Part shown: one piece after another, positions 1-45,736 of the stretch
Position numbering within the stretch: position 1 is the stretch's first letter
Layout: the number at the start of each line of letters is the position of its first letter
DNA from: a virus
IMG/VR virus record: IMGVR_UViG_3300034072_001852
Location: 1-45,736 of that record
Direction: 5' to 3' (one strand)
Length of the DNA stretch: 45,736 nt
The notes under the pieces: generated by a model
The model's database searches: none
The model's input: only the letters and a program-made list of their open reading frames with translations
Told to the model about the DNA's origin: nothing
Position numbers and translations under genes: made by a program

Positions 1-102
1 GCGATTACCGTCCTCGCTCCTGCAGCGGTCGCCAGGCACGGCGTGGCTTTACGCCTGTTTCATCGCTGAACCCCAGTCGGGGGTTGTCTGGTCGAGGAGA
101 TG
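1..102. other. Host flank left of the prophage
   Basis: About 100 bases precede the left attachment repeat. They should be host sequence that lay downstream of the tRNA-Ser gene before integration. I see no convincing gene; a short minus-strand reading frame crosses the attachment repeat, has no family resemblance and is treated as chance. Confidence 0.5.
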
Positions 103-126
103 AGTGGCGGAGCGGGAGGGATTCGA
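103..126. repeat. attL: attL, 24-bp copy of the tRNA-Ser 3' end
   Basis: AGTGGCGGAGCGGGAGGGATTCGA, written in two parts as AGTGGCGGAGCG and GGAGGGATTCGA, is identical to 45620-45643, where it forms the acceptor and T-arm end of the tRNA-Ser gene. The identity stops sharply on both sides. A partial tRNA 3' end at one edge and the intact tRNA beside the integrase at the other is the standard result of tyrosine-integrase insertion into a tRNA. Confidence 0.93.
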
Positions 127-336
127 GGCGGACGGAAAAAACGGCGGATTTCCTGGCCTTTCGATGATTCGAAGCTGCAATGTGCCCCCAGAGATACCCC
201 CTGAATTCAAAAGCTAAGGGGCAATTTCTGCCATGAAAAGGATTGCGCCAGCGCGCCCGCATGGCGAACGACCGCTATGCCAATGGTATAGGGGTGCTGT
301 CTTGCGGCACTCTATCCCTCTAAATTACTTATCCCG
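127..336. other. Left phage end, non-coding, with possible integrase arm sites
   Basis: About 210 bases lie between attL and the methyltransferase stop with no supported gene. C-rich boxes TGCCCCCA (183-190) and ATACCCCC (194-201) resemble ATACCCCC boxes beside the integrase start at 45469-45476 and 45501-45508. They are candidate arm-type integrase or excisionase binding sites; this is inference from repetition at both ends of the element. Confidence 0.4.
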
Positions 337-1578
337 TCAGCTTTCAGGCTCTAGTTCGAGCGAAGCCTGCATGGGGAAATATGCATCGGCAAGGCTGCAA
401 GCCAAATTGGCGGCAAGCACTGGAGGGACTGCATTTCCGACCTGAGTGAACTGTCTGGCAGTCGGTCCGAGAAACACATAATCATCGGGGAAGGTCTGCA
501 ACCGTGCGCATTCACGCACACTCAAAGTGCGCGGGATTTCCGGATGCAAGTGAGAGCGGCCGCCGCCATTCGTTCCGCCTGCGATAACGGTCTTGGAAGG
601 TTGCGTCGGATCAAGCCGATCAACTCTGCCCAGTTTATCGCGCTGTCCATAGCGCAGCTTCATATACCGCTCGATTGAGCCTGCTTTGTGCGAGCGGGTT
701 TCGTGATTGGGTATACCTTCCGGCAGATCGCTGAGCACACTGGCAGCGCCATAATGCTCTTGTGCGACTGGAAATTTGAAAGACGCGTTGGTGCGAGATC
801 CAACGACAAAAAGCCGTTCACGATACTGAGGGACGCCATGATCGGCTGCATCGAGAACGGTCGGCTCGTTCACAATATAGCCGTGGTCAGCCAGCATCTC
901 GATTGCAGCTGTCAGCTGTTCGCCACCGTCAAGGTCACGCAGCCCTGGCACATTCTCCACGACGAAGACCTTGGGGCGAAATTCAATGATCAGTCTGACA
1001 TAATCGAATAGCAGGTTGCCGTTCTTTTCATGGGCGAATCCAACCCGCTTGAAGTTATCTCCCGACCGCGAAAACCGCTGATTGGCGGCAATCGAGAATG
1101 GCTGGCATGGTGGGCCGCCGATGAATACCCCGTCGAACGGCTTGCTGATCAGAGGTTCCAGAGCGTCTCTGACCTCTTCGAATTTGGACACATCGCCACT
1201 GCTATATGGCGGTCCGAAAACCTTCCAGCCGGGACGGTTCTTTCTCAGTGTGCGGCAGAAAATCTCGTTATATTCGAACGCTGCCACATGCTCGAAACCG
1301 ATCTGTTCAAAGCCAAGATCCATACCGCCGCAGCCAGTGAAAAAGCTCACCACCGGCACACCATGAACGCGTTGGCTGAAGTCTGAAAGCTTGGACGGCG
1401 ATCCACCTGTCCACTGCTTTTCGAATGCCCGCTCGTAGACCAGGTCATCGTAAGATTTGCCGGCGCCGCTTAACGCATCTGCCAGATCCAGATCGTTCCT
1501 CACAGCATCCGCGATAAGCCGTTGCTGCACCGCATAGGTGAAATCAGGAGCCTTTGGCTTTTTGGTGGCGGCTGGCAT
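337..1578 (-). CDS. dcm: DNA (cytosine-5)-methyltransferase
   Basis: This 413-residue C5-cytosine methyltransferase would transfer a methyl group from S-adenosylmethionine to cytosine in a short DNA target. Visible motifs in order: SAM-binding FFTGCGGMDLGF (about residue 80), catalytic GGPPCQPFS (about 155), VVENVPGL, QYRERLFVVG, and C-terminal RECARLQTFPDDY and QVGNAVPP. The roughly 75-residue N-terminal extension is unassigned. The ATG at 1578 overlaps the stop of the HNH gene (TGATG), so the two are translationally coupled; a TTG one codon earlier is possible. Pairing with an HNH nuclease suggests a type II restriction-modification unit carried as prophage cargo. The recognition sequence cannot be read from the gene. 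Confidence 0.95.
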   Translation of the reverse strand: MPAATKKPKAPDFTYAVQQRLIADAVRNDLDLADALSGAGKSYDDLVYERAFEKQWTGGSPSKLSDFSQRVHGVPVVSFFTGCGGMDLGFEQIGFEHVAAFEYNEIFCRTLRKNRPGWKVFGPPYSSGDVSKFEEVRDALEPLISKPFDGVFIGGPPCQPFSIAANQRFSRSGDNFKRVGFAHEKNGNLLFDYVRLIIEFRPKVFVVENVPGLRDLDGGEQLTAAIEMLADHGYIVNEPTVLDAADHGVPQYRERLFVVGSRTNASFKFPVAQEHYGAASVLSDLPEGIPNHETRSHKAGSIERYMKLRYGQRDKLGRVDRLDPTQPSKTVIAGGTNGGGRSHLHPEIPRTLSVRECARLQTFPDDYVFLGPTARQFTQVGNAVPPVLAANLACSLADAYFPMQASLELEPES

Positions 1579-2726
1579 CAAGGGTCCCTTCGATCTTTTT
1601 TAGCGGCTTCATAGACTGCCCGGGCTTCCTTCGCATCAGCGAAGTCCTTTCGCCCGTTAGCCTTGAGCCACATTGCATAATACCGGTGCACTGCCCTGTG
1701 ACAAGTCGGGCAAAGCGGCACAAGGTCTGTCAGATTGGTGCCTCCCGACGATGACCTCGTTCCAGAACAAAGCGGCAACACGTGATGGATGTCAAGCACC
1801 CGGTCAGCCCATGGAAACTCTTTCTTGGTGTCTTTCTCGCAAAAATCACAGCACGTGGTCGGGTTCTTGGCAAAGAAAGCTGACCTGACGTTGGCATTGC
1901 GCTCGAGAACGATGTGTGTCCGTTCGACACGGGTGCCTTCCGAAAAGCCAGCGTCTACGGTTTGGTCGATGATCGTTTGCGAATAATCCAATTCAAGCTC
2001 TGCAACCGCCCCCTCATAGACATCTGCCAGAGCCATGATCTCCCGTTCACGGTCATCCTCATCACCTGTGACCGGTGCCAAGCCTTCGAACACGTCAAGC
2101 GCATCGGCTGACATCAGGGAGACGGTCACTGAGGTCGATGTTGCGCTCAGGTAGGATATCTGGCTGATGACCTGGATGCTCTCTCGAGCCTGCCTGTGAT
2201 CGTCAGAATCCCAATCCTTCTTTGCAAGCGCTATGAAGGCGGATTGATCCTCATCCCCGGAAAAACCGCTTTTCACATAGGCGCCGATAATCTCGCGATA
2301 GGTCGATGTCGGCTGTCCGATGTTCGACCTCGCCAGCAAAAACTTCAGCGTAAACAGCAGCGGGAAACGGGGCTTGTCAGTCTTTTTCCATTCCTGAAAC
2401 GATGGCGCCGGATCCGTGAACGTCTGGGCAAGGAAGTGAAAATACTCGTCTGAGGTGACCTTCCCATCCTCTGCCAGCAGCTTCGCCACCTTTGTCGGTT
2501 TGGCTACGCCATCAATAGATGCCACCAACATGGCGGTTCTGAACACCCGGGAGTAATTGCGCCAAGGCGGGTAGTCTTGGCTGGCCGGCAAAAATGGGAG
2601 GCCAGTAGCCTCTGACAGTGCCTTGTGAGTTGCAGTGCGCAGATTATTGGCAACTGCAAATTTTGCGATCTTCCGTATTTCATCAAACTGGAAATACTCG
2701 ATTCGCCCTTGGTCAAAGCGCCACAT
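1578..2726 (-). CDS. HNH endonuclease, probable restriction partner of the methyltransferase
   Basis: The protein has 382 residues. The last 100 or so form an HNH nuclease fold: a CDFC half of a zinc site, the catalytic IHHVLPLC segment, an Asn in GGTNLTDLVPLC, then CPTCHRAVH completing the Cys4 zinc site. The first 270 residues match nothing I recognise and may be the target-recognition part. ATG 2726 is chosen because AAGGGA lies six bases upstream; a TTG at 2747 is the alternative. It is the first gene of a two-gene operon with the methyltransferase. Restriction of unmodified DNA is inferred from this pairing; a stand-alone methyl-dependent nuclease is less likely. Confidence 0.85.
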   Translation of the reverse strand: MWRFDQGRIEYFQFDEIRKIAKFAVANNLRTATHKALSEATGLPFLPASQDYPPWRNYSRVFRTAMLVASIDGVAKPTKVAKLLAEDGKVTSDEYFHFLAQTFTDPAPSFQEWKKTDKPRFPLLFTLKFLLARSNIGQPTSTYREIIGAYVKSGFSGDEDQSAFIALAKKDWDSDDHRQARESIQVISQISYLSATSTSVTVSLMSADALDVFEGLAPVTGDEDDREREIMALADVYEGAVAELELDYSQTIIDQTVDAGFSEGTRVERTHIVLERNANVRSAFFAKNPTTCCDFCEKDTKKEFPWADRVLDIHHVLPLCSGTRSSSGGTNLTDLVPLCPTCHRAVHRYYAMWLKANGRKDFADAKEARAVYEAAKKDRRDP

Positions 2727-2881
2727 ACCTTTTCCCTTTCCGGGCAAGGTTTAACGCGACGGGAAAACAAGTACCACCCTGCGACTCAGTCCATCAACAG
2801 ACTTATCTCATGCGGGCCATGCATCTCGGCTTGCCATCGCCCGCCGCAGCTGGGACCATATGCATGTGCAGGGAGACGCAC
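2727..2881. other. Divergent intergenic region
   Basis: This short spacer separates the minus-strand HNH/methyltransferase operon from the plus-strand gene at 2882. It should hold both promoters. I see no repeat box of either promoter family described elsewhere in this prophage. Confidence 0.4.
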
Positions 2882-3232
2882 ATGGACAGACTGGATATCG
2901 ATCAGGACCAAATTTGGATCCTGGACCGCTTCTATATGGGCATAAAAGAGCCGGTAGCGTGGCCTCTCGAAGGTGAACGCCCGGGCGAACCGATGGCAGC
3001 TGTGCTTGCTTGGTTGCGCGCAGGCGCGCAAGATCCGCGATGCCTCTGGTGGGTTGTCGAGAGGTTCGGCACACAGGAACTGGTCGATGCGATCGACGAA
3101 TTACGCCAGATCGAAGGGATGCTGGTGGAACCCGCCTGCGACTGGGCTATCAGCTGGCTGCGCCGATGTGCGACCGATGCGTTCGGCTTTACCGATATCG
3201 GCCCCGATGGCACCCGGACATGGGAAACCTAG
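2882..3232 (+). CDS. Hypothetical protein
   Basis: The product has 116 residues and is acidic and tryptophan-rich, with no family I recognise. The start ATG is chosen because GGGAGA lies eight bases upstream; the reading frame is open far further upstream but without a start signal. It has no signal peptide and no membrane segment. It is a lone plus-strand gene between minus-strand operons, and its 3' end overlaps the convergent small gene 3229-3405 by four bases. Confidence 0.6.
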   Translation: MDRLDIDQDQIWILDRFYMGIKEPVAWPLEGERPGEPMAAVLAWLRAGAQDPRCLWWVVERFGTQELVDAIDELRQIEGMLVEPACDWAISWLRRCATDAFGFTDIGPDGTRTWET

Positions 3233-3405
3233 CCTTTGAGCCGGGCTGCCCATGCGTCGAGTGTCTTTGCCTTTTCGCGCTCTTGAGCCGATAGGACTTC
3301 GATCCGCTCGCCGGCCTTGATCGTCGGATCCGCCACCTGTGCGGTCACGAAAAACGTTCCGATTATCAGCGAAAGCCCTATGGCGCCCAAGACGATTTCA
3401 CGCAT
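3229..3405 (-). CDS. Small exported or membrane-anchored protein
   Basis: This 58-residue product starts MREIVLGAIGLSLIIGTFFV, which looks like an uncleaved anchor or short signal sequence, followed by a charged helical tail rich in Glu, Lys and Ala. The ATG overlaps the stop of the upstream gene (TGATG at 3403-3407), a clear sign of coupled translation and the main reason to accept so short a gene. Function unknown. The single N-terminal membrane segment with a hydrophilic remainder would place the tail outside the cytoplasmic membrane. Confidence 0.6.
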   Translation of the reverse strand: MREIVLGAIGLSLIIGTFFVTAQVADPTIKAGERIEVLSAQEREKAKTLDAWAARLKG

Positions 3406-3617
3406 CACAGCATATCCACATAGTCGAACTCAGGTTCCCGGGCCTGCGCAAACGCTTCCACCAGTTCAGGAACAACATCGTCCGGGTTTCCGTCATAGCG
3501 ACGATGCAATGTGATCTTGCCATCGGCGTCCAAGGCGATTTCATGAACCCGACATTCGGCGTCGACGATAAACGCTTCGCCACCTCTCATCAGGTCTATG
3601 ATCATTTCGTGCGACAT
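3405..3617 (-). CDS. Small hypothetical protein
   Basis: The product has 70 residues, is acidic and has no recognised domain. The chosen ATG has GGGAG nine bases upstream; an in-frame start 12 codons earlier lacks one. It is followed without a gap by the small exported protein. It has no membrane segment. It is probably a minor accessory gene of the lysogenic left arm. Confidence 0.65.
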   Translation of the reverse strand: MSHEMIIDLMRGGEAFIVDAECRVHEIALDADGKITLHRRYDGNPDDVVPELVEAFAQAREPEFDYVDML

Positions 3618-3712
3618 TATGCTTTTTCTCCCATGGTGATTTAAGGCCATCACAGCCTCAACTTATCACTTCTAGGACGGCTTAAGCAAATCGCCAAATG
3701 AACTTAACGATA

Positions 3713-4249
3713 CTACTCTTTAGGCGTAGATAAGGCGATCATCAGCCGCTTATGCGTCTCGGGTCCGACCGTCCCGGAAAACTCCCACAGCCAGTTGCCA
3801 TCGGGCAGTTGCTTGGGGTTCAAGGTGAGGGCGTGTGGATCGACCTCTGCATAGAGGCCGGGCACCAGATCGGAGGCTTCGACCTCCATTACAGCGGCAA
3901 AGGCTTCGATGATGTCGAGAGAGGGAGGATGACGGCCTAGCAGCCAGCGGCTCATCTCCCAATTGGCGACCTCCCGGATCTTGCTGTCATCCTTGGCGTC
4001 ACGGATGTTGTTCGCCTTGAAATAATCGTTGACCATATCGACGACCTGGACCTGCTTCAGGCTTCTGGCATCGACCAGTTTAGCGGCGTTCTGGGCAAAT
4101 GATTTCTTCACTTGTTCCCGGCGCTTGGCAATGTTCGAAACAAACTGGTAGTCGATTTCCGAACTGGGACGCCGGGTTCTTTTCGGTTTGTCTGTTTCAG
4201 CCTTTTTCGGTTCGTTTGTTTCGGACTTTTTCGGTTGATCGCTCATCAT
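3713..4249 (-). CDS. Putative helix-turn-helix regulator
   Basis: The protein has 178 residues. The first 30 are very charged (Lys, Glu, Pro, Thr) and probably disordered. Residues about 75-130 read as an XRE-like helical domain: a helix, a segment resembling EMSRWLLGRHPPSLDIIEAF, then a helix ending ASDLVPG, as in many Cro/C1-type regulators. The C-terminal 45 residues are unassigned. GGGAG lies just upstream of the start (two adjacent ATG codons). A GGATGCAT promoter box lies about 55 bases upstream. A role as a phage regulator is inference; the HTH is weak compared with the XRE proteins at 10311 and 42916. Confidence 0.6.
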   Translation of the reverse strand: MMSDQPKKSETNEPKKAETDKPKRTRRPSSEIDYQFVSNIAKRREQVKKSFAQNAAKLVDARSLKQVQVVDMVNDYFKANNIRDAKDDSKIREVANWEMSRWLLGRHPPSLDIIEAFAAVMEVEASDLVPGLYAEVDPHALTLNPKQLPDGNWLWEFSGTVGPETHKRLMIALSTPKE

Positions 4250-4286
4250 ACGCTCCCTTTTCCCTGAGACGCTGAGTTATCGACGA

Positions 4287-4315
4287 TTAGAAAGATACTT
4301 GATGCATCCTTTTTA
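4287..4315 (-). promoter_or_regulatory. GGATGCAT-box promoter candidate
   Basis: On the minus strand GGATGCAT (4309-4302) is followed by CAAGTATCT, as in the promoters near 10940 and 15030. The 18 bases AAAGGATGCATCAAGTAT (4312-4295) recur exactly on the plus strand at 34533-34550, inside a TTGACA-17-TATTGC promoter. Here the -35 is poor, so a dedicated activator or repressor may act. It would serve the 3713-4249 gene. Confidence 0.5.
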
Positions 4316-4434
4316 CAATCGCAAACTATGACCGGCAATAGCCAAAAATGCTTTAAAATACAGCTTTTATGGTTAATTTTCGTGCCAAAATTGGAAAATG
4401 TCGATAATTCAGCGTCCTAGGCGGGAAGGGTGCA

Positions 4435-5307
4435 TCACGGCAGAGCCGCCACATGTTCCGGTTCAATTATGGGAAGATCAGCCAATACGTGCACTTGATC
4501 CTTGGTCTGGACGGGCATTCTAGCCATCTCTGCCTCCCAAGCGTAACGTCTGTCACGAGCGTCCCGGGCAAGCCTGTTGCGATCGACAATAGCCTCTGAG
4601 CTTAGCCATCCCAAGCGGCCGGCAACCGTCCGGCGCAGGATCGTCATTTCGTGCTGAGAGAAGCCGTTGGTGCTGAACACATCGTCCAGTCCGACCGGAT
4701 TGCCCTTGATCACATATTTGAACAGCGGGTCGATGCACCATGTCGAATAGGCGGCATTGCGCTCCATCCGCTTCACATCGCCCTTCAGCAAAAAGATCAG
4801 ATCATTCGTCTTGTAGGCCGGATCGTCATTGCAGACCTGGTGCCACCGCTTCCACATGTCCGACCGGGAGGCAGGTGCCTTATCCAACCATGCCGAAAGG
4901 TGCTTGTCGCGGTTCTGACGGCTTTCGCTGGCGACCAGCATGGCAACCTGCAGTTCACGGCCAAAGCAAGGGTGCAGACGGGTTGTGCCGCCTTCCTGCG
5001 GCCATGAACCAATCGGCTTTCCTACCTTGCGCAGGCGACGATTGAATTCTTCGCCAAAGGCTAGCGTGATCGCCTCCCATGCCTTGCCGTCCGCATGCGC
5101 CAGGCAATCGCTGATGCCGTCCGGTTCGATCACATAGAGATAGGCAGCACCCTTGCGGATGGTCAGGATATGGACGCCTGCCTGCGCATTGCCGACCGAT
5201 ATCCCGAACGGTGCGCCATCGCCATCGGCCGGTGTCATCAGCTGGCGATGCAGCTTGCGACGGGTTTCATCCTCGCGTTCGAGGGCTGCGGTTTGAAAGT
5301 CCTTCAT
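4435..5307 (-). CDS. Hypothetical replication-module protein
   Basis: The 290-residue product matches no family I can name. Visible features are a charged N terminus, a central part rich in Trp, Lys and Arg (for example SDMWKRWHQVCNDD), and a C-terminal helical stretch rich in Arg and Asp. The ATG has AGGGAGG six bases upstream; a GTG at 5322 overlapping the upstream stop lacks a ribosome site. It directly follows the RepA-like helicase gene, so a role beside it in replication (loader or primase-like partner) is guilt by association only. Confidence 0.6.
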   Translation of the reverse strand: MKDFQTAALEREDETRRKLHRQLMTPADGDGAPFGISVGNAQAGVHILTIRKGAAYLYVIEPDGISDCLAHADGKAWEAITLAFGEEFNRRLRKVGKPIGSWPQEGGTTRLHPCFGRELQVAMLVASESRQNRDKHLSAWLDKAPASRSDMWKRWHQVCNDDPAYKTNDLIFLLKGDVKRMERNAAYSTWCIDPLFKYVIKGNPVGLDDVFSTNGFSQHEMTILRRTVAGRLGWLSSEAIVDRNRLARDARDRRYAWEAEMARMPVQTKDQVHVLADLPIIEPEHVAALP

Positions 5308-5318
5308 GTCTGCCTCCC

Positions 5319-6425
5319 TCACTTGCTGCTACGGCCGCGACGGGCGGGTTTGGCCTTTTCCGGGTTCTGGTCAGCCAGATGTTTGGCGTAAACGCCCTCC
5401 CATTTGGCCGTGGTATAGGAGCCGGCGATTGCCGCCCGTCCGAGAGGATGATCGAGCACCAGATCTGTTATATCCATCGGGGGAGGGGTGAAGCGGTCAG
5501 CAGAGGTGTGGCGAACGAGCACCCGGGTGACACCCTCTTCGATGCCCTTCACGTTGCCCTTGGAGACGCCAAAGCAAATCACCTTGCTGGATTCGCTGAC
5601 AAATCCCCATCCGTTATCGCGCACCAGCTGCTCGAGGGGAGGATAGGCAAGCCATGCGTTCAAGACAGCACGGCCTCCATCGACCAATCCTGCGCTGCCC
5701 TTGGTCTGACGACGTGCGGCGCGGATGTTGCGGGTTTCATCTTCCTTGGAAAAGTGGTGAGCCCAGATCCATGTCGGACCCAATTTCGAGAAAGCCCCGG
5801 CATGGCGCATGATCGCCTGTGCCTGCTTTGTGTTGTTGTCGATTTCGATATCGGTCAGGGCGGCTGCGGTATCGGCGATGATCAGATCCTGTGGTGTCTC
5901 TTCGCAGAATGCATAAAGGTCATCGCCATCTGCCGTCCGCTTGACCCTCTGACCTTCAGCCCGGAAAAGAACGTCGATTTCGTCGGAATTGATCAGCAGC
6001 AACCTGTCCTTCCATTCGCCGCCCGGATTTTGCTCCAACCAGCGGTCGCGCATCTTTGCCCCTTCAAGCCCCAGGAACCCGTCAACGGCAAGCTCATCGC
6101 CCTCATCGCCGCTGATATAGATGACCCGACCGCCATTCCTGGGCTTGTTGACCGGTTTGCCCATCCACATCATGCCCGGCACCCAAAACACCGTCATCAG
6201 GGCAAGTCGCTTCAGTTCGGTGGTTTTGATCAGCCCGCCTTCCGATGCGAACAGGATCGCGGTTCTCGAGGGGATGAGGCCTTCGACATCGAATGCGGCC
6301 CGTTCGGAAAATGGACGATCAAGGAAGGATGCGTCCTTGGATTTCAATATCCGGTAGAGGCTGCCTGTCTTCTTTACGCGAGCGGCAGCGATGCTCTCTA
6401 CGCGAGAGCTTGTTTCTGGTGGCAT
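5319..6425 (-). CDS. RepA-like hexameric helicase / AAA ATPase
   Basis: This 368-residue protein resembles the plasmid RepA / AAA_25 RecA-fold helicases that open origins. Seen in order: a degenerate P-loop, FASEGGLIKTTELKRLAL (about residue 60), with Ile in place of the usual Gly before the Lys; VIYISGDEGDEL; a Walker-B-like DLIIADTAAAL; AHHFSKED; and the sensor-like GSAGLVDGGRAVLNAW typical of RepA. No ribosome site is visible before the ATG, and the gene may be coupled to 6485-6979 upstream. It suggests theta-type phage replication using host DnaB or its own unwinding. The altered P-loop may weaken ATP binding. Confidence 0.78.
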   Translation of the reverse strand: MPPETSSRVESIAAARVKKTGSLYRILKSKDASFLDRPFSERAAFDVEGLIPSRTAILFASEGGLIKTTELKRLALMTVFWVPGMMWMGKPVNKPRNGGRVIYISGDEGDELAVDGFLGLEGAKMRDRWLEQNPGGEWKDRLLLINSDEIDVLFRAEGQRVKRTADGDDLYAFCEETPQDLIIADTAAALTDIEIDNNTKQAQAIMRHAGAFSKLGPTWIWAHHFSKEDETRNIRAARRQTKGSAGLVDGGRAVLNAWLAYPPLEQLVRDNGWGFVSESSKVICFGVSKGNVKGIEEGVTRVLVRHTSADRFTPPPMDITDLVLDHPLGRAAIAGSYTTAKWEGVYAKHLADQNPEKAKPARRGRSSK

Positions 6426-6484
6426 GTTGTTAGTCCTTGTCTCTCGAGGGTTTTGTTACGATGGCGACTGCACCTGGCAGTCAG

Positions 6485-6979
6485 TTAGATGGCTAGCGCG
6501 TATTGGCCGGTGTAACGGCCCGTTTCGACAAGGAAGATCAGGCTTGGATCGTAGCGGCTTTCGCGCTGCCGTTCCCGCTGGCTTGTCAGGCAAACAACCT
6601 TCGATGACCGCTCGGCACGCTGTGCGCGCACCTTGTCTGCTATACGGTCAAGGATATTGGCTGCCTCTTCCCTCAAAAACTCGGAATCGATCCCCAGCAC
6701 TGTGCAGTAGCGATCTATCAGATCGACCCCGTGTCTCGGGGGCACCAGCAAGGATGTTTGTTCGATCCCGCACGCATCCGGATGTTTGATCACCTCACCT
6801 TCTGCATCCATGAAGGCTGTCTTTAGCACGGCGGCTGACAAGGCTGCTAGGCCGGACATGTCCTTCGGTTGACGGTCGACATACAGATCGATGAGCAGAG
6901 CAAGGTTGCGGAACTCGCTGTTATACAGGGCTTTTCCACCCCAGCGCCGAACCGAATCCTGAATTTGCTTATCTGACAT
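6485..6979 (-). CDS. Hypothetical protein, first gene of the replication operon
   Basis: The 164-residue protein is helical and mostly hydrophilic, with an Arg/Glu-rich stretch near residue 125. No domain is recognised. GGGAGG lies four bases before the ATG. It leads the operon 6979 to 4435 (this gene, RepA-like helicase, hypothetical). A variant TTGCATTTTGTAGC box lies upstream at 7052-7023. Possible roles are a replication initiator accessory or regulator; nothing in the sequence decides this. Confidence 0.6.
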   Translation of the reverse strand: MSDKQIQDSVRRWGGKALYNSEFRNLALLIDLYVDRQPKDMSGLAALSAAVLKTAFMDAEGEVIKHPDACGIEQTSLLVPPRHGVDLIDRYCTVLGIDSEFLREEAANILDRIADKVRAQRAERSSKVVCLTSQRERQRESRYDPSLIFLVETGRYTGQYALAI

Positions 6980-7022
6980 GCGTCCTCCCGATGAATGGAA
7001 AGATGCCTCAACACCCGTTTCG

Positions 7023-7052
7023 CGTCAAGCTATCAATAGCTACAAAATGCAA
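7023..7052 (-). promoter_or_regulatory. Divergent member of the TTGCAT...GTAGC promoter family
   Basis: The minus strand reads TTGCATTTTGTAGC then TATTGATAGC, matching the TTGCATAATGTAGC consensus of the plus-strand late promoters except for TTT in place of AAT. The -10 (TTGACG by the family spacing) is poor. It sits about 45-70 bases upstream of the 6979 start and faces away from the plus-strand promoter at 7137. Confidence 0.4.
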
Positions 7053-7136
7053 AAAAATATATTAGGCATTCTATAGAGTGCGCTGTGAATTGTTCGGTAA
7101 AATCGGGGTTATTGGAATTGTCCATGCATTCTGTTG

Positions 7137-7172
7137 TCGCAAAGCGGGACAGGTCTGTGATATGATGACCGC
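7137..7172 (+). promoter_or_regulatory. Late-type leaderless promoter for 7173
   Basis: TCGCAA (-35 position), an 18-base spacer ending TGTGA, and TATGAT (7161-7166). The ATG follows the motif start by exactly 36 bases, the same geometry as the promoters at 16648, 21646, 25141 and 27304. The -35 is divergent. No ribosome site precedes the ATG, consistent with a leaderless message. Confidence 0.6.
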
Positions 7173-7919
7173 ATGGCAAATCGCGTCACCATCGATGTCC
7201 GGGTCATAGGGCTGAAAAGCTTTGCTGAGTCCATGGGCGCCATGGGGCGCAGTGCATTCAACCGGTCGCAGCGCAAGGCCGTCACCTTCCTCGCCAAGGA
7301 CTATCGCAAGTTCAAAACCGGCAAGATCAACCGCGACATCGACCGCCCGGCGCCGTTCACCAAGCGGGCCTATGATTTCGATGGCGCAGCCCGTTCCGGC
7401 GATATCGTCTCGAGGGCGTTCGTCCGCACAAGGCAGAGCCAATATCTGGATCTGGTTGAAACCGGCGGCATCAGGCGCAGGCGCGGCAAGAACCGTCCGT
7501 TTGCCGTCAAGCCGCAGTTCCAGGATCGCTTCGGTGGTGCAGGTGGTGCCAAGGCTATCGAGCGTCGCTTCATCAACAAATCCGCCAGGCCATCGAGCCG
7601 GACGGCAAGCGGTCAGCCCCGATACAAGACTGGCGACCGGGTTTACCGGGTGCTGAAGCTGCGCACTGCCACAGGCGTGATCAGCGGCGTATTCGAAAAG
7701 CGCAAGATGGGCGGTCGCACCACCCGCAGCCGTATCAGGGCAGGGAAGGGCGCATGGCGCACCCGGCTGGTGATCAGGCTCATGAATCAGGCCCGCTACA
7801 AGCCGCAGCTGAATTTCGGAAAGGATGCGCGCACCTATGCCCGCACCCGCTTCCCGTCGCTGTCCCTGCGGCTCTTCAATCAGGAACTGGCACGGCTGCA
7901 GAGCAGAGGCAGACGCTAA
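7173..7919 (+). CDS. Probable tail/neck structural protein (gpZ-like), displaced
   Basis: The product has 248 residues and is very basic, with many Arg, Lys and Gln. Its layout resembles minor tail or neck proteins of the lambda gpZ type: an N-terminal FNRSQRKAVTFLAKDYRKF helix, a PFTKRAYDF element, a GGIRRRRGKNRPFAVKPQF basic patch and a C-terminal strand-helix region. In the late cluster the slot where gpZ is expected, between head-tail joining (24489) and tail terminator (25177), is empty. The late-type promoter directly before its ATG supports a structural role. The family assignment is tentative; it could also be an unrelated DNA-binding accessory protein. Confidence 0.5.
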   Translation: MANRVTIDVRVIGLKSFAESMGAMGRSAFNRSQRKAVTFLAKDYRKFKTGKINRDIDRPAPFTKRAYDFDGAARSGDIVSRAFVRTRQSQYLDLVETGGIRRRRGKNRPFAVKPQFQDRFGGAGGAKAIERRFINKSARPSSRTASGQPRYKTGDRVYRVLKLRTATGVISGVFEKRKMGGRTTRSRIRAGKGAWRTRLVIRLMNQARYKPQLNFGKDARTYARTRFPSLSLRLFNQELARLQSRGRR

Positions 7920-7933
7920 CACAGGGAGAGTGT

Positions 7934-8434
7934 ATGACCAGCTTCGAAGCACGGATGCTCAAGATCGAAAACAGCGTCAGCCGCAGTCTCAAGTCGCTTG
8001 CCCGCGTGATGGCGAACAACCCGCCATCGAACATGTGGAACCTGAAGCAGCATCATGACACGCTGGTCGATTCCCTATGCCGGGATCTGCTGTCCACCCC
8101 TTCGGTCATCGATAATCCTGACTGCGAGCTCTATGCTTATTTGATCGCGGTCGTGGAATCGATCGGGTGCGACATGTATGCGCAGGAAGAGGATATCGTA
8201 TCAGGCACACAGGCCGGCTGGCAGCTTGTCCGGATTTTTTGCGACCCTGCGGTGATCGGTGCTTACACTCTCCAAGGCAGGCACAAGCAACGAATGCAGG
8301 CCGTGTTCGTCACAATCGAGACGATGAAATGCTGGCTGTTCGTGACCGAGACGATCATGGATGCCATGCACTCGAGCGATGTTGCCAGGACGCTCGGCTG
8401 CCTGATCAGCGATCCGGAAGGGAAGGGGCGCTAG
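7934..8434 (+). CDS. Hypothetical protein
   Basis: The product has 166 residues, is helical and has four Cys scattered through it; no domain is recognised. The ATG has AGGGAGAG just upstream. It follows the gpZ-like gene by 14 bases and so shares its promoter. It ends nine bases before the convergent gene 8444-8836. It may be a second displaced virion gene or an accessory gene acquired with 7173. Confidence 0.6.
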   Translation: MTSFEARMLKIENSVSRSLKSLARVMANNPPSNMWNLKQHHDTLVDSLCRDLLSTPSVIDNPDCELYAYLIAVVESIGCDMYAQEEDIVSGTQAGWQLVRIFCDPAVIGAYTLQGRHKQRMQAVFVTIETMKCWLFVTETIMDAMHSSDVARTLGCLISDPEGKGR

Positions 8435-8443
8435 AGGGGGCGA

Positions 8444-8836
8444 TCAGGCGGGTAGTTGATGTGTGTGGTGGCAGCCACGAACTGCCTCCCGTCTCCGCTT
8501 TTCAGCAATTTTCCTTGGTAATAACGGATATCCCTGTGTCTGAATTGCCCATCCTCGTCGCAACAGACGTGAATTTTCAGCAGTCATGAAGCCATCAATT
8601 CTTACATCACGACACAGGCTAGGATGTGCAATTACCTCGCAAAGGCGCTTGCCAATCATACTTTCCAATATGATTGCTGGCATATCTCCAAAAATCCAGA
8701 TTGATCCAGAATTGTCGACAAATCCTATCTCTTCGTTGTTCTTGTTCGTGAGTGTCGTGGAGATTCTCTGAGAGAGAAGATTCCAACGTTTCTTGCCAAT
8801 GTGGCTTCTTCTTGGCCTCTTGCTGACGCTGCCCAT
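8444..8836 (-). CDS. Member D of the phage paralogous family
   Basis: This 130-residue protein is a diverged member of a five-protein family in this prophage (others at 9841, 12036, 12554 and 13411). The shared segment is MPAIILESMIGKRLCEVIAH, equivalent to LPGRRLSEVFSHRLL in the others, preceded by a short strand and followed by a small basic domain. The basic tail (LLPRKIAEKRRREAVRG) is unique to this copy. The ATG overlaps the Gp37/Gp68 gene stop (TGATG). It is the last gene of the 10700-8444 operon. Function unknown. Confidence 0.6.
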   Translation of the reverse strand: MGSVSKRPRRSHIGKKRWNLLSQRISTTLTNKNNEEIGFVDNSGSIWIFGDMPAIILESMIGKRLCEVIAHPSLCRDVRIDGFMTAENSRLLRRGWAIQTQGYPLLPRKIAEKRRREAVRGCHHTHQLPA

Positions 8837-9654
8837 CACGCGGCCTCCCTCATCATCACACGCGGCGCCGGACGCGCATCGTGCACCACGCCGTCAAGCA
8901 TGCGCCCGTTCTTCTTGACGCCTCTACGGACACCATCCTCGCCAAACGCACCCCATTGCTTGAAGTGAAACGCCCGCCCCGAAAATTCACACTGGTCGCG
9001 GATTGATCGAACCCATGCCGCATGCATCGGCCTTGCGTCTTTGCCTGTTTCCCCGCCTACGATCACCCAATCGGGTGCGTGGTTATCGATGATCGGGTTG
9101 AGCAGAGGTTCAAAAGCGTGGCGATCGACAATGATCGGGCTAAGCAGCGGTTCAAAGCTGCCGAATGTGAAGGCCGCACCATTTGCACCAGCGACAGCAA
9201 GCTTCATCCGGTCCCGGTCGTATTCCTCTTGGTTGGCAAAGGTTGCGCCAAGGCCAACGTTGGAAGGGAAGCGGTCCCGACCGATCTCATCCATCAGGCG
9301 CCCGACATTGCCAATGCGCTTGGTGAGCAACAGCCAAGTGAGGGCGGGGGTGGCTTCGATCAGGTCGAACAGATCAGCCCGCCAAGCCGGATCTGCCTGA
9401 TTGTCGAACACGTCGGCAAGCGATGCACAGAAGACGAAACGCTGTTTGCCAGATTGTGCGGCCTCCCGGTTCCATGTGCGCGGCTTTGCCCAGTTGGCAG
9501 CTTTGGTGCGGACGGGCTTGGTGCCCCATTCATAGCCGAACCTGACACCCCATGTGGCGGCGTAGCAGTGGTCACAGGCAGGCGAGATGCGGGTGCAGCC
9601 GATCCACGGGTTGAAGGTGGCGTCTGCCCAGCTGATGTGTGTGGTGTCAGCCAC
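8836..9654 (-). CDS. Phage Gp37/Gp68 family protein (DUF5131)
   Basis: This 272-residue protein belongs to the Gp37/Gp68 family common in actinophage and proteobacterial phages, which is related to radical-SAM-like folds. Visible: the N-terminal ISWADATFNPWIGCTRISPA start, a cysteine set C-x6-C-x2-C (CTRISPACDHC) that could bind a cluster or metal, LLLTKR, and DWVIVGGETGKDARPMH near the C terminus. Just before the last motif, residues FEPLLSPIIVDRHA are followed by a second copy, FEPLLNPIIDNHAP, a tandem duplication also visible in the DNA at about 9079-9160. The GTG start has GGGAGG six bases upstream and overlaps the previous gene. The biochemical role of the family is unknown to me. Confidence 0.88.
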   Translation of the reverse strand: MADTTHISWADATFNPWIGCTRISPACDHCYAATWGVRFGYEWGTKPVRTKAANWAKPRTWNREAAQSGKQRFVFCASLADVFDNQADPAWRADLFDLIEATPALTWLLLTKRIGNVGRLMDEIGRDRFPSNVGLGATFANQEEYDRDRMKLAVAGANGAAFTFGSFEPLLSPIIVDRHAFEPLLNPIIDNHAPDWVIVGGETGKDARPMHAAWVRSIRDQCEFSGRAFHFKQWGAFGEDGVRRGVKKNGRMLDGVVHDARPAPRVMMREAA

Positions 9655-9841
9655 GGGAGGCCTCCCGTTTTACAAGCTTTAAAGCATTTCGCGATTGCTC
9701 CAGAGCTTCGCCGCTTATGCGGCACCAGTGCGAGCCGTCATCCTCCACTGGCGAAAGATGGGTGGTTTCATAAACCATATTCGACAGGGCATCTGTCAGC
9801 GCGGCTATGATTTTGCTTTGATCTTTTCGGCTGTAAAACAT
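9647..9841 (-). CDS. Small hypothetical protein
   Basis: The product has 64 residues and is hydrophilic: an N-terminal helix YSRKDQSKIIAALTDALSNM, then a short segment with one Cys. The ATG overlaps the stop of 9841-10311 by one base (TGATG) and its own stop overlaps the Gp37/Gp68 start. No family is recognised. Tight coupling on both sides supports it as a real gene. Confidence 0.6.
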   Translation of the reverse strand: MFYSRKDQSKIIAALTDALSNMVYETTHLSPVEDDGSHWCRISGEALEQSRNALKLVKREASRG

Positions 9842-10311
9842 CACGCCGCCTCCTCGTTGTACAGCCAAGCGATCAGATCTGGATATTGCTGACGAAATTC
9901 AGCAGGGATGCGTTTGCGGATTTCAATAATGTCGATGTGTACGGGACGGTCGAACGTCAGAAGAAGCGATTCCTCCTTAAAGTCCGACCATATGATGATC
10001 GCATCGAAGCCGGGCATGCCCTCTTCGAAAGACCAGTGACCGATGATCTCACCGCCTGTCTTGCCGACCATCGCAGCCAACATAATGTCAGGAATGGACT
10101 TTGATTTAACTATGACCGAATTTTGAAATGGGCCTGAAAAGTCGTAAAGCTCGGCAGTGTAATGGTTGCGAGGCATCAATATCACATCTGGTTTCCTAGG
10201 ATTCATATCCTCTGGGATTGTCCAAAAATGCATTCGGCCATGCGCTATATCGATCGCCTTGGATCTGATCTGGAATTGAGCTTTACCGTTAACCTTTACA
10301 AAATCAGCCAT
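9841..10311 (-). CDS. Member E of the phage paralogous family
   Basis: The product has 156 residues. The C-terminal half aligns with the family core: SIPDIMLAAMVGKTGGEIIG in place of LPEMVVADMPGRRLSEVMSH, then a strand-rich segment ending LLLTFDRPVHIDIIE, matching the VLHFDENTLDYL ending of member A. The N-terminal half is not leucine-rich and is unrecognised. Start and stop both overlap neighbours by one base (TGATG), placing it in the middle of the XRE-led operon. Function unknown. Confidence 0.6.
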   Translation of the reverse strand: MADFVKVNGKAQFQIRSKAIDIAHGRMHFWTIPEDMNPRKPDVILMPRNHYTAELYDFSGPFQNSVIVKSKSIPDIMLAAMVGKTGGEIIGHWSFEEGMPGFDAIIIWSDFKEESLLLTFDRPVHIDIIEIRKRIPAEFRQQYPDLIAWLYNEEAA

Positions 10312-10700
10312 CACGACACCTGCAATTCAACAGCCGGCACACCATAGAACTCAGCGATCTTGTGGCACGTGCGGCGGGACATCTGCGGACGGGTTTCCAC
10401 CTTCCAGATCAGCGCAGGCTTCACGCCGATATGCCGCGCAAGGTCCGTCTGGCTGTGCCCCGCTGCATTGCGCAGGGACTGGATCTTCAGGCCGATCGGG
10501 CAGCGGGCAGCTTTCTCGTTCGCGCGGCCCCGATAATGGCCGATGACCTTATAGGCTATGTCGCTGGAACCCTCTTCACCCCGCTCCATCCGATGGATGA
10601 ACAGGGCAGGGATATTTAGGCGAATGGAAAGGTCGATCACGCTGTCACCAGCGTCAAGGCGCAGCTTCTGTGCGCGGGAATTGAGGGGTAATGCGGACAT
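10311..10700 (-). CDS. Tandem XRE-family transcriptional regulator
   Basis: The 129-residue protein carries two Cro/C1-type helix-turn-helix domains in tandem. The first (about 8-60) contains LRLDAGDSVIDLSIRLNIP; the second (about 68-128) contains LRNAAGHSQTDLARHIGVKP followed by IAEFYGVPAVELQ. The ATG has GGGAG eight bases upstream. It leads an operon of five overlapping genes. The 260-base leader holds the shared CACCGCCAATTCGGTGCC box and a perfect 11-bp hairpin, so its expression may be controlled after initiation. Binding sites unknown; autoregulation is plausible. Confidence 0.85.
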   Translation of the reverse strand: MSALPLNSRAQKLRLDAGDSVIDLSIRLNIPALFIHRMERGEEGSSDIAYKVIGHYRGRANEKAARCPIGLKIQSLRNAAGHSQTDLARHIGVKPALIWKVETRPQMSRRTCHKIAEFYGVPAVELQVS

Positions 10701-10725
10701 TGAAATTCTCCCTTTAGGTTCGAGA

Positions 10726-10743
10726 CACCGCCAATTCGGTGCC
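10726..10743 (-). repeat. Shared leader element CACCGCCAATTCGGTGCC
   Basis: Identical to 13279-13296 and partly matched at 14991-15004. Each copy lies just upstream of the ribosome site of the first gene of a minus-strand unit. CACCG and CGGTG can pair around a six-base loop. Candidate operator or RNA-level control element. Confidence 0.6.
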
Positions 10744-10750
10744 TGCCATC

Positions 10751-10780
10751 GCCGGGACCGGACCCTCACCCGGTCCCGGC
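10751..10780. other. Perfect 11-bp GC-rich hairpin in the XRE operon leader
   Basis: GCCGGGACCGG (10751-10761) pairs with CCGGTCCCGGC (10770-10780) across eight bases. No T-tract follows on either strand, so it is not a standard terminator. In the message it lies between the promoter at 10950 and the leader element, and could attenuate or protect the transcript. Confidence 0.55.
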
Positions 10781-10924
10781 ATGTGGACGTTCCTCCGATT
10801 ACGTTCCCCCATCAACATGCCAGGTCCGGCGGGAGAACTACCCAAGCAACGCTCAGGCATCGAAGGCTTCGAGGCGGTGTCCATTCCGCCTAAGTCTCGG
10901 AACTTACGCCGGACCAATTCCTAT

Positions 10925-10953
10925 TGAATAAGATACTCTATGCCTCTTGTAAA
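10925..10953 (-). promoter_or_regulatory. Promoter of the XRE-led operon
   Basis: TTTACA (10953-10948), 17 bases, TATTCA (10930-10925). The spacer reads AGAGGCATAGAGTATCT, a diverged version of GGATGCAT...GTATC seen in the promoters at 15037 and 4302. It transcribes leftward toward 10700. Confidence 0.6.
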
Positions 10954-10963
10954 CAACAAAATG

Positions 10964-11854
10964 CTATAAATCGCCATCAAGATCATCTTTTTCTTCGTCA
11001 TCGACGAAACCTTCAGGCGACAGGGACGGGTCAAAGCCCTCCCATCCGTCCTTCCAGGACTTGCGAGGATCGCCTTCAGGGGTTTCCTGGATCCAGTGGG
11101 CATGCTCTTCGAGGTAGCTCTGCATATCTGGCCACAGCTGCCACGCCAGCCCGATCAGCGACGGCCGCGCCTGAGCGATATGAGCCTCATCGCATCGCAG
11201 GATCGGCTTCAATTCCTCAGCCCGCTCTTCCATCTGACGCATCAGCCAGTCGATCGACTTTTCACCCCAGTTCATCTTGCCAAGGCACAGATCCCGGACG
11301 GTCGACTTGCCGAGATCCAGCTGGAACCGGAATTCGCGCCGGTCGATGGCGATCAGCCGTGCCAGAGCCGAATAGACACAGGGGAAATCCTCCAGCTGTC
11401 CGGCAACCGCAGGGCTAATCCCCTCCCAATAGGGCATGAGGATGTTGATCCGGGCTTCCTGATCGTCCCGGTAGCTTTCGGGCAACGAACCCTCATACGC
11501 GTCCAGAAGGAAGCCAGCGGCGATCCCTGCGCCTTCGGTCGCCAGCATCATCGCAGCCCGGGCGAGCACAAGATTGGGGACAGGGGTATCGAGCGTCTTG
11601 TTCGTGCTGACCATCACCTTGCGGGCATCTTCAGCCAAGCGATCAGTCAGGCCGGCAATGCGCTGGATCTGGAACTGCAGGGTGGGCCATTTGCTCACCA
11701 TCTGCGCCGATATCCCGTCCCTCTTGGTCCACAGCAACGCAGCCGCCCCATCTTCGACGGGCAGGTTCAATGAGGCCGCAATCGACCCGACAAGGCTGTC
11801 AGCAGTGCTCGTGCGCTCGGAAATAGGAGTGGTAAAGGCGGGGCGGATAGGCAT
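10964..11854 (-). CDS. Hypothetical protein
   Basis: The 296-residue protein is mostly helical with a strongly acidic tail (FVDDEEKDDLDGDL). The middle is rich in Ala and Leu (for example LVLARAAMMLATEGAGIAAGFLL, which is amphipathic rather than clearly membrane-spanning). No catalytic motif or named domain is recognised. It is the last gene of the operon 13254 to 10964, its ATG overlapping the stop of the small membrane protein by one base. It may be a cytoplasmic phage accessory protein. Confidence 0.6.
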   Translation of the reverse strand: MPIRPAFTTPISERTSTADSLVGSIAASLNLPVEDGAAALLWTKRDGISAQMVSKWPTLQFQIQRIAGLTDRLAEDARKVMVSTNKTLDTPVPNLVLARAAMMLATEGAGIAAGFLLDAYEGSLPESYRDDQEARINILMPYWEGISPAVAGQLEDFPCVYSALARLIAIDRREFRFQLDLGKSTVRDLCLGKMNWGEKSIDWLMRQMEERAEELKPILRCDEAHIAQARPSLIGLAWQLWPDMQSYLEEHAHWIQETPEGDPRKSWKDGWEGFDPSLSPEGFVDDEEKDDLDGDL

Positions 11855-12039
11855 CAGGCTCGTTCTCTTCTCAGTCGTTCGGCTTTGCAGGATTCTTCAA
11901 CCGCCTTGCCCATGCACATCGCGGCAATGGTCAGTAGCAGCACGGTCACCACCACGACCTCGTGGAGCATCATGCCGACATAGAGGCCGAACAGGACGGC
12001 AAACACGGAAAGGATGAAATGGATGATGCGGGAAATCAT
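11854..12039 (-). CDS. Small membrane protein
   Basis: The product has 61 residues with two hydrophobic segments (IIHFILSVFAVLFGLYVGMM and EVVVVTVLLLTIAAMCM) and a basic C-terminal tail rich in Arg. ATGA overlaps join it to the gene before it and TGATG to the one after. It is probably an inner-membrane protein of the prophage, possibly a superinfection-exclusion factor by size and context; that role is a guess. Confidence 0.65.
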   Translation of the reverse strand: MISRIIHFILSVFAVLFGLYVGMMLHEVVVVTVLLLTIAAMCMGKAVEESCKAERLRRERA

Positions 12040-12554
12040 GGTTTGACCTCCAGATAATCGAGGGTGTTCTCGTCGAAATGGAGCACAAGCGGATCCCTTG
12101 GACCCAATTGCCTGACTTCGGCAGATTTAATGACCAGATCCATGATCGGGCGTCCGTTGAGAAGCCGATGGCTAAAAACTTCTGAAAGCCGGCGTCCAGG
12201 AAGCGATGCGACGATAGTTTCGGGCAGCGATGTCCAGATATAAATATCGTCTTCCCAGAGCCTGCAGCCATCGAGTCCAAGCCAATTACTAACTATAAAC
12301 TTTTCGGGTAAAGCCTTCAGGCTGGTGCAGCCTTCAAGGTTAAGCCATCTATCAACAGTCAGACCATTGGGCAGAACCGTAAGGCTTGTACAGCCTGATA
12401 GGTCGAGCGATCCATCAACGGTCATACCATCGGGCAGGGCTGTTAGGCTGATGCAGCAGTCGAGGTAGAGCGATCCATCAACGGTCAATCCATCAGGAAA
12501 CGTCTCACCCGCCAAAATCGCTTCATAGGCCTCATTTGCCGGCATCCTGCGCAT
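12036..12554 (-). CDS. Member A of the paralogous family, leucine-rich-type repeats
   Basis: The 172-residue protein has two parts. Residues about 12-100 hold four copies of a roughly 20-residue repeat of the form LPDGMTVDGSLDLSGCTSLT, seen again as LPNGLTVDRWLNLEGCTSLK and in degraded form on both sides; this is a leucine-rich-type solenoid. Residues about 110-172 are the family core, with SLPGRRLSEVFSHRLLNGRP followed by IMDLVIKS and the ending VLHFDENTLDYLEV. Its start overlaps the stop of member B (TGATG). The repeats suggest protein binding; a role against host defences or in superinfection control is speculation. Confidence 0.7.
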   Translation of the reverse strand: MRRMPANEAYEAILAGETFPDGLTVDGSLYLDCCISLTALPDGMTVDGSLDLSGCTSLTVLPNGLTVDRWLNLEGCTSLKALPEKFIVSNWLGLDGCRLWEDDIYIWTSLPETIVASLPGRRLSEVFSHRLLNGRPIMDLVIKSAEVRQLGPRDPLVLHFDENTLDYLEVKP

Positions 12555-12982
12555 CACGCCGCCTCCCTGCCCAGACCGCCAACCTTCGAAAGGCTATCGA
12601 GCGGGTTGCCGTCAAAGTTCAGCACCACCTCGCCATCAAAGTCTCTGCGAGCCGCTCTAATGACCATATCCATGATCGGACGTCCGTCGAGCAACCTGTG
12701 GCTCATCACTTCGGACAGGCGACGGCCTGGCATGTCGGCGACCACCATTTCGGGCAGATCCTGCTCAATGACCAATTTTTCATCGTCGATGTAGCAGTCA
12801 TCGATCCACAGCCAGCGAGCCGTCGAACCGGTTTCCTGGGCAATGAACAGAGTGTCCGGCAGCCGGTCAATGATCGAGCAATAGCCGTCGAGAAAGAACG
12901 CGCCCTTGACCAAAAGCCCTTCAGGAAAGTCCTGCCCCTCCAAGAGCGCATCCCGCGCCTCATCCGCATACATGACCCTCAT
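12554..12982 (-). CDS. Member B of the paralogous family
   Basis: This 142-residue protein has the same N-terminal start block as A and C (ARDALLEGQDFPEGLLVKG), one degenerate repeat, and the family core LPEMVVADMPGRRLSEVMSH then RLLDGRPIMDMVIRAA and VVLNFDGNPLDSL. Compared with A, most leucine-rich repeats are missing, so it looks like a shortened or recombined copy. ATGA and TGATG overlaps link it to both neighbours. It is cytoplasmic by appearance; function unknown. Confidence 0.7.
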   Translation of the reverse strand: MRVMYADEARDALLEGQDFPEGLLVKGAFFLDGYCSIIDRLPDTLFIAQETGSTARWLWIDDCYIDDEKLVIEQDLPEMVVADMPGRRLSEVMSHRLLDGRPIMDMVIRAARRDFDGEVVLNFDGNPLDSLSKVGGLGREAA

Positions 12983-13254
12983 CTCACACCTCCATTGTGC
13001 TGCAGCGTGGCAAGAACGGGGTCCATTTCAGGGCTGATCGAACGGCGCCCGCCTACCACATGGTCAAGCGCGTCGATAAGGTCGGAAAAATCCTCAAGGG
13101 GAGCGTTTCCAGACGCATCGGGAATGGATGGGGCGGCAGCCGCCCGCTTCATCGCCAGACCGCCCAGAATCGACCGAATGCGCCAATCAGCAGTGCCCTT
13201 GTATCGGGCTTCAGCCAGAGCTTCCTTGAAATCGGAGAAAGTCTTCAAAGCCAT
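12979..13254 (-). CDS. Small hypothetical protein heading the family operon
   Basis: The product has 91 residues with a helical, basic N terminus (FSDFKEALAEARYKGTADWR) and an acidic second half. No domain is recognised. AGGGAGAGCC precedes the ATG, downstream of the shared leader element (13279-13296). It is the first gene of the operon 13254 to 10964 and its stop overlaps member B by four bases. A toxin-like or regulatory role cannot be judged from sequence. Confidence 0.65.
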   Translation of the reverse strand: MALKTFSDFKEALAEARYKGTADWRIRSILGGLAMKRAAAAPSIPDASGNAPLEDFSDLIDALDHVVGGRRSISPEMDPVLATLQHNGGVR

Positions 13255-13278
13255 GATGGCTCTCCCTTATCATTTCGC

Positions 13279-13296
13279 CACCGCCAATTCGGTGCC
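13279..13296 (-). repeat. Shared leader element, second copy
   Basis: Exact 18-base match to 10726-10743, here about ten bases downstream of the promoter's -10 position and 25 bases before the ATG of 13254. The position between transcription start and ribosome site fits an operator or small regulatory hairpin. Confidence 0.6.
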
Positions 13297-13306
13297 GAGA
13301 AAAATC

Positions 13307-13335
13307 ACCCTAAATTACATCATGCATCCTGTCAA
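13307..13335 (-). promoter_or_regulatory. GGATGCAT-box promoter of the family operon
   Basis: TTGACA (13335-13330) is followed at once by GGATGCAT (13329-13322); at 17 bases the -10 would be TAGGGT, which is poor. Perfect -35 and identical box match the promoter at 15014-15042. A weak -10 suggests need for an activator. Confidence 0.6.
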
Positions 13336-13371
13336 CGATCAAAAGCCATAAAATGCTACAAAAGGCAATCT

Positions 13372-13423
13372 GCTGACCATCGGGGCCGGTCATGACCGGT
13401 TGACCGACCCCTAGGTTTCTCGT
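13372..13423 (-). repeat. CCTAGGGG 3'-end hairpin element, copy 1
   Basis: On the minus strand GAAACCTAGGGG is followed by GTCGGTCAACCGGTCATGACCGGCCCC in two parts (GTCGGTCAACCGG and TCATGACCGGCCCC), then GATGGTC. The stop codon (TAG) of 13411-13875 lies inside it. A related copy follows the gene at 14456. Stems such as CCGGTCATGACCGG can form; with no T-tract it may be a Rho-type or processing signal. Confidence 0.5.
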
Positions 13424-13875
13424 TCCGCCCCATCAGGAAAGGAAAGGTGTCTCAGCGGGCTGTCTTCAAGCGTGATGAACAGAAGATCATTCTTACCCCA
13501 TTTGAGGCTCTTGATCTTCAGATCCATTATAGGCCGCCCTTTCAGCAACCTATGGCTAAACAGAGCCGACAGCGGCATCCCCGGCAGAGCGGCAAAGATG
13601 ATCTCAGGCAGTTTGCAGGTGATGCAGACGCAATCATGGCGGATCAGACACTCGTCCAGAATGAGCGAGCCACCAATCGTCAGCTTGTCCGGCAATGCTT
13701 CGAGGTTCGGGCATCCCTTCAGGCTCAGCCAACCAGGAACCATCAGCACCTTGGGAAATCTGGTCAATTCCTCGCAGTCATCAAACGAAATCCAAGCTTG
13801 GATAAGCAACCCATCCGGGAATGGATCACCTCTCAGAATCGCCGCTTTCGCCGAACCAGCAAATAGATACTCCAT
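13411..13875 (-). CDS. Member C of the paralogous family, leucine-rich-type repeats
   Basis: The 154-residue protein opens with the family start block (AKAAILRGDPFPDGLLIQAW), then about three degenerate leucine-rich-type repeats such as LMVPGWLSLKGCPNLEALPD, then the core LPEIIFAALPGMPLSALFSH followed by RLLKGRPIMDLKIKSL and LLFITLEDSPLRHL. It sits alone, separated from A and B by its 3' hairpin and their promoter. ATG 13875 is chosen over a TTG one codon before; the ribosome site is weak. Five cysteines are scattered through the repeats. Function unknown. Confidence 0.7.
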   Translation of the reverse strand: MEYLFAGSAKAAILRGDPFPDGLLIQAWISFDDCEELTRFPKVLMVPGWLSLKGCPNLEALPDKLTIGGSLILDECLIRHDCVCITCKLPEIIFAALPGMPLSALFSHRLLKGRPIMDLKIKSLKWGKNDLLFITLEDSPLRHLSFPDGAERET

Positions 13876-13911
13876 CAAGCCAGCCTAAACAGGCACCGGC
13901 CCGCTTGTCGA

Positions 13912-14355
13912 TCAGGAAAGTCTAACCAGAGGCAGGCACGGTTGCTTCGGCCTTCCCGCGCAACTCATGAACAACCAATGCGGGGCTAATTGACGGGCGA
14001 AATCAAAGCACTGATCAACCCGCTCCAGATCACCATCCGTATGGCATTCGTGCGCCCGGGACATGAGGGACGTGATCAGATCGGCCGTGTCCGTCCATCT
14101 CAGCGCTTCCTCGAGCCGGCTGCCGTCCTGGACCAATTCCGCCTGGCAAAGCGCATCCCGGAACGCATAGACGATATCCGCAGCCTCATCCCATGTCACA
14201 CTGCCACCAAAGGTCATCGCCTTGTCGCAAGCCCGGAAGGCAATGCCCGCAGGGACGAACGATCGATAGTCATAGGGGTGAGATACATCCGGAATGGATG
14301 TAAATGGGGAATGGGAATGGCGAGAGGATCCAAACTGGACCAGAGAGACGGGCAT
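13912..14355 (-). CDS. Hypothetical protein
   Basis: The product has 147 residues and is a soluble protein with a mid-region helix pair (WDEAADIVYAFRDALCQAEL and DTADLITSLMSRAHEC). No family is recognised. GGAG lies eight bases before the ATG. The C-terminal 25 residues are rich in Cys and Pro and may be poorly conserved. The gene probably shares a transcript with member C downstream. Confidence 0.5.
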   Translation of the reverse strand: MPVSLVQFGSSRHSHSPFTSIPDVSHPYDYRSFVPAGIAFRACDKAMTFGGSVTWDEAADIVYAFRDALCQAELVQDGSRLEEALRWTDTADLITSLMSRAHECHTDGDLERVDQCFDFARQLAPHWLFMSCAGRPKQPCLPLVRLS

Positions 14356-14408
14356 GGCATAGCTCCATGTTCAGGTTGCTGACGACGGGCCATCATCAGG
14401 CAGGGCAT

Positions 14409-14455
14409 CACCCTGCGACCATCGGGACCGGATGACCGGCCCCTAGGTTTCGGCC
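14409..14455 (-). repeat. CCTAGGGG 3'-end hairpin element, copy 2
   Basis: Starts immediately after the stop of 14456-14665. Minus strand: GAAACCTAGGGGCCGG, TCATCCGGTCCC, GATGGTCGCAGGG. GGGGCCGG pairs with CCGGTCCC around TCAT, and GCAGGG pairs with CCCTGC just beyond. Shared with copy 1 at 13372-13423. Confidence 0.5.
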
Positions 14456-14665
14456 TTAGTCAGCGATGTCATCGAAGCCGCAAGGATCGTAGGTGCGCTT
14501 GCCGTTAGCTTCCATGCAGATATCTATCCGCAACATCTCAATCTCTCTTGGGCTGTATTCCAGTTCCATCCATCTTTCAGCGGCTCTACGCGTCGGGAAC
14601 GATGCAAGATCGTGTTCGCCTTCATAGCCGGCGTCTTCAACAACTATGTGTTTTACTGCTGACAT
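14456..14665 (-). CDS. Small hypothetical protein
   Basis: The product has 69 residues: an acidic N-terminal strand (VKHIVVEDAGYEGEHDLASF), a helix (TRRAAERWMELEYSPREIEM) and a C-terminal strand ending in Asp-rich FDDIAD. AGGAG lies eight bases upstream of the chosen ATG; another ATG two codons earlier is too close to it. No family is recognised. It is followed directly by a CCTAGGGG hairpin element. Confidence 0.6.
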   Translation of the reverse strand: MSAVKHIVVEDAGYEGEHDLASFPTRRAAERWMELEYSPREIEMLRIDICMEANGKRTYDPCGFDDIAD

Positions 14666-14846
14666 GATCATATCTCCTTGATTATGAAAGACAGCCCGAC
14701 AAACGGGACCAAATGGAACGACGAACAGGCGCCGGGACATTCGCCCGCTCATTGGCCAACGCAGCCTGCAGAGCACCAGAAGCGGAAAGAATGGATGGAT
14801 GAGAATGGAAGGTCATGGGCTGGGCCTCTCGATGGACGGGGCTGGA

Positions 14847-14966
14847 TCAAGCGGCAGAACGAGCCAGCTCAGCACGAGCGGCGTCCAGTTCCTTCTTGAT
14901 AGCGCGCACGCGGGCAGCAGCGGCCTTCTTGGCGGCATGGGCGGCTTTGAATTCAGCTTCGGTCAT
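14847..14966 (-). CDS. Very small Ala/Lys/Arg-rich helical protein
   Basis: The 39-residue product starts MTEAEFKAAHAAKKAAAARV and continues as one charged helix, likely a coiled coil. AAGGA lies six to seven bases upstream, and a strong promoter (TTGACA-17-TATTGT at 15042-15014) and a partial leader element (14991-15004) precede it, which is why so short a frame is accepted. Function unknown; a DNA-binding or antitoxin-like peptide is possible but unproven. Confidence 0.5.
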   Translation of the reverse strand: MTEAEFKAAHAAKKAAAARVRAIKKELDAARAELARSAA

Positions 14967-14990
14967 TGGATTGTCCTTTCGATGGTCGAC

Positions 14991-15004
14991 CCCGATTCGG
15001 TGTC
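14991..15004 (-). repeat. Partial third copy of the shared leader element
   Basis: CCCGATTCGGTGTC on the plus strand corresponds to CCAATTCGGTGCC in the copies at 10726 and 13279. Same place relative to promoter and ribosome site. Confidence 0.45.
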
Positions 15005-15013
15005 GATAGATGA

Positions 15014-15042
15014 ACAATAGGATACGCAATGCATCCTGTCAA
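15014..15042 (-). promoter_or_regulatory. GGATGCAT-box promoter, best copy
   Basis: TTGACA (15042-15037), spacer GGATGCATTGCGTATCC (17 bases), TATTGT (15019-15014). This is the clearest member of the left-arm promoter family and points toward 14966. Confidence 0.75.
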
Positions 15043-15251
15043 CAGGCAAATGCAAAATAATGTGATGATCAATGAATGGATGAATAATGGCTTGGTGCTG
15101 ATCAATGCAGAGGTCTGGGCTGCAGGTCGATGTCAGCAAGAGGCTTGCAGGTTTTTAACGTGACCGGGTGGCAGAGGCTGGGCGGGTGCTCGAGGGGAGA
15201 GGTGGAGCGGGCGCCGGGGCTGGTGGTTGTGGTGGTGCGCCTGGCGGGCTC

Positions 15252-15293
15252 GGGGACTGGATGGGGACTGGATGGGGACTGGATGGGGAGGGG
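15252..15293 (+). repeat. 11-bp tandem repeat, G-quadruplex motif
   Basis: GGGGACTGGAT occurs three times in a row and ends in GGGGAGGGG. The plus strand thus has five GGGG runs at 15252, 15263, 15274, 15285 and 15290, the first four spaced by seven bases: a textbook four-tetrad quadruplex pattern. Confidence 0.85.
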
Positions 15294-15301
15294 TCGACGG
15301 T

Positions 15302-15401
15302 ATGTAATGTTATATCATAACTTTTCCGCAATAATGAGATGTTACAACATTACATTGATAATGATACATTATATCATCACCAATGATATAATGTATCATT
15401 A
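15302..15401. repeat. AT-rich inverted-repeat cluster
   Basis: Two perfect inverted repeats sit side by side. ATGTAATGTT (15302-15311) pairs with AACATTACAT (15346-15355). The 19-base arm TAATGATACATTATATCAT (15359-15377) pairs perfectly with 15383-15401 across CACCA. A GTTAT-ATC-ATAAC hairpin (15309-15321) is nested in the first. Such AT-rich palindromes in GC-rich DNA are typical of origins or operator arrays. Confidence 0.85.
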
Positions 15402-15697
15402 CGGGTCCTCCCGGAGGGGGGCCAAGGGTCTGCGCTGGGGTTGCTACATCCCAGTATCTTGCGACTTTTTGAATTTTTTTTGGTGATTTCTTCTTCCTAG
15501 GGCGTTTTTCCCTGTCATTTTTGCCGATGTCATCCCCCGTAGGGGGATGTTCGCCCTGTGCGGCCATGTTTTTGAGGCTTGCAGATTCAGAAACGCGATC
15601 CGGTTTCGATATTCCTCATTTCCGACTGCAATATCGCACCGCTTGACATGGCTTCAGCAACTTCTGTCAGCTATAGCCATCGGGCAATGCACAGGGG

Positions 15698-16252
15698 GTG
15701 TCAGGCTTGGTCGGAAAGCTAATCGACTGGATCAATCGGCTGATCGATGTCCGAGGATGGTTCCTGTACATCCTCGCTGCTGCCGGAATTACCGGGGCAA
15801 GCGGAATGGCCTTCGCCGTTTCACTCGTGTCCTGGGCAAAGCCGTATGCGCCGATCATCATCGTGCTGCTGATACCATTTGCGGCCGTTCTTTTTTCATA
15901 TGGTGCTGCGCTGGTGCTCAATATCTTCCTGAAGCGTCGGGACATAGAGCTTCAACAGGCGGCAACAGACGCATTGCAGCTCGCTGGCAGGATCGATCGA
16001 AAGCTTAGCAACATCGCATACGGCATCGTTAAGCCTGATACCATCGAACCCATCATCCTATCGGCAAAGGCGATGCGAGATAAATTCCACAGGCTTGGCT
16101 TCCCTGTGCCGATGAACACGCATTCGGATCCGCTGAAGGCGATGAAGCACCTGTCTCAATATTTCAGATTGGTTGGATATCAGATCCAGCATGGCAATCA
16201 TGCTGCGGCGATGGAGGATGCTCGGAAGTCCGCCGATTTCAAAGAGTGCTGA
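15698..16252 (+). CDS. Membrane protein, two transmembrane segments
   Basis: The 184-residue protein has an amphipathic start (VGKLIDWINRLIDVRGW), two membrane helices (FLYILAAAGITGASGMAFAV and IIIVLLIPFAAVLFSYGAAL) and a roughly 105-residue cytoplasmic part that begins KRRDIELQQAATDALQL. GTG start; a ribosome site is not clear. It is the first plus-strand gene before the packaging region. Superinfection exclusion or lysogenic conversion are possible roles for such a lone membrane gene; nothing specific is recognised. Confidence 0.6.
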   Translation: MSGLVGKLIDWINRLIDVRGWFLYILAAAGITGASGMAFAVSLVSWAKPYAPIIIVLLIPFAAVLFSYGAALVLNIFLKRRDIELQQAATDALQLAGRIDRKLSNIAYGIVKPDTIEPIILSAKAMRDKFHRLGFPVPMNTHSDPLKAMKHLSQYFRLVGYQIQHGNHAAAMEDARKSADFKEC

Positions 16253-16336
16253 TTTCCGGTCACGCAAAAAATCTGCAAGCCCAATAGAACGAACCTGTGT
16301 TCATTCCTTACCCTGATAGGTTATCCCTTAACCCTG

Positions 16337-16404
16337 TGTCTGGTCATGAACCTATGTCTCCTATGAGACTCCCTATCAACCATAGGTTACGTCAAAACCA
16401 GACA
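16337..16404. repeat. Nested inverted-repeat element I
   Basis: TGTCTGGT (16337-16344) pairs with ACCAGACA (16397-16404); inside it AACCTATG (16349-16356) pairs with CATAGGTT (16381-16388); inside that GTCTC and GAGAC (16356-16369) close a CTAT loop. All arms are perfect. It could be an RNA stem or a set of terminase-binding sites. Confidence 0.75.
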
Positions 16405-16447
16405 AGCCTAAAAACACCAACCCATCCTCATTCCTGACCTTTGCAGA

Positions 16448-16555
16448 TAGGGCGAGGTGCAAACCTGTGAAACAGGCAAAAACAGATAAAGCGCATACGC
16501 TTTATCTGTTTTTGTCCGTTGTGTAAACAACGGATTTGCACTTTATCACGCCCTA
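16448..16555. ncRNA. Cloverleaf-like structured element II (RNA or cos structure)
   Basis: Five perfectly complementary arm pairs are nested. TAGGGCG (16448-16454) pairs with CGCCCTA (16549-16555), and GTGCAAA (16457-16463) with TTTGCAC (16535-16541). These enclose three hairpins: CCTGT-GAA-ACAGG (16464-16476); a 16-bp stem beginning AAAAACAGATAAAGCG (16478-16493) with a CATA loop and its complement at 16498-16513; and CCGTTG-TGTAAA-CAACGG (16516-16533). The layout is a four-way junction on either strand. The long A/T-ended hairpin could also be a two-way terminator. Whether it is a transcript or a DNA packaging site is not decidable here. Confidence 0.55.
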
Positions 16556-16647
16556 ACCGCAAAAAAATACATCATGGGGTGTGAGGCGAGGTTTCCTATA
16601 GAATCTATCCCCAAAGCCCCTTCCTTTCCCGACGCCCGCCCGCGATC

Positions 16648-16683
16648 TAGCATATCCAAGCAACGATGTGCTAAAACTGCAAC
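16648..16683 (+). promoter_or_regulatory. Late-type leaderless promoter for terminase
   Basis: TAGCAT, an 18-base spacer with AAGC at positions 11-14 and ending TGC, then TAAAAC (16672-16677). ATG 16684 is 36 bases from the motif start. No ribosome site precedes the ATG. Confidence 0.7.
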
Positions 16684-17376
16684 ATGTCAAAGCGGACACC
16701 ACCTGCCAGAAAGCCAAACACCGGGAAGCCGGCACGCGCACCTCGCAAGGCACCAGCCAAAAAGCCTGCGCCCGAACCTGTGGTCGAAGATGAGCCTTCA
16801 GCCGAAGCCGCTCCAAGCCCTCGTGCCCGTGCTGCCCAGACTATCAAGATATCGACTGAGGTTGCCGGCAAGATCGTTGGCCTTTCCGGTCGGCAGCTCC
16901 AGAACCTGAAGATCGAAGGCTGCCCGCTTCCCGATGGCGGCGTTCGGACGCTCGAGGAAATCCGCTCGATTGTCCTGTGGCGTATGGATCAAATCCGAAG
17001 AGACGCTGGCGATGACCGGGATGTCGATGATCTTGAGGTCGAAGAGAAGCGCACGGCCCTGAAGGTCAAGCAGCTGAAACTGGCTAAGGAACTGGACCTC
17101 GTTCTCGACGCGGATGAATACCTCCATCATCTCTCCACGCTTTGGGTCGAGATGAATTCCTTGCTCGATATCATGGGCACACAGCTTGCGCCGTTGCTGG
17201 TCAGCATCGACGAGGCCGATGTCATTGCCGACAAGATCGACGATTTCGTCGCTGATCTGAAAAAGCGGTTCAACCCCGATGAAGCCATGACGCCTGTCCG
17301 CATAGATCACGATCCGTTCGGCGATGATGTAGCTGAAATCAGTTTCGATGACGATGATGACGACGATGGCGAGTGA
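16684..17376 (+). CDS. terS: Terminase small subunit (Nu1-like)
   Basis: This 230-residue protein would bind cos and load the large subunit. Its N-terminal 50 residues are basic and Pro/Ala-rich (PARAPRKAPAKKPAPEP). The Nu1-type winged HTH core follows (ISTEVAGKIVGLSGRQLQNL ... CPLPDGGVRTLEEIR), then a long charged helix (EVEEKRTALKVKQLKLAKEL) for assembly. The C terminus is strikingly acidic, ending in seven consecutive Asp then Gly-Glu. The last 29 bases overlap the terL start. The leaderless-type promoter at 16648 places the first AUG at the predicted transcript end. Confidence 0.85.
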   Translation: MSKRTPPARKPNTGKPARAPRKAPAKKPAPEPVVEDEPSAEAAPSPRARAAQTIKISTEVAGKIVGLSGRQLQNLKIEGCPLPDGGVRTLEEIRSIVLWRMDQIRRDAGDDRDVDDLEVEEKRTALKVKQLKLAKELDLVLDADEYLHHLSTLWVEMNSLLDIMGTQLAPLLVSIDEADVIADKIDDFVADLKKRFNPDEAMTPVRIDHDPFGDDVAEISFDDDDDDDGE

Positions 17377-19684
17377 ACCCGGCTATAAGCTGAGAGAGGT
17401 TGGCTTCCACCAGTTGGCCAATCATATCCGGGAGCATCACCCGGAACTCAGCCGCAACATGCGTCGGAAGATCGCTGATACGGTCAGGCGGGTTTTCAAG
17501 CCGCGACCGAAGATGACGGCAGATCAGTGCGCCGATGAATTCCGCTACATCCCCAAGGAAGCGTCGGCAGACTACGGCAAATACCGCGTCGGCACCTATG
17601 CGATCGCCTATGGCCCGCTGAGGGCAGTGACCGAAAAGGGCGTCCAGGTCATCACGATCAGCGCATCGACACAGCTGATGAAAACCAGCGTGCTCGAGTG
17701 CATCGTCCTGTATTTCATGATCATCGACCCGTCTCCGATGATCTTGCTGCAGCCGACGAAAAATCTGGCCAAGGTTTTTTCCACCCGGAAGATCGATCCG
17801 CTGATCAGCCATACCCCGAGAGCAAGGGACGTGCTGATCAAGGCGACGAATGCCATGAAGATTTTCTTCGGTGGCGACCTGATGATTGTGACGGCCGCGT
17901 CGGAAAACGACCTGAAGATGGTCCCGCGCCGGGTCTGCATGTCGGATGAAGTCGAGACGATTGAAGATCACGATGGCGGCGATGCTGTGGCTCTGGCTGA
18001 AGCCCGCGTCGAGTCCTATGGCGACCGTGCGCTGTGTGTCCGGGTGTCATCGCCGCGCTTCAAGGACGGGCCTATCGAGAAAAGCTTCAAGGACGGGGAC
18101 ATGCGCCTTCCGTTTGTGAGGTGCCCGTCTTGCGATCATGAACAGGTGATGCGCTGGTCACGGAAAAAGGATTTGCGTGACGAAAAGAACAGGCTGGTCA
18201 GGTGGAAAGAGGATACGTCGACCGGGAGATGGGATTCCAGGTCGGTTCGCTACCACTGTGTCGAGTGCGACCATCCGTTTTCGGAAATCGAGCGTCGCAA
18301 TGCGATCCAGAATGTCCGGTGGAAGCAAACCCGGTCATTCACGTGCTGCGATGACAAGCCGGAATTGGGAGGCGGCAGGCAGTTTCCAGAGCAGACCCGA
18401 AGCTGGATAGATTATTTCCACGAGAGCGATGGACGCCATGTGGTGAGCTATGCGACCTGTCAGGTCTGCGGCAACAAGGGGCTTTCGAACGAGCACGCCT
18501 CATTCGGCCGGGCCTCTCGCCTGTATTCGCCAAAACCGCTGAACAAGCTGGTCAGATTGTGGCGGGATGCCCTGCAATCGCCAAGCAAGTTCCAGACTTT
18601 CGTGAACAACGAACTGGCAGAGCCTTACGAGCACGAGGATACGACCGACTGGTCGGTTGACGGCCTTATGGCGCGTCTCGAGAATTACGATTTCCCCGTT
18701 CCATCGCGTGTGTCCGGCCTAGTCGCTGGCGTTGACGTGCAGGAAACGTGGATCGAAGTGACCGTGCTCGGCATCGGTCGCCAAAACGAGACATGGGTTG
18801 TCCATCACGAGCGCATTGCCGGCGATTTCGACCATATCAAGGTGCAGCGCGAGCTGGATGAGGTGCTTTACCGCGAATATGTCGGCAAGGACGGCCGGAA
18901 ATTCCGCATAGAGCAGACATTCGTCGACTCTGGCTACAAGACGACCAGCGTATACCGCTACACCAAGGCCCGGGAGCAATACCGGATCTTCGCATCGAAG
19001 GGCTGGAACGAGACAAAGAACATCCACCCGGTTCACCCGAACAATTTCACGATCAAGGGCACGGTCAAGGCCAAGCTGTTCATGATCGGGCACAACAATG
19101 CGAAGGCGGATTTCTTCTCGTTCCTCTCGAGGTCAGCACCCGGCCCCGGCTTCGTCCACATTCCCCGGACGGTCGACAAGGAATTCCTTGAAGGTCTGCT
19201 GTCGGAGCGTCGGGTGCGCGTGCCTGGCGGGTTTGTCTACAAGCCCAAGAGCGACACGACCAGAAACGAGCCTCTCGATACGTGGTGCCTTGCCTATGCA
19301 GCGGCCGAAGGTCTGCGCCTGGCGCACAAGAACGTGCTGCTGTTCGATATGTGGGCAGATCAGCAGGGCATAGGCAGGGAGCCGACTGAATCGGAGATGG
19401 CGCGCTTCCCGGCTGCGGCTCAAGAGCATGTTGCCCGTGCCACCAAGGAAGCCCTTGGCAAGCTGGCCACCAAACGTCCTTCTCGCATGCCGGTCGCGAA
19501 ACCGGATGCGGAGCAGCCGGAACCTGCAAGCCAAACTGATGAAGTTGCACAAAGTAGCGATGATAAGCTACAATCTGCGGAGTCGGAGCGTCGAGCGGCT
19601 AAGCCAGTTGGTCCCTCCCTGCCATCGCGGTTCCCGCAAATCGCTCGGCGTTCCGGCAACAGGAATTTTCGGAACCCCTATTGA
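17348..19684 (+). CDS. terL: Terminase large subunit (GpA family)
   Basis: The 778-residue protein is a lambda GpA-type packaging motor. The N-terminal ATPase has a degenerate P-loop, ITISASTQLMKTSVLECIVL (about residue 100), with Met where Gly is usual before the Lys, and a Walker-B-like RRVCMSDEVETI. A Cys-rich zinc-binding insert follows (CPSCDHE, YHCVECDHPF, TCQVCGNKG). The C-terminal nuclease begins at VAGVDVQETWIEVTVLGIG, with FVDSGYKT and DTWCLAYAA as later acidic positions. The tail after residue 700 is low-complexity. Translation starts within the terS gene; several ATG codons between 17348 and 17366 are possible. A late-type promoter lies in its 3' end. Confidence 0.95.
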   Translation: MTMMTTMASEPGYKLREVGFHQLANHIREHHPELSRNMRRKIADTVRRVFKPRPKMTADQCADEFRYIPKEASADYGKYRVGTYAIAYGPLRAVTEKGVQVITISASTQLMKTSVLECIVLYFMIIDPSPMILLQPTKNLAKVFSTRKIDPLISHTPRARDVLIKATNAMKIFFGGDLMIVTAASENDLKMVPRRVCMSDEVETIEDHDGGDAVALAEARVESYGDRALCVRVSSPRFKDGPIEKSFKDGDMRLPFVRCPSCDHEQVMRWSRKKDLRDEKNRLVRWKEDTSTGRWDSRSVRYHCVECDHPFSEIERRNAIQNVRWKQTRSFTCCDDKPELGGGRQFPEQTRSWIDYFHESDGRHVVSYATCQVCGNKGLSNEHASFGRASRLYSPKPLNKLVRLWRDALQSPSKFQTFVNNELAEPYEHEDTTDWSVDGLMARLENYDFPVPSRVSGLVAGVDVQETWIEVTVLGIGRQNETWVVHHERIAGDFDHIKVQRELDEVLYREYVGKDGRKFRIEQTFVDSGYKTTSVYRYTKAREQYRIFASKGWNETKNIHPVHPNNFTIKGTVKAKLFMIGHNNAKADFFSFLSRSAPGPGFVHIPRTVDKEFLEGLLSERRVRVPGGFVYKPKSDTTRNEPLDTWCLAYAAAEGLRLAHKNVLLFDMWADQQGIGREPTESEMARFPAAAQEHVARATKEALGKLATKRPSRMPVAKPDAEQPEPASQTDEVAQSSDDKLQSAESERRAAKPVGPSLPSRFPQIARRSGNRNFRNPY
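19545..19580 (+). promoter_or_regulatory. Late-type promoter inside the terL 3' end
   Basis: TTGCAC, then AAAGTAGC, an 18-base spacer in all, and TACAAT (19569-19574), the best -10 of the family. It lies about 100 bases before the gpW-like gene, so this one would give a normal leader for the head genes. Confidence 0.7.
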
Positions 19685-19935
19685 GTGAAAGGCGGGCTGT
19701 GGCTGGCGATGTTCAATCCGAGATGGTCAGGCTGAAGAACCTGATCACAAATCTCGAAAATGCCATCGCCACTGGTGCGCGGTCCGTTTTCTCCGATGGG
19801 GAGCGTCTCGAGTATCAGGACACGAGATCGATGTTGCTGGCTCGCGACGATTTCAAGCGTCAGCTGGGCAACCTTCAGCGTTCGAACCGCAGCCCTTGGC
19901 AGAGCTTCAACCAACGCCCGACAATGAGGTGGTGA
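19681..19935 (+). CDS. Head-tail joining protein (gpW-like)
   Basis: The product has 84 residues. The core, LITNLENAIATGARSVFSDG then ERLEYQDTRSMLLARDDFKR, has the helix-strand-strand-helix pattern of lambda gpW (TGKRVATVQKDGRRVEF then DLKKYIAELE), which plugs the portal channel. TTG at 19681 overlaps the terL stop by four bases; ATG 19723 is an alternative. It lies between terL and portal exactly as W does in lambda. Confidence 0.8.
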   Translation: MSERRAVAGDVQSEMVRLKNLITNLENAIATGARSVFSDGERLEYQDTRSMLLARDDFKRQLGNLQRSNRSPWQSFNQRPTMRW

Positions 19936-19936
19936 T

Positions 19937-21631
19937 ATGGGTTTTCTGACCCGTCTGAGGGCAGTGGTCGACCCATGGGGTGTCCGCGCCGATTACATGA
20001 ACGCCCGTTATCCGCATCGGAAATTTGACCGCAGCACGGTCAAGGCGATGACGCTTGCGACTCGGGGTTATTCAGAGGGCAGGGGTGGTGATATCATCCG
20101 TGACCGCCATGGCCGGGTGATCGGATCGCAGAACGTCGGACCCCGCACGTTTATTCAGCAGAACGCTGCGGTCATGCGCCGTGAAGGCACCATTCTGGCG
20201 AGATATAATCCGCATGCCCGGCAAGCGGTTCGCCAGATCGTCAATTCGGTCCTGTCGAACGGCATCAACATCAACGTCACGGCAAAGCGCAATCAGGCTT
20301 TGGTGCAGGCGACTTTCCGTCGCTCATTCGAAGAGACAACGGAACTCGACACCAAGCGCAGGATGAACTTTCACATGCTTTCGCGCTTCTGGCTGAAAAC
20401 CAGGCTCGAGCGTGGCGGCGTGATCATCCGTATTCGGCCGCGCAAGCCTGAAGATAAGCTGGGGGTTCCGATTGCCCTGCAGACCTTGAGCTATGACTAT
20501 CTCTACGATGGTCCGGTGCCGAATGACCTGAAGCCGGGTGAGACATTCTCGAACGGTATCGCATTCAACGCCCTTGGCGAGGAATCGGCGTTCTACCTTT
20601 ATCGGGTTCACCCCGAGGATTCGATGACGGGTCGGACGCTGGCCAATGTCAGCCGTGTCGACAAATACGATTCCAGCGGCCTTCAGCAGGTCATCCATTG
20701 GTTCGAGCCGTTCCACGAGGATGACCCGATTGGCATGCCACGCGGGTGCATCGTCTATGACATCGTCACCCGCAAGATGGACTATGATTTCTCCATCCTT
20801 GACCGCAAGCGGATTGAAGCCAAACGGACGAACGTGCTCGAGGCCGATCACTCGGCAGATCCGAACGACCTTCCCGGGCGCAACACACCGACCGAATGGG
20901 TCGATGAGGATGGCGTAATCCACGAGGGCGTTCCGCCATCATTGCCTGCACCTGCTGTCCTTCCATGGTCGGATGCGCAGGATTGGGCAAATACGCAAGG
21001 CAACGTTGCCGTCGATAATGGTGACGTTTTCGTCGTTCCGCCTGGCTACAAATACAAGCCGCACGAGGTTTCGAATTTCCAGGACCATCCGGCATTCTCG
21101 GAAGGGATGCTGAGAGAGATCGCCATCGGGTTCTTCGCTCCCGAGTGGCTGGTGACTGGCGACCTGCGCAAGCTATCGTTTGCGGGTGGTGAGCTTGGGC
21201 TGCTGTATTGGCAGGAAGACTGCAAGGCAGAGTGCGATGATTTCATCGTGAACGTCTTCCACCCGATCGCACGGGCATGGGCGGTCTATGGTGAGCGTGC
21301 CGGCATGTGGCAGGCGAAGGGTATCACCTTCTCGGCTCGCCACAACCTGTTGCCGACCCGCGACAAGCTGAAGCGGATCAAGGAAGTTGGCGCAGCCATC
21401 AACTTGGGCCTGATGTCTCGCGAGGATGCCATTCTCGAGATCGGCAAGGATACCATCGAAGAGGTCAACGCCAAGATCGAACGCGAGGTGGCGTGGGCAC
21501 GCGAGAGGGGAATTCCGCTCGAGCCGGGTCTGTATGCGGTCGCTGCAAGCGGCTCGGCTGGTGCGTCGGTGATCAAGGAAACCATGACCGAAGCCCTGCA
21601 GGAAACCCTGCCAGATCTTTCGCAGCAATGA
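19937..21631 (+). CDS. Portal protein (lambda gpB family)
   Basis: The 564-residue protein forms the dodecameric portal ring at the packaging vertex. Family features: the N-terminal YPHRKFDRS... start, ARQAVRQIVNSVLSNGINI (about residue 100), SYDYLYDGP, GIAFNALGEESAFYLYRVHP, and the C-terminal GFFAPEWLVTGDLRKLSFAG and QAKGITFSARHNLLPTRDKL. The length is typical for the family. The ATG lies one base after the gpW-like stop; translation is coupled. Confidence 0.93.
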   Translation: MGFLTRLRAVVDPWGVRADYMNARYPHRKFDRSTVKAMTLATRGYSEGRGGDIIRDRHGRVIGSQNVGPRTFIQQNAAVMRREGTILARYNPHARQAVRQIVNSVLSNGININVTAKRNQALVQATFRRSFEETTELDTKRRMNFHMLSRFWLKTRLERGGVIIRIRPRKPEDKLGVPIALQTLSYDYLYDGPVPNDLKPGETFSNGIAFNALGEESAFYLYRVHPEDSMTGRTLANVSRVDKYDSSGLQQVIHWFEPFHEDDPIGMPRGCIVYDIVTRKMDYDFSILDRKRIEAKRTNVLEADHSADPNDLPGRNTPTEWVDEDGVIHEGVPPSLPAPAVLPWSDAQDWANTQGNVAVDNGDVFVVPPGYKYKPHEVSNFQDHPAFSEGMLREIAIGFFAPEWLVTGDLRKLSFAGGELGLLYWQEDCKAECDDFIVNVFHPIARAWAVYGERAGMWQAKGITFSARHNLLPTRDKLKRIKEVGAAINLGLMSREDAILEIGKDTIEEVNAKIEREVAWARERGIPLEPGLYAVAASGSAGASVIKETMTEALQETLPDLSQQ

Positions 21632-21645
21632 TTTTTGACGGAAAG

Positions 21646-21681
21646 TTGCATAAGCTTGCTACAATAGGCTATTATTCCAGC
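21646..21681 (+). promoter_or_regulatory. Late-type leaderless promoter for 21682
   Basis: TTGCATAAGCTTGC, 18-base spacer, TATTAT (21670-21675). ATG 21682 follows the motif start by 36 bases. It would also feed the protease-capsid gene. Confidence 0.75.
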
Positions 21682-21837
21682 ATGATCACTCGAACCGCAA
21701 ATTTTGACGTTCGTCACCTCGCACAGGGCAAGGGCGCCATGGGCTTTGACCCAGGCGTTCTTGTGTCTGGTGCTGTGCTGAAGGTGCGTCGGGAAAAGGT
21801 CGCAAAGCAGGAGGGTCGCAGCAATGGATCCGATTGA
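21682..21837 (+). CDS. Small basic protein upstream of the capsid gene
   Basis: This 51-residue protein begins MITRTANFDVRHLAQGKGAM and ends in a basic tail (LKVRREKVAKQEGRSNGSD). No family is recognised. The reading frame would be easy to dismiss, but its ATG sits exactly 36 bases from a late-type promoter, like the terminase and tape measure genes. It overlaps the protease-capsid gene by 14 bases, and the ribosome site of that gene (GGAGG) lies inside it. It could be a minor head protein or simply set up translation of the next gene. Confidence 0.5.
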   Translation: MITRTANFDVRHLAQGKGAMGFDPGVLVSGAVLKVRREKVAKQEGRSNGSD

Positions 21838-23998
21838 AATCCTGCTTTACGGCGTCATCGGTTATGCTGAGGACGATTGCACCGCCAAGTTCGTTCGGGC
21901 GCAGATTGCGAACAGCGAAGGCGACATCATCGTCCGCATCAATTCGGGTGGCGGCTATGTTGTCGAAGGTCTGGCGATCTTCAACGCTCTGGATGAGGCC
22001 CGCAAGGCTGGTCGCAAGGTAACTGTCCATATCGACGGTCTGGCTGCATCCATGGCTTCGGTCATCGCGATGGTCGGCGAAGAAATCCACATTGCCGACA
22101 ACGCCATGATGATGATCCACAATCCGTGGGACATTGCCATGGGCGATGCTGAAGCCCTGCGTCGCAAGGCCGATCAGCTGGACAAGGTTCGCGATCAGCT
22201 GGTCAAGATTTACGCAGACCGCACCAAGCTGAGTGTCGATGCTGTGACCGCCCTGATGAAGGCGGAAACCTGGATGGATGCTGATGAGGCCGTCGAGAAC
22301 GGCTTCGCCACGTCCAAGACCGAAAGCGAGTCTGCGAAGGCGCAGGTCAAGCCGGTCGATGTTTCGCAGTTCGGCTTCAACAAGGTTCCTTCTGGAAATC
22401 CTCTCATTGTTTTCAACCCGGCCAAACCGTCCCCTTCGACGGCGATGGCATCAACCCAAGTGTCGAAGGAGACTACTGTGGATCCCAAACTGATTGCCAA
22501 GATCCTGGCATTCGCCCGCGCCAACAATGTTTCTGCGGCTCTGCAGGACAAGGCTCTTACTGGCGAAATCACCTATGACGAAATGGTGGCACAGCACAAT
22601 TCGGAGGTTGCGGCCGCTGCCGCTGCGGCTGCCGCTGGCAACACGGATCCGGCGCCCGCCAATGCTCTGAACGCCGCTGCTGTCACCCGCGTGCTGAACT
22701 ATGCCCGTGCTCATGCCGTCGCTGATGACCTCCGCGATCAGGCTCTGACCGGTGCGATCACCTTTGACCAGATGATCGATCAGCACATGGCTGCGCTGGT
22801 GGATGCCGATATGCAGAATGACACGTCGAACGTGCGCACTCGCAATCAGCGTGAAACCTCGCCTGCTGACGAAATCCGCATGCGCGCACAGATGCTGACT
22901 GTGGCTTCGCTCGAAGGTCTTGGCCTGAGCGTGCCGGAATCGATGCGCCCCGATGAGCGCACCCGCGCCTATGGTGAGCAGTCGATCCGTTCGCTGGCGT
23001 CGGCTGTCTGCCGTGTCAACGGTATCCAGGTTCGCGCCGATGCTAGTGACCGTGAAGTGATTCAGGCTGCTATGCAGGTGCAGGGTGCACGTGCATCGGC
23101 CGGCGGCGTGATTTCGACCGGAGATCTGGGCAATGTGCTCGGACAGCCGATCCGTGCTGTGTTCGACCGTGGTTATCAGGACCAGCTGGCTGAGACGACC
23201 TACGGGGAATACACCACCGAAATGCTGGTGCCTGATTTCAAGGGCGTGTCGATGGTCAACATCGGCCTGTTCTCTGGCATCAAGAAAATCAGCGAAGGCG
23301 GCAAGCTGCCTCTCGCCAAGCTTGGTGACGGTGCGCGTTTCGTGCAGCTGGGCACCGATGGTCTGAAGGTCAGCTTCACTCGTGAGGCGATCATCAATGA
23401 CGAGTTTGGCGCACTGATTTCGTCGGTGAACATGCTCGGCATGATCTTCCGTCAGACCGAAGACGATCAGGCTATGGACGCTCTGGTCAACGGCGTGATG
23501 GTCGAAAAGAATGCCGCTGGCGGATGGGAAGAAAGCGATGTCTTCGCTGAAGAGTATAACAACCTGATCGAGGTTGCGGCTCTGGACGATGACGGCATTG
23601 CAGCTGCCCGCCTGGCTATGCGCTCGCAGCGTGGCAAGGGTAATTACCGCCTGAACATCGCACCGCGCATTCTGGCTGTGTCGCCTGACCTTGAGAATGC
23701 AGCGATGAAGCTGATCGCTTCCAATGTGGTGGCTGCGAAGCTTGCCGATGTCTCGACTGCACAGGCGATGAACCTGCGCGTGATCGTGCTCGACAAGCTG
23801 CCTGAAGGCACGTTCTTCCTGATGGGTGCAAAGCAGTTTGCGCAGATCGTGAAGGTGCTGCGCCTGCAGGGTTCGCGTGGTCCGCAGATCTATTCGATCC
23901 CGGTTGCAGATCGCCTGTCGCTGGAATGGGGTGCGATCAATGACTTCGCTGCCCAGTGTGTCGGCCGTGTCGGAATCGTGAAGGGGACGATCGCTTAA
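21824..23998 (+). CDS. ClpP-type prohead protease fused to scaffold and major capsid protein
   Basis: The 724-residue protein has three parts. Residues 1-175 are a ClpP/S49-like maturation protease: INSGGGYVVEGLAIFN, catalytic Ser in GLAASMASVIAM, catalytic His in MMMIHNPWDI. Residues about 215-335 look like a scaffold: two copies of a 40-residue unit (ARANNVSAALQDKALTGEIT and ARAHAVADDLRDQALTGAIT) joined by a poly-Ala linker. Residues about 345-724 are the capsid protein (SPADEIRMRAQMLTVASLEG ... to LSLEWGAINDFAAQCVGRVG). Cleavage between the parts is expected. GGAGG lies eight bases before the ATG. An internal start at 22478 may give scaffold-capsid alone. Confidence 0.92.
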   Translation: MDPIEILLYGVIGYAEDDCTAKFVRAQIANSEGDIIVRINSGGGYVVEGLAIFNALDEARKAGRKVTVHIDGLAASMASVIAMVGEEIHIADNAMMMIHNPWDIAMGDAEALRRKADQLDKVRDQLVKIYADRTKLSVDAVTALMKAETWMDADEAVENGFATSKTESESAKAQVKPVDVSQFGFNKVPSGNPLIVFNPAKPSPSTAMASTQVSKETTVDPKLIAKILAFARANNVSAALQDKALTGEITYDEMVAQHNSEVAAAAAAAAAGNTDPAPANALNAAAVTRVLNYARAHAVADDLRDQALTGAITFDQMIDQHMAALVDADMQNDTSNVRTRNQRETSPADEIRMRAQMLTVASLEGLGLSVPESMRPDERTRAYGEQSIRSLASAVCRVNGIQVRADASDREVIQAAMQVQGARASAGGVISTGDLGNVLGQPIRAVFDRGYQDQLAETTYGEYTTEMLVPDFKGVSMVNIGLFSGIKKISEGGKLPLAKLGDGARFVQLGTDGLKVSFTREAIINDEFGALISSVNMLGMIFRQTEDDQAMDALVNGVMVEKNAAGGWEESDVFAEEYNNLIEVAALDDDGIAAARLAMRSQRGKGNYRLNIAPRILAVSPDLENAAMKLIASNVVAAKLADVSTAQAMNLRVIVLDKLPEGTFFLMGAKQFAQIVKVLRLQGSRGPQIYSIPVADRLSLEWGAINDFAAQCVGRVGIVKGTIA
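22466..22480 (+). promoter_or_regulatory. Internal ribosome site and GTG start inside the protease-capsid gene
   Basis: AAGGAG (22466-22471), six bases, then in-frame GTG (22478). It would start a 506-residue scaffold-capsid protein (MDPKLIAKILAFARANNVSA at its N terminus), giving excess capsid over protease as lambda C/Nu3 does. Confidence 0.55.
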
Positions 23999-24041
23999 CG
24001 GCGGTCGTTTCCTCTCCCCTCTAGTCCAGGAGTGAAATCCA

Positions 24042-24416
24042 ATGATGAACAAATCTTATGAGGCGGATGGTGCAGATCGCCTCACCCTGACTGCCCCGGT
24101 GGGCGGTGTGGTTTCGGGTGGCTTCTACAAGTTTGGCCGTCTGTTCGGCTGTGCTGTGTCGACCGTCCCGGCTGGCAAGCCCTTTACCCTTGATCGCAAG
24201 GGTGTGTGGAATGTGAAGGTCGAAGCGCAGGGTGCTGCCATCACGGTCGGTGCGCCGATCTATTGGGAAGCGGGCCGTGCGGATGCAGAGTTCCACCGCG
24301 ACAACACCGATACCGGTGGCGTTCTGGTTGGTTACGCTGTTGAGCCGCTGGCGTCGGGTGCGGTCGGCTTTATCGACGTGCTGATCGAACCGGTCAACGA
24401 ACCTGCCATCGCTTAA
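24042..24416 (+). CDS. Capsid decoration protein (DUF2190)
   Basis: The 124-residue, strand-rich protein matches the DUF2190 family found next to capsid genes: an N-terminal LTLTAPVGGVVSGGFYKFGR, then GKPFTLDRKGVWNVKVE, GAPIYWEAG and the closing VGYAVEPLASGAVGFIDVLI. Members are thought to stabilise the capsid surface like gpD. AGGAG lies nine bases before the first of two adjacent ATG codons. A strong terminator follows. Confidence 0.88.
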   Translation: MMNKSYEADGADRLTLTAPVGGVVSGGFYKFGRLFGCAVSTVPAGKPFTLDRKGVWNVKVEAQGAAITVGAPIYWEAGRADAEFHRDNTDTGGVLVGYAVEPLASGAVGFIDVLIEPVNEPAIA

Positions 24417-24436
24417 TCGAGATAAACCCCAGGAGC

Positions 24437-24472
24437 GGGCCGGTCATCCCTGTGGTGGCCGGCCCATTTTTG
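24437..24472 (+). terminator. Rho-independent terminator after the head genes
   Basis: GGGCCGG (24437-24443) pairs with CCGGCCC (24459-24465), followed by ATTTTTGT. The stem is perfect and GC-rich. Confidence 0.85.
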
Positions 24473-24488
24473 TAAGGACCGCACGGCC

Positions 24489-24827
24489 ATGGCCTTGAAA
24501 GACCTTATCGGCGGTATCGCCACGATCATGGCGCCAACTTTCGCCGATGACGAACCATGGGACTATCACCATGTCGCAACCGATGAGCACGTCGAGGTGC
24601 AGGCGTTCCTGAAATTCAAAACGGATGAGAACGATCCGATGCGCGGTCCGACCAAGCGTCAGAAGGTGCCGGTGGTGAGGGTGGTGAACCTGCCATGGGT
24701 CGATGGCGATTGTGTGGGGGACATGATCACGTCGCCAGACGGCAGCCGGTATGAGGTGCTTGATGCTGACACGCGGGCGTCGGGATGGACGGATCTGTTC
24801 GTTGGCGAGCGCAACCCTCCCGAGTGA
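24489..24827 (+). CDS. Head-tail connector / head completion protein
   Basis: The 112-residue strand-rich protein occupies the position of lambda FII, after the decoration gene. Features: an N-terminal ALKDLIGGIATIMAPTFADD, a middle strand region rich in Val, and SPDGSRYEVLDADTRASGWT, a pattern seen in FII-like and other head-closure proteins. The start has GGCC upstream but no clear ribosome site. Assignment rests mostly on size and position. Confidence 0.55.
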   Translation: MALKDLIGGIATIMAPTFADDEPWDYHHVATDEHVEVQAFLKFKTDENDPMRGPTKRQKVPVVRVVNLPWVDGDCVGDMITSPDGSRYEVLDADTRASGWTDLFVGERNPPE

Positions 24828-24872
24828 AGTCGCGAATTTCCAGTCGAAGTTTCCGGCAAGCCCTTTCGAGCC

Positions 24873-25052
24873 TTATTCAGGCGTGCACATTTTCTGCGCA
24901 TAGGGCGTGACGTCTTCCGGCGGCATGTCGAGAGCGGCCGTTGATTCATACGCCCTGACACACTGCTGATAGGGCGAAAAATAGACGTAAATCGATACCG
25001 CGACGATCAGGCCTACTGCCACGATGATGGCTGCCAGGACATTCTGATTCAT
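24873..25052 (-). CDS. Small membrane protein on the opposite strand (moron)
   Basis: The 59-residue product has one membrane helix (LAAIIVAVGLIVAVSIYVYF) and a periplasmic tail with two Cys (QQCVRAYESTAALDMPPEDV ... CTPE). It is the only minus-strand gene in the virion cluster and sits where a gpZ/neck gene is expected. The ribosome site is weak. A single-gene insert on the opposite strand is typical of a moron expressed in the lysogen; exclusion of other phages or envelope effects are possible. Confidence 0.55.
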   Translation of the reverse strand: MNQNVLAAIIVAVGLIVAVSIYVYFSPYQQCVRAYESTAALDMPPEDVTPYAQKMCTPE

Positions 25053-25140
25053 GCTTGCCGCTTCCGTCGCTGTCGATGGTGGCCAAGGCATATCGCAGCA
25101 CGGTGATCTACGCCAGCGGGCATGGGCTATTGCCGGGTGA

Positions 25141-25176
25141 TTGCATAATGTAGCTTGTATCTGTTATATTTGCGAC
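25141..25176 (+). promoter_or_regulatory. Late-type leaderless promoter for the tail operon
   Basis: TTGCATAATGTAGC, 18-base spacer ending TGT, then TATATT (25165-25170). ATG 25177 follows the motif start by 36 bases. Exact 12-mer GCATAATGTAGC shared with 27304, 37865 and 40347. Confidence 0.8.
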
Positions 25177-25641
25177 ATGCATGTAAGAGCGGACATTATC
25201 GAGGCGTTCGAGAACACCCTGGAAGCCCTTCCGGTGGTGGGGTCTGTCTATGATTTTGTCGCTGTCTCGACACCTCCACGCCCGCCAAAGAACAAGGCGA
25301 TTGTCGAACTGCAGCTTGCCCTTGAAGGCGAAAACACCCGCATCGATGGCGGCTATCTGCCCAGTGAGGCCGTGCTTGATCGTCCGATTTTCATGTCTGC
25401 CCGTGTGACCGCGAACGTGCCCCGGGACATGACCGGCAAGGAATTCGAGCGGAACGTGGTCGCTCCTATCGAGACGGCTGTGGCGACCTGCGAACCCCTC
25501 AAGACCCTGTGCAATTCGTGGATCCTGCAAGGCATCGAACTCGAGCCGGAAATGGATGGCCAAACCGAAACGCTAAGCGCCGTGATGGTGTGGAAGCTGA
25601 CCTATTCAACTCTCGCCTCTGCCCCGGGCAAGGCACTCTAA
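25177..25641 (+). CDS. Tail terminator protein (gpU-like position)
   Basis: This 154-residue protein would cap the growing tail tube and join it to the head. It starts MHVRADIIEAFENTLEALPV, followed by a strand-rich domain with IVELQLALEGENTRID and VMVWKLTYSTLAS at the end, matching the size and layout of gpU-type proteins. It lies directly before the major tail gene. Upstream in-frame codons read through the promoter and are not a real extension. The start is immediately downstream of the promoter, so the message is probably leaderless. Confidence 0.65.
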   Translation: MHVRADIIEAFENTLEALPVVGSVYDFVAVSTPPRPPKNKAIVELQLALEGENTRIDGGYLPSEAVLDRPIFMSARVTANVPRDMTGKEFERNVVAPIETAVATCEPLKTLCNSWILQGIELEPEMDGQTETLSAVMVWKLTYSTLASAPGKAL

Positions 25642-25651
25642 GGAGCCGCAA

Positions 25652-26428
25652 ATGTCTATCGCATCCCTTTCTCCCGGAACGCTTTTCCGCCCCCGTGGGC
25701 AGGGTCTGCTGACCATTGCCGGCGTGACGCAGCCTGTCGGAAGCGTTGACCTTTCTCGCACGATCACCGTGACCGATGCTGACGTTTTCACCAACGAGTT
25801 CTACAACAAGACGCTGATCGACAGCCAGATCGACGAATTCCTTTGCGAACTGACCCTTGGCTTCAGACAGGTCAGCAAGCTGGCTTTGGCCATGGCGAAC
25901 CTGTCGAATTATCATGCGCAGGCGCAGGCGGCGGCGCAGGGTGTTGAGGTTGCCTTCGATCTGACCGATCAGGAACTACCGGTCACCGTCCCGCTGGGCA
26001 AGCGCAAGACCAAGGATCATGTGGTCACCTCGACGAACGCTATCGATTTCGTCGAAGGCGTGCACATCATCACTCATGCTGGCGATAAATCGCCCGGCTT
26101 TGTGTCGTTCATTGCGATACCGGCTGGTGCCGATCTGGACGGCACGATCACGTTCGACTGCGATGCTGCCAATGCGACCCGTTTCAACATCGGCGAACTG
26201 TCGAGTGTGGAAGCGAAGTTCGAATGGATTCAGGCATCGAAGCCTGGCAGCGACCAGTCGGACATCTATCACGTTTACCACAAGGTGCAGTTCCGTCCCG
26301 ATGGGGACTGGACGCTCTCGAGCGATAGCGCGGATCCAATGATTTTGACCGTGAAGGGCAAGTGTGTTGCCGACACCACCAAGCCCGTCGAACAGCAGAT
26401 TGGCTACGTCGAAATTTCTGACGACTAA
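25652..26428 (+). CDS. Major tail protein
   Basis: The 258-residue strand-rich protein forms the tail tube. The N-terminal domain runs from LFRPRGQGLLTIAGVTQPVG through FCELTLGFRQVSKLALAMAN-like helices; the C-terminal domain includes KFEWIQASKPGSDQSDIYHV and the closing QQIGYVEISDD. Its place between the gpU-like gene and the G/T chaperones is that of lambda V. AAGGAG lies seven bases upstream. It ends at a strong terminator, which suits a high-level structural gene. Confidence 0.72.
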   Translation: MSIASLSPGTLFRPRGQGLLTIAGVTQPVGSVDLSRTITVTDADVFTNEFYNKTLIDSQIDEFLCELTLGFRQVSKLALAMANLSNYHAQAQAAAQGVEVAFDLTDQELPVTVPLGKRKTKDHVVTSTNAIDFVEGVHIITHAGDKSPGFVSFIAIPAGADLDGTITFDCDAANATRFNIGELSSVEAKFEWIQASKPGSDQSDIYHVYHKVQFRPDGDWTLSSDSADPMILTVKGKCVADTTKPVEQQIGYVEISDD

Positions 26429-26443
26429 TTCTTCGTGGGACTT

Positions 26444-26470
26444 GGGAGGGGTTCGCCTCTCCCATTTTTT
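26444..26470 (+). terminator. Terminator after the major tail gene
   Basis: GGGAGGGG (26444-26451), UUCG tetraloop, CCTCTCCC (26456-26463), then A and six T. Partial read-through would lower chaperone level relative to tube protein. Confidence 0.88.
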
Positions 26471-26493
26471 CCATATTTCCAAGGGAGATATCT

Positions 26494-26934
26494 GTGAATT
26501 TTGTCAATCCGATTGACTTCGTTGAACGCGACGAAATCAAGCTCACCATCAAGGGCAAGCCGGTCACTGGCTATGCGATCGATCTTGATGAGATGACCAA
26601 GCTGGGCAAGCAATTCCCGTGGTTTGGCGAACGCCTGAAGGGCAAGGATATCAGTCATGGCGATGTGCCTGAAGATGAAGTCCTTGATGTGTCTGCGATC
26701 ATTGTCGCGACCTGCGTTGCTCCCGATGCCCGTGGGGCAGAGCGTGATGCTGTTATCGCATCGGCCCGCAAGATCCGCTTTGCTGACCGCATTGATCTGA
26801 TGCAGCAAATCATCACCGGCTCGTTCCCTGAATCGGGAGCGGTGGATGCAGAGGGAAACGTGAAGGTGGCGGGCAACCGCAGCCAGCGTCGAGCCGCCCG
26901 CTCGAAAGGTGGTGGCGTGAAGCAGCCGACCTGA
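26494..26934 (+). CDS. Tail assembly chaperone (gpG-like)
   Basis: This 146-residue protein coats the tape measure protein during tail assembly. It opens with FVNPIDFVERDEIKLTIKGK and has a helical middle (VSAIIVATCVAPDARG, SARKIRFADRIDLMQQIITG). The C-terminal 25 residues are basic. GTG start after GGGAG. A G GGA AAC heptamer at 26853-26859 lies in the correct frame for -1 slippage, giving a longer G-T protein. Confidence 0.8.
   Translation: MNFVNPIDFVERDEIKLTIKGKPVTGYAIDLDEMTKLGKQFPWFGERLKGKDISHGDVPEDEVLDVSAIIVATCVAPDARGAERDAVIASARKIRFADRIDLMQQIITGSFPESGAVDAEGNVKVAGNRSQRRAARSKGGGVKQPT
26853..26859 (+). other. Programmed -1 frameshift heptamer GGGAAAC
   Basis: In the gpG frame the codons are GAG GGA AAC GTG, so G GGA AAC fits X XXY YYZ exactly; lambda uses G GGA AAG at the same place. 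The -1 frame has no stop from here to 27311. Confidence 0.82.
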
Positions 26935-26966
26935 GGGTCTACGGGCACTATTTCTGCCCCGAAAGA

Positions 26967-27311
26967 ATGAGCCCAAGGCTCATCAGCGAACGCCATGCAG
27001 ACGTGATGGATTCACACCACCGCAGGGTGGCCTTGGATACGCATTCACGTCTGGTGGCGGCTGCTACGGCGTTCGGCGGCAAGAAGGACAAGATCTACGA
27101 TCCGTTCATCGAACGCCTGACCGAAGCGACCAATTCCGAAAAGGTCGAAAAGCGCACGATCAGCATGGCGGAGCTGGCCAAGATGGGCCGGGAGCTATTG
27201 GCTGAACAGGCCGATGAGACGGAAGAGCAGCGGCTGGATCGGGAAGCCAAGGATGCGGCCTTGATGTCATTGTTCGCCAAGCACAAAGATTCTGCGGCGC
27301 GAATAGCATAA
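26967..27311 (+). CDS. T extension of the tail chaperone (gpT-like, made by frameshift)
   Basis: The frame is open from the slippery site through 26967 to 27311, reading WWREAADLRVYGHYFCPERM before the first ATG and then a charged helical domain (MAELAKMGRELLAEQADETE, EEQRLDREAKDAALMSLFAK). The T part of such chaperones recruits tail tube protein. Independent initiation at 26967 is unlikely; no ribosome site precedes it. The last bases overlap the promoter of the tape measure gene. Confidence 0.75.
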   Translation: MSPRLISERHADVMDSHHRRVALDTHSRLVAAATAFGGKKDKIYDPFIERLTEATNSEKVEKRTISMAELAKMGRELLAEQADETEEQRLDREAKDAALMSLFAKHKDSAARIA

Positions 27312-27339
27312 TGTAGCATCAATATGCTAACATCTGGCC
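27304..27339 (+). promoter_or_regulatory. Late-type leaderless promoter for the tape measure gene
   Basis: TAGCATAATGTAGC, 18-base spacer ending TGC, then TAACAT (27328-27333). ATG 27340 follows the motif start by 36 bases. The motif overlaps the end of the T frame. Confidence 0.72.
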
Positions 27340-30300
27340 ATGGCGACCACTCAGCGTTCCAACATTGAAGTTTTCTTTCGCGTCCTTGGCGCTGAGAACC
27401 TGCGCCGTCAGATGCAGCGGGTGTCTCAGGCCGGGATTGCGACGGGTCGCCAGCTGGGCAATTTTGGCGCCGGGATTGGCAGCGCTCTGGACTTTGCAGG
27501 GCAGAAAGCGATCCAACTTTCCCGGACGCTGGCAGTTGTCGGTGCTGTAGGCTTTGGTGCGCTCGCCAAGGGGATTCAGGACACCACCAATGCGTCGGCT
27601 GAACTGACATCAACTGTTCTCGCTCTAAGGGCGGTCAACGGGGAAATCTCGAAGGCGAGCGGCCTGCCACGGTTCCGCGCAACTGCCGACGGCAACCTGA
27701 TCGATGAGAATTCTGGTGGTGCCAGAAAGTCGGCAGCGAACCTTGCCTTCATTCAAAACACGGCTGATCGCACAGGCGCGTCGATTCTGAATCTGTCGCG
27801 TCAGTTCGTCCAGTTGAACGCATCGGCCTCTGCGGTCGGGATTCCTGTCAAGAACGTCGAGAACCTGTTCACGGGCGTGACCAGCGCGTCGAACGTGCTT
27901 GGTGTATCTTCCGAACAGACCTCTCGAGCTTTCGTTGCCCTTACGCAGATTGCATCCAAGGGTTGTCACGCCCCTGGCACCCTTATTTTGATGTCGGACT
28001 ATTCCGAAAAGCTTGTCGAAGAAGTTGTCGTTGGCGATGAACTGATGGGTCCGGATGGAAATCCGCGCCGTGTTCTGCGTCTTGCGCACGGCACTCAGGA
28101 CATGTTCCGGGTTATTCCTTCGAACAAGATGTGCCACCCGTTTGTGGTCAATCTTGACCATAAGTTGCGTCTCGCGACTGCGCTTTATGGTGTTGAATTC
28201 ACCATCGAAATGTCGGCATATCTCTTGCTGCCGCAAGAGGTTCGCGACGAACTGTTCTTGATCAACCGTCATCATATCAACCAGCATGTTAGCTTCACGG
28301 TTGAACCGGTCGGTTGCGGTGAGTTCTACGGTTTCCAGATCGAAGGCGACCACCTTTATCTCGATGCTCAGGGCTTCGAGCACCACAATACCGTCGCGGC
28401 CGAAGAGCTCCGTGGCCAGCTATCGGAGGCTTTGCCCGGTGCGATCCCGCTTGCCGCTAAGGCATATAGGGTTAGCGTAAAGCAGTTCCTGGACGCTGTA
28501 GCCAAGGGCAACGTTGACGCCGCATCGTTCATCAAAAAGTTCGGCGATGCCCTGAACAAGGAATATTCGTCGGCTGCTGATGAGGCTGCGAACACGACCC
28601 GCGTTGCCCTTGGACGGCTGCGCAACGAGTTCTTCCTTGCCCGGGTGCAGATCGGCAATGGCGCGCTTGATCAGGAATTCAAGCGCATCATCGATGCTGC
28701 CAACGAACTGTTCGACACTCTGAGCCGGACGGGTGCCTTTGCCCGTTTCGGTGTGAACCTCGCAAATGCATTGCGCCCGCTGGCTGATCGGTTTGAGGCG
28801 GCTGTTCGTGGTGGTTTCGACTTCGAGGTCATCCTTGATGCACTGGCAGGTGCGGCCTCAGGAATCGTGCGCGGTTTCCTCGTTCTGGTGTCCGTATCGC
28901 GTCAAATCCTGCAAGCCTTTTCGAACTTGAAGGATCTGTTCGAGGATTACGGGTTTTCGCTTGAACCTATCGGCGATCTGATCATCGGCGTGGCTGATGC
29001 ATTTCGCCAGCTTAGCGAGGTGCTTTCGACCCGGAATTACAGCGGCAACGGCTTCATCGATTTCTTCGCGTCGGTCTATTTCCTGATCGAACAGATCGTC
29101 ATCGCCCTTGCTCGCCTGCTGAATCCGCAGATCGGTCCGGGCATCCAGTCGCTCGAGCAGGCTTTCGCCCGTGTTGCCCGGTTCATCAACCAGGCGGCTC
29201 TTGCGGTGCAGTCGCTATCGACCGGACAGATTGCGCCCGGCCTTGATGAGGAAGGGCAGGGCATCCTTGTCTGGCTGGCTCTGGCTGTCGACCGTGCCCG
29301 CTTGCTTCAGGCTGCGATCAAGGAAGCCTATGCGCTGCTATCGGGTGCACCTGCGCCTCAGGGAGCGGACGTTGCCACACAGCAGCGTTTTGCCACCCGT
29401 GATGCAGTTGGCGACCTGTTCGCTGGCAGGGAAAATGTTGCCCGGGTCGATGAGCAGGGCAATACGCTCTATGATCCCCGTGATCTCGATATCCTGTTCA
29501 TCATCCGGGACACCATCGACCGCATCGTCAATTTCATCGTCGCCAACAAAGGTGCCTTTGCGGCTGTGTTCGACGGTGCAGCTGACACCATACAGGCTCT
29601 GATCGATATCATCGGCGAGCTTTCGAAGGTGCTTGATCCGGTTGCGCAGGCACTCGGGTTCGAAGATCTGAACATCGCCATCGGTTATGCCATCGGCTTC
29701 CTTTTCGTGATGGGCAGGGTGGCTGCGATCATTGCGCTCATTCGTGGCGCAATTCTGGCGATGGTTGGTGCTCTCAGTTCGTTTGCGGCCGTGCTTGGCC
29801 TGACGATGCCTCAATTCCTTGTGATTGCCGCAGCTGTAGGCCTGATCGCTTTCGGCGTCGGCAAGATCGTGTCGAACTGGCAGCTTCTGAAGGATGAGGT
29901 CGGCAACATCATCACACTGATCGGTGCCGGCCTGACCGATGTGCTCGCCAACGTCATCCGTCAGCTTGCCAACCTGCTGAGCTATCTCCCGGGCATTGGA
30001 GGCTTCCTTGACCGTGAGCTCAACCAGCTTGCCGACAAGTTGAATGAGGGCACAGAGGCTGCCCGCGAATTCGTCAACGCCAGTTCGCTCGAGGCGACTT
30101 CCCGGCGCCAGGTCGAGAATGGTGGAAAGGATCCGTTTAGCGACGCCGGACCGAATGGCTTCGATGCTTTCTCGTTCCTGTCGGACAGCGGGCTTACCGG
30201 CATGGTGAGCGACCTTGGCGATAAGCAGGACGAAACCAACCGCATCCTTGATGGCATCGCACAGCAGAATGCAGCGGGCACGGCTGATCAGGCTGCCATG

Positions 30301-30501
30301 GAGCGACAGATCCGGGAGGCTGCGGCCAATGCGGCTGGTGGCACGGGTCCGGCTGCCGATTTCTCGCGTCCGGTGATCATCTATCTGAGCGACGGCAGCC
30401 AGATCGAAATGCGTGGCAGACCGAATGACGCGAACATCGACCGGTTGGCGGCGCAGGGTGCCAAGAACCGCACCGGTCAAACTCCATCGTGGGCAGGCTG
30501 A
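27340..30501 (+). CDS. Tail tape measure protein containing an in-frame mini-intein
   Basis: The 1053-residue precursor (911 after splicing) sets tail length. The N-terminal tape measure domain includes ADRTGASILNLSRQFVQLNA. Residues 209-350 are an intein inserted in the conserved motif: the flanks join as ALTQIASKG + TVAAEELRGQLSEALPG, a hallmark of tape measure proteins. The rest is long helices with a hydrophobic, membrane-like region (about 780-860: YAIGFLFVMGRVAAIIALIR, FLVIAAAVGLIAFGVGKI) as expected for DNA-ejection tape measures, then a disordered Gly/Ala tail. It is the longest gene, follows G/T, and starts directly at a late-type promoter. Confidence 0.93.
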   Translation: MATTQRSNIEVFFRVLGAENLRRQMQRVSQAGIATGRQLGNFGAGIGSALDFAGQKAIQLSRTLAVVGAVGFGALAKGIQDTTNASAELTSTVLALRAVNGEISKASGLPRFRATADGNLIDENSGGARKSAANLAFIQNTADRTGASILNLSRQFVQLNASASAVGIPVKNVENLFTGVTSASNVLGVSSEQTSRAFVALTQIASKGCHAPGTLILMSDYSEKLVEEVVVGDELMGPDGNPRRVLRLAHGTQDMFRVIPSNKMCHPFVVNLDHKLRLATALYGVEFTIEMSAYLLLPQEVRDELFLINRHHINQHVSFTVEPVGCGEFYGFQIEGDHLYLDAQGFEHHNTVAAEELRGQLSEALPGAIPLAAKAYRVSVKQFLDAVAKGNVDAASFIKKFGDALNKEYSSAADEAANTTRVALGRLRNEFFLARVQIGNGALDQEFKRIIDAANELFDTLSRTGAFARFGVNLANALRPLADRFEAAVRGGFDFEVILDALAGAASGIVRGFLVLVSVSRQILQAFSNLKDLFEDYGFSLEPIGDLIIGVADAFRQLSEVLSTRNYSGNGFIDFFASVYFLIEQIVIALARLLNPQIGPGIQSLEQAFARVARFINQAALAVQSLSTGQIAPGLDEEGQGILVWLALAVDRARLLQAAIKEAYALLSGAPAPQGADVATQQRFATRDAVGDLFAGRENVARVDEQGNTLYDPRDLDILFIIRDTIDRIVNFIVANKGAFAAVFDGAADTIQALIDIIGELSKVLDPVAQALGFEDLNIAIGYAIGFLFVMGRVAAIIALIRGAILAMVGALSSFAAVLGLTMPQFLVIAAAVGLIAFGVGKIVSNWQLLKDEVGNIITLIGAGLTDVLANVIRQLANLLSYLPGIGGFLDRELNQLADKLNEGTEAAREFVNASSLEATSRRQVENGGKDPFSDAGPNGFDAFSFLSDSGLTGMVSDLGDKQDETNRILDGIAQQNAAGTADQAAMERQIREAAANAAGGTGPAADFSRPVIIYLSDGSQIEMRGRPNDANIDRLAAQGAKNRTGQTPSWAG
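27964..28389 (+). mobile_element. 142-residue mini-intein inside the tape measure gene
   Basis: Begins at Cys209 (CHAPGTLILMSDYSEKLVEE, block A; then VVGDELMGPDGNPRRVL). Block B is HPFVVNLDHKLRLA, with the conserved His but Asn in place of the usual Thr. Block F is GEFYGFQIEGDHLYLDAQGF and block G is HHN, with penultimate His and terminal Asn350; the +1 extein residue is Thr351. All splicing residues are present and no homing endonuclease domain is left, so it should splice but not home. Confidence 0.92.
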
Positions 30502-30989
30502 TGACGATACCCTGGACATATCTGACCATCGACGGTGTGAGGCCGCTGAACAAGACAGCGACCAACATCACGGTCGATTGGAGCTTTGTCGAAGCTGGTG
30601 GCAGGCTCGTTCGCCTTGCCAATGGCGAGCGCGTGTCCCTGCGCCGTAGACAGTTCGACAAATACAAGATCACCATCAATGGCGAAGCGACCCGCAAGCC
30701 TGCGATCGATCATATCGTTCCCGGACAGATCGTCGAGATTGGCTTCCCGGGGCACTTCGACCTTCCCGGCGATGTTGCGGATGAGGATCTGCCGCGTCCG
30801 GCTGTGGTGGGTTCGATCCTGCGATTTGGCGAGGTGAATGGCAGGCCGGTTCCGATGGAGCATGGCGACCCGGGAGTGCTTGTGACCGCCTTCCGTCCTG
30901 TCCTGCAGGTCATGATCGACAACGTGGATATCAGCGAACGGGCTGGCGACGCCAAGGTCAACTGGAGCATCACAGGGGAGGAAGCCTGA
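30501..30989 (+). CDS. Tail protein downstream of the tape measure gene
   Basis: The 162-residue strand-rich protein starts MTIPWTYLTIDGVRPLNKTA, and ends NVDISERAGDAKVNWSITGE. The ATG overlaps the tape measure stop (TGATG). Position suggests a distal tail or baseplate component, in the place of lambda M or L, but without the Cys cluster of L. No family name is supported. Its C-terminal stop overlaps the next gene in the same way. Confidence 0.6.
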   Translation: MTIPWTYLTIDGVRPLNKTATNITVDWSFVEAGGRLVRLANGERVSLRRRQFDKYKITINGEATRKPAIDHIVPGQIVEIGFPGHFDLPGDVADEDLPRPAVVGSILRFGEVNGRPVPMEHGDPGVLVTAFRPVLQVMIDNVDISERAGDAKVNWSITGEEA

Positions 30990-32794
30990 TGCCTCTCGGC
31001 AATGTGTATGTCGCTCTGGTCGGTGATGATGAGGAATTCGATCCGGTGCTGCATGCGCGGCATGATTTCGATCTGGTCAACGCCTTCCCGAAATGGTCGG
31101 AGAAAGATTTCTGGGCAATCGATCTGGAAATCGACAACCCCGGTGGCGGCTTGTTCCGTCCGGGCAAAACCCGGGTGTTTATCTCGGAAGACGTAAACGG
31201 GGTGGTGCAGCACAGCTTCACGGGGCGGCTTCAGGGCTGGCCTCTTGGTGCAGCTGGTGAAACCGTCACGGTCACTCTCAAATGCAAGCCTAAAAATCAC
31301 GAGGCTGTCGAGATTGATGCGCTGTCAGGTATCAACGATGACCCGTTCTACTGCTTTTCGGATCCTGACGACAAGCGCACGTCCGATGTGGTTCTGGCTG
31401 CCCGCTCTGCCTTGCTGCATTGGGGCCGTGATGAATCTGCGCCGGTTCTGGTTGATCTGATAGAGGGCAACGGGTTCATCGATATTGGCGACGCCTTCAT
31501 TGAAGGCAGCCTGCGCTTTGACGAACCGGGAGAGCACATCTCCAAGGTCGAAGTGACTGTGAAGGCCGAATGGCCCCAAGCCCTTCCGGTGGCGGTCGAT
31601 ATGGCCGGTGCGCTTGGCGATGGCATCTTCGGGACGCTGTCTGGTCCGACGTTCGAAATCCCTCAATTCGGGGAGACGGTTGGCGACTGGACGATCATCC
31701 GCTCGAGCGTGGCGGAAATCGGCATTCCTCCCGGTGGCTTGAGCCCTTTCAGCCGGACCTATGCGTCATCGCCGAACAAGACCAGCAAGGTGCAGGCGAA
31801 TACGGACACCGGGTCTGTCGATGTGCGGTTCCGGCGCCGGTTCTTCGATGTGGATTTGCTTGCGGCATCCGTGCTGACAGCCAACCGCCGGGAGACGCTC
31901 AAGTTCACACTGGCCTGGACGGGGCAGGAAATCGCCAATTACGACGGGCTGACCGAAACGGTTGAACTCGATTGCCGGAACATGCGCCGGGACGTGTTCA
32001 GCGGAGAGGCACCCCCCTGGCAGCCGGGCGTGGCTGTGAACAAAAACCAGATCGCTTCCTTCAACGGTGCGACATGGCTTTGCAACACCGCCCATGTGAC
32101 GGGTGGATCGCTCTATGCGGATTTCGACAAATGGGATCCGCTGCTGTTCGATTACAGCCCGTCCGGTGGTCAGGCATCGTCCAAGTTCTTCGGTGCGCCG
32201 ATCATCCTTCAGGGCAACGCTCCGAGTGGCAATCAGCAGCTGATTTTCCGTAACCCGACGCCTGGCTGGTATGCGTTCCGCTATGCGCTGTTGCAGGCGC
32301 GGGCGAAGCTGATCACCGGGGTGAGGGTGGTGACGGCTTCCTTTGAGGTGCCTTGGATCAATGTCTGGAACATCACGGGCCGGGAGCGCATTCGCATTGC
32401 CGATCCGATGCTGCCCGGTGGCGAGATGGTGGGCAAGGTTACGGCCATTTCGGCTGACCTGATCGATGGCGTTGCGACGATCACGATTGCTGCGGCCCCA
32501 GGCAATGGCGGGTTCGAGCCTGTGCCTTTCATCCCGAATTATGCCGTGCCGACACTGGTCAACGCAGGGATAATCTCTGCCGACCTCGCGTTCGATTTTG
32601 CGGCGCAGGAAGCGGCTCTGGCTGCCTTTGAGCATCCTGCCGATGCCGACCTGTTCGAGCTTCTGGAAAACGACCTGCGCACCCGCCTGAATTGGGTTCT
32701 GGCGCCAACGTCGGACACGCCCGAATTCGAGGTGACGGTCGATGTCGGCACCCTGAACTTTGACACTGACCAGATGGTGGACCTGTATTCATGA
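30989..32794 (+). CDS. Large tail-tip protein (baseplate/hub)
   Basis: The 601-residue, strand-rich protein begins PLGNVYVALVGDDEEFDPVL. Residues about 355-400 (GEAPPWQPGVAVNKNQIASF ... FNGATWLCNTAHVTGGSLY) look like a short carbohydrate-binding insert of the chitinase type. The C-terminal part includes PWINVWNITGRERIRIADPM and a helix LFELLENDLRTRLNWVL. Large tail proteins with such inserts usually form the hub or bind cell-surface sugars. ATG in TGATG. Exact equivalent in lambda is not clear. Confidence 0.6.
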   Translation: MPLGNVYVALVGDDEEFDPVLHARHDFDLVNAFPKWSEKDFWAIDLEIDNPGGGLFRPGKTRVFISEDVNGVVQHSFTGRLQGWPLGAAGETVTVTLKCKPKNHEAVEIDALSGINDDPFYCFSDPDDKRTSDVVLAARSALLHWGRDESAPVLVDLIEGNGFIDIGDAFIEGSLRFDEPGEHISKVEVTVKAEWPQALPVAVDMAGALGDGIFGTLSGPTFEIPQFGETVGDWTIIRSSVAEIGIPPGGLSPFSRTYASSPNKTSKVQANTDTGSVDVRFRRRFFDVDLLAASVLTANRRETLKFTLAWTGQEIANYDGLTETVELDCRNMRRDVFSGEAPPWQPGVAVNKNQIASFNGATWLCNTAHVTGGSLYADFDKWDPLLFDYSPSGGQASSKFFGAPIILQGNAPSGNQQLIFRNPTPGWYAFRYALLQARAKLITGVRVVTASFEVPWINVWNITGRERIRIADPMLPGGEMVGKVTAISADLIDGVATITIAAAPGNGGFEPVPFIPNYAVPTLVNAGIISADLAFDFAAQEAALAAFEHPADADLFELLENDLRTRLNWVLAPTSDTPEFEVTVDVGTLNFDTDQMVDLYS

Positions 32795-33366
32795 TCGAAC
32801 GTGCCCTGAAGAAACTGCAGGCCAAGCCCCCCAAATCGGGTGACGTGCTACCCCGTGGCGGCAAGCCATCGCTGGCTGTGAGTGAGGTGACGCGGGTTCC
32901 GCCATCGGACACGGATTTCCAGCGCAACGAGAACGGCATCATGAAGCGTTCGGGCACACCGACGCTGGGCATGGGGCATGACTGGGGATGGATGCCGCAG
33001 CGGGCGATGGAAATCCGCAACAGCGTTCATTCGGTGATCGACCTTGGTGCGAAGGCCGGCGCGGTATCCCTGAAGGTGGAGCATGCACAGATTTACGTGG
33101 TGCAGCCATCGGCGGCGATATCACTGCTGTTCGACACATCCGGTGTTGTCGATACCTATGGCCGTGAAGGGGTGAACGTCGACTTTCTGGTGATGATCGA
33201 AAACCCTGGTGGCTTTGGCGTGACCGTGAATGTCAATCATTGGGCACCGACCGGGGCTGCGCCGAACCTCAACCGGGCTGGCTTTTTCGAGCTTCTGGTG
33301 TCGATCGCATTGCTGCCGTCGCGTCAGATTTCGCGTGGCTATCCCTGTATCCAGGATGTGACGTGA
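32791..33366 (+). CDS. Tail-associated protein
   Basis: The 191-residue product has a basic N-terminal helix (IERALKKLQAKPPKSGDVLP) followed by a strand-rich domain (AGAVSLKVEHAQIYVVQPSA, VNVDFLVMIENPGGFGVTVN). ATGA links it to the gene before and TGATG to the one after. Order and composition suggest a minor tail-tip or fibre-anchor protein. No family recognised. Confidence 0.55.
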   Translation: MIERALKKLQAKPPKSGDVLPRGGKPSLAVSEVTRVPPSDTDFQRNENGIMKRSGTPTLGMGHDWGWMPQRAMEIRNSVHSVIDLGAKAGAVSLKVEHAQIYVVQPSAAISLLFDTSGVVDTYGREGVNVDFLVMIENPGGFGVTVNVNHWAPTGAAPNLNRAGFFELLVSIALLPSRQISRGYPCIQDVT

Positions 33367-34505
33367 TGTTTGGTCTGCCTCAGCGCCGGATGTCGGCTGC
33401 CCTCAACACGCCAGTCGAGTATCCGGCGGATTATAACGTTTTCAATAATTATTACATTGGCCGTAGACCAGGCGGTGGATATCAGATTGGCAGAATCTCG
33501 TTTGCACCTCCCTCGGGCAATCCAGGTAATGAGGTAGTTAATGGAAGGTTCTTAACCTATCTGGCAAGAACTGCACCTGCCAATGATATAATATTTTTGG
33601 CAGGATCTTTTTTTGGCGATAATCCCAACGCCGTTCGAACTGATAATGCAGATTCTGACACGGTTTATAACCGTTCGGAAACGCACCCCTACGGGTTCTT
33701 TTATCCGACGGGCAGGAATGGAGCTTTGCTGCGAGGAGCATATGGTGCATCTGGCAGTTGGCCGGTTGGAGTTGTGTCTACTCGCGGAACTGGGAACGAT
33801 GTCTATCTGTTTGATGGAAGCAGAGATTTGCCTTTTGAAATAATCGTCTACTTTAGAAAAGATATCTATGGGCTTGATAACGTCCGCCGACTATCTACGT
33901 CCCCAGCTGAAATACTTGCAAGCGAGCAAACCGGATTTTCAGAGAGAACGGTTGCCTACAGATTTGAAAGCTCAATACCCAGGCTACTTTTTGAAGTAGA
34001 AGTTTTTGACATAAATTTGCCATTCTGGACTTGGAAAGTTTCCCCATACACAGGAAATCTTGCAAATGGTAGATATAGGATAAATAACGGTGTTATAACA
34101 ACGACACCACCTAACAATTTGCCTAATTGTGAGATTAGGTCGCAGATTAGGTTTGTATATTCATCTAGTGACGGATTTTTGCCTAATGTCCTTAGTGGAA
34201 GCCAAACATTTCGGGCTGCCTGTGTAGAATCCGACAGATCACTCTTGAGTCTTCCGTTAGGAACATCTCCCGATCCAAATGATATAAATCCTATATGGAG
34301 CCTGTATGGAGGCGATGTTCGCATAAATTGGCTACGGCAAGTGTCTGTGAACGGTGGACCTTGGTATACGCCATCAGCCCCTTTTCCAGTACCGACAAGT
34401 CCGCCAAGTCCTATCATTCAAACCCAAGGTGATCGATGGGTCAGGGCTTTAGCTACCGGGATTGGGATTCAAAAGGGCATGCCAACTCAGCTTGTCTCGC
34501 CATAG
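33366..34505 (+). CDS. Probable receptor-binding or tail-fibre protein
   Basis: The 379-residue protein is rich in Tyr, Asn, Gly, Ser and Pro (VFNNYYIGRRPGGGYQIGRI, NGRYRINNGVITTTPPNNLP), as is common for fibre tips. From about residue 20 to the end the DNA is far more AT-rich than its neighbours and uses rarer codons such as AGA, ATA and TTA, a sign of recent acquisition. The start ATG overlaps the previous stop; an earlier in-frame start at 33240 would lie within the previous gene. Host-range determinant is an inference from place and composition. Confidence 0.6.
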   Translation: MFGLPQRRMSAALNTPVEYPADYNVFNNYYIGRRPGGGYQIGRISFAPPSGNPGNEVVNGRFLTYLARTAPANDIIFLAGSFFGDNPNAVRTDNADSDTVYNRSETHPYGFFYPTGRNGALLRGAYGASGSWPVGVVSTRGTGNDVYLFDGSRDLPFEIIVYFRKDIYGLDNVRRLSTSPAEILASEQTGFSERTVAYRFESSIPRLLFEVEVFDINLPFWTWKVSPYTGNLANGRYRINNGVITTTPPNNLPNCEIRSQIRFVYSSSDGFLPNVLSGSQTFRAACVESDRSLLSLPLGTSPDPNDINPIWSLYGGDVRINWLRQVSVNGGPWYTPSAPFPVPTSPPSPIIQTQGDRWVRALATGIGIQKGMPTQLVSP

Positions 34506-34524
34506 CATCCCAAATCAGGACATT

Positions 34525-34553
34525 TTGACATGAAAGGATGCATCAAGTATTGC
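34525..34553 (+). promoter_or_regulatory. GGATGCAT-box promoter on the plus strand, before the A1-like gene
   Basis: TTGACA (34525-34530), 17 bases containing GGATGCAT (34536-34543), TATTGC (34548-34553). Eighteen bases (34533-34550) match the minus strand at 4312-4295 exactly. This is the left-arm promoter type, inside the late region. Confidence 0.72.
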
Positions 34554-34601
34554 AAAGAGATATTCGGCGGTCGTTTTGCGCAATTAATGCAGGGGGTCAG
34601 C

Positions 34602-36602
34602 TTGACTAAGGCCACGCGAAGACAGCGGCAAATCAAGGAATTGTATGACACGCTCGGCTCATTGAATGCCGTAGTCGATACTCTGGGCATCTCATACACC
34701 AATGCGTCAAAGCAGCTGCGGCTCTATCGGCAGTCGGTTGGCGAGATGACAGCCAGATTGCGCGAACCGATGGTCAATGGTGAGGGCGTTTCGCACATCA
34801 CCGAACGCCAGAGGCAGGTGAAGGAAATGTTCGACCGGCTCGGGTCGCAGTCCGCTGTGGCGAGGGAATTAGGTGTCAGCACGGTTACGGTTCGCGAAAA
34901 ACTCATTCAATACCAGCGCAACCTCCAACGGGATAAGGGGGCAACTGTCCTGACGCTCGAGGCCATGAGCAAGGGCAGGATCTGCAAGGACAAGCGGGGC
35001 CGTCCGTCATCGATCCAACTTATGGACGAACTCGAGAATGTGCACGTGCTCTTGCCCAAGAGCTTTGACCCGCAAGGCGACAATGACGATGAGCCCGGGG
35101 ATGAGGGCGAAGAGCAAAAGACCTATTCCTGGCGCCGGAACATAGAACCCCGGGTGATACCGCCACCGGCTTCCGGCGTTGCCCGTGGCATTGTTCTGGT
35201 GGGGCAGGATGCGACCAACATCCACGAGGGGCTATGGCGCAACATCGCGGCCTTCGAGGCTGACCTTCGCTCCCGGTCATCGTATTTCGAGCGCACCTCT
35301 TGCGGGTTCACCTACAACAAGTCCCTGTTTTCCGACCATTCGACGAATGCCGCCTATTTCGATCCAAGGCTCGAGGCTGACATGCTGCGCAACCGGCTGC
35401 GGCTGGCTGATGCGGTCGACATCTGTGGCGAGATGAACACCTTGCCTACCAAGGTCAATCCACTATCCGGCTTCCACTCCTATACAGAACACCGCTGGGG
35501 CATCTTTCCGCACGCCAAGCAACATCTTGAAAGTGTCGCGAGAATGAAGTCTGCGCCCTACAAGGCGAACCTCACCACCGGCTGTGTCACGCTTCCGAAT
35601 TACGTCCCCAAAACGGCCGGCCTGAAGGCGGAATATCACCACACGCTGGGCTTTGTGATCTGGGAGATGACGCCGGACGGGCATGTATGGGTCAGGCATA
35701 TCACCGCCGATCCGGAAACCGGTGATTTCCACGACCTGGACGTGAAGGTGTCAAATGGGGTGGTGACGCGTGGTCACCGGGTCGAAGCGATCAACTATGG
35801 CGATATCCATCACGAAAAGCTGGATCCGACCGTTGCCCGTGCGACATGGGGCTATGACCCTGAAAAGGGCGCCATCAACCGGACATGGGCAAAGAACAGC
35901 CTTGTCGAGAGGCTGAAGCCCAAACACCAGTTTTTCCACGATCTGTCGGATTTCGCCCCGCGCAATCACCATAACGTCAAAGATCATCTGTGGCGGCTGA
36001 TCATGGCAAGGCAGAGGTGCGATGATGTCGAACTCGAGCTGAGGCGGTGCTCGAGGTTCCTGCAGGTGACAAGACGTGCCGATTGCCAGTCGGTGGTGGT
36101 CCAGTCGAACCATGACAATGCCCTGACCCGCTGGCTCGATAACGCGGATTTCCGGCTCGAGGAAAAGGACCGCAACGTCCTGTTCTTCCTGCGCACCAGC
36201 GCCGCCTATTATGAGCAATCGCTCGAGGCCGGGCGCAAGGTTCACATATTCGAGGATGTGCTGAGAGGCTTTGCCCGCGACCGGCTGAAGGACGTGATAT
36301 TCATCTGTGAGGATGACAGCTATGTGATCGCTGGCGATATCGAGTGCAGCCAGCATGGGCATTTGGGGCCGAACGGCTCGAGAGGCGGTGCGATTGCCCT
36401 GTCCAAGATGTCGCCAAGGATGAACATCGGCCATGGGCACGGGCCGTTTGCGCGTGACGGGCTTTGGATGGCTGGCGTCTGCAACCTTGATCAGGGCTAT
36501 AACAAGGGGCCGTCGAACTGGGCTATCGCGCACATCGTCACGCATGTGGACGGCTCGAGGCAGCTGATGTTCATGTCGCCAGATGGCCGGTTCCACGCCT
36601 GA
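34602..36602 (+). CDS. Phage T5 A1-like metallophosphoesterase with tandem HTH
   Basis: The 666-residue protein resembles the T5 pre-early A1 protein, needed for host DNA breakdown and second-step DNA transfer. Two N-terminal repeats (ATRRQRQIKELYDTLGSLNA and ITERQRQVKEMFDRLGSQSA) each end in an HTH-like motif. The C-terminal half has metallophosphoesterase motifs: NYGDIHHEKLD, HDLSDFAPRNHHN, VVQSNHDNALTRWLD, GDIECSQHGHLGPNG and IGHGHGP. TTG 34602 is preferred: AGGGGG lies five bases before it, and the longer start at 34530 would lie inside the promoter. ATG 34587 is an alternative. Nuclease action on host DNA is inference from the family. Confidence 0.82.
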   Translation: MTKATRRQRQIKELYDTLGSLNAVVDTLGISYTNASKQLRLYRQSVGEMTARLREPMVNGEGVSHITERQRQVKEMFDRLGSQSAVARELGVSTVTVREKLIQYQRNLQRDKGATVLTLEAMSKGRICKDKRGRPSSIQLMDELENVHVLLPKSFDPQGDNDDEPGDEGEEQKTYSWRRNIEPRVIPPPASGVARGIVLVGQDATNIHEGLWRNIAAFEADLRSRSSYFERTSCGFTYNKSLFSDHSTNAAYFDPRLEADMLRNRLRLADAVDICGEMNTLPTKVNPLSGFHSYTEHRWGIFPHAKQHLESVARMKSAPYKANLTTGCVTLPNYVPKTAGLKAEYHHTLGFVIWEMTPDGHVWVRHITADPETGDFHDLDVKVSNGVVTRGHRVEAINYGDIHHEKLDPTVARATWGYDPEKGAINRTWAKNSLVERLKPKHQFFHDLSDFAPRNHHNVKDHLWRLIMARQRCDDVELELRRCSRFLQVTRRADCQSVVVQSNHDNALTRWLDNADFRLEEKDRNVLFFLRTSAAYYEQSLEAGRKVHIFEDVLRGFARDRLKDVIFICEDDSYVIAGDIECSQHGHLGPNGSRGGAIALSKMSPRMNIGHGHGPFARDGLWMAGVCNLDQGYNKGPSNWAIAHIVTHVDGSRQLMFMSPDGRFHA

Positions 36603-36625
36603 CCGGATGATGGTAAAACCGGCGC

Positions 36626-36916
36626 ATGGAGTGGAACGTCCTTCATACGATCATCGCGATCTTCGCCGGGATGTTTGCTTTGGTGGTGATCGCCAAAGCG
36701 TGGCAAATCGTGCGGGCATTGGTGCCTGGCTGGCGTGAACGGATGGATCGCATAAGCGGCGCAACACAACGGATATGGGCTAACCGGATCTTCCCGCCGA
36801 TCGCACTTGCCGTTCTGGCCATGCTGATCTTCGCCCCATTTTTCATCGATAGGGTTCCGCCACCTCCCGGCGATGTGGACGGCTATGTCATTCCTGCCCG
36901 AGTGGCAGACGAATAG
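36626..36916 (+). CDS. Small membrane protein
   Basis: The 96-residue product has two membrane segments (LHTIIAIFAGMFALVVIAKA and IFPPIALAVLAMLIFAPFFI) with a basic loop between them and a Pro-rich end. The ATG has no ribosome site but lies 12 bases from the start of a TAAAAC -10 (36614-36619), the same spacing as the leaderless promoters, with TTCCAC 17 bases upstream. It may be a holin-like or envelope protein. Confidence 0.6.
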   Translation: MEWNVLHTIIAIFAGMFALVVIAKAWQIVRALVPGWRERMDRISGATQRIWANRIFPPIALAVLAMLIFAPFFIDRVPPPPGDVDGYVIPARVADE

Positions 36917-36928
36917 GCAAAGCGGTCT

Positions 36929-36964
36929 TTGCACAAATAAGCTACAATCTGCTATGATACTCTC
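36929..36964 (+). promoter_or_regulatory. Late-type promoter before 37000
   Basis: TTGCAC, AAATAAGC, an 18-base spacer in all ending TGC, then TATGAT (36953-36958). Here a leader of about 35 bases with GGAG precedes the start at 37000. Confidence 0.75.
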
Positions 36965-36999
36965 GAGGCGCCGTTTTGTGCGGCCATATGGAGTATGCA

Positions 37000-37353
37000 A
37001 TGTCAGATACCAGCGATCTGCTTTACGTGCGCGGCGAAGGCAGAAATGTCCTCCCGACGCCAATCGTCGATGTGAACCTTGGAAATTGGGAGGATCGGTC
37101 AGGCGTCATCGTTGATGCCGATACGCCGTATCAGCTGTTCGGTCAGGGCACGACTTCCACCCTGTCGCGGTTCATCGTCAACATCGCCACGCAAGGCGTT
37201 ATCTGGATCAATTTCCTTGGCGGCGATGCCGAGAAAAACATCCCCGGCAGCATCCCGATCCATCCCGGTTCGATGCTGACAATTCCAACCCGTGCCCCTG
37301 TCTCGATTTGCTCGGACACCGCTGGCACCCCTTACACCGCAGGAGAAGCATAA
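37000..37353 (+). CDS. Hypothetical virion-associated protein
   Basis: The 117-residue strand-rich protein opens MSDTSDLLYVRGEGRNVLPT and contains DTPYQLFGQGTTSTLSRFIV and PISIHPGS-like turns (SIPIHPGSMLTIPTRAPVSI). It has a regular beta pattern and no Cys cluster. GGAG lies eight bases upstream. It may be a fibre-associated or capsid-surface protein; it is followed after one base by the AT-rich 37355 gene. No family recognised. Confidence 0.55.
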   Translation: MSDTSDLLYVRGEGRNVLPTPIVDVNLGNWEDRSGVIVDADTPYQLFGQGTTSTLSRFIVNIATQGVIWINFLGGDAEKNIPGSIPIHPGSMLTIPTRAPVSICSDTAGTPYTAGEA

Positions 37354-37354
37354 T

Positions 37355-37843
37355 ATGGGTCCGCAGATTTTTGGCGCAGCTGGCAGTTCAGGTTCCGGCG
37401 GTGGCAGTGGTGTTGCTTGGGACAACCAAGAGCCTATCGTAACCAAGAAGGATCTTGAGATCGTCAATTACGAGGTAAACGAATTTGATCAGGTAGAAAT
37501 AAATCTGACTGCAGATCAGATTCGTAATACGCTCATTTTCAACAACACTGGCACTGGTTACGTTGAAGATGAATTCACAAACGGATTGATTGTTCGAATG
37601 CCATCTCCAGCGGCAATGGAGGCTGAATTTCCTGAAATCGCTGTTGGAGAATCCATTATTTTTGAGATTCATGTTAGAACGCCTCAGGGAAGTGGATTGA
37701 TTACTCAAACAGGTATGTATCGCATTGGTAATAACATCATTCCAGCAAATGGCTCTGCTACTTTCCGGATTTTCCGTCGCGCAAACATGATGGAACTTTT
37801 CGAGGATCCCAATGAGGCTTGGGTCATGCTGCGCACCAGTTGA
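37355..37843 (+). CDS. Hypothetical fibre-like protein, AT-rich
   Basis: This 162-residue protein starts with a Gly/Ser-rich stretch (GPQIFGAAGSSGSGGGSGVA) and continues as a strand-rich domain (VEINLTADQIRNTLIFNNTG, IIFEIHVRTPQGSGLITQTG). From codon 30 on the DNA is AT-rich compared with neighbours, like 33366-34505. AGGAG precedes the ATG. A flexible Gly-rich N terminus joined to a compact beta domain suits a small tail appendage or head decoration; inference. Confidence 0.55.
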   Translation: MGPQIFGAAGSSGSGGGSGVAWDNQEPIVTKKDLEIVNYEVNEFDQVEINLTADQIRNTLIFNNTGTGYVEDEFTNGLIVRMPSPAAMEAEFPEIAVGESIIFEIHVRTPQGSGLITQTGMYRIGNNIIPANGSATFRIFRRANMMELFEDPNEAWVMLRTS

Positions 37844-37864
37844 TCAAAACAGCCGTCGCCCGCG

Positions 37865-37901
37865 TTGCATAATGTAGCTTAAATGTGCGACATTATGCTT
37901 C
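37865..37901 (+). promoter_or_regulatory. Late-type leaderless promoter with palindromic operator
   Basis: TTGCATAATGTAGC; the -10 position reads GACATT (37889-37894), weak. GCATAATGT (37867-37875) is repeated in inverted form as ACATTATGC (37890-37898), covering the promoter. ATG 37902 is 37 bases from the motif start. Confidence 0.7.
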
Positions 37902-38459
37902 ATGGAAATCCCGGCAAACCTCATCCTCATTGGCCTCCATTCTGAGCGGCCGCGATCTGGCAAATCCACGGTCGCGGCCGCTCTCGTGCACGGCTTTGGC
38001 GGGAAGGTGTATTCGCTCGCAGCTGGTATCCGGGAGGTTGCCCGTGAGATGAATCTTCACGCGGCTGCTGATGCCGTCGGAGACGAAAAGGACAAGCCTC
38101 ATCCCGACCTTTACGGTGCCACTCCACGTGAGGTCTTGATCCGCATAGGCGAGAACAAGGTCAGGGTTCATGGCCGTGATTTCTGGCTGAGACGCCTGCT
38201 TTCCCAAATCATCGCAGAGACGCCAGCGGCAGGGGATTTCCTTGCCGTGATCGATGACGTGCGCCGGTTCGAGGAAGGCCAGGGGCTTGTCGATATTGGC
38301 GCGACGGTATGCACCATAAGCCGGACGGGTGCGCCGAATGTGGAAGACATCAACGGTTGGACATCGGGCCGGGGCTACACCTTCAGCAATGATGGAACGC
38401 CCGCCGAATGCGCGGCTCTGGTCTGGCAGCGGTCAGTCAAGGATCGGAGACATGCATGA
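37902..38459 (+). CDS. Deoxynucleoside monophosphate kinase
   Basis: The 185-residue kinase would phosphorylate dNMPs to dNDPs with ATP, supplying precursors for phage DNA. P-loop GLHSERPRSGKSTVAAAL is near the N terminus; YGATPREVLIRIGENKVRVH then GRDFWLRRLL is the substrate region typical of T4 gp1 / T5 dNMP kinases; VIDDVRRFEEGQ is the lid-side acidic motif. The length fits. A promoter ends directly at the ATG and no ribosome site precedes it. The downstream gene overlaps by ATGA. Confidence 0.82.
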   Translation: MEIPANLILIGLHSERPRSGKSTVAAALVHGFGGKVYSLAAGIREVAREMNLHAAADAVGDEKDKPHPDLYGATPREVLIRIGENKVRVHGRDFWLRRLLSQIIAETPAAGDFLAVIDDVRRFEEGQGLVDIGATVCTISRTGAPNVEDINGWTSGRGYTFSNDGTPAECAALVWQRSVKDRRHA

Positions 38460-38722
38460 GCGATTTGCCCGGATTGCTGGCGACGGGAGGGTTCGGGGCA
38501 GCCGTGCTGTCAGCCTTCATCGCCTTGCTGCGCACGAACGTGATGCAACAGCGTCTGTTCGCAGAGCACATGAAGGACATGTTGGAGGCGACCAAGGCGG
38601 GCGCACGGGCAGATTACGCCGTGGCAGCGGCCTTGCAGCGTATCGAGCACCGGATGGGGCTGCCTCCATCGAACGCCGGATCGCAACCCGACCCGTCGAC
38701 CGGACAGGGGGGCGTGTCATGA
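38456..38722 (+). CDS. Small protein with one membrane segment
   Basis: The 88-residue product has a hydrophobic segment (LLATGGFGAAVLSAFIALLR) near the N terminus and a charged helical tail (MQQRLFAEHMKDMLEATKAG), then a Pro/Ser-rich end. ATG overlaps the kinase stop and its own stop overlaps 38719. Layout is holin-accessory or antiholin-like; sequence does not name it. Confidence 0.55.
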   Translation: MSDLPGLLATGGFGAAVLSAFIALLRTNVMQQRLFAEHMKDMLEATKAGARADYAVAAALQRIEHRMGLPPSNAGSQPDPSTGQGGVS

Positions 38723-38931
38723 CCTTCAGGGAAATCGGACAGATCCTGCGTCTGGCTTTCAGCACCAGCCTTTCTGGCAGCGATGAACTTCGCAGTGCCA
38801 TCGAAGACAAGAAAGCCGCTGGCGACCTGCTGATGCTGGCTGGAGCGACAATCACCGCAGCCATTGATGGCCATAACGATGTGCACCGGAGCGTTGTCGA
38901 GGCGACGAACCGGGCCGGAGAATTCATGTGA
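38719..38931 (+). CDS. Small hypothetical protein
   Basis: The product has 70 residues and is mostly helical: TFREIGQILRLAFSTSLSGS, then KAAGDLLMLAGATITAAIDG. ATGA and GTGA overlaps tie it to both neighbours. No family recognised. The second half has a weak hydrophobic stretch that could associate with the membrane. Confidence 0.55.
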   Translation: MTFREIGQILRLAFSTSLSGSDELRSAIEDKKAAGDLLMLAGATITAAIDGHNDVHRSVVEATNRAGEFM

Positions 38932-39431
38932 CCGTGTTTTTCGTATTTCTCTATCTGGCATGGGGCATTGTCGGGTCGCTGGTCGCCGTCAACTATGGCG
39001 CCGTTGCCCATAGCACCTGGCGAGAGCAGGGCGGAACATGGCGCAATATTGCCCGTGAATGGCTGTCTGTGCCTGTCTGGCTATTGGCGTGCACCATTCG
39101 GGATATCGCCTGTCTGGTGACGTTGCGCGGGCTGCCAAAGGATCCGCCACCGCCCATCCATTATGACGCGGGACACATGCTGCGGTTCTTCGTGGCGATG
39201 TCGTTCATTTGCTCTGCGATCTTCGGATTCGTGTTCTGGACGGTCGACCGGTCGGAATGGCCGCTCTGGTTGCTGGTCGTGAACATCACTGCGGTGGTGA
39301 CGGCCATGATTGCAGGGCTTGGACACCTCTTTCTCGCCTGGCGCAAATCACCTCGCCTGTGGCGTTTCACCACCCTTGGCCTGATCGCGTTCGTCGCGGC
39401 TGGCTCGAAATTTGGAAGGCTAATCCTGTGA
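38928..39431 (+). CDS. Multi-pass membrane protein in the lysis cluster
   Basis: The 167-residue protein has four to five hydrophobic segments, starting with VFFVFLYLAWGIVGSLVAVN, then WLSVPVWLLACTI, FFVAMSFICSAIFGFVFWTV and LLVVNITAVVTAMIAGLGHL. GTG start in a GTGA overlap. It directly precedes the endolysin, so a holin or pinholin role is possible, but the later gene at 39889 is an equally good candidate. Confidence 0.6.
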   Translation: MTVFFVFLYLAWGIVGSLVAVNYGAVAHSTWREQGGTWRNIAREWLSVPVWLLACTIRDIACLVTLRGLPKDPPPPIHYDAGHMLRFFVAMSFICSAIFGFVFWTVDRSEWPLWLLVVNITAVVTAMIAGLGHLFLAWRKSPRLWRFTTLGLIAFVAAGSKFGRLIL

Positions 39432-39892
39432 GCAGAATTCCAGCCATGAATCCCAAGGCGATCCATTCGATCACCGTCCATTGCACTGCCACGCCCCGGG
39501 GCCGCGATATCAAGGCGGCTGGCATCACGGCTATTGGTATGCAGCGGTTCGGGCAGCCGTCCTATCACTATTTGATCGAACTCGACGGCAACATTGTCCA
39601 GACCTTGCGCCATGATCAGCGCGGTGCGCATACGGGTGGGGCGAATACCGGCAATATCGGGATCGCCTATGTTGGCGGTGTCGAAAACAACAAGGCGATG
39701 ACGCCAGCCGACACGCGCACGCCTGCACAGAAGGCAGCCATGAAGACGCTGGTGCAGCGTTTGCGGGCTGAATTCCCGGAAGCCATCATTCGCGGGCATC
39801 GTGATTGGCCTGGCGTAAAGAAGGCCTGTCCGTCGTTCGATGTGCGCAGCTGGTGCAAGAACGTCGGCATTGTCGATGTGCCACTGACATGA
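39428..39892 (+). CDS. Endolysin, N-acetylmuramoyl-L-alanine amidase
   Basis: The 154-residue protein is an Amidase_2 / T7-lysozyme-type enzyme that cuts the bond between MurNAc and the stem peptide. Zinc ligands appear as the His in ITVHCTATPRG (about residue 18), the His in IIRGHRDWPGV (about 127) and the Cys of KACPSFDVRSW (about 137). HYLIELDG and GAHTGGANTGNIGIAYVG form the active-site strand region. No signal peptide, so release depends on a holin. GTG start in a GTGA overlap with the membrane protein. Confidence 0.92.
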   Translation: MSRIPAMNPKAIHSITVHCTATPRGRDIKAAGITAIGMQRFGQPSYHYLIELDGNIVQTLRHDQRGAHTGGANTGNIGIAYVGGVENNKAMTPADTRTPAQKAAMKTLVQRLRAEFPEAIIRGHRDWPGVKKACPSFDVRSWCKNVGIVDVPLT

Positions 39893-40332
39893 AGCTGTCT
39901 GGCCTTCTGGCCATGGCCAAGGCCTTTATCGCAGCCCAGCCGTCGCCATCCATGAACACACCGGTCAATCCGCAACTGACACCGCAGTCGGAGAGCCTGC
40001 GCCGGCTGATGACGCTTGCGCTGTTCGGGGCGGGCATCGTGTGCACGGTCGGTGCGGCTGCGATGGTGCTCATCATCTGGCTTGGCGGTTGGACTGACGA
40101 CACACAGGCGCAGCGGCTGGAAATCCTCTCCTACGCCCTTCTAGGCATGCTGGCTGGCGTTCTGGCTGTGATCGTCTCGTTTGCCATTGGCGGGCCTGTG
40201 GGGCGGCTGAAGGGTGGCATCGGGCTTGCGACATTCGAGGCAAGCTCTGGATCGGAGCCAGTTGCGCAGGTCACCACCACTACCACGGTCGATACCGTGG
40301 CAATCCCGGCGGATGATAAATCGTCTGACTAA
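39889..40332 (+). CDS. Putative holin, two membrane segments
   Basis: The 147-residue product has two hydrophobic helices (LMTLALFGAGIVCTVGAAAM... and LSYALLGMLAGVLAVIVSFA) separated by a short polar loop, and a Thr/Ser/Asp-rich tail. It overlaps the endolysin stop by ATGA, and the spanin-type genes follow. Position and topology suit a class II holin. Confidence 0.65.
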   Translation: MKLSGLLAMAKAFIAAQPSPSMNTPVNPQLTPQSESLRRLMTLALFGAGIVCTVGAAAMVLIIWLGGWTDDTQAQRLEILSYALLGMLAGVLAVIVSFAIGGPVGRLKGGIGLATFEASSGSEPVAQVTTTTTVDTVAIPADDKSSD

Positions 40333-40346
40333 GCCTTTTGGGCTAG

Positions 40347-40376
40347 TTGCATAATGTAGCTTGTATATGCGAGATT
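40347..40376 (+). promoter_or_regulatory. Late-type promoter before the spanin genes
   Basis: TTGCATAATGTAGC, 18-base spacer ending TGC, GAGATT (40371-40376). Unlike its relatives it is followed by AGGGAGA, with the start at 40397, so this copy gives a short conventional leader. Confidence 0.65.
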
Positions 40377-40396
40377 GTGCTTAAGGGAGATTGCAC

Positions 40397-40798
40397 ATGC
40401 TGGCAAATATCAAGATTGCGTTTGCGGCGGTCAAACCGTGGCTTCGCTACATCATCCCGGCGGTTCTTATCATCGCAGCATCTATCGCGCTGTGGCAGCT
40501 GGTGGTCGCACCACGGCTGGCGTTGCTCGAGGCTGAAAAGGCCGCACAGGAAAAGCTGGTCGAAGACACCGAAGCCCGTCTCGAGGCTCTGGCTGCGCAG
40601 ATCATCAAGCAAGCTGAAATCGACGTGGAGAAAGCGGCTGCGACCGATGAGGCGGCGGCTGTCCGGACTGAGCGTATCGAGCGCACCACGGTGATCAGAG
40701 AGGCGGCAGCGGCTCGTGCTGTGGCGAGTGGCGATCCAGAGGTGAGCGACAATCTGGACGCCTTCATTGCCGATATCCGGAAGGGAGAGGGCAAGTGA
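40397..40798 (+). CDS. Inner-membrane spanin (Rz-like)
   Basis: The 133-residue protein has one N-terminal membrane anchor (YIIPAVLIIAASIALWQLVV) and a long charged coiled coil (ALLEAEKAAQEKLVEDTEAR onward), the standard i-spanin plan. GGGAG precedes the ATG. It is followed by a lipoprotein-bearing gene, as in Rz/Rz1 pairs. Spanins fuse inner and outer membranes in the last lysis step. Confidence 0.75.
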   Translation: MLANIKIAFAAVKPWLRYIIPAVLIIAASIALWQLVVAPRLALLEAEKAAQEKLVEDTEARLEALAAQIIKQAEIDVEKAAATDEAAAVRTERIERTTVIREAAAARAVASGDPEVSDNLDAFIADIRKGEGK

Positions 40799-41274
40799 TC
40801 ATCTCATACAATGCACTTCTGTTGATAGCTGTCATATTGGGGTGCATCATTTCGTTCTGCCTTATCGCAGCAGGGTTCTATTATTTAGATAACCCTGAAG
40901 AAGATGACGATTTAGAATTCGGCAAAGTGGCTTTGAGGCTGGGGCAATTTGTTGGCCTTTCGATGGTCGTTTTAGTCGCTCTAGCCGGCTGCACCGACAA
41001 TCGTGACCGCATCGAAACCGCAGCCCAGGCGGCTGTGTCCCTGCCCAAGATGTCGGACTCCGAACTCACCTGCGCCGATGAGCCGTCTGCCCCGGCGCCA
41101 AGGGGTGGGGCAGCGAAGATCCGCGAAAGCCAACTGACCGATTACATCCTCGATATCCGCGAAGCTGGTGCCGATTGCCGGGACAAGCTCGGGGTCGTTC
41201 GTCGGGTGTGGAGGAAGGTCGAAGAGACGAAAAGCCGGGCAGTTCCGCCCGCGAACATGGGAGAACCGAAGTGA
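40795..41274 (+). CDS. Outer-membrane spanin (Rz1-like) with N-terminal extension
   Basis: The frame encodes 159 residues. A lipobox, VVLVALAGC (Cys near residue 66), is followed by a short periplasmic part with Cys, Pro and charged residues, as in o-spanins. The first 44 residues contain a separate membrane helix (LLLIAVILGCIISFCLIAAG) and come from AT-rich DNA. An in-frame GTG at 40927 would give MALRLGQFVGLSMVVLVALA as a proper lipoprotein signal and a 115-residue Rz1. Thus two products, or a late fusion, are possible. GTGA overlaps on both sides. Confidence 0.65.
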   Translation: MIISYNALLLIAVILGCIISFCLIAAGFYYLDNPEEDDDLEFGKVALRLGQFVGLSMVVLVALAGCTDNRDRIETAAQAAVSLPKMSDSELTCADEPSAPAPRGGAAKIRESQLTDYILDIREAGADCRDKLGVVRRVWRKVEETKSRAVPPANMGEPK

Positions 41275-41552
41275 ACCTTTCAATCATCATCCCTGCGATG
41301 TTGATGGCGATTGCCGCCATCGCATGCATCCGGTTCCTTTCTGAGAAGCTGCATCAGCAGGATGCCGAGAACGAGCTTCTTGCCCAGATGAACCGTAGGC
41401 AGAAAAAGTCATATGACGATCTGATGGAGCGGCACAATTTCCGGCTGAAGCACATTGCCGAGATTGCCGCTGAAGTCAGCGATCTGAAAAAGCAGCTGCC
41501 CGCCTATGGCCGCGATCCCAAGACCGGCAAGTTCGTGAAGCGGAGTGCATGA
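41271..41552 (+). CDS. Small membrane-anchored coiled-coil protein
   Basis: The 93-residue product has an N-terminal anchor (LSIIIPAMLMAIAAIACIRF) and a coiled-coil body (LHQQDAENELLAQMNRRQKK ... HIAEIAAEVSDLKKQL). The plan is close to an i-spanin, raising the question of which of this gene or 40397 is the working Rz partner. GTG start in a GTGA overlap. Confidence 0.6.
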   Translation: MNLSIIIPAMLMAIAAIACIRFLSEKLHQQDAENELLAQMNRRQKKSYDDLMERHNFRLKHIAEIAAEVSDLKKQLPAYGRDPKTGKFVKRSA

Positions 41553-41899
41553 TCATGAGCACGACGTTCTATGCAATATTCATCGTGCTGATGCTTATAT
41601 TTATACCGTCATCGGTATTGAGAGCTTTCAGCGGAACTATCACCTTTAATGCTGAAAGGTGGAGTCAAAAAAAGGTGCGGTTCGCGCATAAAGGGGCAGA
41701 TTGGTTTTGGTCTGCTATTTCGCTACCATTTCTTATTTTGTGCGTCCACAACCTGTCAGTTGAAGACGAAAGGATAAAAATAATATTTAATATTTTAAAT
41801 GGTGTGGTGTTATTGTTTATCTTTATCACTCCGTATGTGAAGTTTTTCAGAGGTAAGCTCAAAGAAATTGAGATAAACTCTGCACTTGAGAGCAAATGA
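41549..41899 (+). CDS. Membrane protein, AT-rich insert
   Basis: The 116-residue product has three hydrophobic segments (FYAIFIVLMLIFIPSSVL, WFWSAISLPFLILCV, IIFNILNGVVLLFIFITPYV). The DNA is clearly more AT-rich than its neighbours and uses AAA, ATA and TTT codons, indicating recent transfer. ATGA overlaps on both sides show it is nonetheless fitted into the operon. Function unknown; membrane-active accessory protein. Confidence 0.6.
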   Translation: MIMSTTFYAIFIVLMLIFIPSSVLRAFSGTITFNAERWSQKKVRFAHKGADWFWSAISLPFLILCVHNLSVEDERIKIIFNILNGVVLLFIFITPYVKFFRGKLKEIEINSALESK

Positions 41900-42156
41900 C
41901 CATGCCCCCGTCACACACCACACCCCTCCGGGCGCACCACCTCCAGCTGGATATCAGTGCGCACAACAAGGCAGAGCTTATCGACATGCTGAAGCATTAC
42001 ATCCTACGGATAGAGCAGGATAAGCTTCAGTGCGGCCTTAGCGGGTGGGGTGTGCACGATTATCGGGTCGATCCGGAAATCACGCCGGAAGTCTACCAGC
42101 GTCAGGTCGACGCCTTCATCGAAAAGACCAAGGCTGAGAAATGCGCCGGGTCATAA
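41896..42156 (+). CDS. Small hypothetical protein
   Basis: The 86-residue hydrophilic protein contains ISAHNKAELIDMLKHYILRI and EVYQRQVDAFIEKTKAEKCA helices and a GWGVHDYRVDPEITP middle. ATGA overlap with the previous gene; the next gene starts inside its last codons. No family recognised. Confidence 0.6.
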   Translation: MTMPPSHTTPLRAHHLQLDISAHNKAELIDMLKHYILRIEQDKLQCGLSGWGVHDYRVDPEITPEVYQRQVDAFIEKTKAEKCAGS

Positions 42157-42479
42157 TCGAATCCCCCTACGCCGGGGATGTCACGCGCAACCTGGCCTAT
42201 GCTCGAGCAGCCATGGCCGATTGCCTTGATCGTGGCGAAAGCCCGTTCGCATCGCACCTGCTGTATACCCAAGACGGCATCCTTGATGATGGCATCGCGG
42301 CAGAGCGGACCAAGGGCATAGAGGCTGGTCTTGCTTGGGGCAGGGGTGCGGCTGCGACGGTCGTCTATGTGGATCTGGGCATCAGCAGCGGCATGCGGCT
42401 CGGCATCGACCGGGCGAAGGAAGAGGGCAGGACAGTCGAGTATCGCCGGATTGGCGGCGAATGGGAGGCGGCCAGCTAG
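42141..42479 (+). CDS. DUF7768/DUF4406-like protein
   Basis: The 112-residue protein starts MRRVIIESPYAGDVTRNLAY, contains MADCLDRGESPFASHLLYTQ and VVYVDLGISSGMRLGIDRAK, and ends in a small strand. This is the pattern of a small phage Rossmann-like family distantly related to nucleoside 2-deoxyribosyltransferases. A nucleotide-related activity is possible. The ATG lies 16 bases before the previous stop. It is the last gene of the late operon. Confidence 0.7.
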   Translation: MRRVIIESPYAGDVTRNLAYARAAMADCLDRGESPFASHLLYTQDGILDDGIAAERTKGIEAGLAWGRGAAATVVYVDLGISSGMRLGIDRAKEEGRTVEYRRIGGEWEAAS

Positions 42480-42482
42480 CCG

Positions 42483-42866
42483 TCATTTGGGGCAGGGAAA
42501 TGCAGCCCTAAGCGCGCTCATCAGCACAAGAATGTATCGGTCTGAGGCCTTCGTCTTGTTATTTTCGAGATAGTCGACGAAAACCCGCATATACTGATAT
42601 TTCTCTAAATCCACCGCATCCGGCGGGCAATAATGCCTTGGCCAATTTACCTGTTTGTGGATCTTGTCGATGACCGTGATGCTATCGATCGCGCCCAAAA
42701 ATTGGGAGGCATACATATAGTCTTGCGGACTGATTTCCGTCGTCTTGTCGGCTCTGTTTTGAAGGATGACTCTTACAGCAGCATCCATCTCACCTGCGTT
42801 TTGGGCAAGAGCTCCACTTTGGCATGATAGTGCCAGGGCAATACAGCCGACAATCCAACGCAACAT
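42483..42866 (-). CDS. Secreted protein with Rap1a/Tai-like domain
   Basis: The 127-residue product has a signal peptide (LRWIVGCIALALSCQSGALA) and a helical domain ending DAVDLEKYQYMRVFVDYLEN then LVLMSALRAAFPCPK. The C-terminal pattern of an LxxYLxxN helix and a terminal FPCP is that of Rap1a/Tai immunity proteins, which block type VI amidase effectors in the periplasm. It is on the minus strand beside the repressor, a place for genes expressed in the lysogen. Immunity function is inference. Confidence 0.65.
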   Translation of the reverse strand: MLRWIVGCIALALSCQSGALAQNAGEMDAAVRVILQNRADKTTEISPQDYMYASQFLGAIDSITVIDKIHKQVNWPRHYCPPDAVDLEKYQYMRVFVDYLENNKTKASDRYILVLMSALRAAFPCPK

Positions 42867-42915
42867 GTTATGCCCCTACCAATCCTTGCCGTTGCCTGAT
42901 TGAATTTTGATTAGC

Positions 42916-43377
42916 TCAAACCGCCTTGTCCAGCTTGTCCGGCGCACTGAAATCGACCTTCACCACATTGCCGGAATCATCGGTGCGATAGAGCACCCGT
43001 CCCGGCGCCGGCTCGCCAATCACCGCATCGACGCCTGAACTGGCAAGATCATAGCGGGCGCGTGCAATCACGGTATACCAGCATTTCTCACCCCATTCCC
43101 ATCCTTCAGGCGGGGCAATCTCGAGGAACTGCTGTCTGGTCGAAACCAGATGACGGACGGCCTCATCTATGTCGGATTCCGCATCCTCCAACCGCTTCTG
43201 GGCATAGAGAGGCAGCACCTTGCCGTTATTCTCGGGGCCGCGTGTCCACTGGAAAACGGCGTTGCGCTTTACGTCAACGGCATTGGCGAAGTCCTGTTGC
43301 TCCATGCCGGTCGCCAGAAGCCGAATACGGAACTCTTCGCCCGATATGATCGAATCGTCTGTGTAGGTGCGTCGCAT
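42916..43377 (-). CDS. XRE-family repressor candidate
   Basis: The 153-residue protein has an N-terminal XRE helix-turn-helix (EEFRIRLLATGMEQQDFANA then VDVKRNAVFQWTRG) and a C-terminal region of about 70 residues without a protease motif, so not LexA-like. ATG 43377 is chosen because a TTTCATAATC... late-family box starts 35 bases upstream, and the ATG lies inside the repeated ACATTATGC box; ATG 43392 is an alternative. It is divergent from the AlpA-type gene over a shared control region. It is the best candidate for the regulator of the GCATAATGT promoters. Confidence 0.75.
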   Translation of the reverse strand: MRRTYTDDSIISGEEFRIRLLATGMEQQDFANAVDVKRNAVFQWTRGPENNGKVLPLYAQKRLEDAESDIDEAVRHLVSTRQQFLEIAPPEGWEWGEKCWYTVIARARYDLASSGVDAVIGEPAPGRVLYRTDDSGNVVKVDFSAPDKLDKAV

Positions 43378-43412
43378 AATGTCTCTTCGCACATTCTAGC
43401 ATGATTATGAAA
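43372..43412. promoter_or_regulatory. Two-way promoter/operator between repressor and AlpA-type gene
   Basis: Plus strand: TCGCATAATGT (from 43372), with ATG 43407 35 bases on. Minus strand: TTTCATAATC (from 43412), then AATGTGCGA, with ATG 43377 35 bases on. GCATAATGT (43374-43382) is one of five exact copies in the prophage; ACATT at 43391-43395 is a partial inverted match. Confidence 0.6.
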
Positions 43413-44156
43413 GTGCCGCCCTCGTTTACCACCCGGCAACCCGGAACGACTACGGCTCGAGCCATGCTTATTGCCAATGACACCATCGTGCCATGGTCGC
43501 CATACAGGCAGGAAACCTTTCCCCGCTCCAAGGGGAGAGTGATACTGTGCGATGCGCTGTCAACCTATGCCTTGGTGCAGCACGGCATCTCTCCTATCGA
43601 AATAGCAGACGCCTTCGCACACCCGGGAGATGATCGCACCCGCTCGATTATCGCATCGGATATCAGGTTTCTTGGCAGCCTGTTCATGGACGGCCGGATC
43701 AAGACATTCGCCCGACCGCTGGCTGGTGGCGAACCCTTGCCGATGGCAGAAAGCCTTTGGGAGCTTGATGACTATACCCATAGGTTCGCAACGTGCGCCC
43801 TGGACCTGCGCAAGCCGTTCGACGTGGAAGCGACACCGACGCATCGGATTTTCGTTGCGGAGGATGGTCTGCAGGATCTGATCGATTTCTGCTGCGCGGA
43901 TGTCATGCCCGCAGGGTGGAGCCGATCACCTTCAGCAAAGGTCGCGAAAGAAACCAGCAAGCCTGTTGTCGATGTCATCCCTGCACCGACCGATCGTTTG
44001 CTCCGACTGCCAGACGTAGAGAGGCTTGTCGGGTTTAAGCGTAGCGCGATCTATTCGCGGATCGAATCTGGCTCTTTCCCGCAACCTCTCAAGAGCGGCA
44101 AGATATCGGTCTGGCGAGAATCGGAGGTCGTGGCCTGGCTGTCAGATCTGGCCTAA
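43407..44156 (+). CDS. AlpA-type regulator / excisionase candidate
   Basis: The product has 249 residues. The last 55 (LLRLPDVERLVGFKRSAIYS ... SVWRESEVVAWLSDLA) are an AlpA/MerR-like winged HTH as in phage Cox and P4 Vis excisionases. The first 190 are unrecognised and contain LCDALSTYALVQHGISPIEI. Its place between repressor and integrase suggests control of excision and lysogeny. ATG 43407 fits the leaderless promoter geometry; ATG 43401 is two codons longer. Its end overlaps the convergent integrase gene by four bases. Confidence 0.75.
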   Translation: MKVPPSFTTRQPGTTTARAMLIANDTIVPWSPYRQETFPRSKGRVILCDALSTYALVQHGISPIEIADAFAHPGDDRTRSIIASDIRFLGSLFMDGRIKTFARPLAGGEPLPMAESLWELDDYTHRFATCALDLRKPFDVEATPTHRIFVAEDGLQDLIDFCCADVMPAGWSRSPSAKVAKETSKPVVDVIPAPTDRLLRLPDVERLVGFKRSAIYSRIESGSFPQPLKSGKISVWRESEVVAWLSDLA

Positions 44157-45466
44157 AACACACCCCGCCTGCGCCCTTCAATCAACTCCATGGCCGGTGC
44201 AGCACCCTGCAACAGCATATCGGCCCATGCGGTCGCCAGTTCCCGCCTGCGCTCCATATAGGCGTGGCGGTTATAGACGAATTCATCGCCGGACATCCCG
44301 CTGGGCTTGTGTGCTAGCATCAGGTCGATGATCAGCCGGTCAAGGTTGAACCGCTCCATCCCGAACGCCTGTCGCTCCATACGTCCGTTCATAATCGTGC
44401 TGAAGGATGACCGCCATCCATGGGCGCAATGCTTCCCCTGATAGCCAAGCCGGTTGTATAGATAGGTCAGGGTGTTTTCCGACATCGGCTTGTGTGAAGC
44501 CCATGTGGAAGGGAAAACCATCATGCCGTTGCCGGTCAGTCTGCGCACGGCATGCAGCACGTCGACCGCCTGCTGTGGCAATGGCACACTATGGTCCCAT
44601 GCGCTGTCTGCGCCTAGTGCGAGCTCGAGTTTCATTCGGCTGGCAGGAACCTTCCATACCGCGTCGGGAGAGGGCGCATCCGGATTCGACCAGTCGATGC
44701 CGTGCAATTCTGTCCAGGGCATCGCTCGCACCATACCGGGCCGCTGGGCAGTGATTGCGAGGAAGCGTGATGCGAGGCGAGTAGTGGGCATACAGGCCGC
44801 CTGATCGATTTCGCGCACGAGTATGCGCAAGGCGTCCAGATCGACGATGGCAGGCCGCATCTTGCTCTTGGGCACCCGCTTCAAGGCAGCTTTGACCGAA
44901 TGAGCAGGGTTGCCGCACTCAGACCCGCTGGCGATGGCATATTCGAAGATTTTCTCGCACCGCTGCCTGAGGCGGGCGGCTGTCTCGATTGCGCCCCGAT
45001 TTTCGACCTGCTGCAAAACAGACTTCATCAGCATCCGGTCGATATCCTCTATCGGATAGCTGCCCAGCGACGGGAATATGTCACGCTCGAGGCTGGTGAT
45101 CACGTCATTGGCATGCACGGGCTTCCAGTTGCCCTGCATCTTGCCATACCACTCCCGTGCCCATTGCTCGAATGTCTCAGTGGCCTTGTGTTGCGCTGCA
45201 AGCCTTGCGCGTTTGCTCTCGAGCGACGGATCCTGCCCATTTGCCAGAATACGCTTGGCATCCTCTCGTGCGGCGCGGGCTTGCTTCAGTGACATGGCGG
45301 GATATCGACCAAGCACCAGCAATTTTTCCTTGCCGTAATACCGGTATTTGAGACGCCAGCTTTTGCCGCCCTTTGGCGTGACGAACAGATAGAGCCCGCC
45401 TGAATCAGAAAGCTTGTATGGCCGATCTTTCGGAACCGTAGCCTGTGCGGCTTTGTCTGTCAGCAT
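44153..45466 (-). CDS. int: Tyrosine integrase (P4 type)
   Basis: The 437-residue site-specific recombinase inserts the phage into tRNA-Ser. An N-terminal DUF4102 arm-binding domain starts MLTDKAAQATVPKDRPYKLS and has GGLYLFVTPKGGKSWR. The core-binding domain is about 100-200. Catalytic residues: Arg in ITAQRPGMVRAM, His-x-x-Arg in HGWRSSFSTI, His in LAHKPSG, and Tyr in YNRHAYMERRRELA. ATG 45466 matches the usual family start; the frame extends to 45502 through the ATACCCCC boxes. Located next to attR and facing away from it. Confidence 0.95.
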   Translation of the reverse strand: MLTDKAAQATVPKDRPYKLSDSGGLYLFVTPKGGKSWRLKYRYYGKEKLLVLGRYPAMSLKQARAAREDAKRILANGQDPSLESKRARLAAQHKATETFEQWAREWYGKMQGNWKPVHANDVITSLERDIFPSLGSYPIEDIDRMLMKSVLQQVENRGAIETAARLRQRCEKIFEYAIASGSECGNPAHSVKAALKRVPKSKMRPAIVDLDALRILVREIDQAACMPTTRLASRFLAITAQRPGMVRAMPWTELHGIDWSNPDAPSPDAVWKVPASRMKLELALGADSAWDHSVPLPQQAVDVLHAVRRLTGNGMMVFPSTWASHKPMSENTLTYLYNRLGYQGKHCAHGWRSSFSTIMNGRMERQAFGMERFNLDRLIIDLMLAHKPSGMSGDEFVYNRHAYMERRRELATAWADMLLQGAAPAMELIEGRRRGVF

Positions 45467-45619
45467 CGATACCCCCAGTGGCTGGATCGACACCCCCAAC
45501 ATACCCCCGGGAGGTGCCGGAAGGGGACGGCATGATACGGAAGGTGCCGGTCGATTATCGACGGCAAACGCTTAAGAATCAATGACTGAAGGAAGGTGGC
45601 GGACGGTGGCAAAAGGCCA
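45467..45619. other. Integrase upstream region with candidate arm sites
   Basis: ATACCCCC at 45469-45476 and 45501-45508 and ACACCCCC at 45490-45497 echo boxes at 183-201. GGAAGGTGCCGG-type repeats follow (about 45510-45560). The region should hold the int promoter and integrase/excisionase arm sites. Confidence 0.45.
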
Positions 45620-45643
45620 AGTGGCGGAGCGGGAGGGATTCGA
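45620..45643. repeat. attR: attR, within the tRNA-Ser 3' end
   Basis: Exact 24-base match to 103-126. The phage-borne copy rebuilds the T-arm and acceptor end of the tRNA, so the gene stays functional after insertion. Confidence 0.93.
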
Positions 45644-45712
45644 ACCCTCGATACGCTTTTGACGTATACTCACTTTCCAGGCGAGCGCCTTCGACCACTC
45701 GGCCACCGCTCC
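45622..45712 (-). tRNA. tRNA-Ser (GGA)
   Basis: The 91-base minus-strand gene begins GGAGCGGTGGCCGAGTGG, has the anticodon arm CTCGC-CTGGAAA-GTGAG with anticodon GGA, the long variable arm typical of serine tRNAs (TATACGTC-AAAAGCGTATC region), T-loop GGTTCGAATCC and a CCGCTCCGCCA end with encoded CCA. It is a host gene used as attB. Confidence 0.96.
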
Positions 45713-45736
45713 GCATGTCCTGGAAGGCGACCCCCT

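Follow-up and report, generated by a model that had tools for sequence, protein, structure and literature searches.

A mini-intein with predicted class-1 splicing chemistry in the tape measure protein of a phage

The window analysed here is the complete stretch of a virus record, 45,736 bases long. Downstream of its major tail protein gene (25652-26428) lies an open reading frame (27340-30501) with matches to Pfam TMP_3 (E=2.5e-18) and PHROG 2335 (phrog_2335; E=3.2e-48). It codes for a tape measure protein (TMP) that is interrupted in frame by 142 codons. This locus raises the question whether the insert is an intein and, if so, what role it plays in a structural protein of the tail.

With the insert included, TMP_3 matched the precursor in two pieces broken at profile position 104, scoring 66.9 bits for the whole protein and 53.8 bits for its first 406 residues. 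Removal of the insert gave a single stretch over profile positions 21-185 with 90.4 bits and raised the TIGR02675 score from 24.1 to 41.3 bits. The TMP_3 match that assigns the host to the tape measure family is present in the precursor and is restored by excising the insert, in agreement with the initial annotation, which had placed the site in a conserved tape measure motif. These proteins are most conserved in the motif that the insert interrupts, according to a ranking of columns that is partly imposed by the motif used for picking the sequences. When the domain of a relative without the intein was modelled, the site fell in the turn between helices 83-99 and 104-114 (pLDDT ~97 in this region).

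Table 1. Positions of the tape measure gene and of the mini-intein features in the window.
Feature	Position	Strand	Description	Evidence
Tape measure protein gene	27340..30501	+	1053-aa precursor, 911 aa after predicted splicing	Pfam TMP_3, phrog_2335
N-extein	27340..27963	+	208 aa, C-terminal QIASKG	TMP_3 profile 21-104 on residues 125-208
Mini-intein	27964..28389	+	142 aa, Cys1 to Asn142, residues 209-350	Hom_end_hint, AF2, Foldseek, clade
Cys1, predicted first nucleophile (block A)	27964..27966	+		Invariant in 13-intein alignment
Block B motif NLDH (Asn63, His66)	28150..28161	+		His66 invariant, Asn63 nearly invariant in 13-intein alignment
Deleted LAGLIDADG endonuclease, approximate scar	28258..28299	+	Near residues 99-112	~200 residues there in full-length relatives
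Block F (EFYGFQIEGDHLYLD)	28321..28365	+		Intein alignments
Block G, His140-His141-Asn142	28381..28389	+		HHN in 3/3 TMP inteins
Thr+1 of C-extein, predicted second nucleophile	28390..28392	+		Thr in 3/3 TMP intein carriers
C-extein	28390..30498	+	703 aa, N-terminal TVAAEELRGQL	TMP_3 resumes past profile position 104

A search of residues 209-350 against intein profiles, as proposed in the initial annotation, returned Pfam Hom_end_hint (E=2.1e-17), and the nearest solved sequences were those of PI-SceI and Prp8 inteins (E=5e-9 to 1e-6). The AlphaFold2 model of the window intein, built on 13 related inteins, reached a mean pLDDT of 95.6, and Foldseek revealed the Hint fold with TM values of 0.92-0.93 to the Cryptococcus Prp8 inteins (PDB: 6mwy, 6mx6). 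These inteins, like PI-SceI (PDB: 1gpp), which matches the window intein in sequence, differ from it in residing in eukaryotic host proteins. The segment starts with CHAPGTLILMSD, continues with NLDHKLRL (N63..H66) and GEFYGFQIEGDHLYLD and ends with EHHN before Thr; its reading order is CHAPGTLILMSD...NLDHKLRL...GEFYGFQIEGDHLYLDAQGFEHHN, then TVAAEELRGQL. In the block B pattern TxxH, His66 is kept and Asn63 stands where the canonical Thr is expected; Asn is close to a rule at this position in the group of the window intein, endonuclease-bearing relatives included. Cys1, the C-terminal His-Asn and Thr at +1 are the residues of class 1 inteins. Assignment to class 3 was rejected, with Cys1 being present and Cys118 lying upstream of block F and being absent from the other two TMP copies.

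In viral contigs, the window intein has relatives of ~340 aa that are full-length, LAGLIDADG endonuclease included. Their hosts are ATP-binding proteins, among them helicase-like and terminase-like ones, and the typical site is GK|C...HN|S/T. The splicing domains of such full-length inteins (L001-L011 and ORF42 of Listonella phage phiHSIC) are 31-43% identical to the window intein and display the same pattern of blocks A, B, F and G, including NxxH in block B. Unlike the window intein, they retain the endonuclease and usually occupy GK/G sites of P-loops, where position +1 is Ser, Thr or Cys. The window intein keeps the whole splicing domain but lacks ~200 central residues, those of the endonuclease, and is therefore a mini-intein. 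The initial annotation had described such an element on the basis of its motifs; the Hom_end_hint match, the alignment with endonuclease-bearing inteins and the predicted fold bear out this identity, the additional ~200 residues that separate the two halves in the relatives confirm that the endonuclease is gone, and the proposed boundaries, motifs and product lengths (142 and 911 aa) were all correct.

Three further mini-inteins of the same family were found unannotated. Vibrio phage 13VV501A (L020, 2001-2441) carries one of 147 aa in a P-loop protein, and a second Hint-like C-terminal motif (...TYIANGVVVHN|C) downstream in the same reading frame suggests that this one protein holds two inteins. 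The others are located in a helicase-like protein of Proteus phage vB_Pmi_BCPPmi_001 (L021, 2001-2420) and in a terminase-like protein (L022, 2501-2905).

Four phages of Ruegeria (DSS3-P1, vB_RpoS-V7, V11 and V18; AIT13283.1 and others) carry a mini-intein at the same TMP position, 48.6% identical to the window copy and identical among the four. As in the window, it runs from Cys1 to HHN between KG and T, with the junctions ALTQIAGKG|CHAPG...HHN|TLQMEELRQQL. The exteins, in contrast, are only 30-36% identical to those of the window over the alignable part, and the Ruegeria precursor has 1744 aa. The gene is labelled solely as tail tape measure protein, leaving the intein unannotated, and the genome announcement does not recognise the insert as an intein (PMC6256702). 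A third copy of 136 aa was detected in an IMG/VR phage (L024; QIASKG|CHAPG...HHN|TVSMEELRQQL). The three TMP inteins are mutually 47-52% identical, and Cys1, His66, HHN and Thr+1 are kept in all of them despite this divergence of ~50%. The insertion lies exactly between Gly and Thr in 3/3 carriers. At the level of sequence, the profile match, the matches to solved inteins and the same-site copies in two other phage lineages put the insert far beyond chance.

No carriers beyond these three lineages were found among 274 loci, and scans of bacterial and archaeal genomes revealed no prophage TMP intein. Loci L201, L213, L229 and L250, suggested as inserted copies by match length, have empty sites. 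The three independent carriers stand against ~180 distinct empty sites. Thr+1 had appeared rare in empty sites (7/79), which did not hold in a larger set (T in 50/180 and S in 3/180 distinct sites, together ~29%), and the closest empty sites of the Ruegeria type already have Thr at +1. The sets counted depend on the search patterns used; Thr+1 alone is therefore weak evidence.

Empty alleles are known for two of the carriers. Ruegeria phage V16, to which locus L115 is identical across the 2-kb query, shares 98.8% identity with DSS3-P1 in the upstream flank (5.0 kb) and 94.4% in the downstream flank (4.9 kb), and a clean gap of 417 nt separates the two exactly at the intein. The occupied junctions read GGG|TGC...AAC|ACC, and the empty site of V16 is intact (GGC|ACC). 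The V16 TMP has 1614 aa, that of DSS3-P1 1605 aa in spliced form and 1744 aa as precursor, and the two are 96.3% identical. The genome announcement described the V16 gene as "ca. 500 bp shorter" and offered no reason (PMC6256702); the difference between the annotated genes is 390 nt (5235-4845), that is the 417-nt intein minus 27 nt of other indels. For L024, the blastn breaks against its empty relatives L054/L196 and L200 fit an insert of 408 nt. In both cases an in-frame insert is accompanied by relatives that are missing exactly this insert, and in the Ruegeria phages the presence or absence of the intein changes on a recent time scale. For the window phage, neither whole-TMP nor extein-only searches revealed a close relative in the viral contigs, and the phage collection held no nucleotide match; therefore, no near-isogenic empty allele is known for it. 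In the V16 record (MH015258.1, 27419-33972; L276, 7420-13973) the annotation seems to be displaced by one gene in several places: the real tape measure (29128-33972) is called "tail protein", and the name "tail tape measure protein" is given to the gene that follows it.

Two further explanations of the insert were considered. An autoprocessing Hint domain, whether bacterial intein-like (BIL) or of another kind, would cleave rather than ligate. BIL domains share the Hint fold, but their structures ranked lower in the fold search (TM ~0.66-0.69) and the best profile and fold matches are true inteins; together with the Thr+1 nucleophile, the single identical insertion point in three phages and the empty alleles, this makes such a domain highly improbable. 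An in-frame group I intron, a sequencing chimera or a misassembly has next to nothing in its favour beyond the fact that homing-gene introns interrupt tape measure genes elsewhere, for example in ICP1 (PMC10448857). The insert stays open over exactly 142 codons, and the homology of its product to inteins already contradicts an intron; no intron families were found in the window, and independent assemblies contain the same insert, among them those of phages with a sequencing depth of at least 450x.

We consider the window segment a real intein, and splicing of its precursor is inferred from the residues and the modelled fold. The steps below follow from these and from established class-1 chemistry. 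In the inter-helix turn of the most conserved TMP motif, this PI-SceI/Prp8-like (Hom_end_hint) class-1 mini-intein would start with an N-S acyl shift, in which Cys1 forms a thioester with the Gly of the N-extein. The chain would then be transferred to Thr+1, Asn142 would cyclise with the help of His141, and an O-N shift would join the exteins to give the 911-aa tape measure and a free 142-aa intein. Alternatively, a Hint-fold insert that has lost splicing might persist as an additional domain of the mature tape measure. The site lies in a turn between two helices that could still pack, so an unspliced protein might be tolerated. However, the most conserved tape measure motif would stay split, three copies of ~50% identity have all retained the splice residues Cys1, His66, HHN and Thr+1, and the spliced TMP of DSS3-P1 is close in length to that of V16 (1605 versus 1614 aa) between near-identical flanks, and we regard such an insert as unlikely.

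A tree of 163 tape measure domains, with the intein left out, assigned each of the three carriers to a different clade of intein-free proteins. This tree requires three changes; 3 changes also make up the 5-95% range of the bootstrap trees, none of which needs only one. In a tree of 22 intein splicing domains, by contrast, the three TMP inteins form one clade (support 98/95). One intein clade against three host clades implies that a single endonuclease-less, site-specific allele has apparently moved between phages. The simplest reading of the two trees appears to be a single endonuclease loss in an allele specific for the TMP site, followed by transfer of this allele between phages; many independent intein losses are the alternative. 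The LAGLIDADG endonuclease was probably lost before the three known copies diverged, and at least two transfers of the allele between unrelated phages (or a large number of losses) would have followed. Candidate routes into different recipients are recombination via the conserved motif and an endonuclease encoded elsewhere; recombination in the conserved flanking motif is the most likely way of movement. GC3 of the window intein is 0.59, compared with a mean of 0.67 (s.d. 0.03) for 426-nt stretches of its exteins, which is a weak hint of acquisition from outside.

The initial annotation had further suggested that splicing could time tail assembly, on the assumption that it must come before coating by the G/T chaperones. 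This idea is not supported. Phage V16, which infects the same host and has near-identical flanks, has no intein in its TMP gene, so tail assembly does not require the intein there. That a working mini-intein serves as such a regulatory switch through its splicing is very unlikely: conditional splicing is described for other inteins (PMC6195587, PMC5790916) and the nearest folds are Prp8 inteins, but the intein is dispensable in the Ruegeria phages, only three independent carriers face the many empty sites, and the extra Cys57 and Cys118 of the window copy are absent from the other copies. As the other TMP copies are without these two cysteines, redox control through them was discarded as a general property. 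That a TMP-specific lineage spreads without its own endonuclease and that splicing also gates the step from a soluble precursor to an assembly-competent tape measure is, as a combination, improbable. The intein would rather be a genetic passenger that is tolerated and splices out, not a regulator. Taken as a whole, a splicing-competent class-1 mini-intein, present as a mobile allele of the TMP site and tolerated as a passenger, is very probably the correct explanation.

Other genes of the window were noted alongside. A C5 cytosine methylase adjoins a 389-aa HNH-domain protein (337-2747, minus strand); the pair looks like restriction-modification and not like an intein endonuclease. An integrase gene adjoins a tRNA-Ser (44153-45712; tRNA at 45622-45712, minus strand), which is likely the attachment site, and the phage is probably temperate. 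One reading frame of 724 aa (21824-23998) matches a head maturation protease and then a major head protein, and is apparently a fused protease-capsid protein.

The initial annotation had called a tape measure protein an unusual intein host, and the literature supports this. A survey of mycobacteriophage inteins lists the terminase (TerL), RecB-like proteins, the portal, helicase and others as hosts (PMC5050341). Like the window intein, these reside in conserved motifs of phage-specific proteins; the survey contains no tail or tape measure host, and its text nowhere uses the word "tail". The tape measure gene of ICP1 is interrupted by an RNA-level homing-gene insertion, which differs from an intein (PMC10448857). 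In those parts of the open-access literature that were searched, no intein in a tape measure protein was reported, and an earlier report may exist elsewhere. New here are the insertion site and the class of host protein, while the predicted intein chemistry is ordinary.

Surveyed phage inteins are found mostly in DNA-handling enzymes, plus portals, and the structural tape measure is a new kind of host. Its length sets the length of the tail, so an unspliced form should show by size and in virions. Among the cultured phages of Ruegeria pomeroyi DSS-3, those that carry the intein (DSS3-P1, V7, V11, V18) and the one that lacks it (V16) form a natural pair in which the cost, benefit and mobility of an endonuclease-less intein can be addressed. 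With one intein clade in three host clades, the persistence and spread of a mini-intein become testable.
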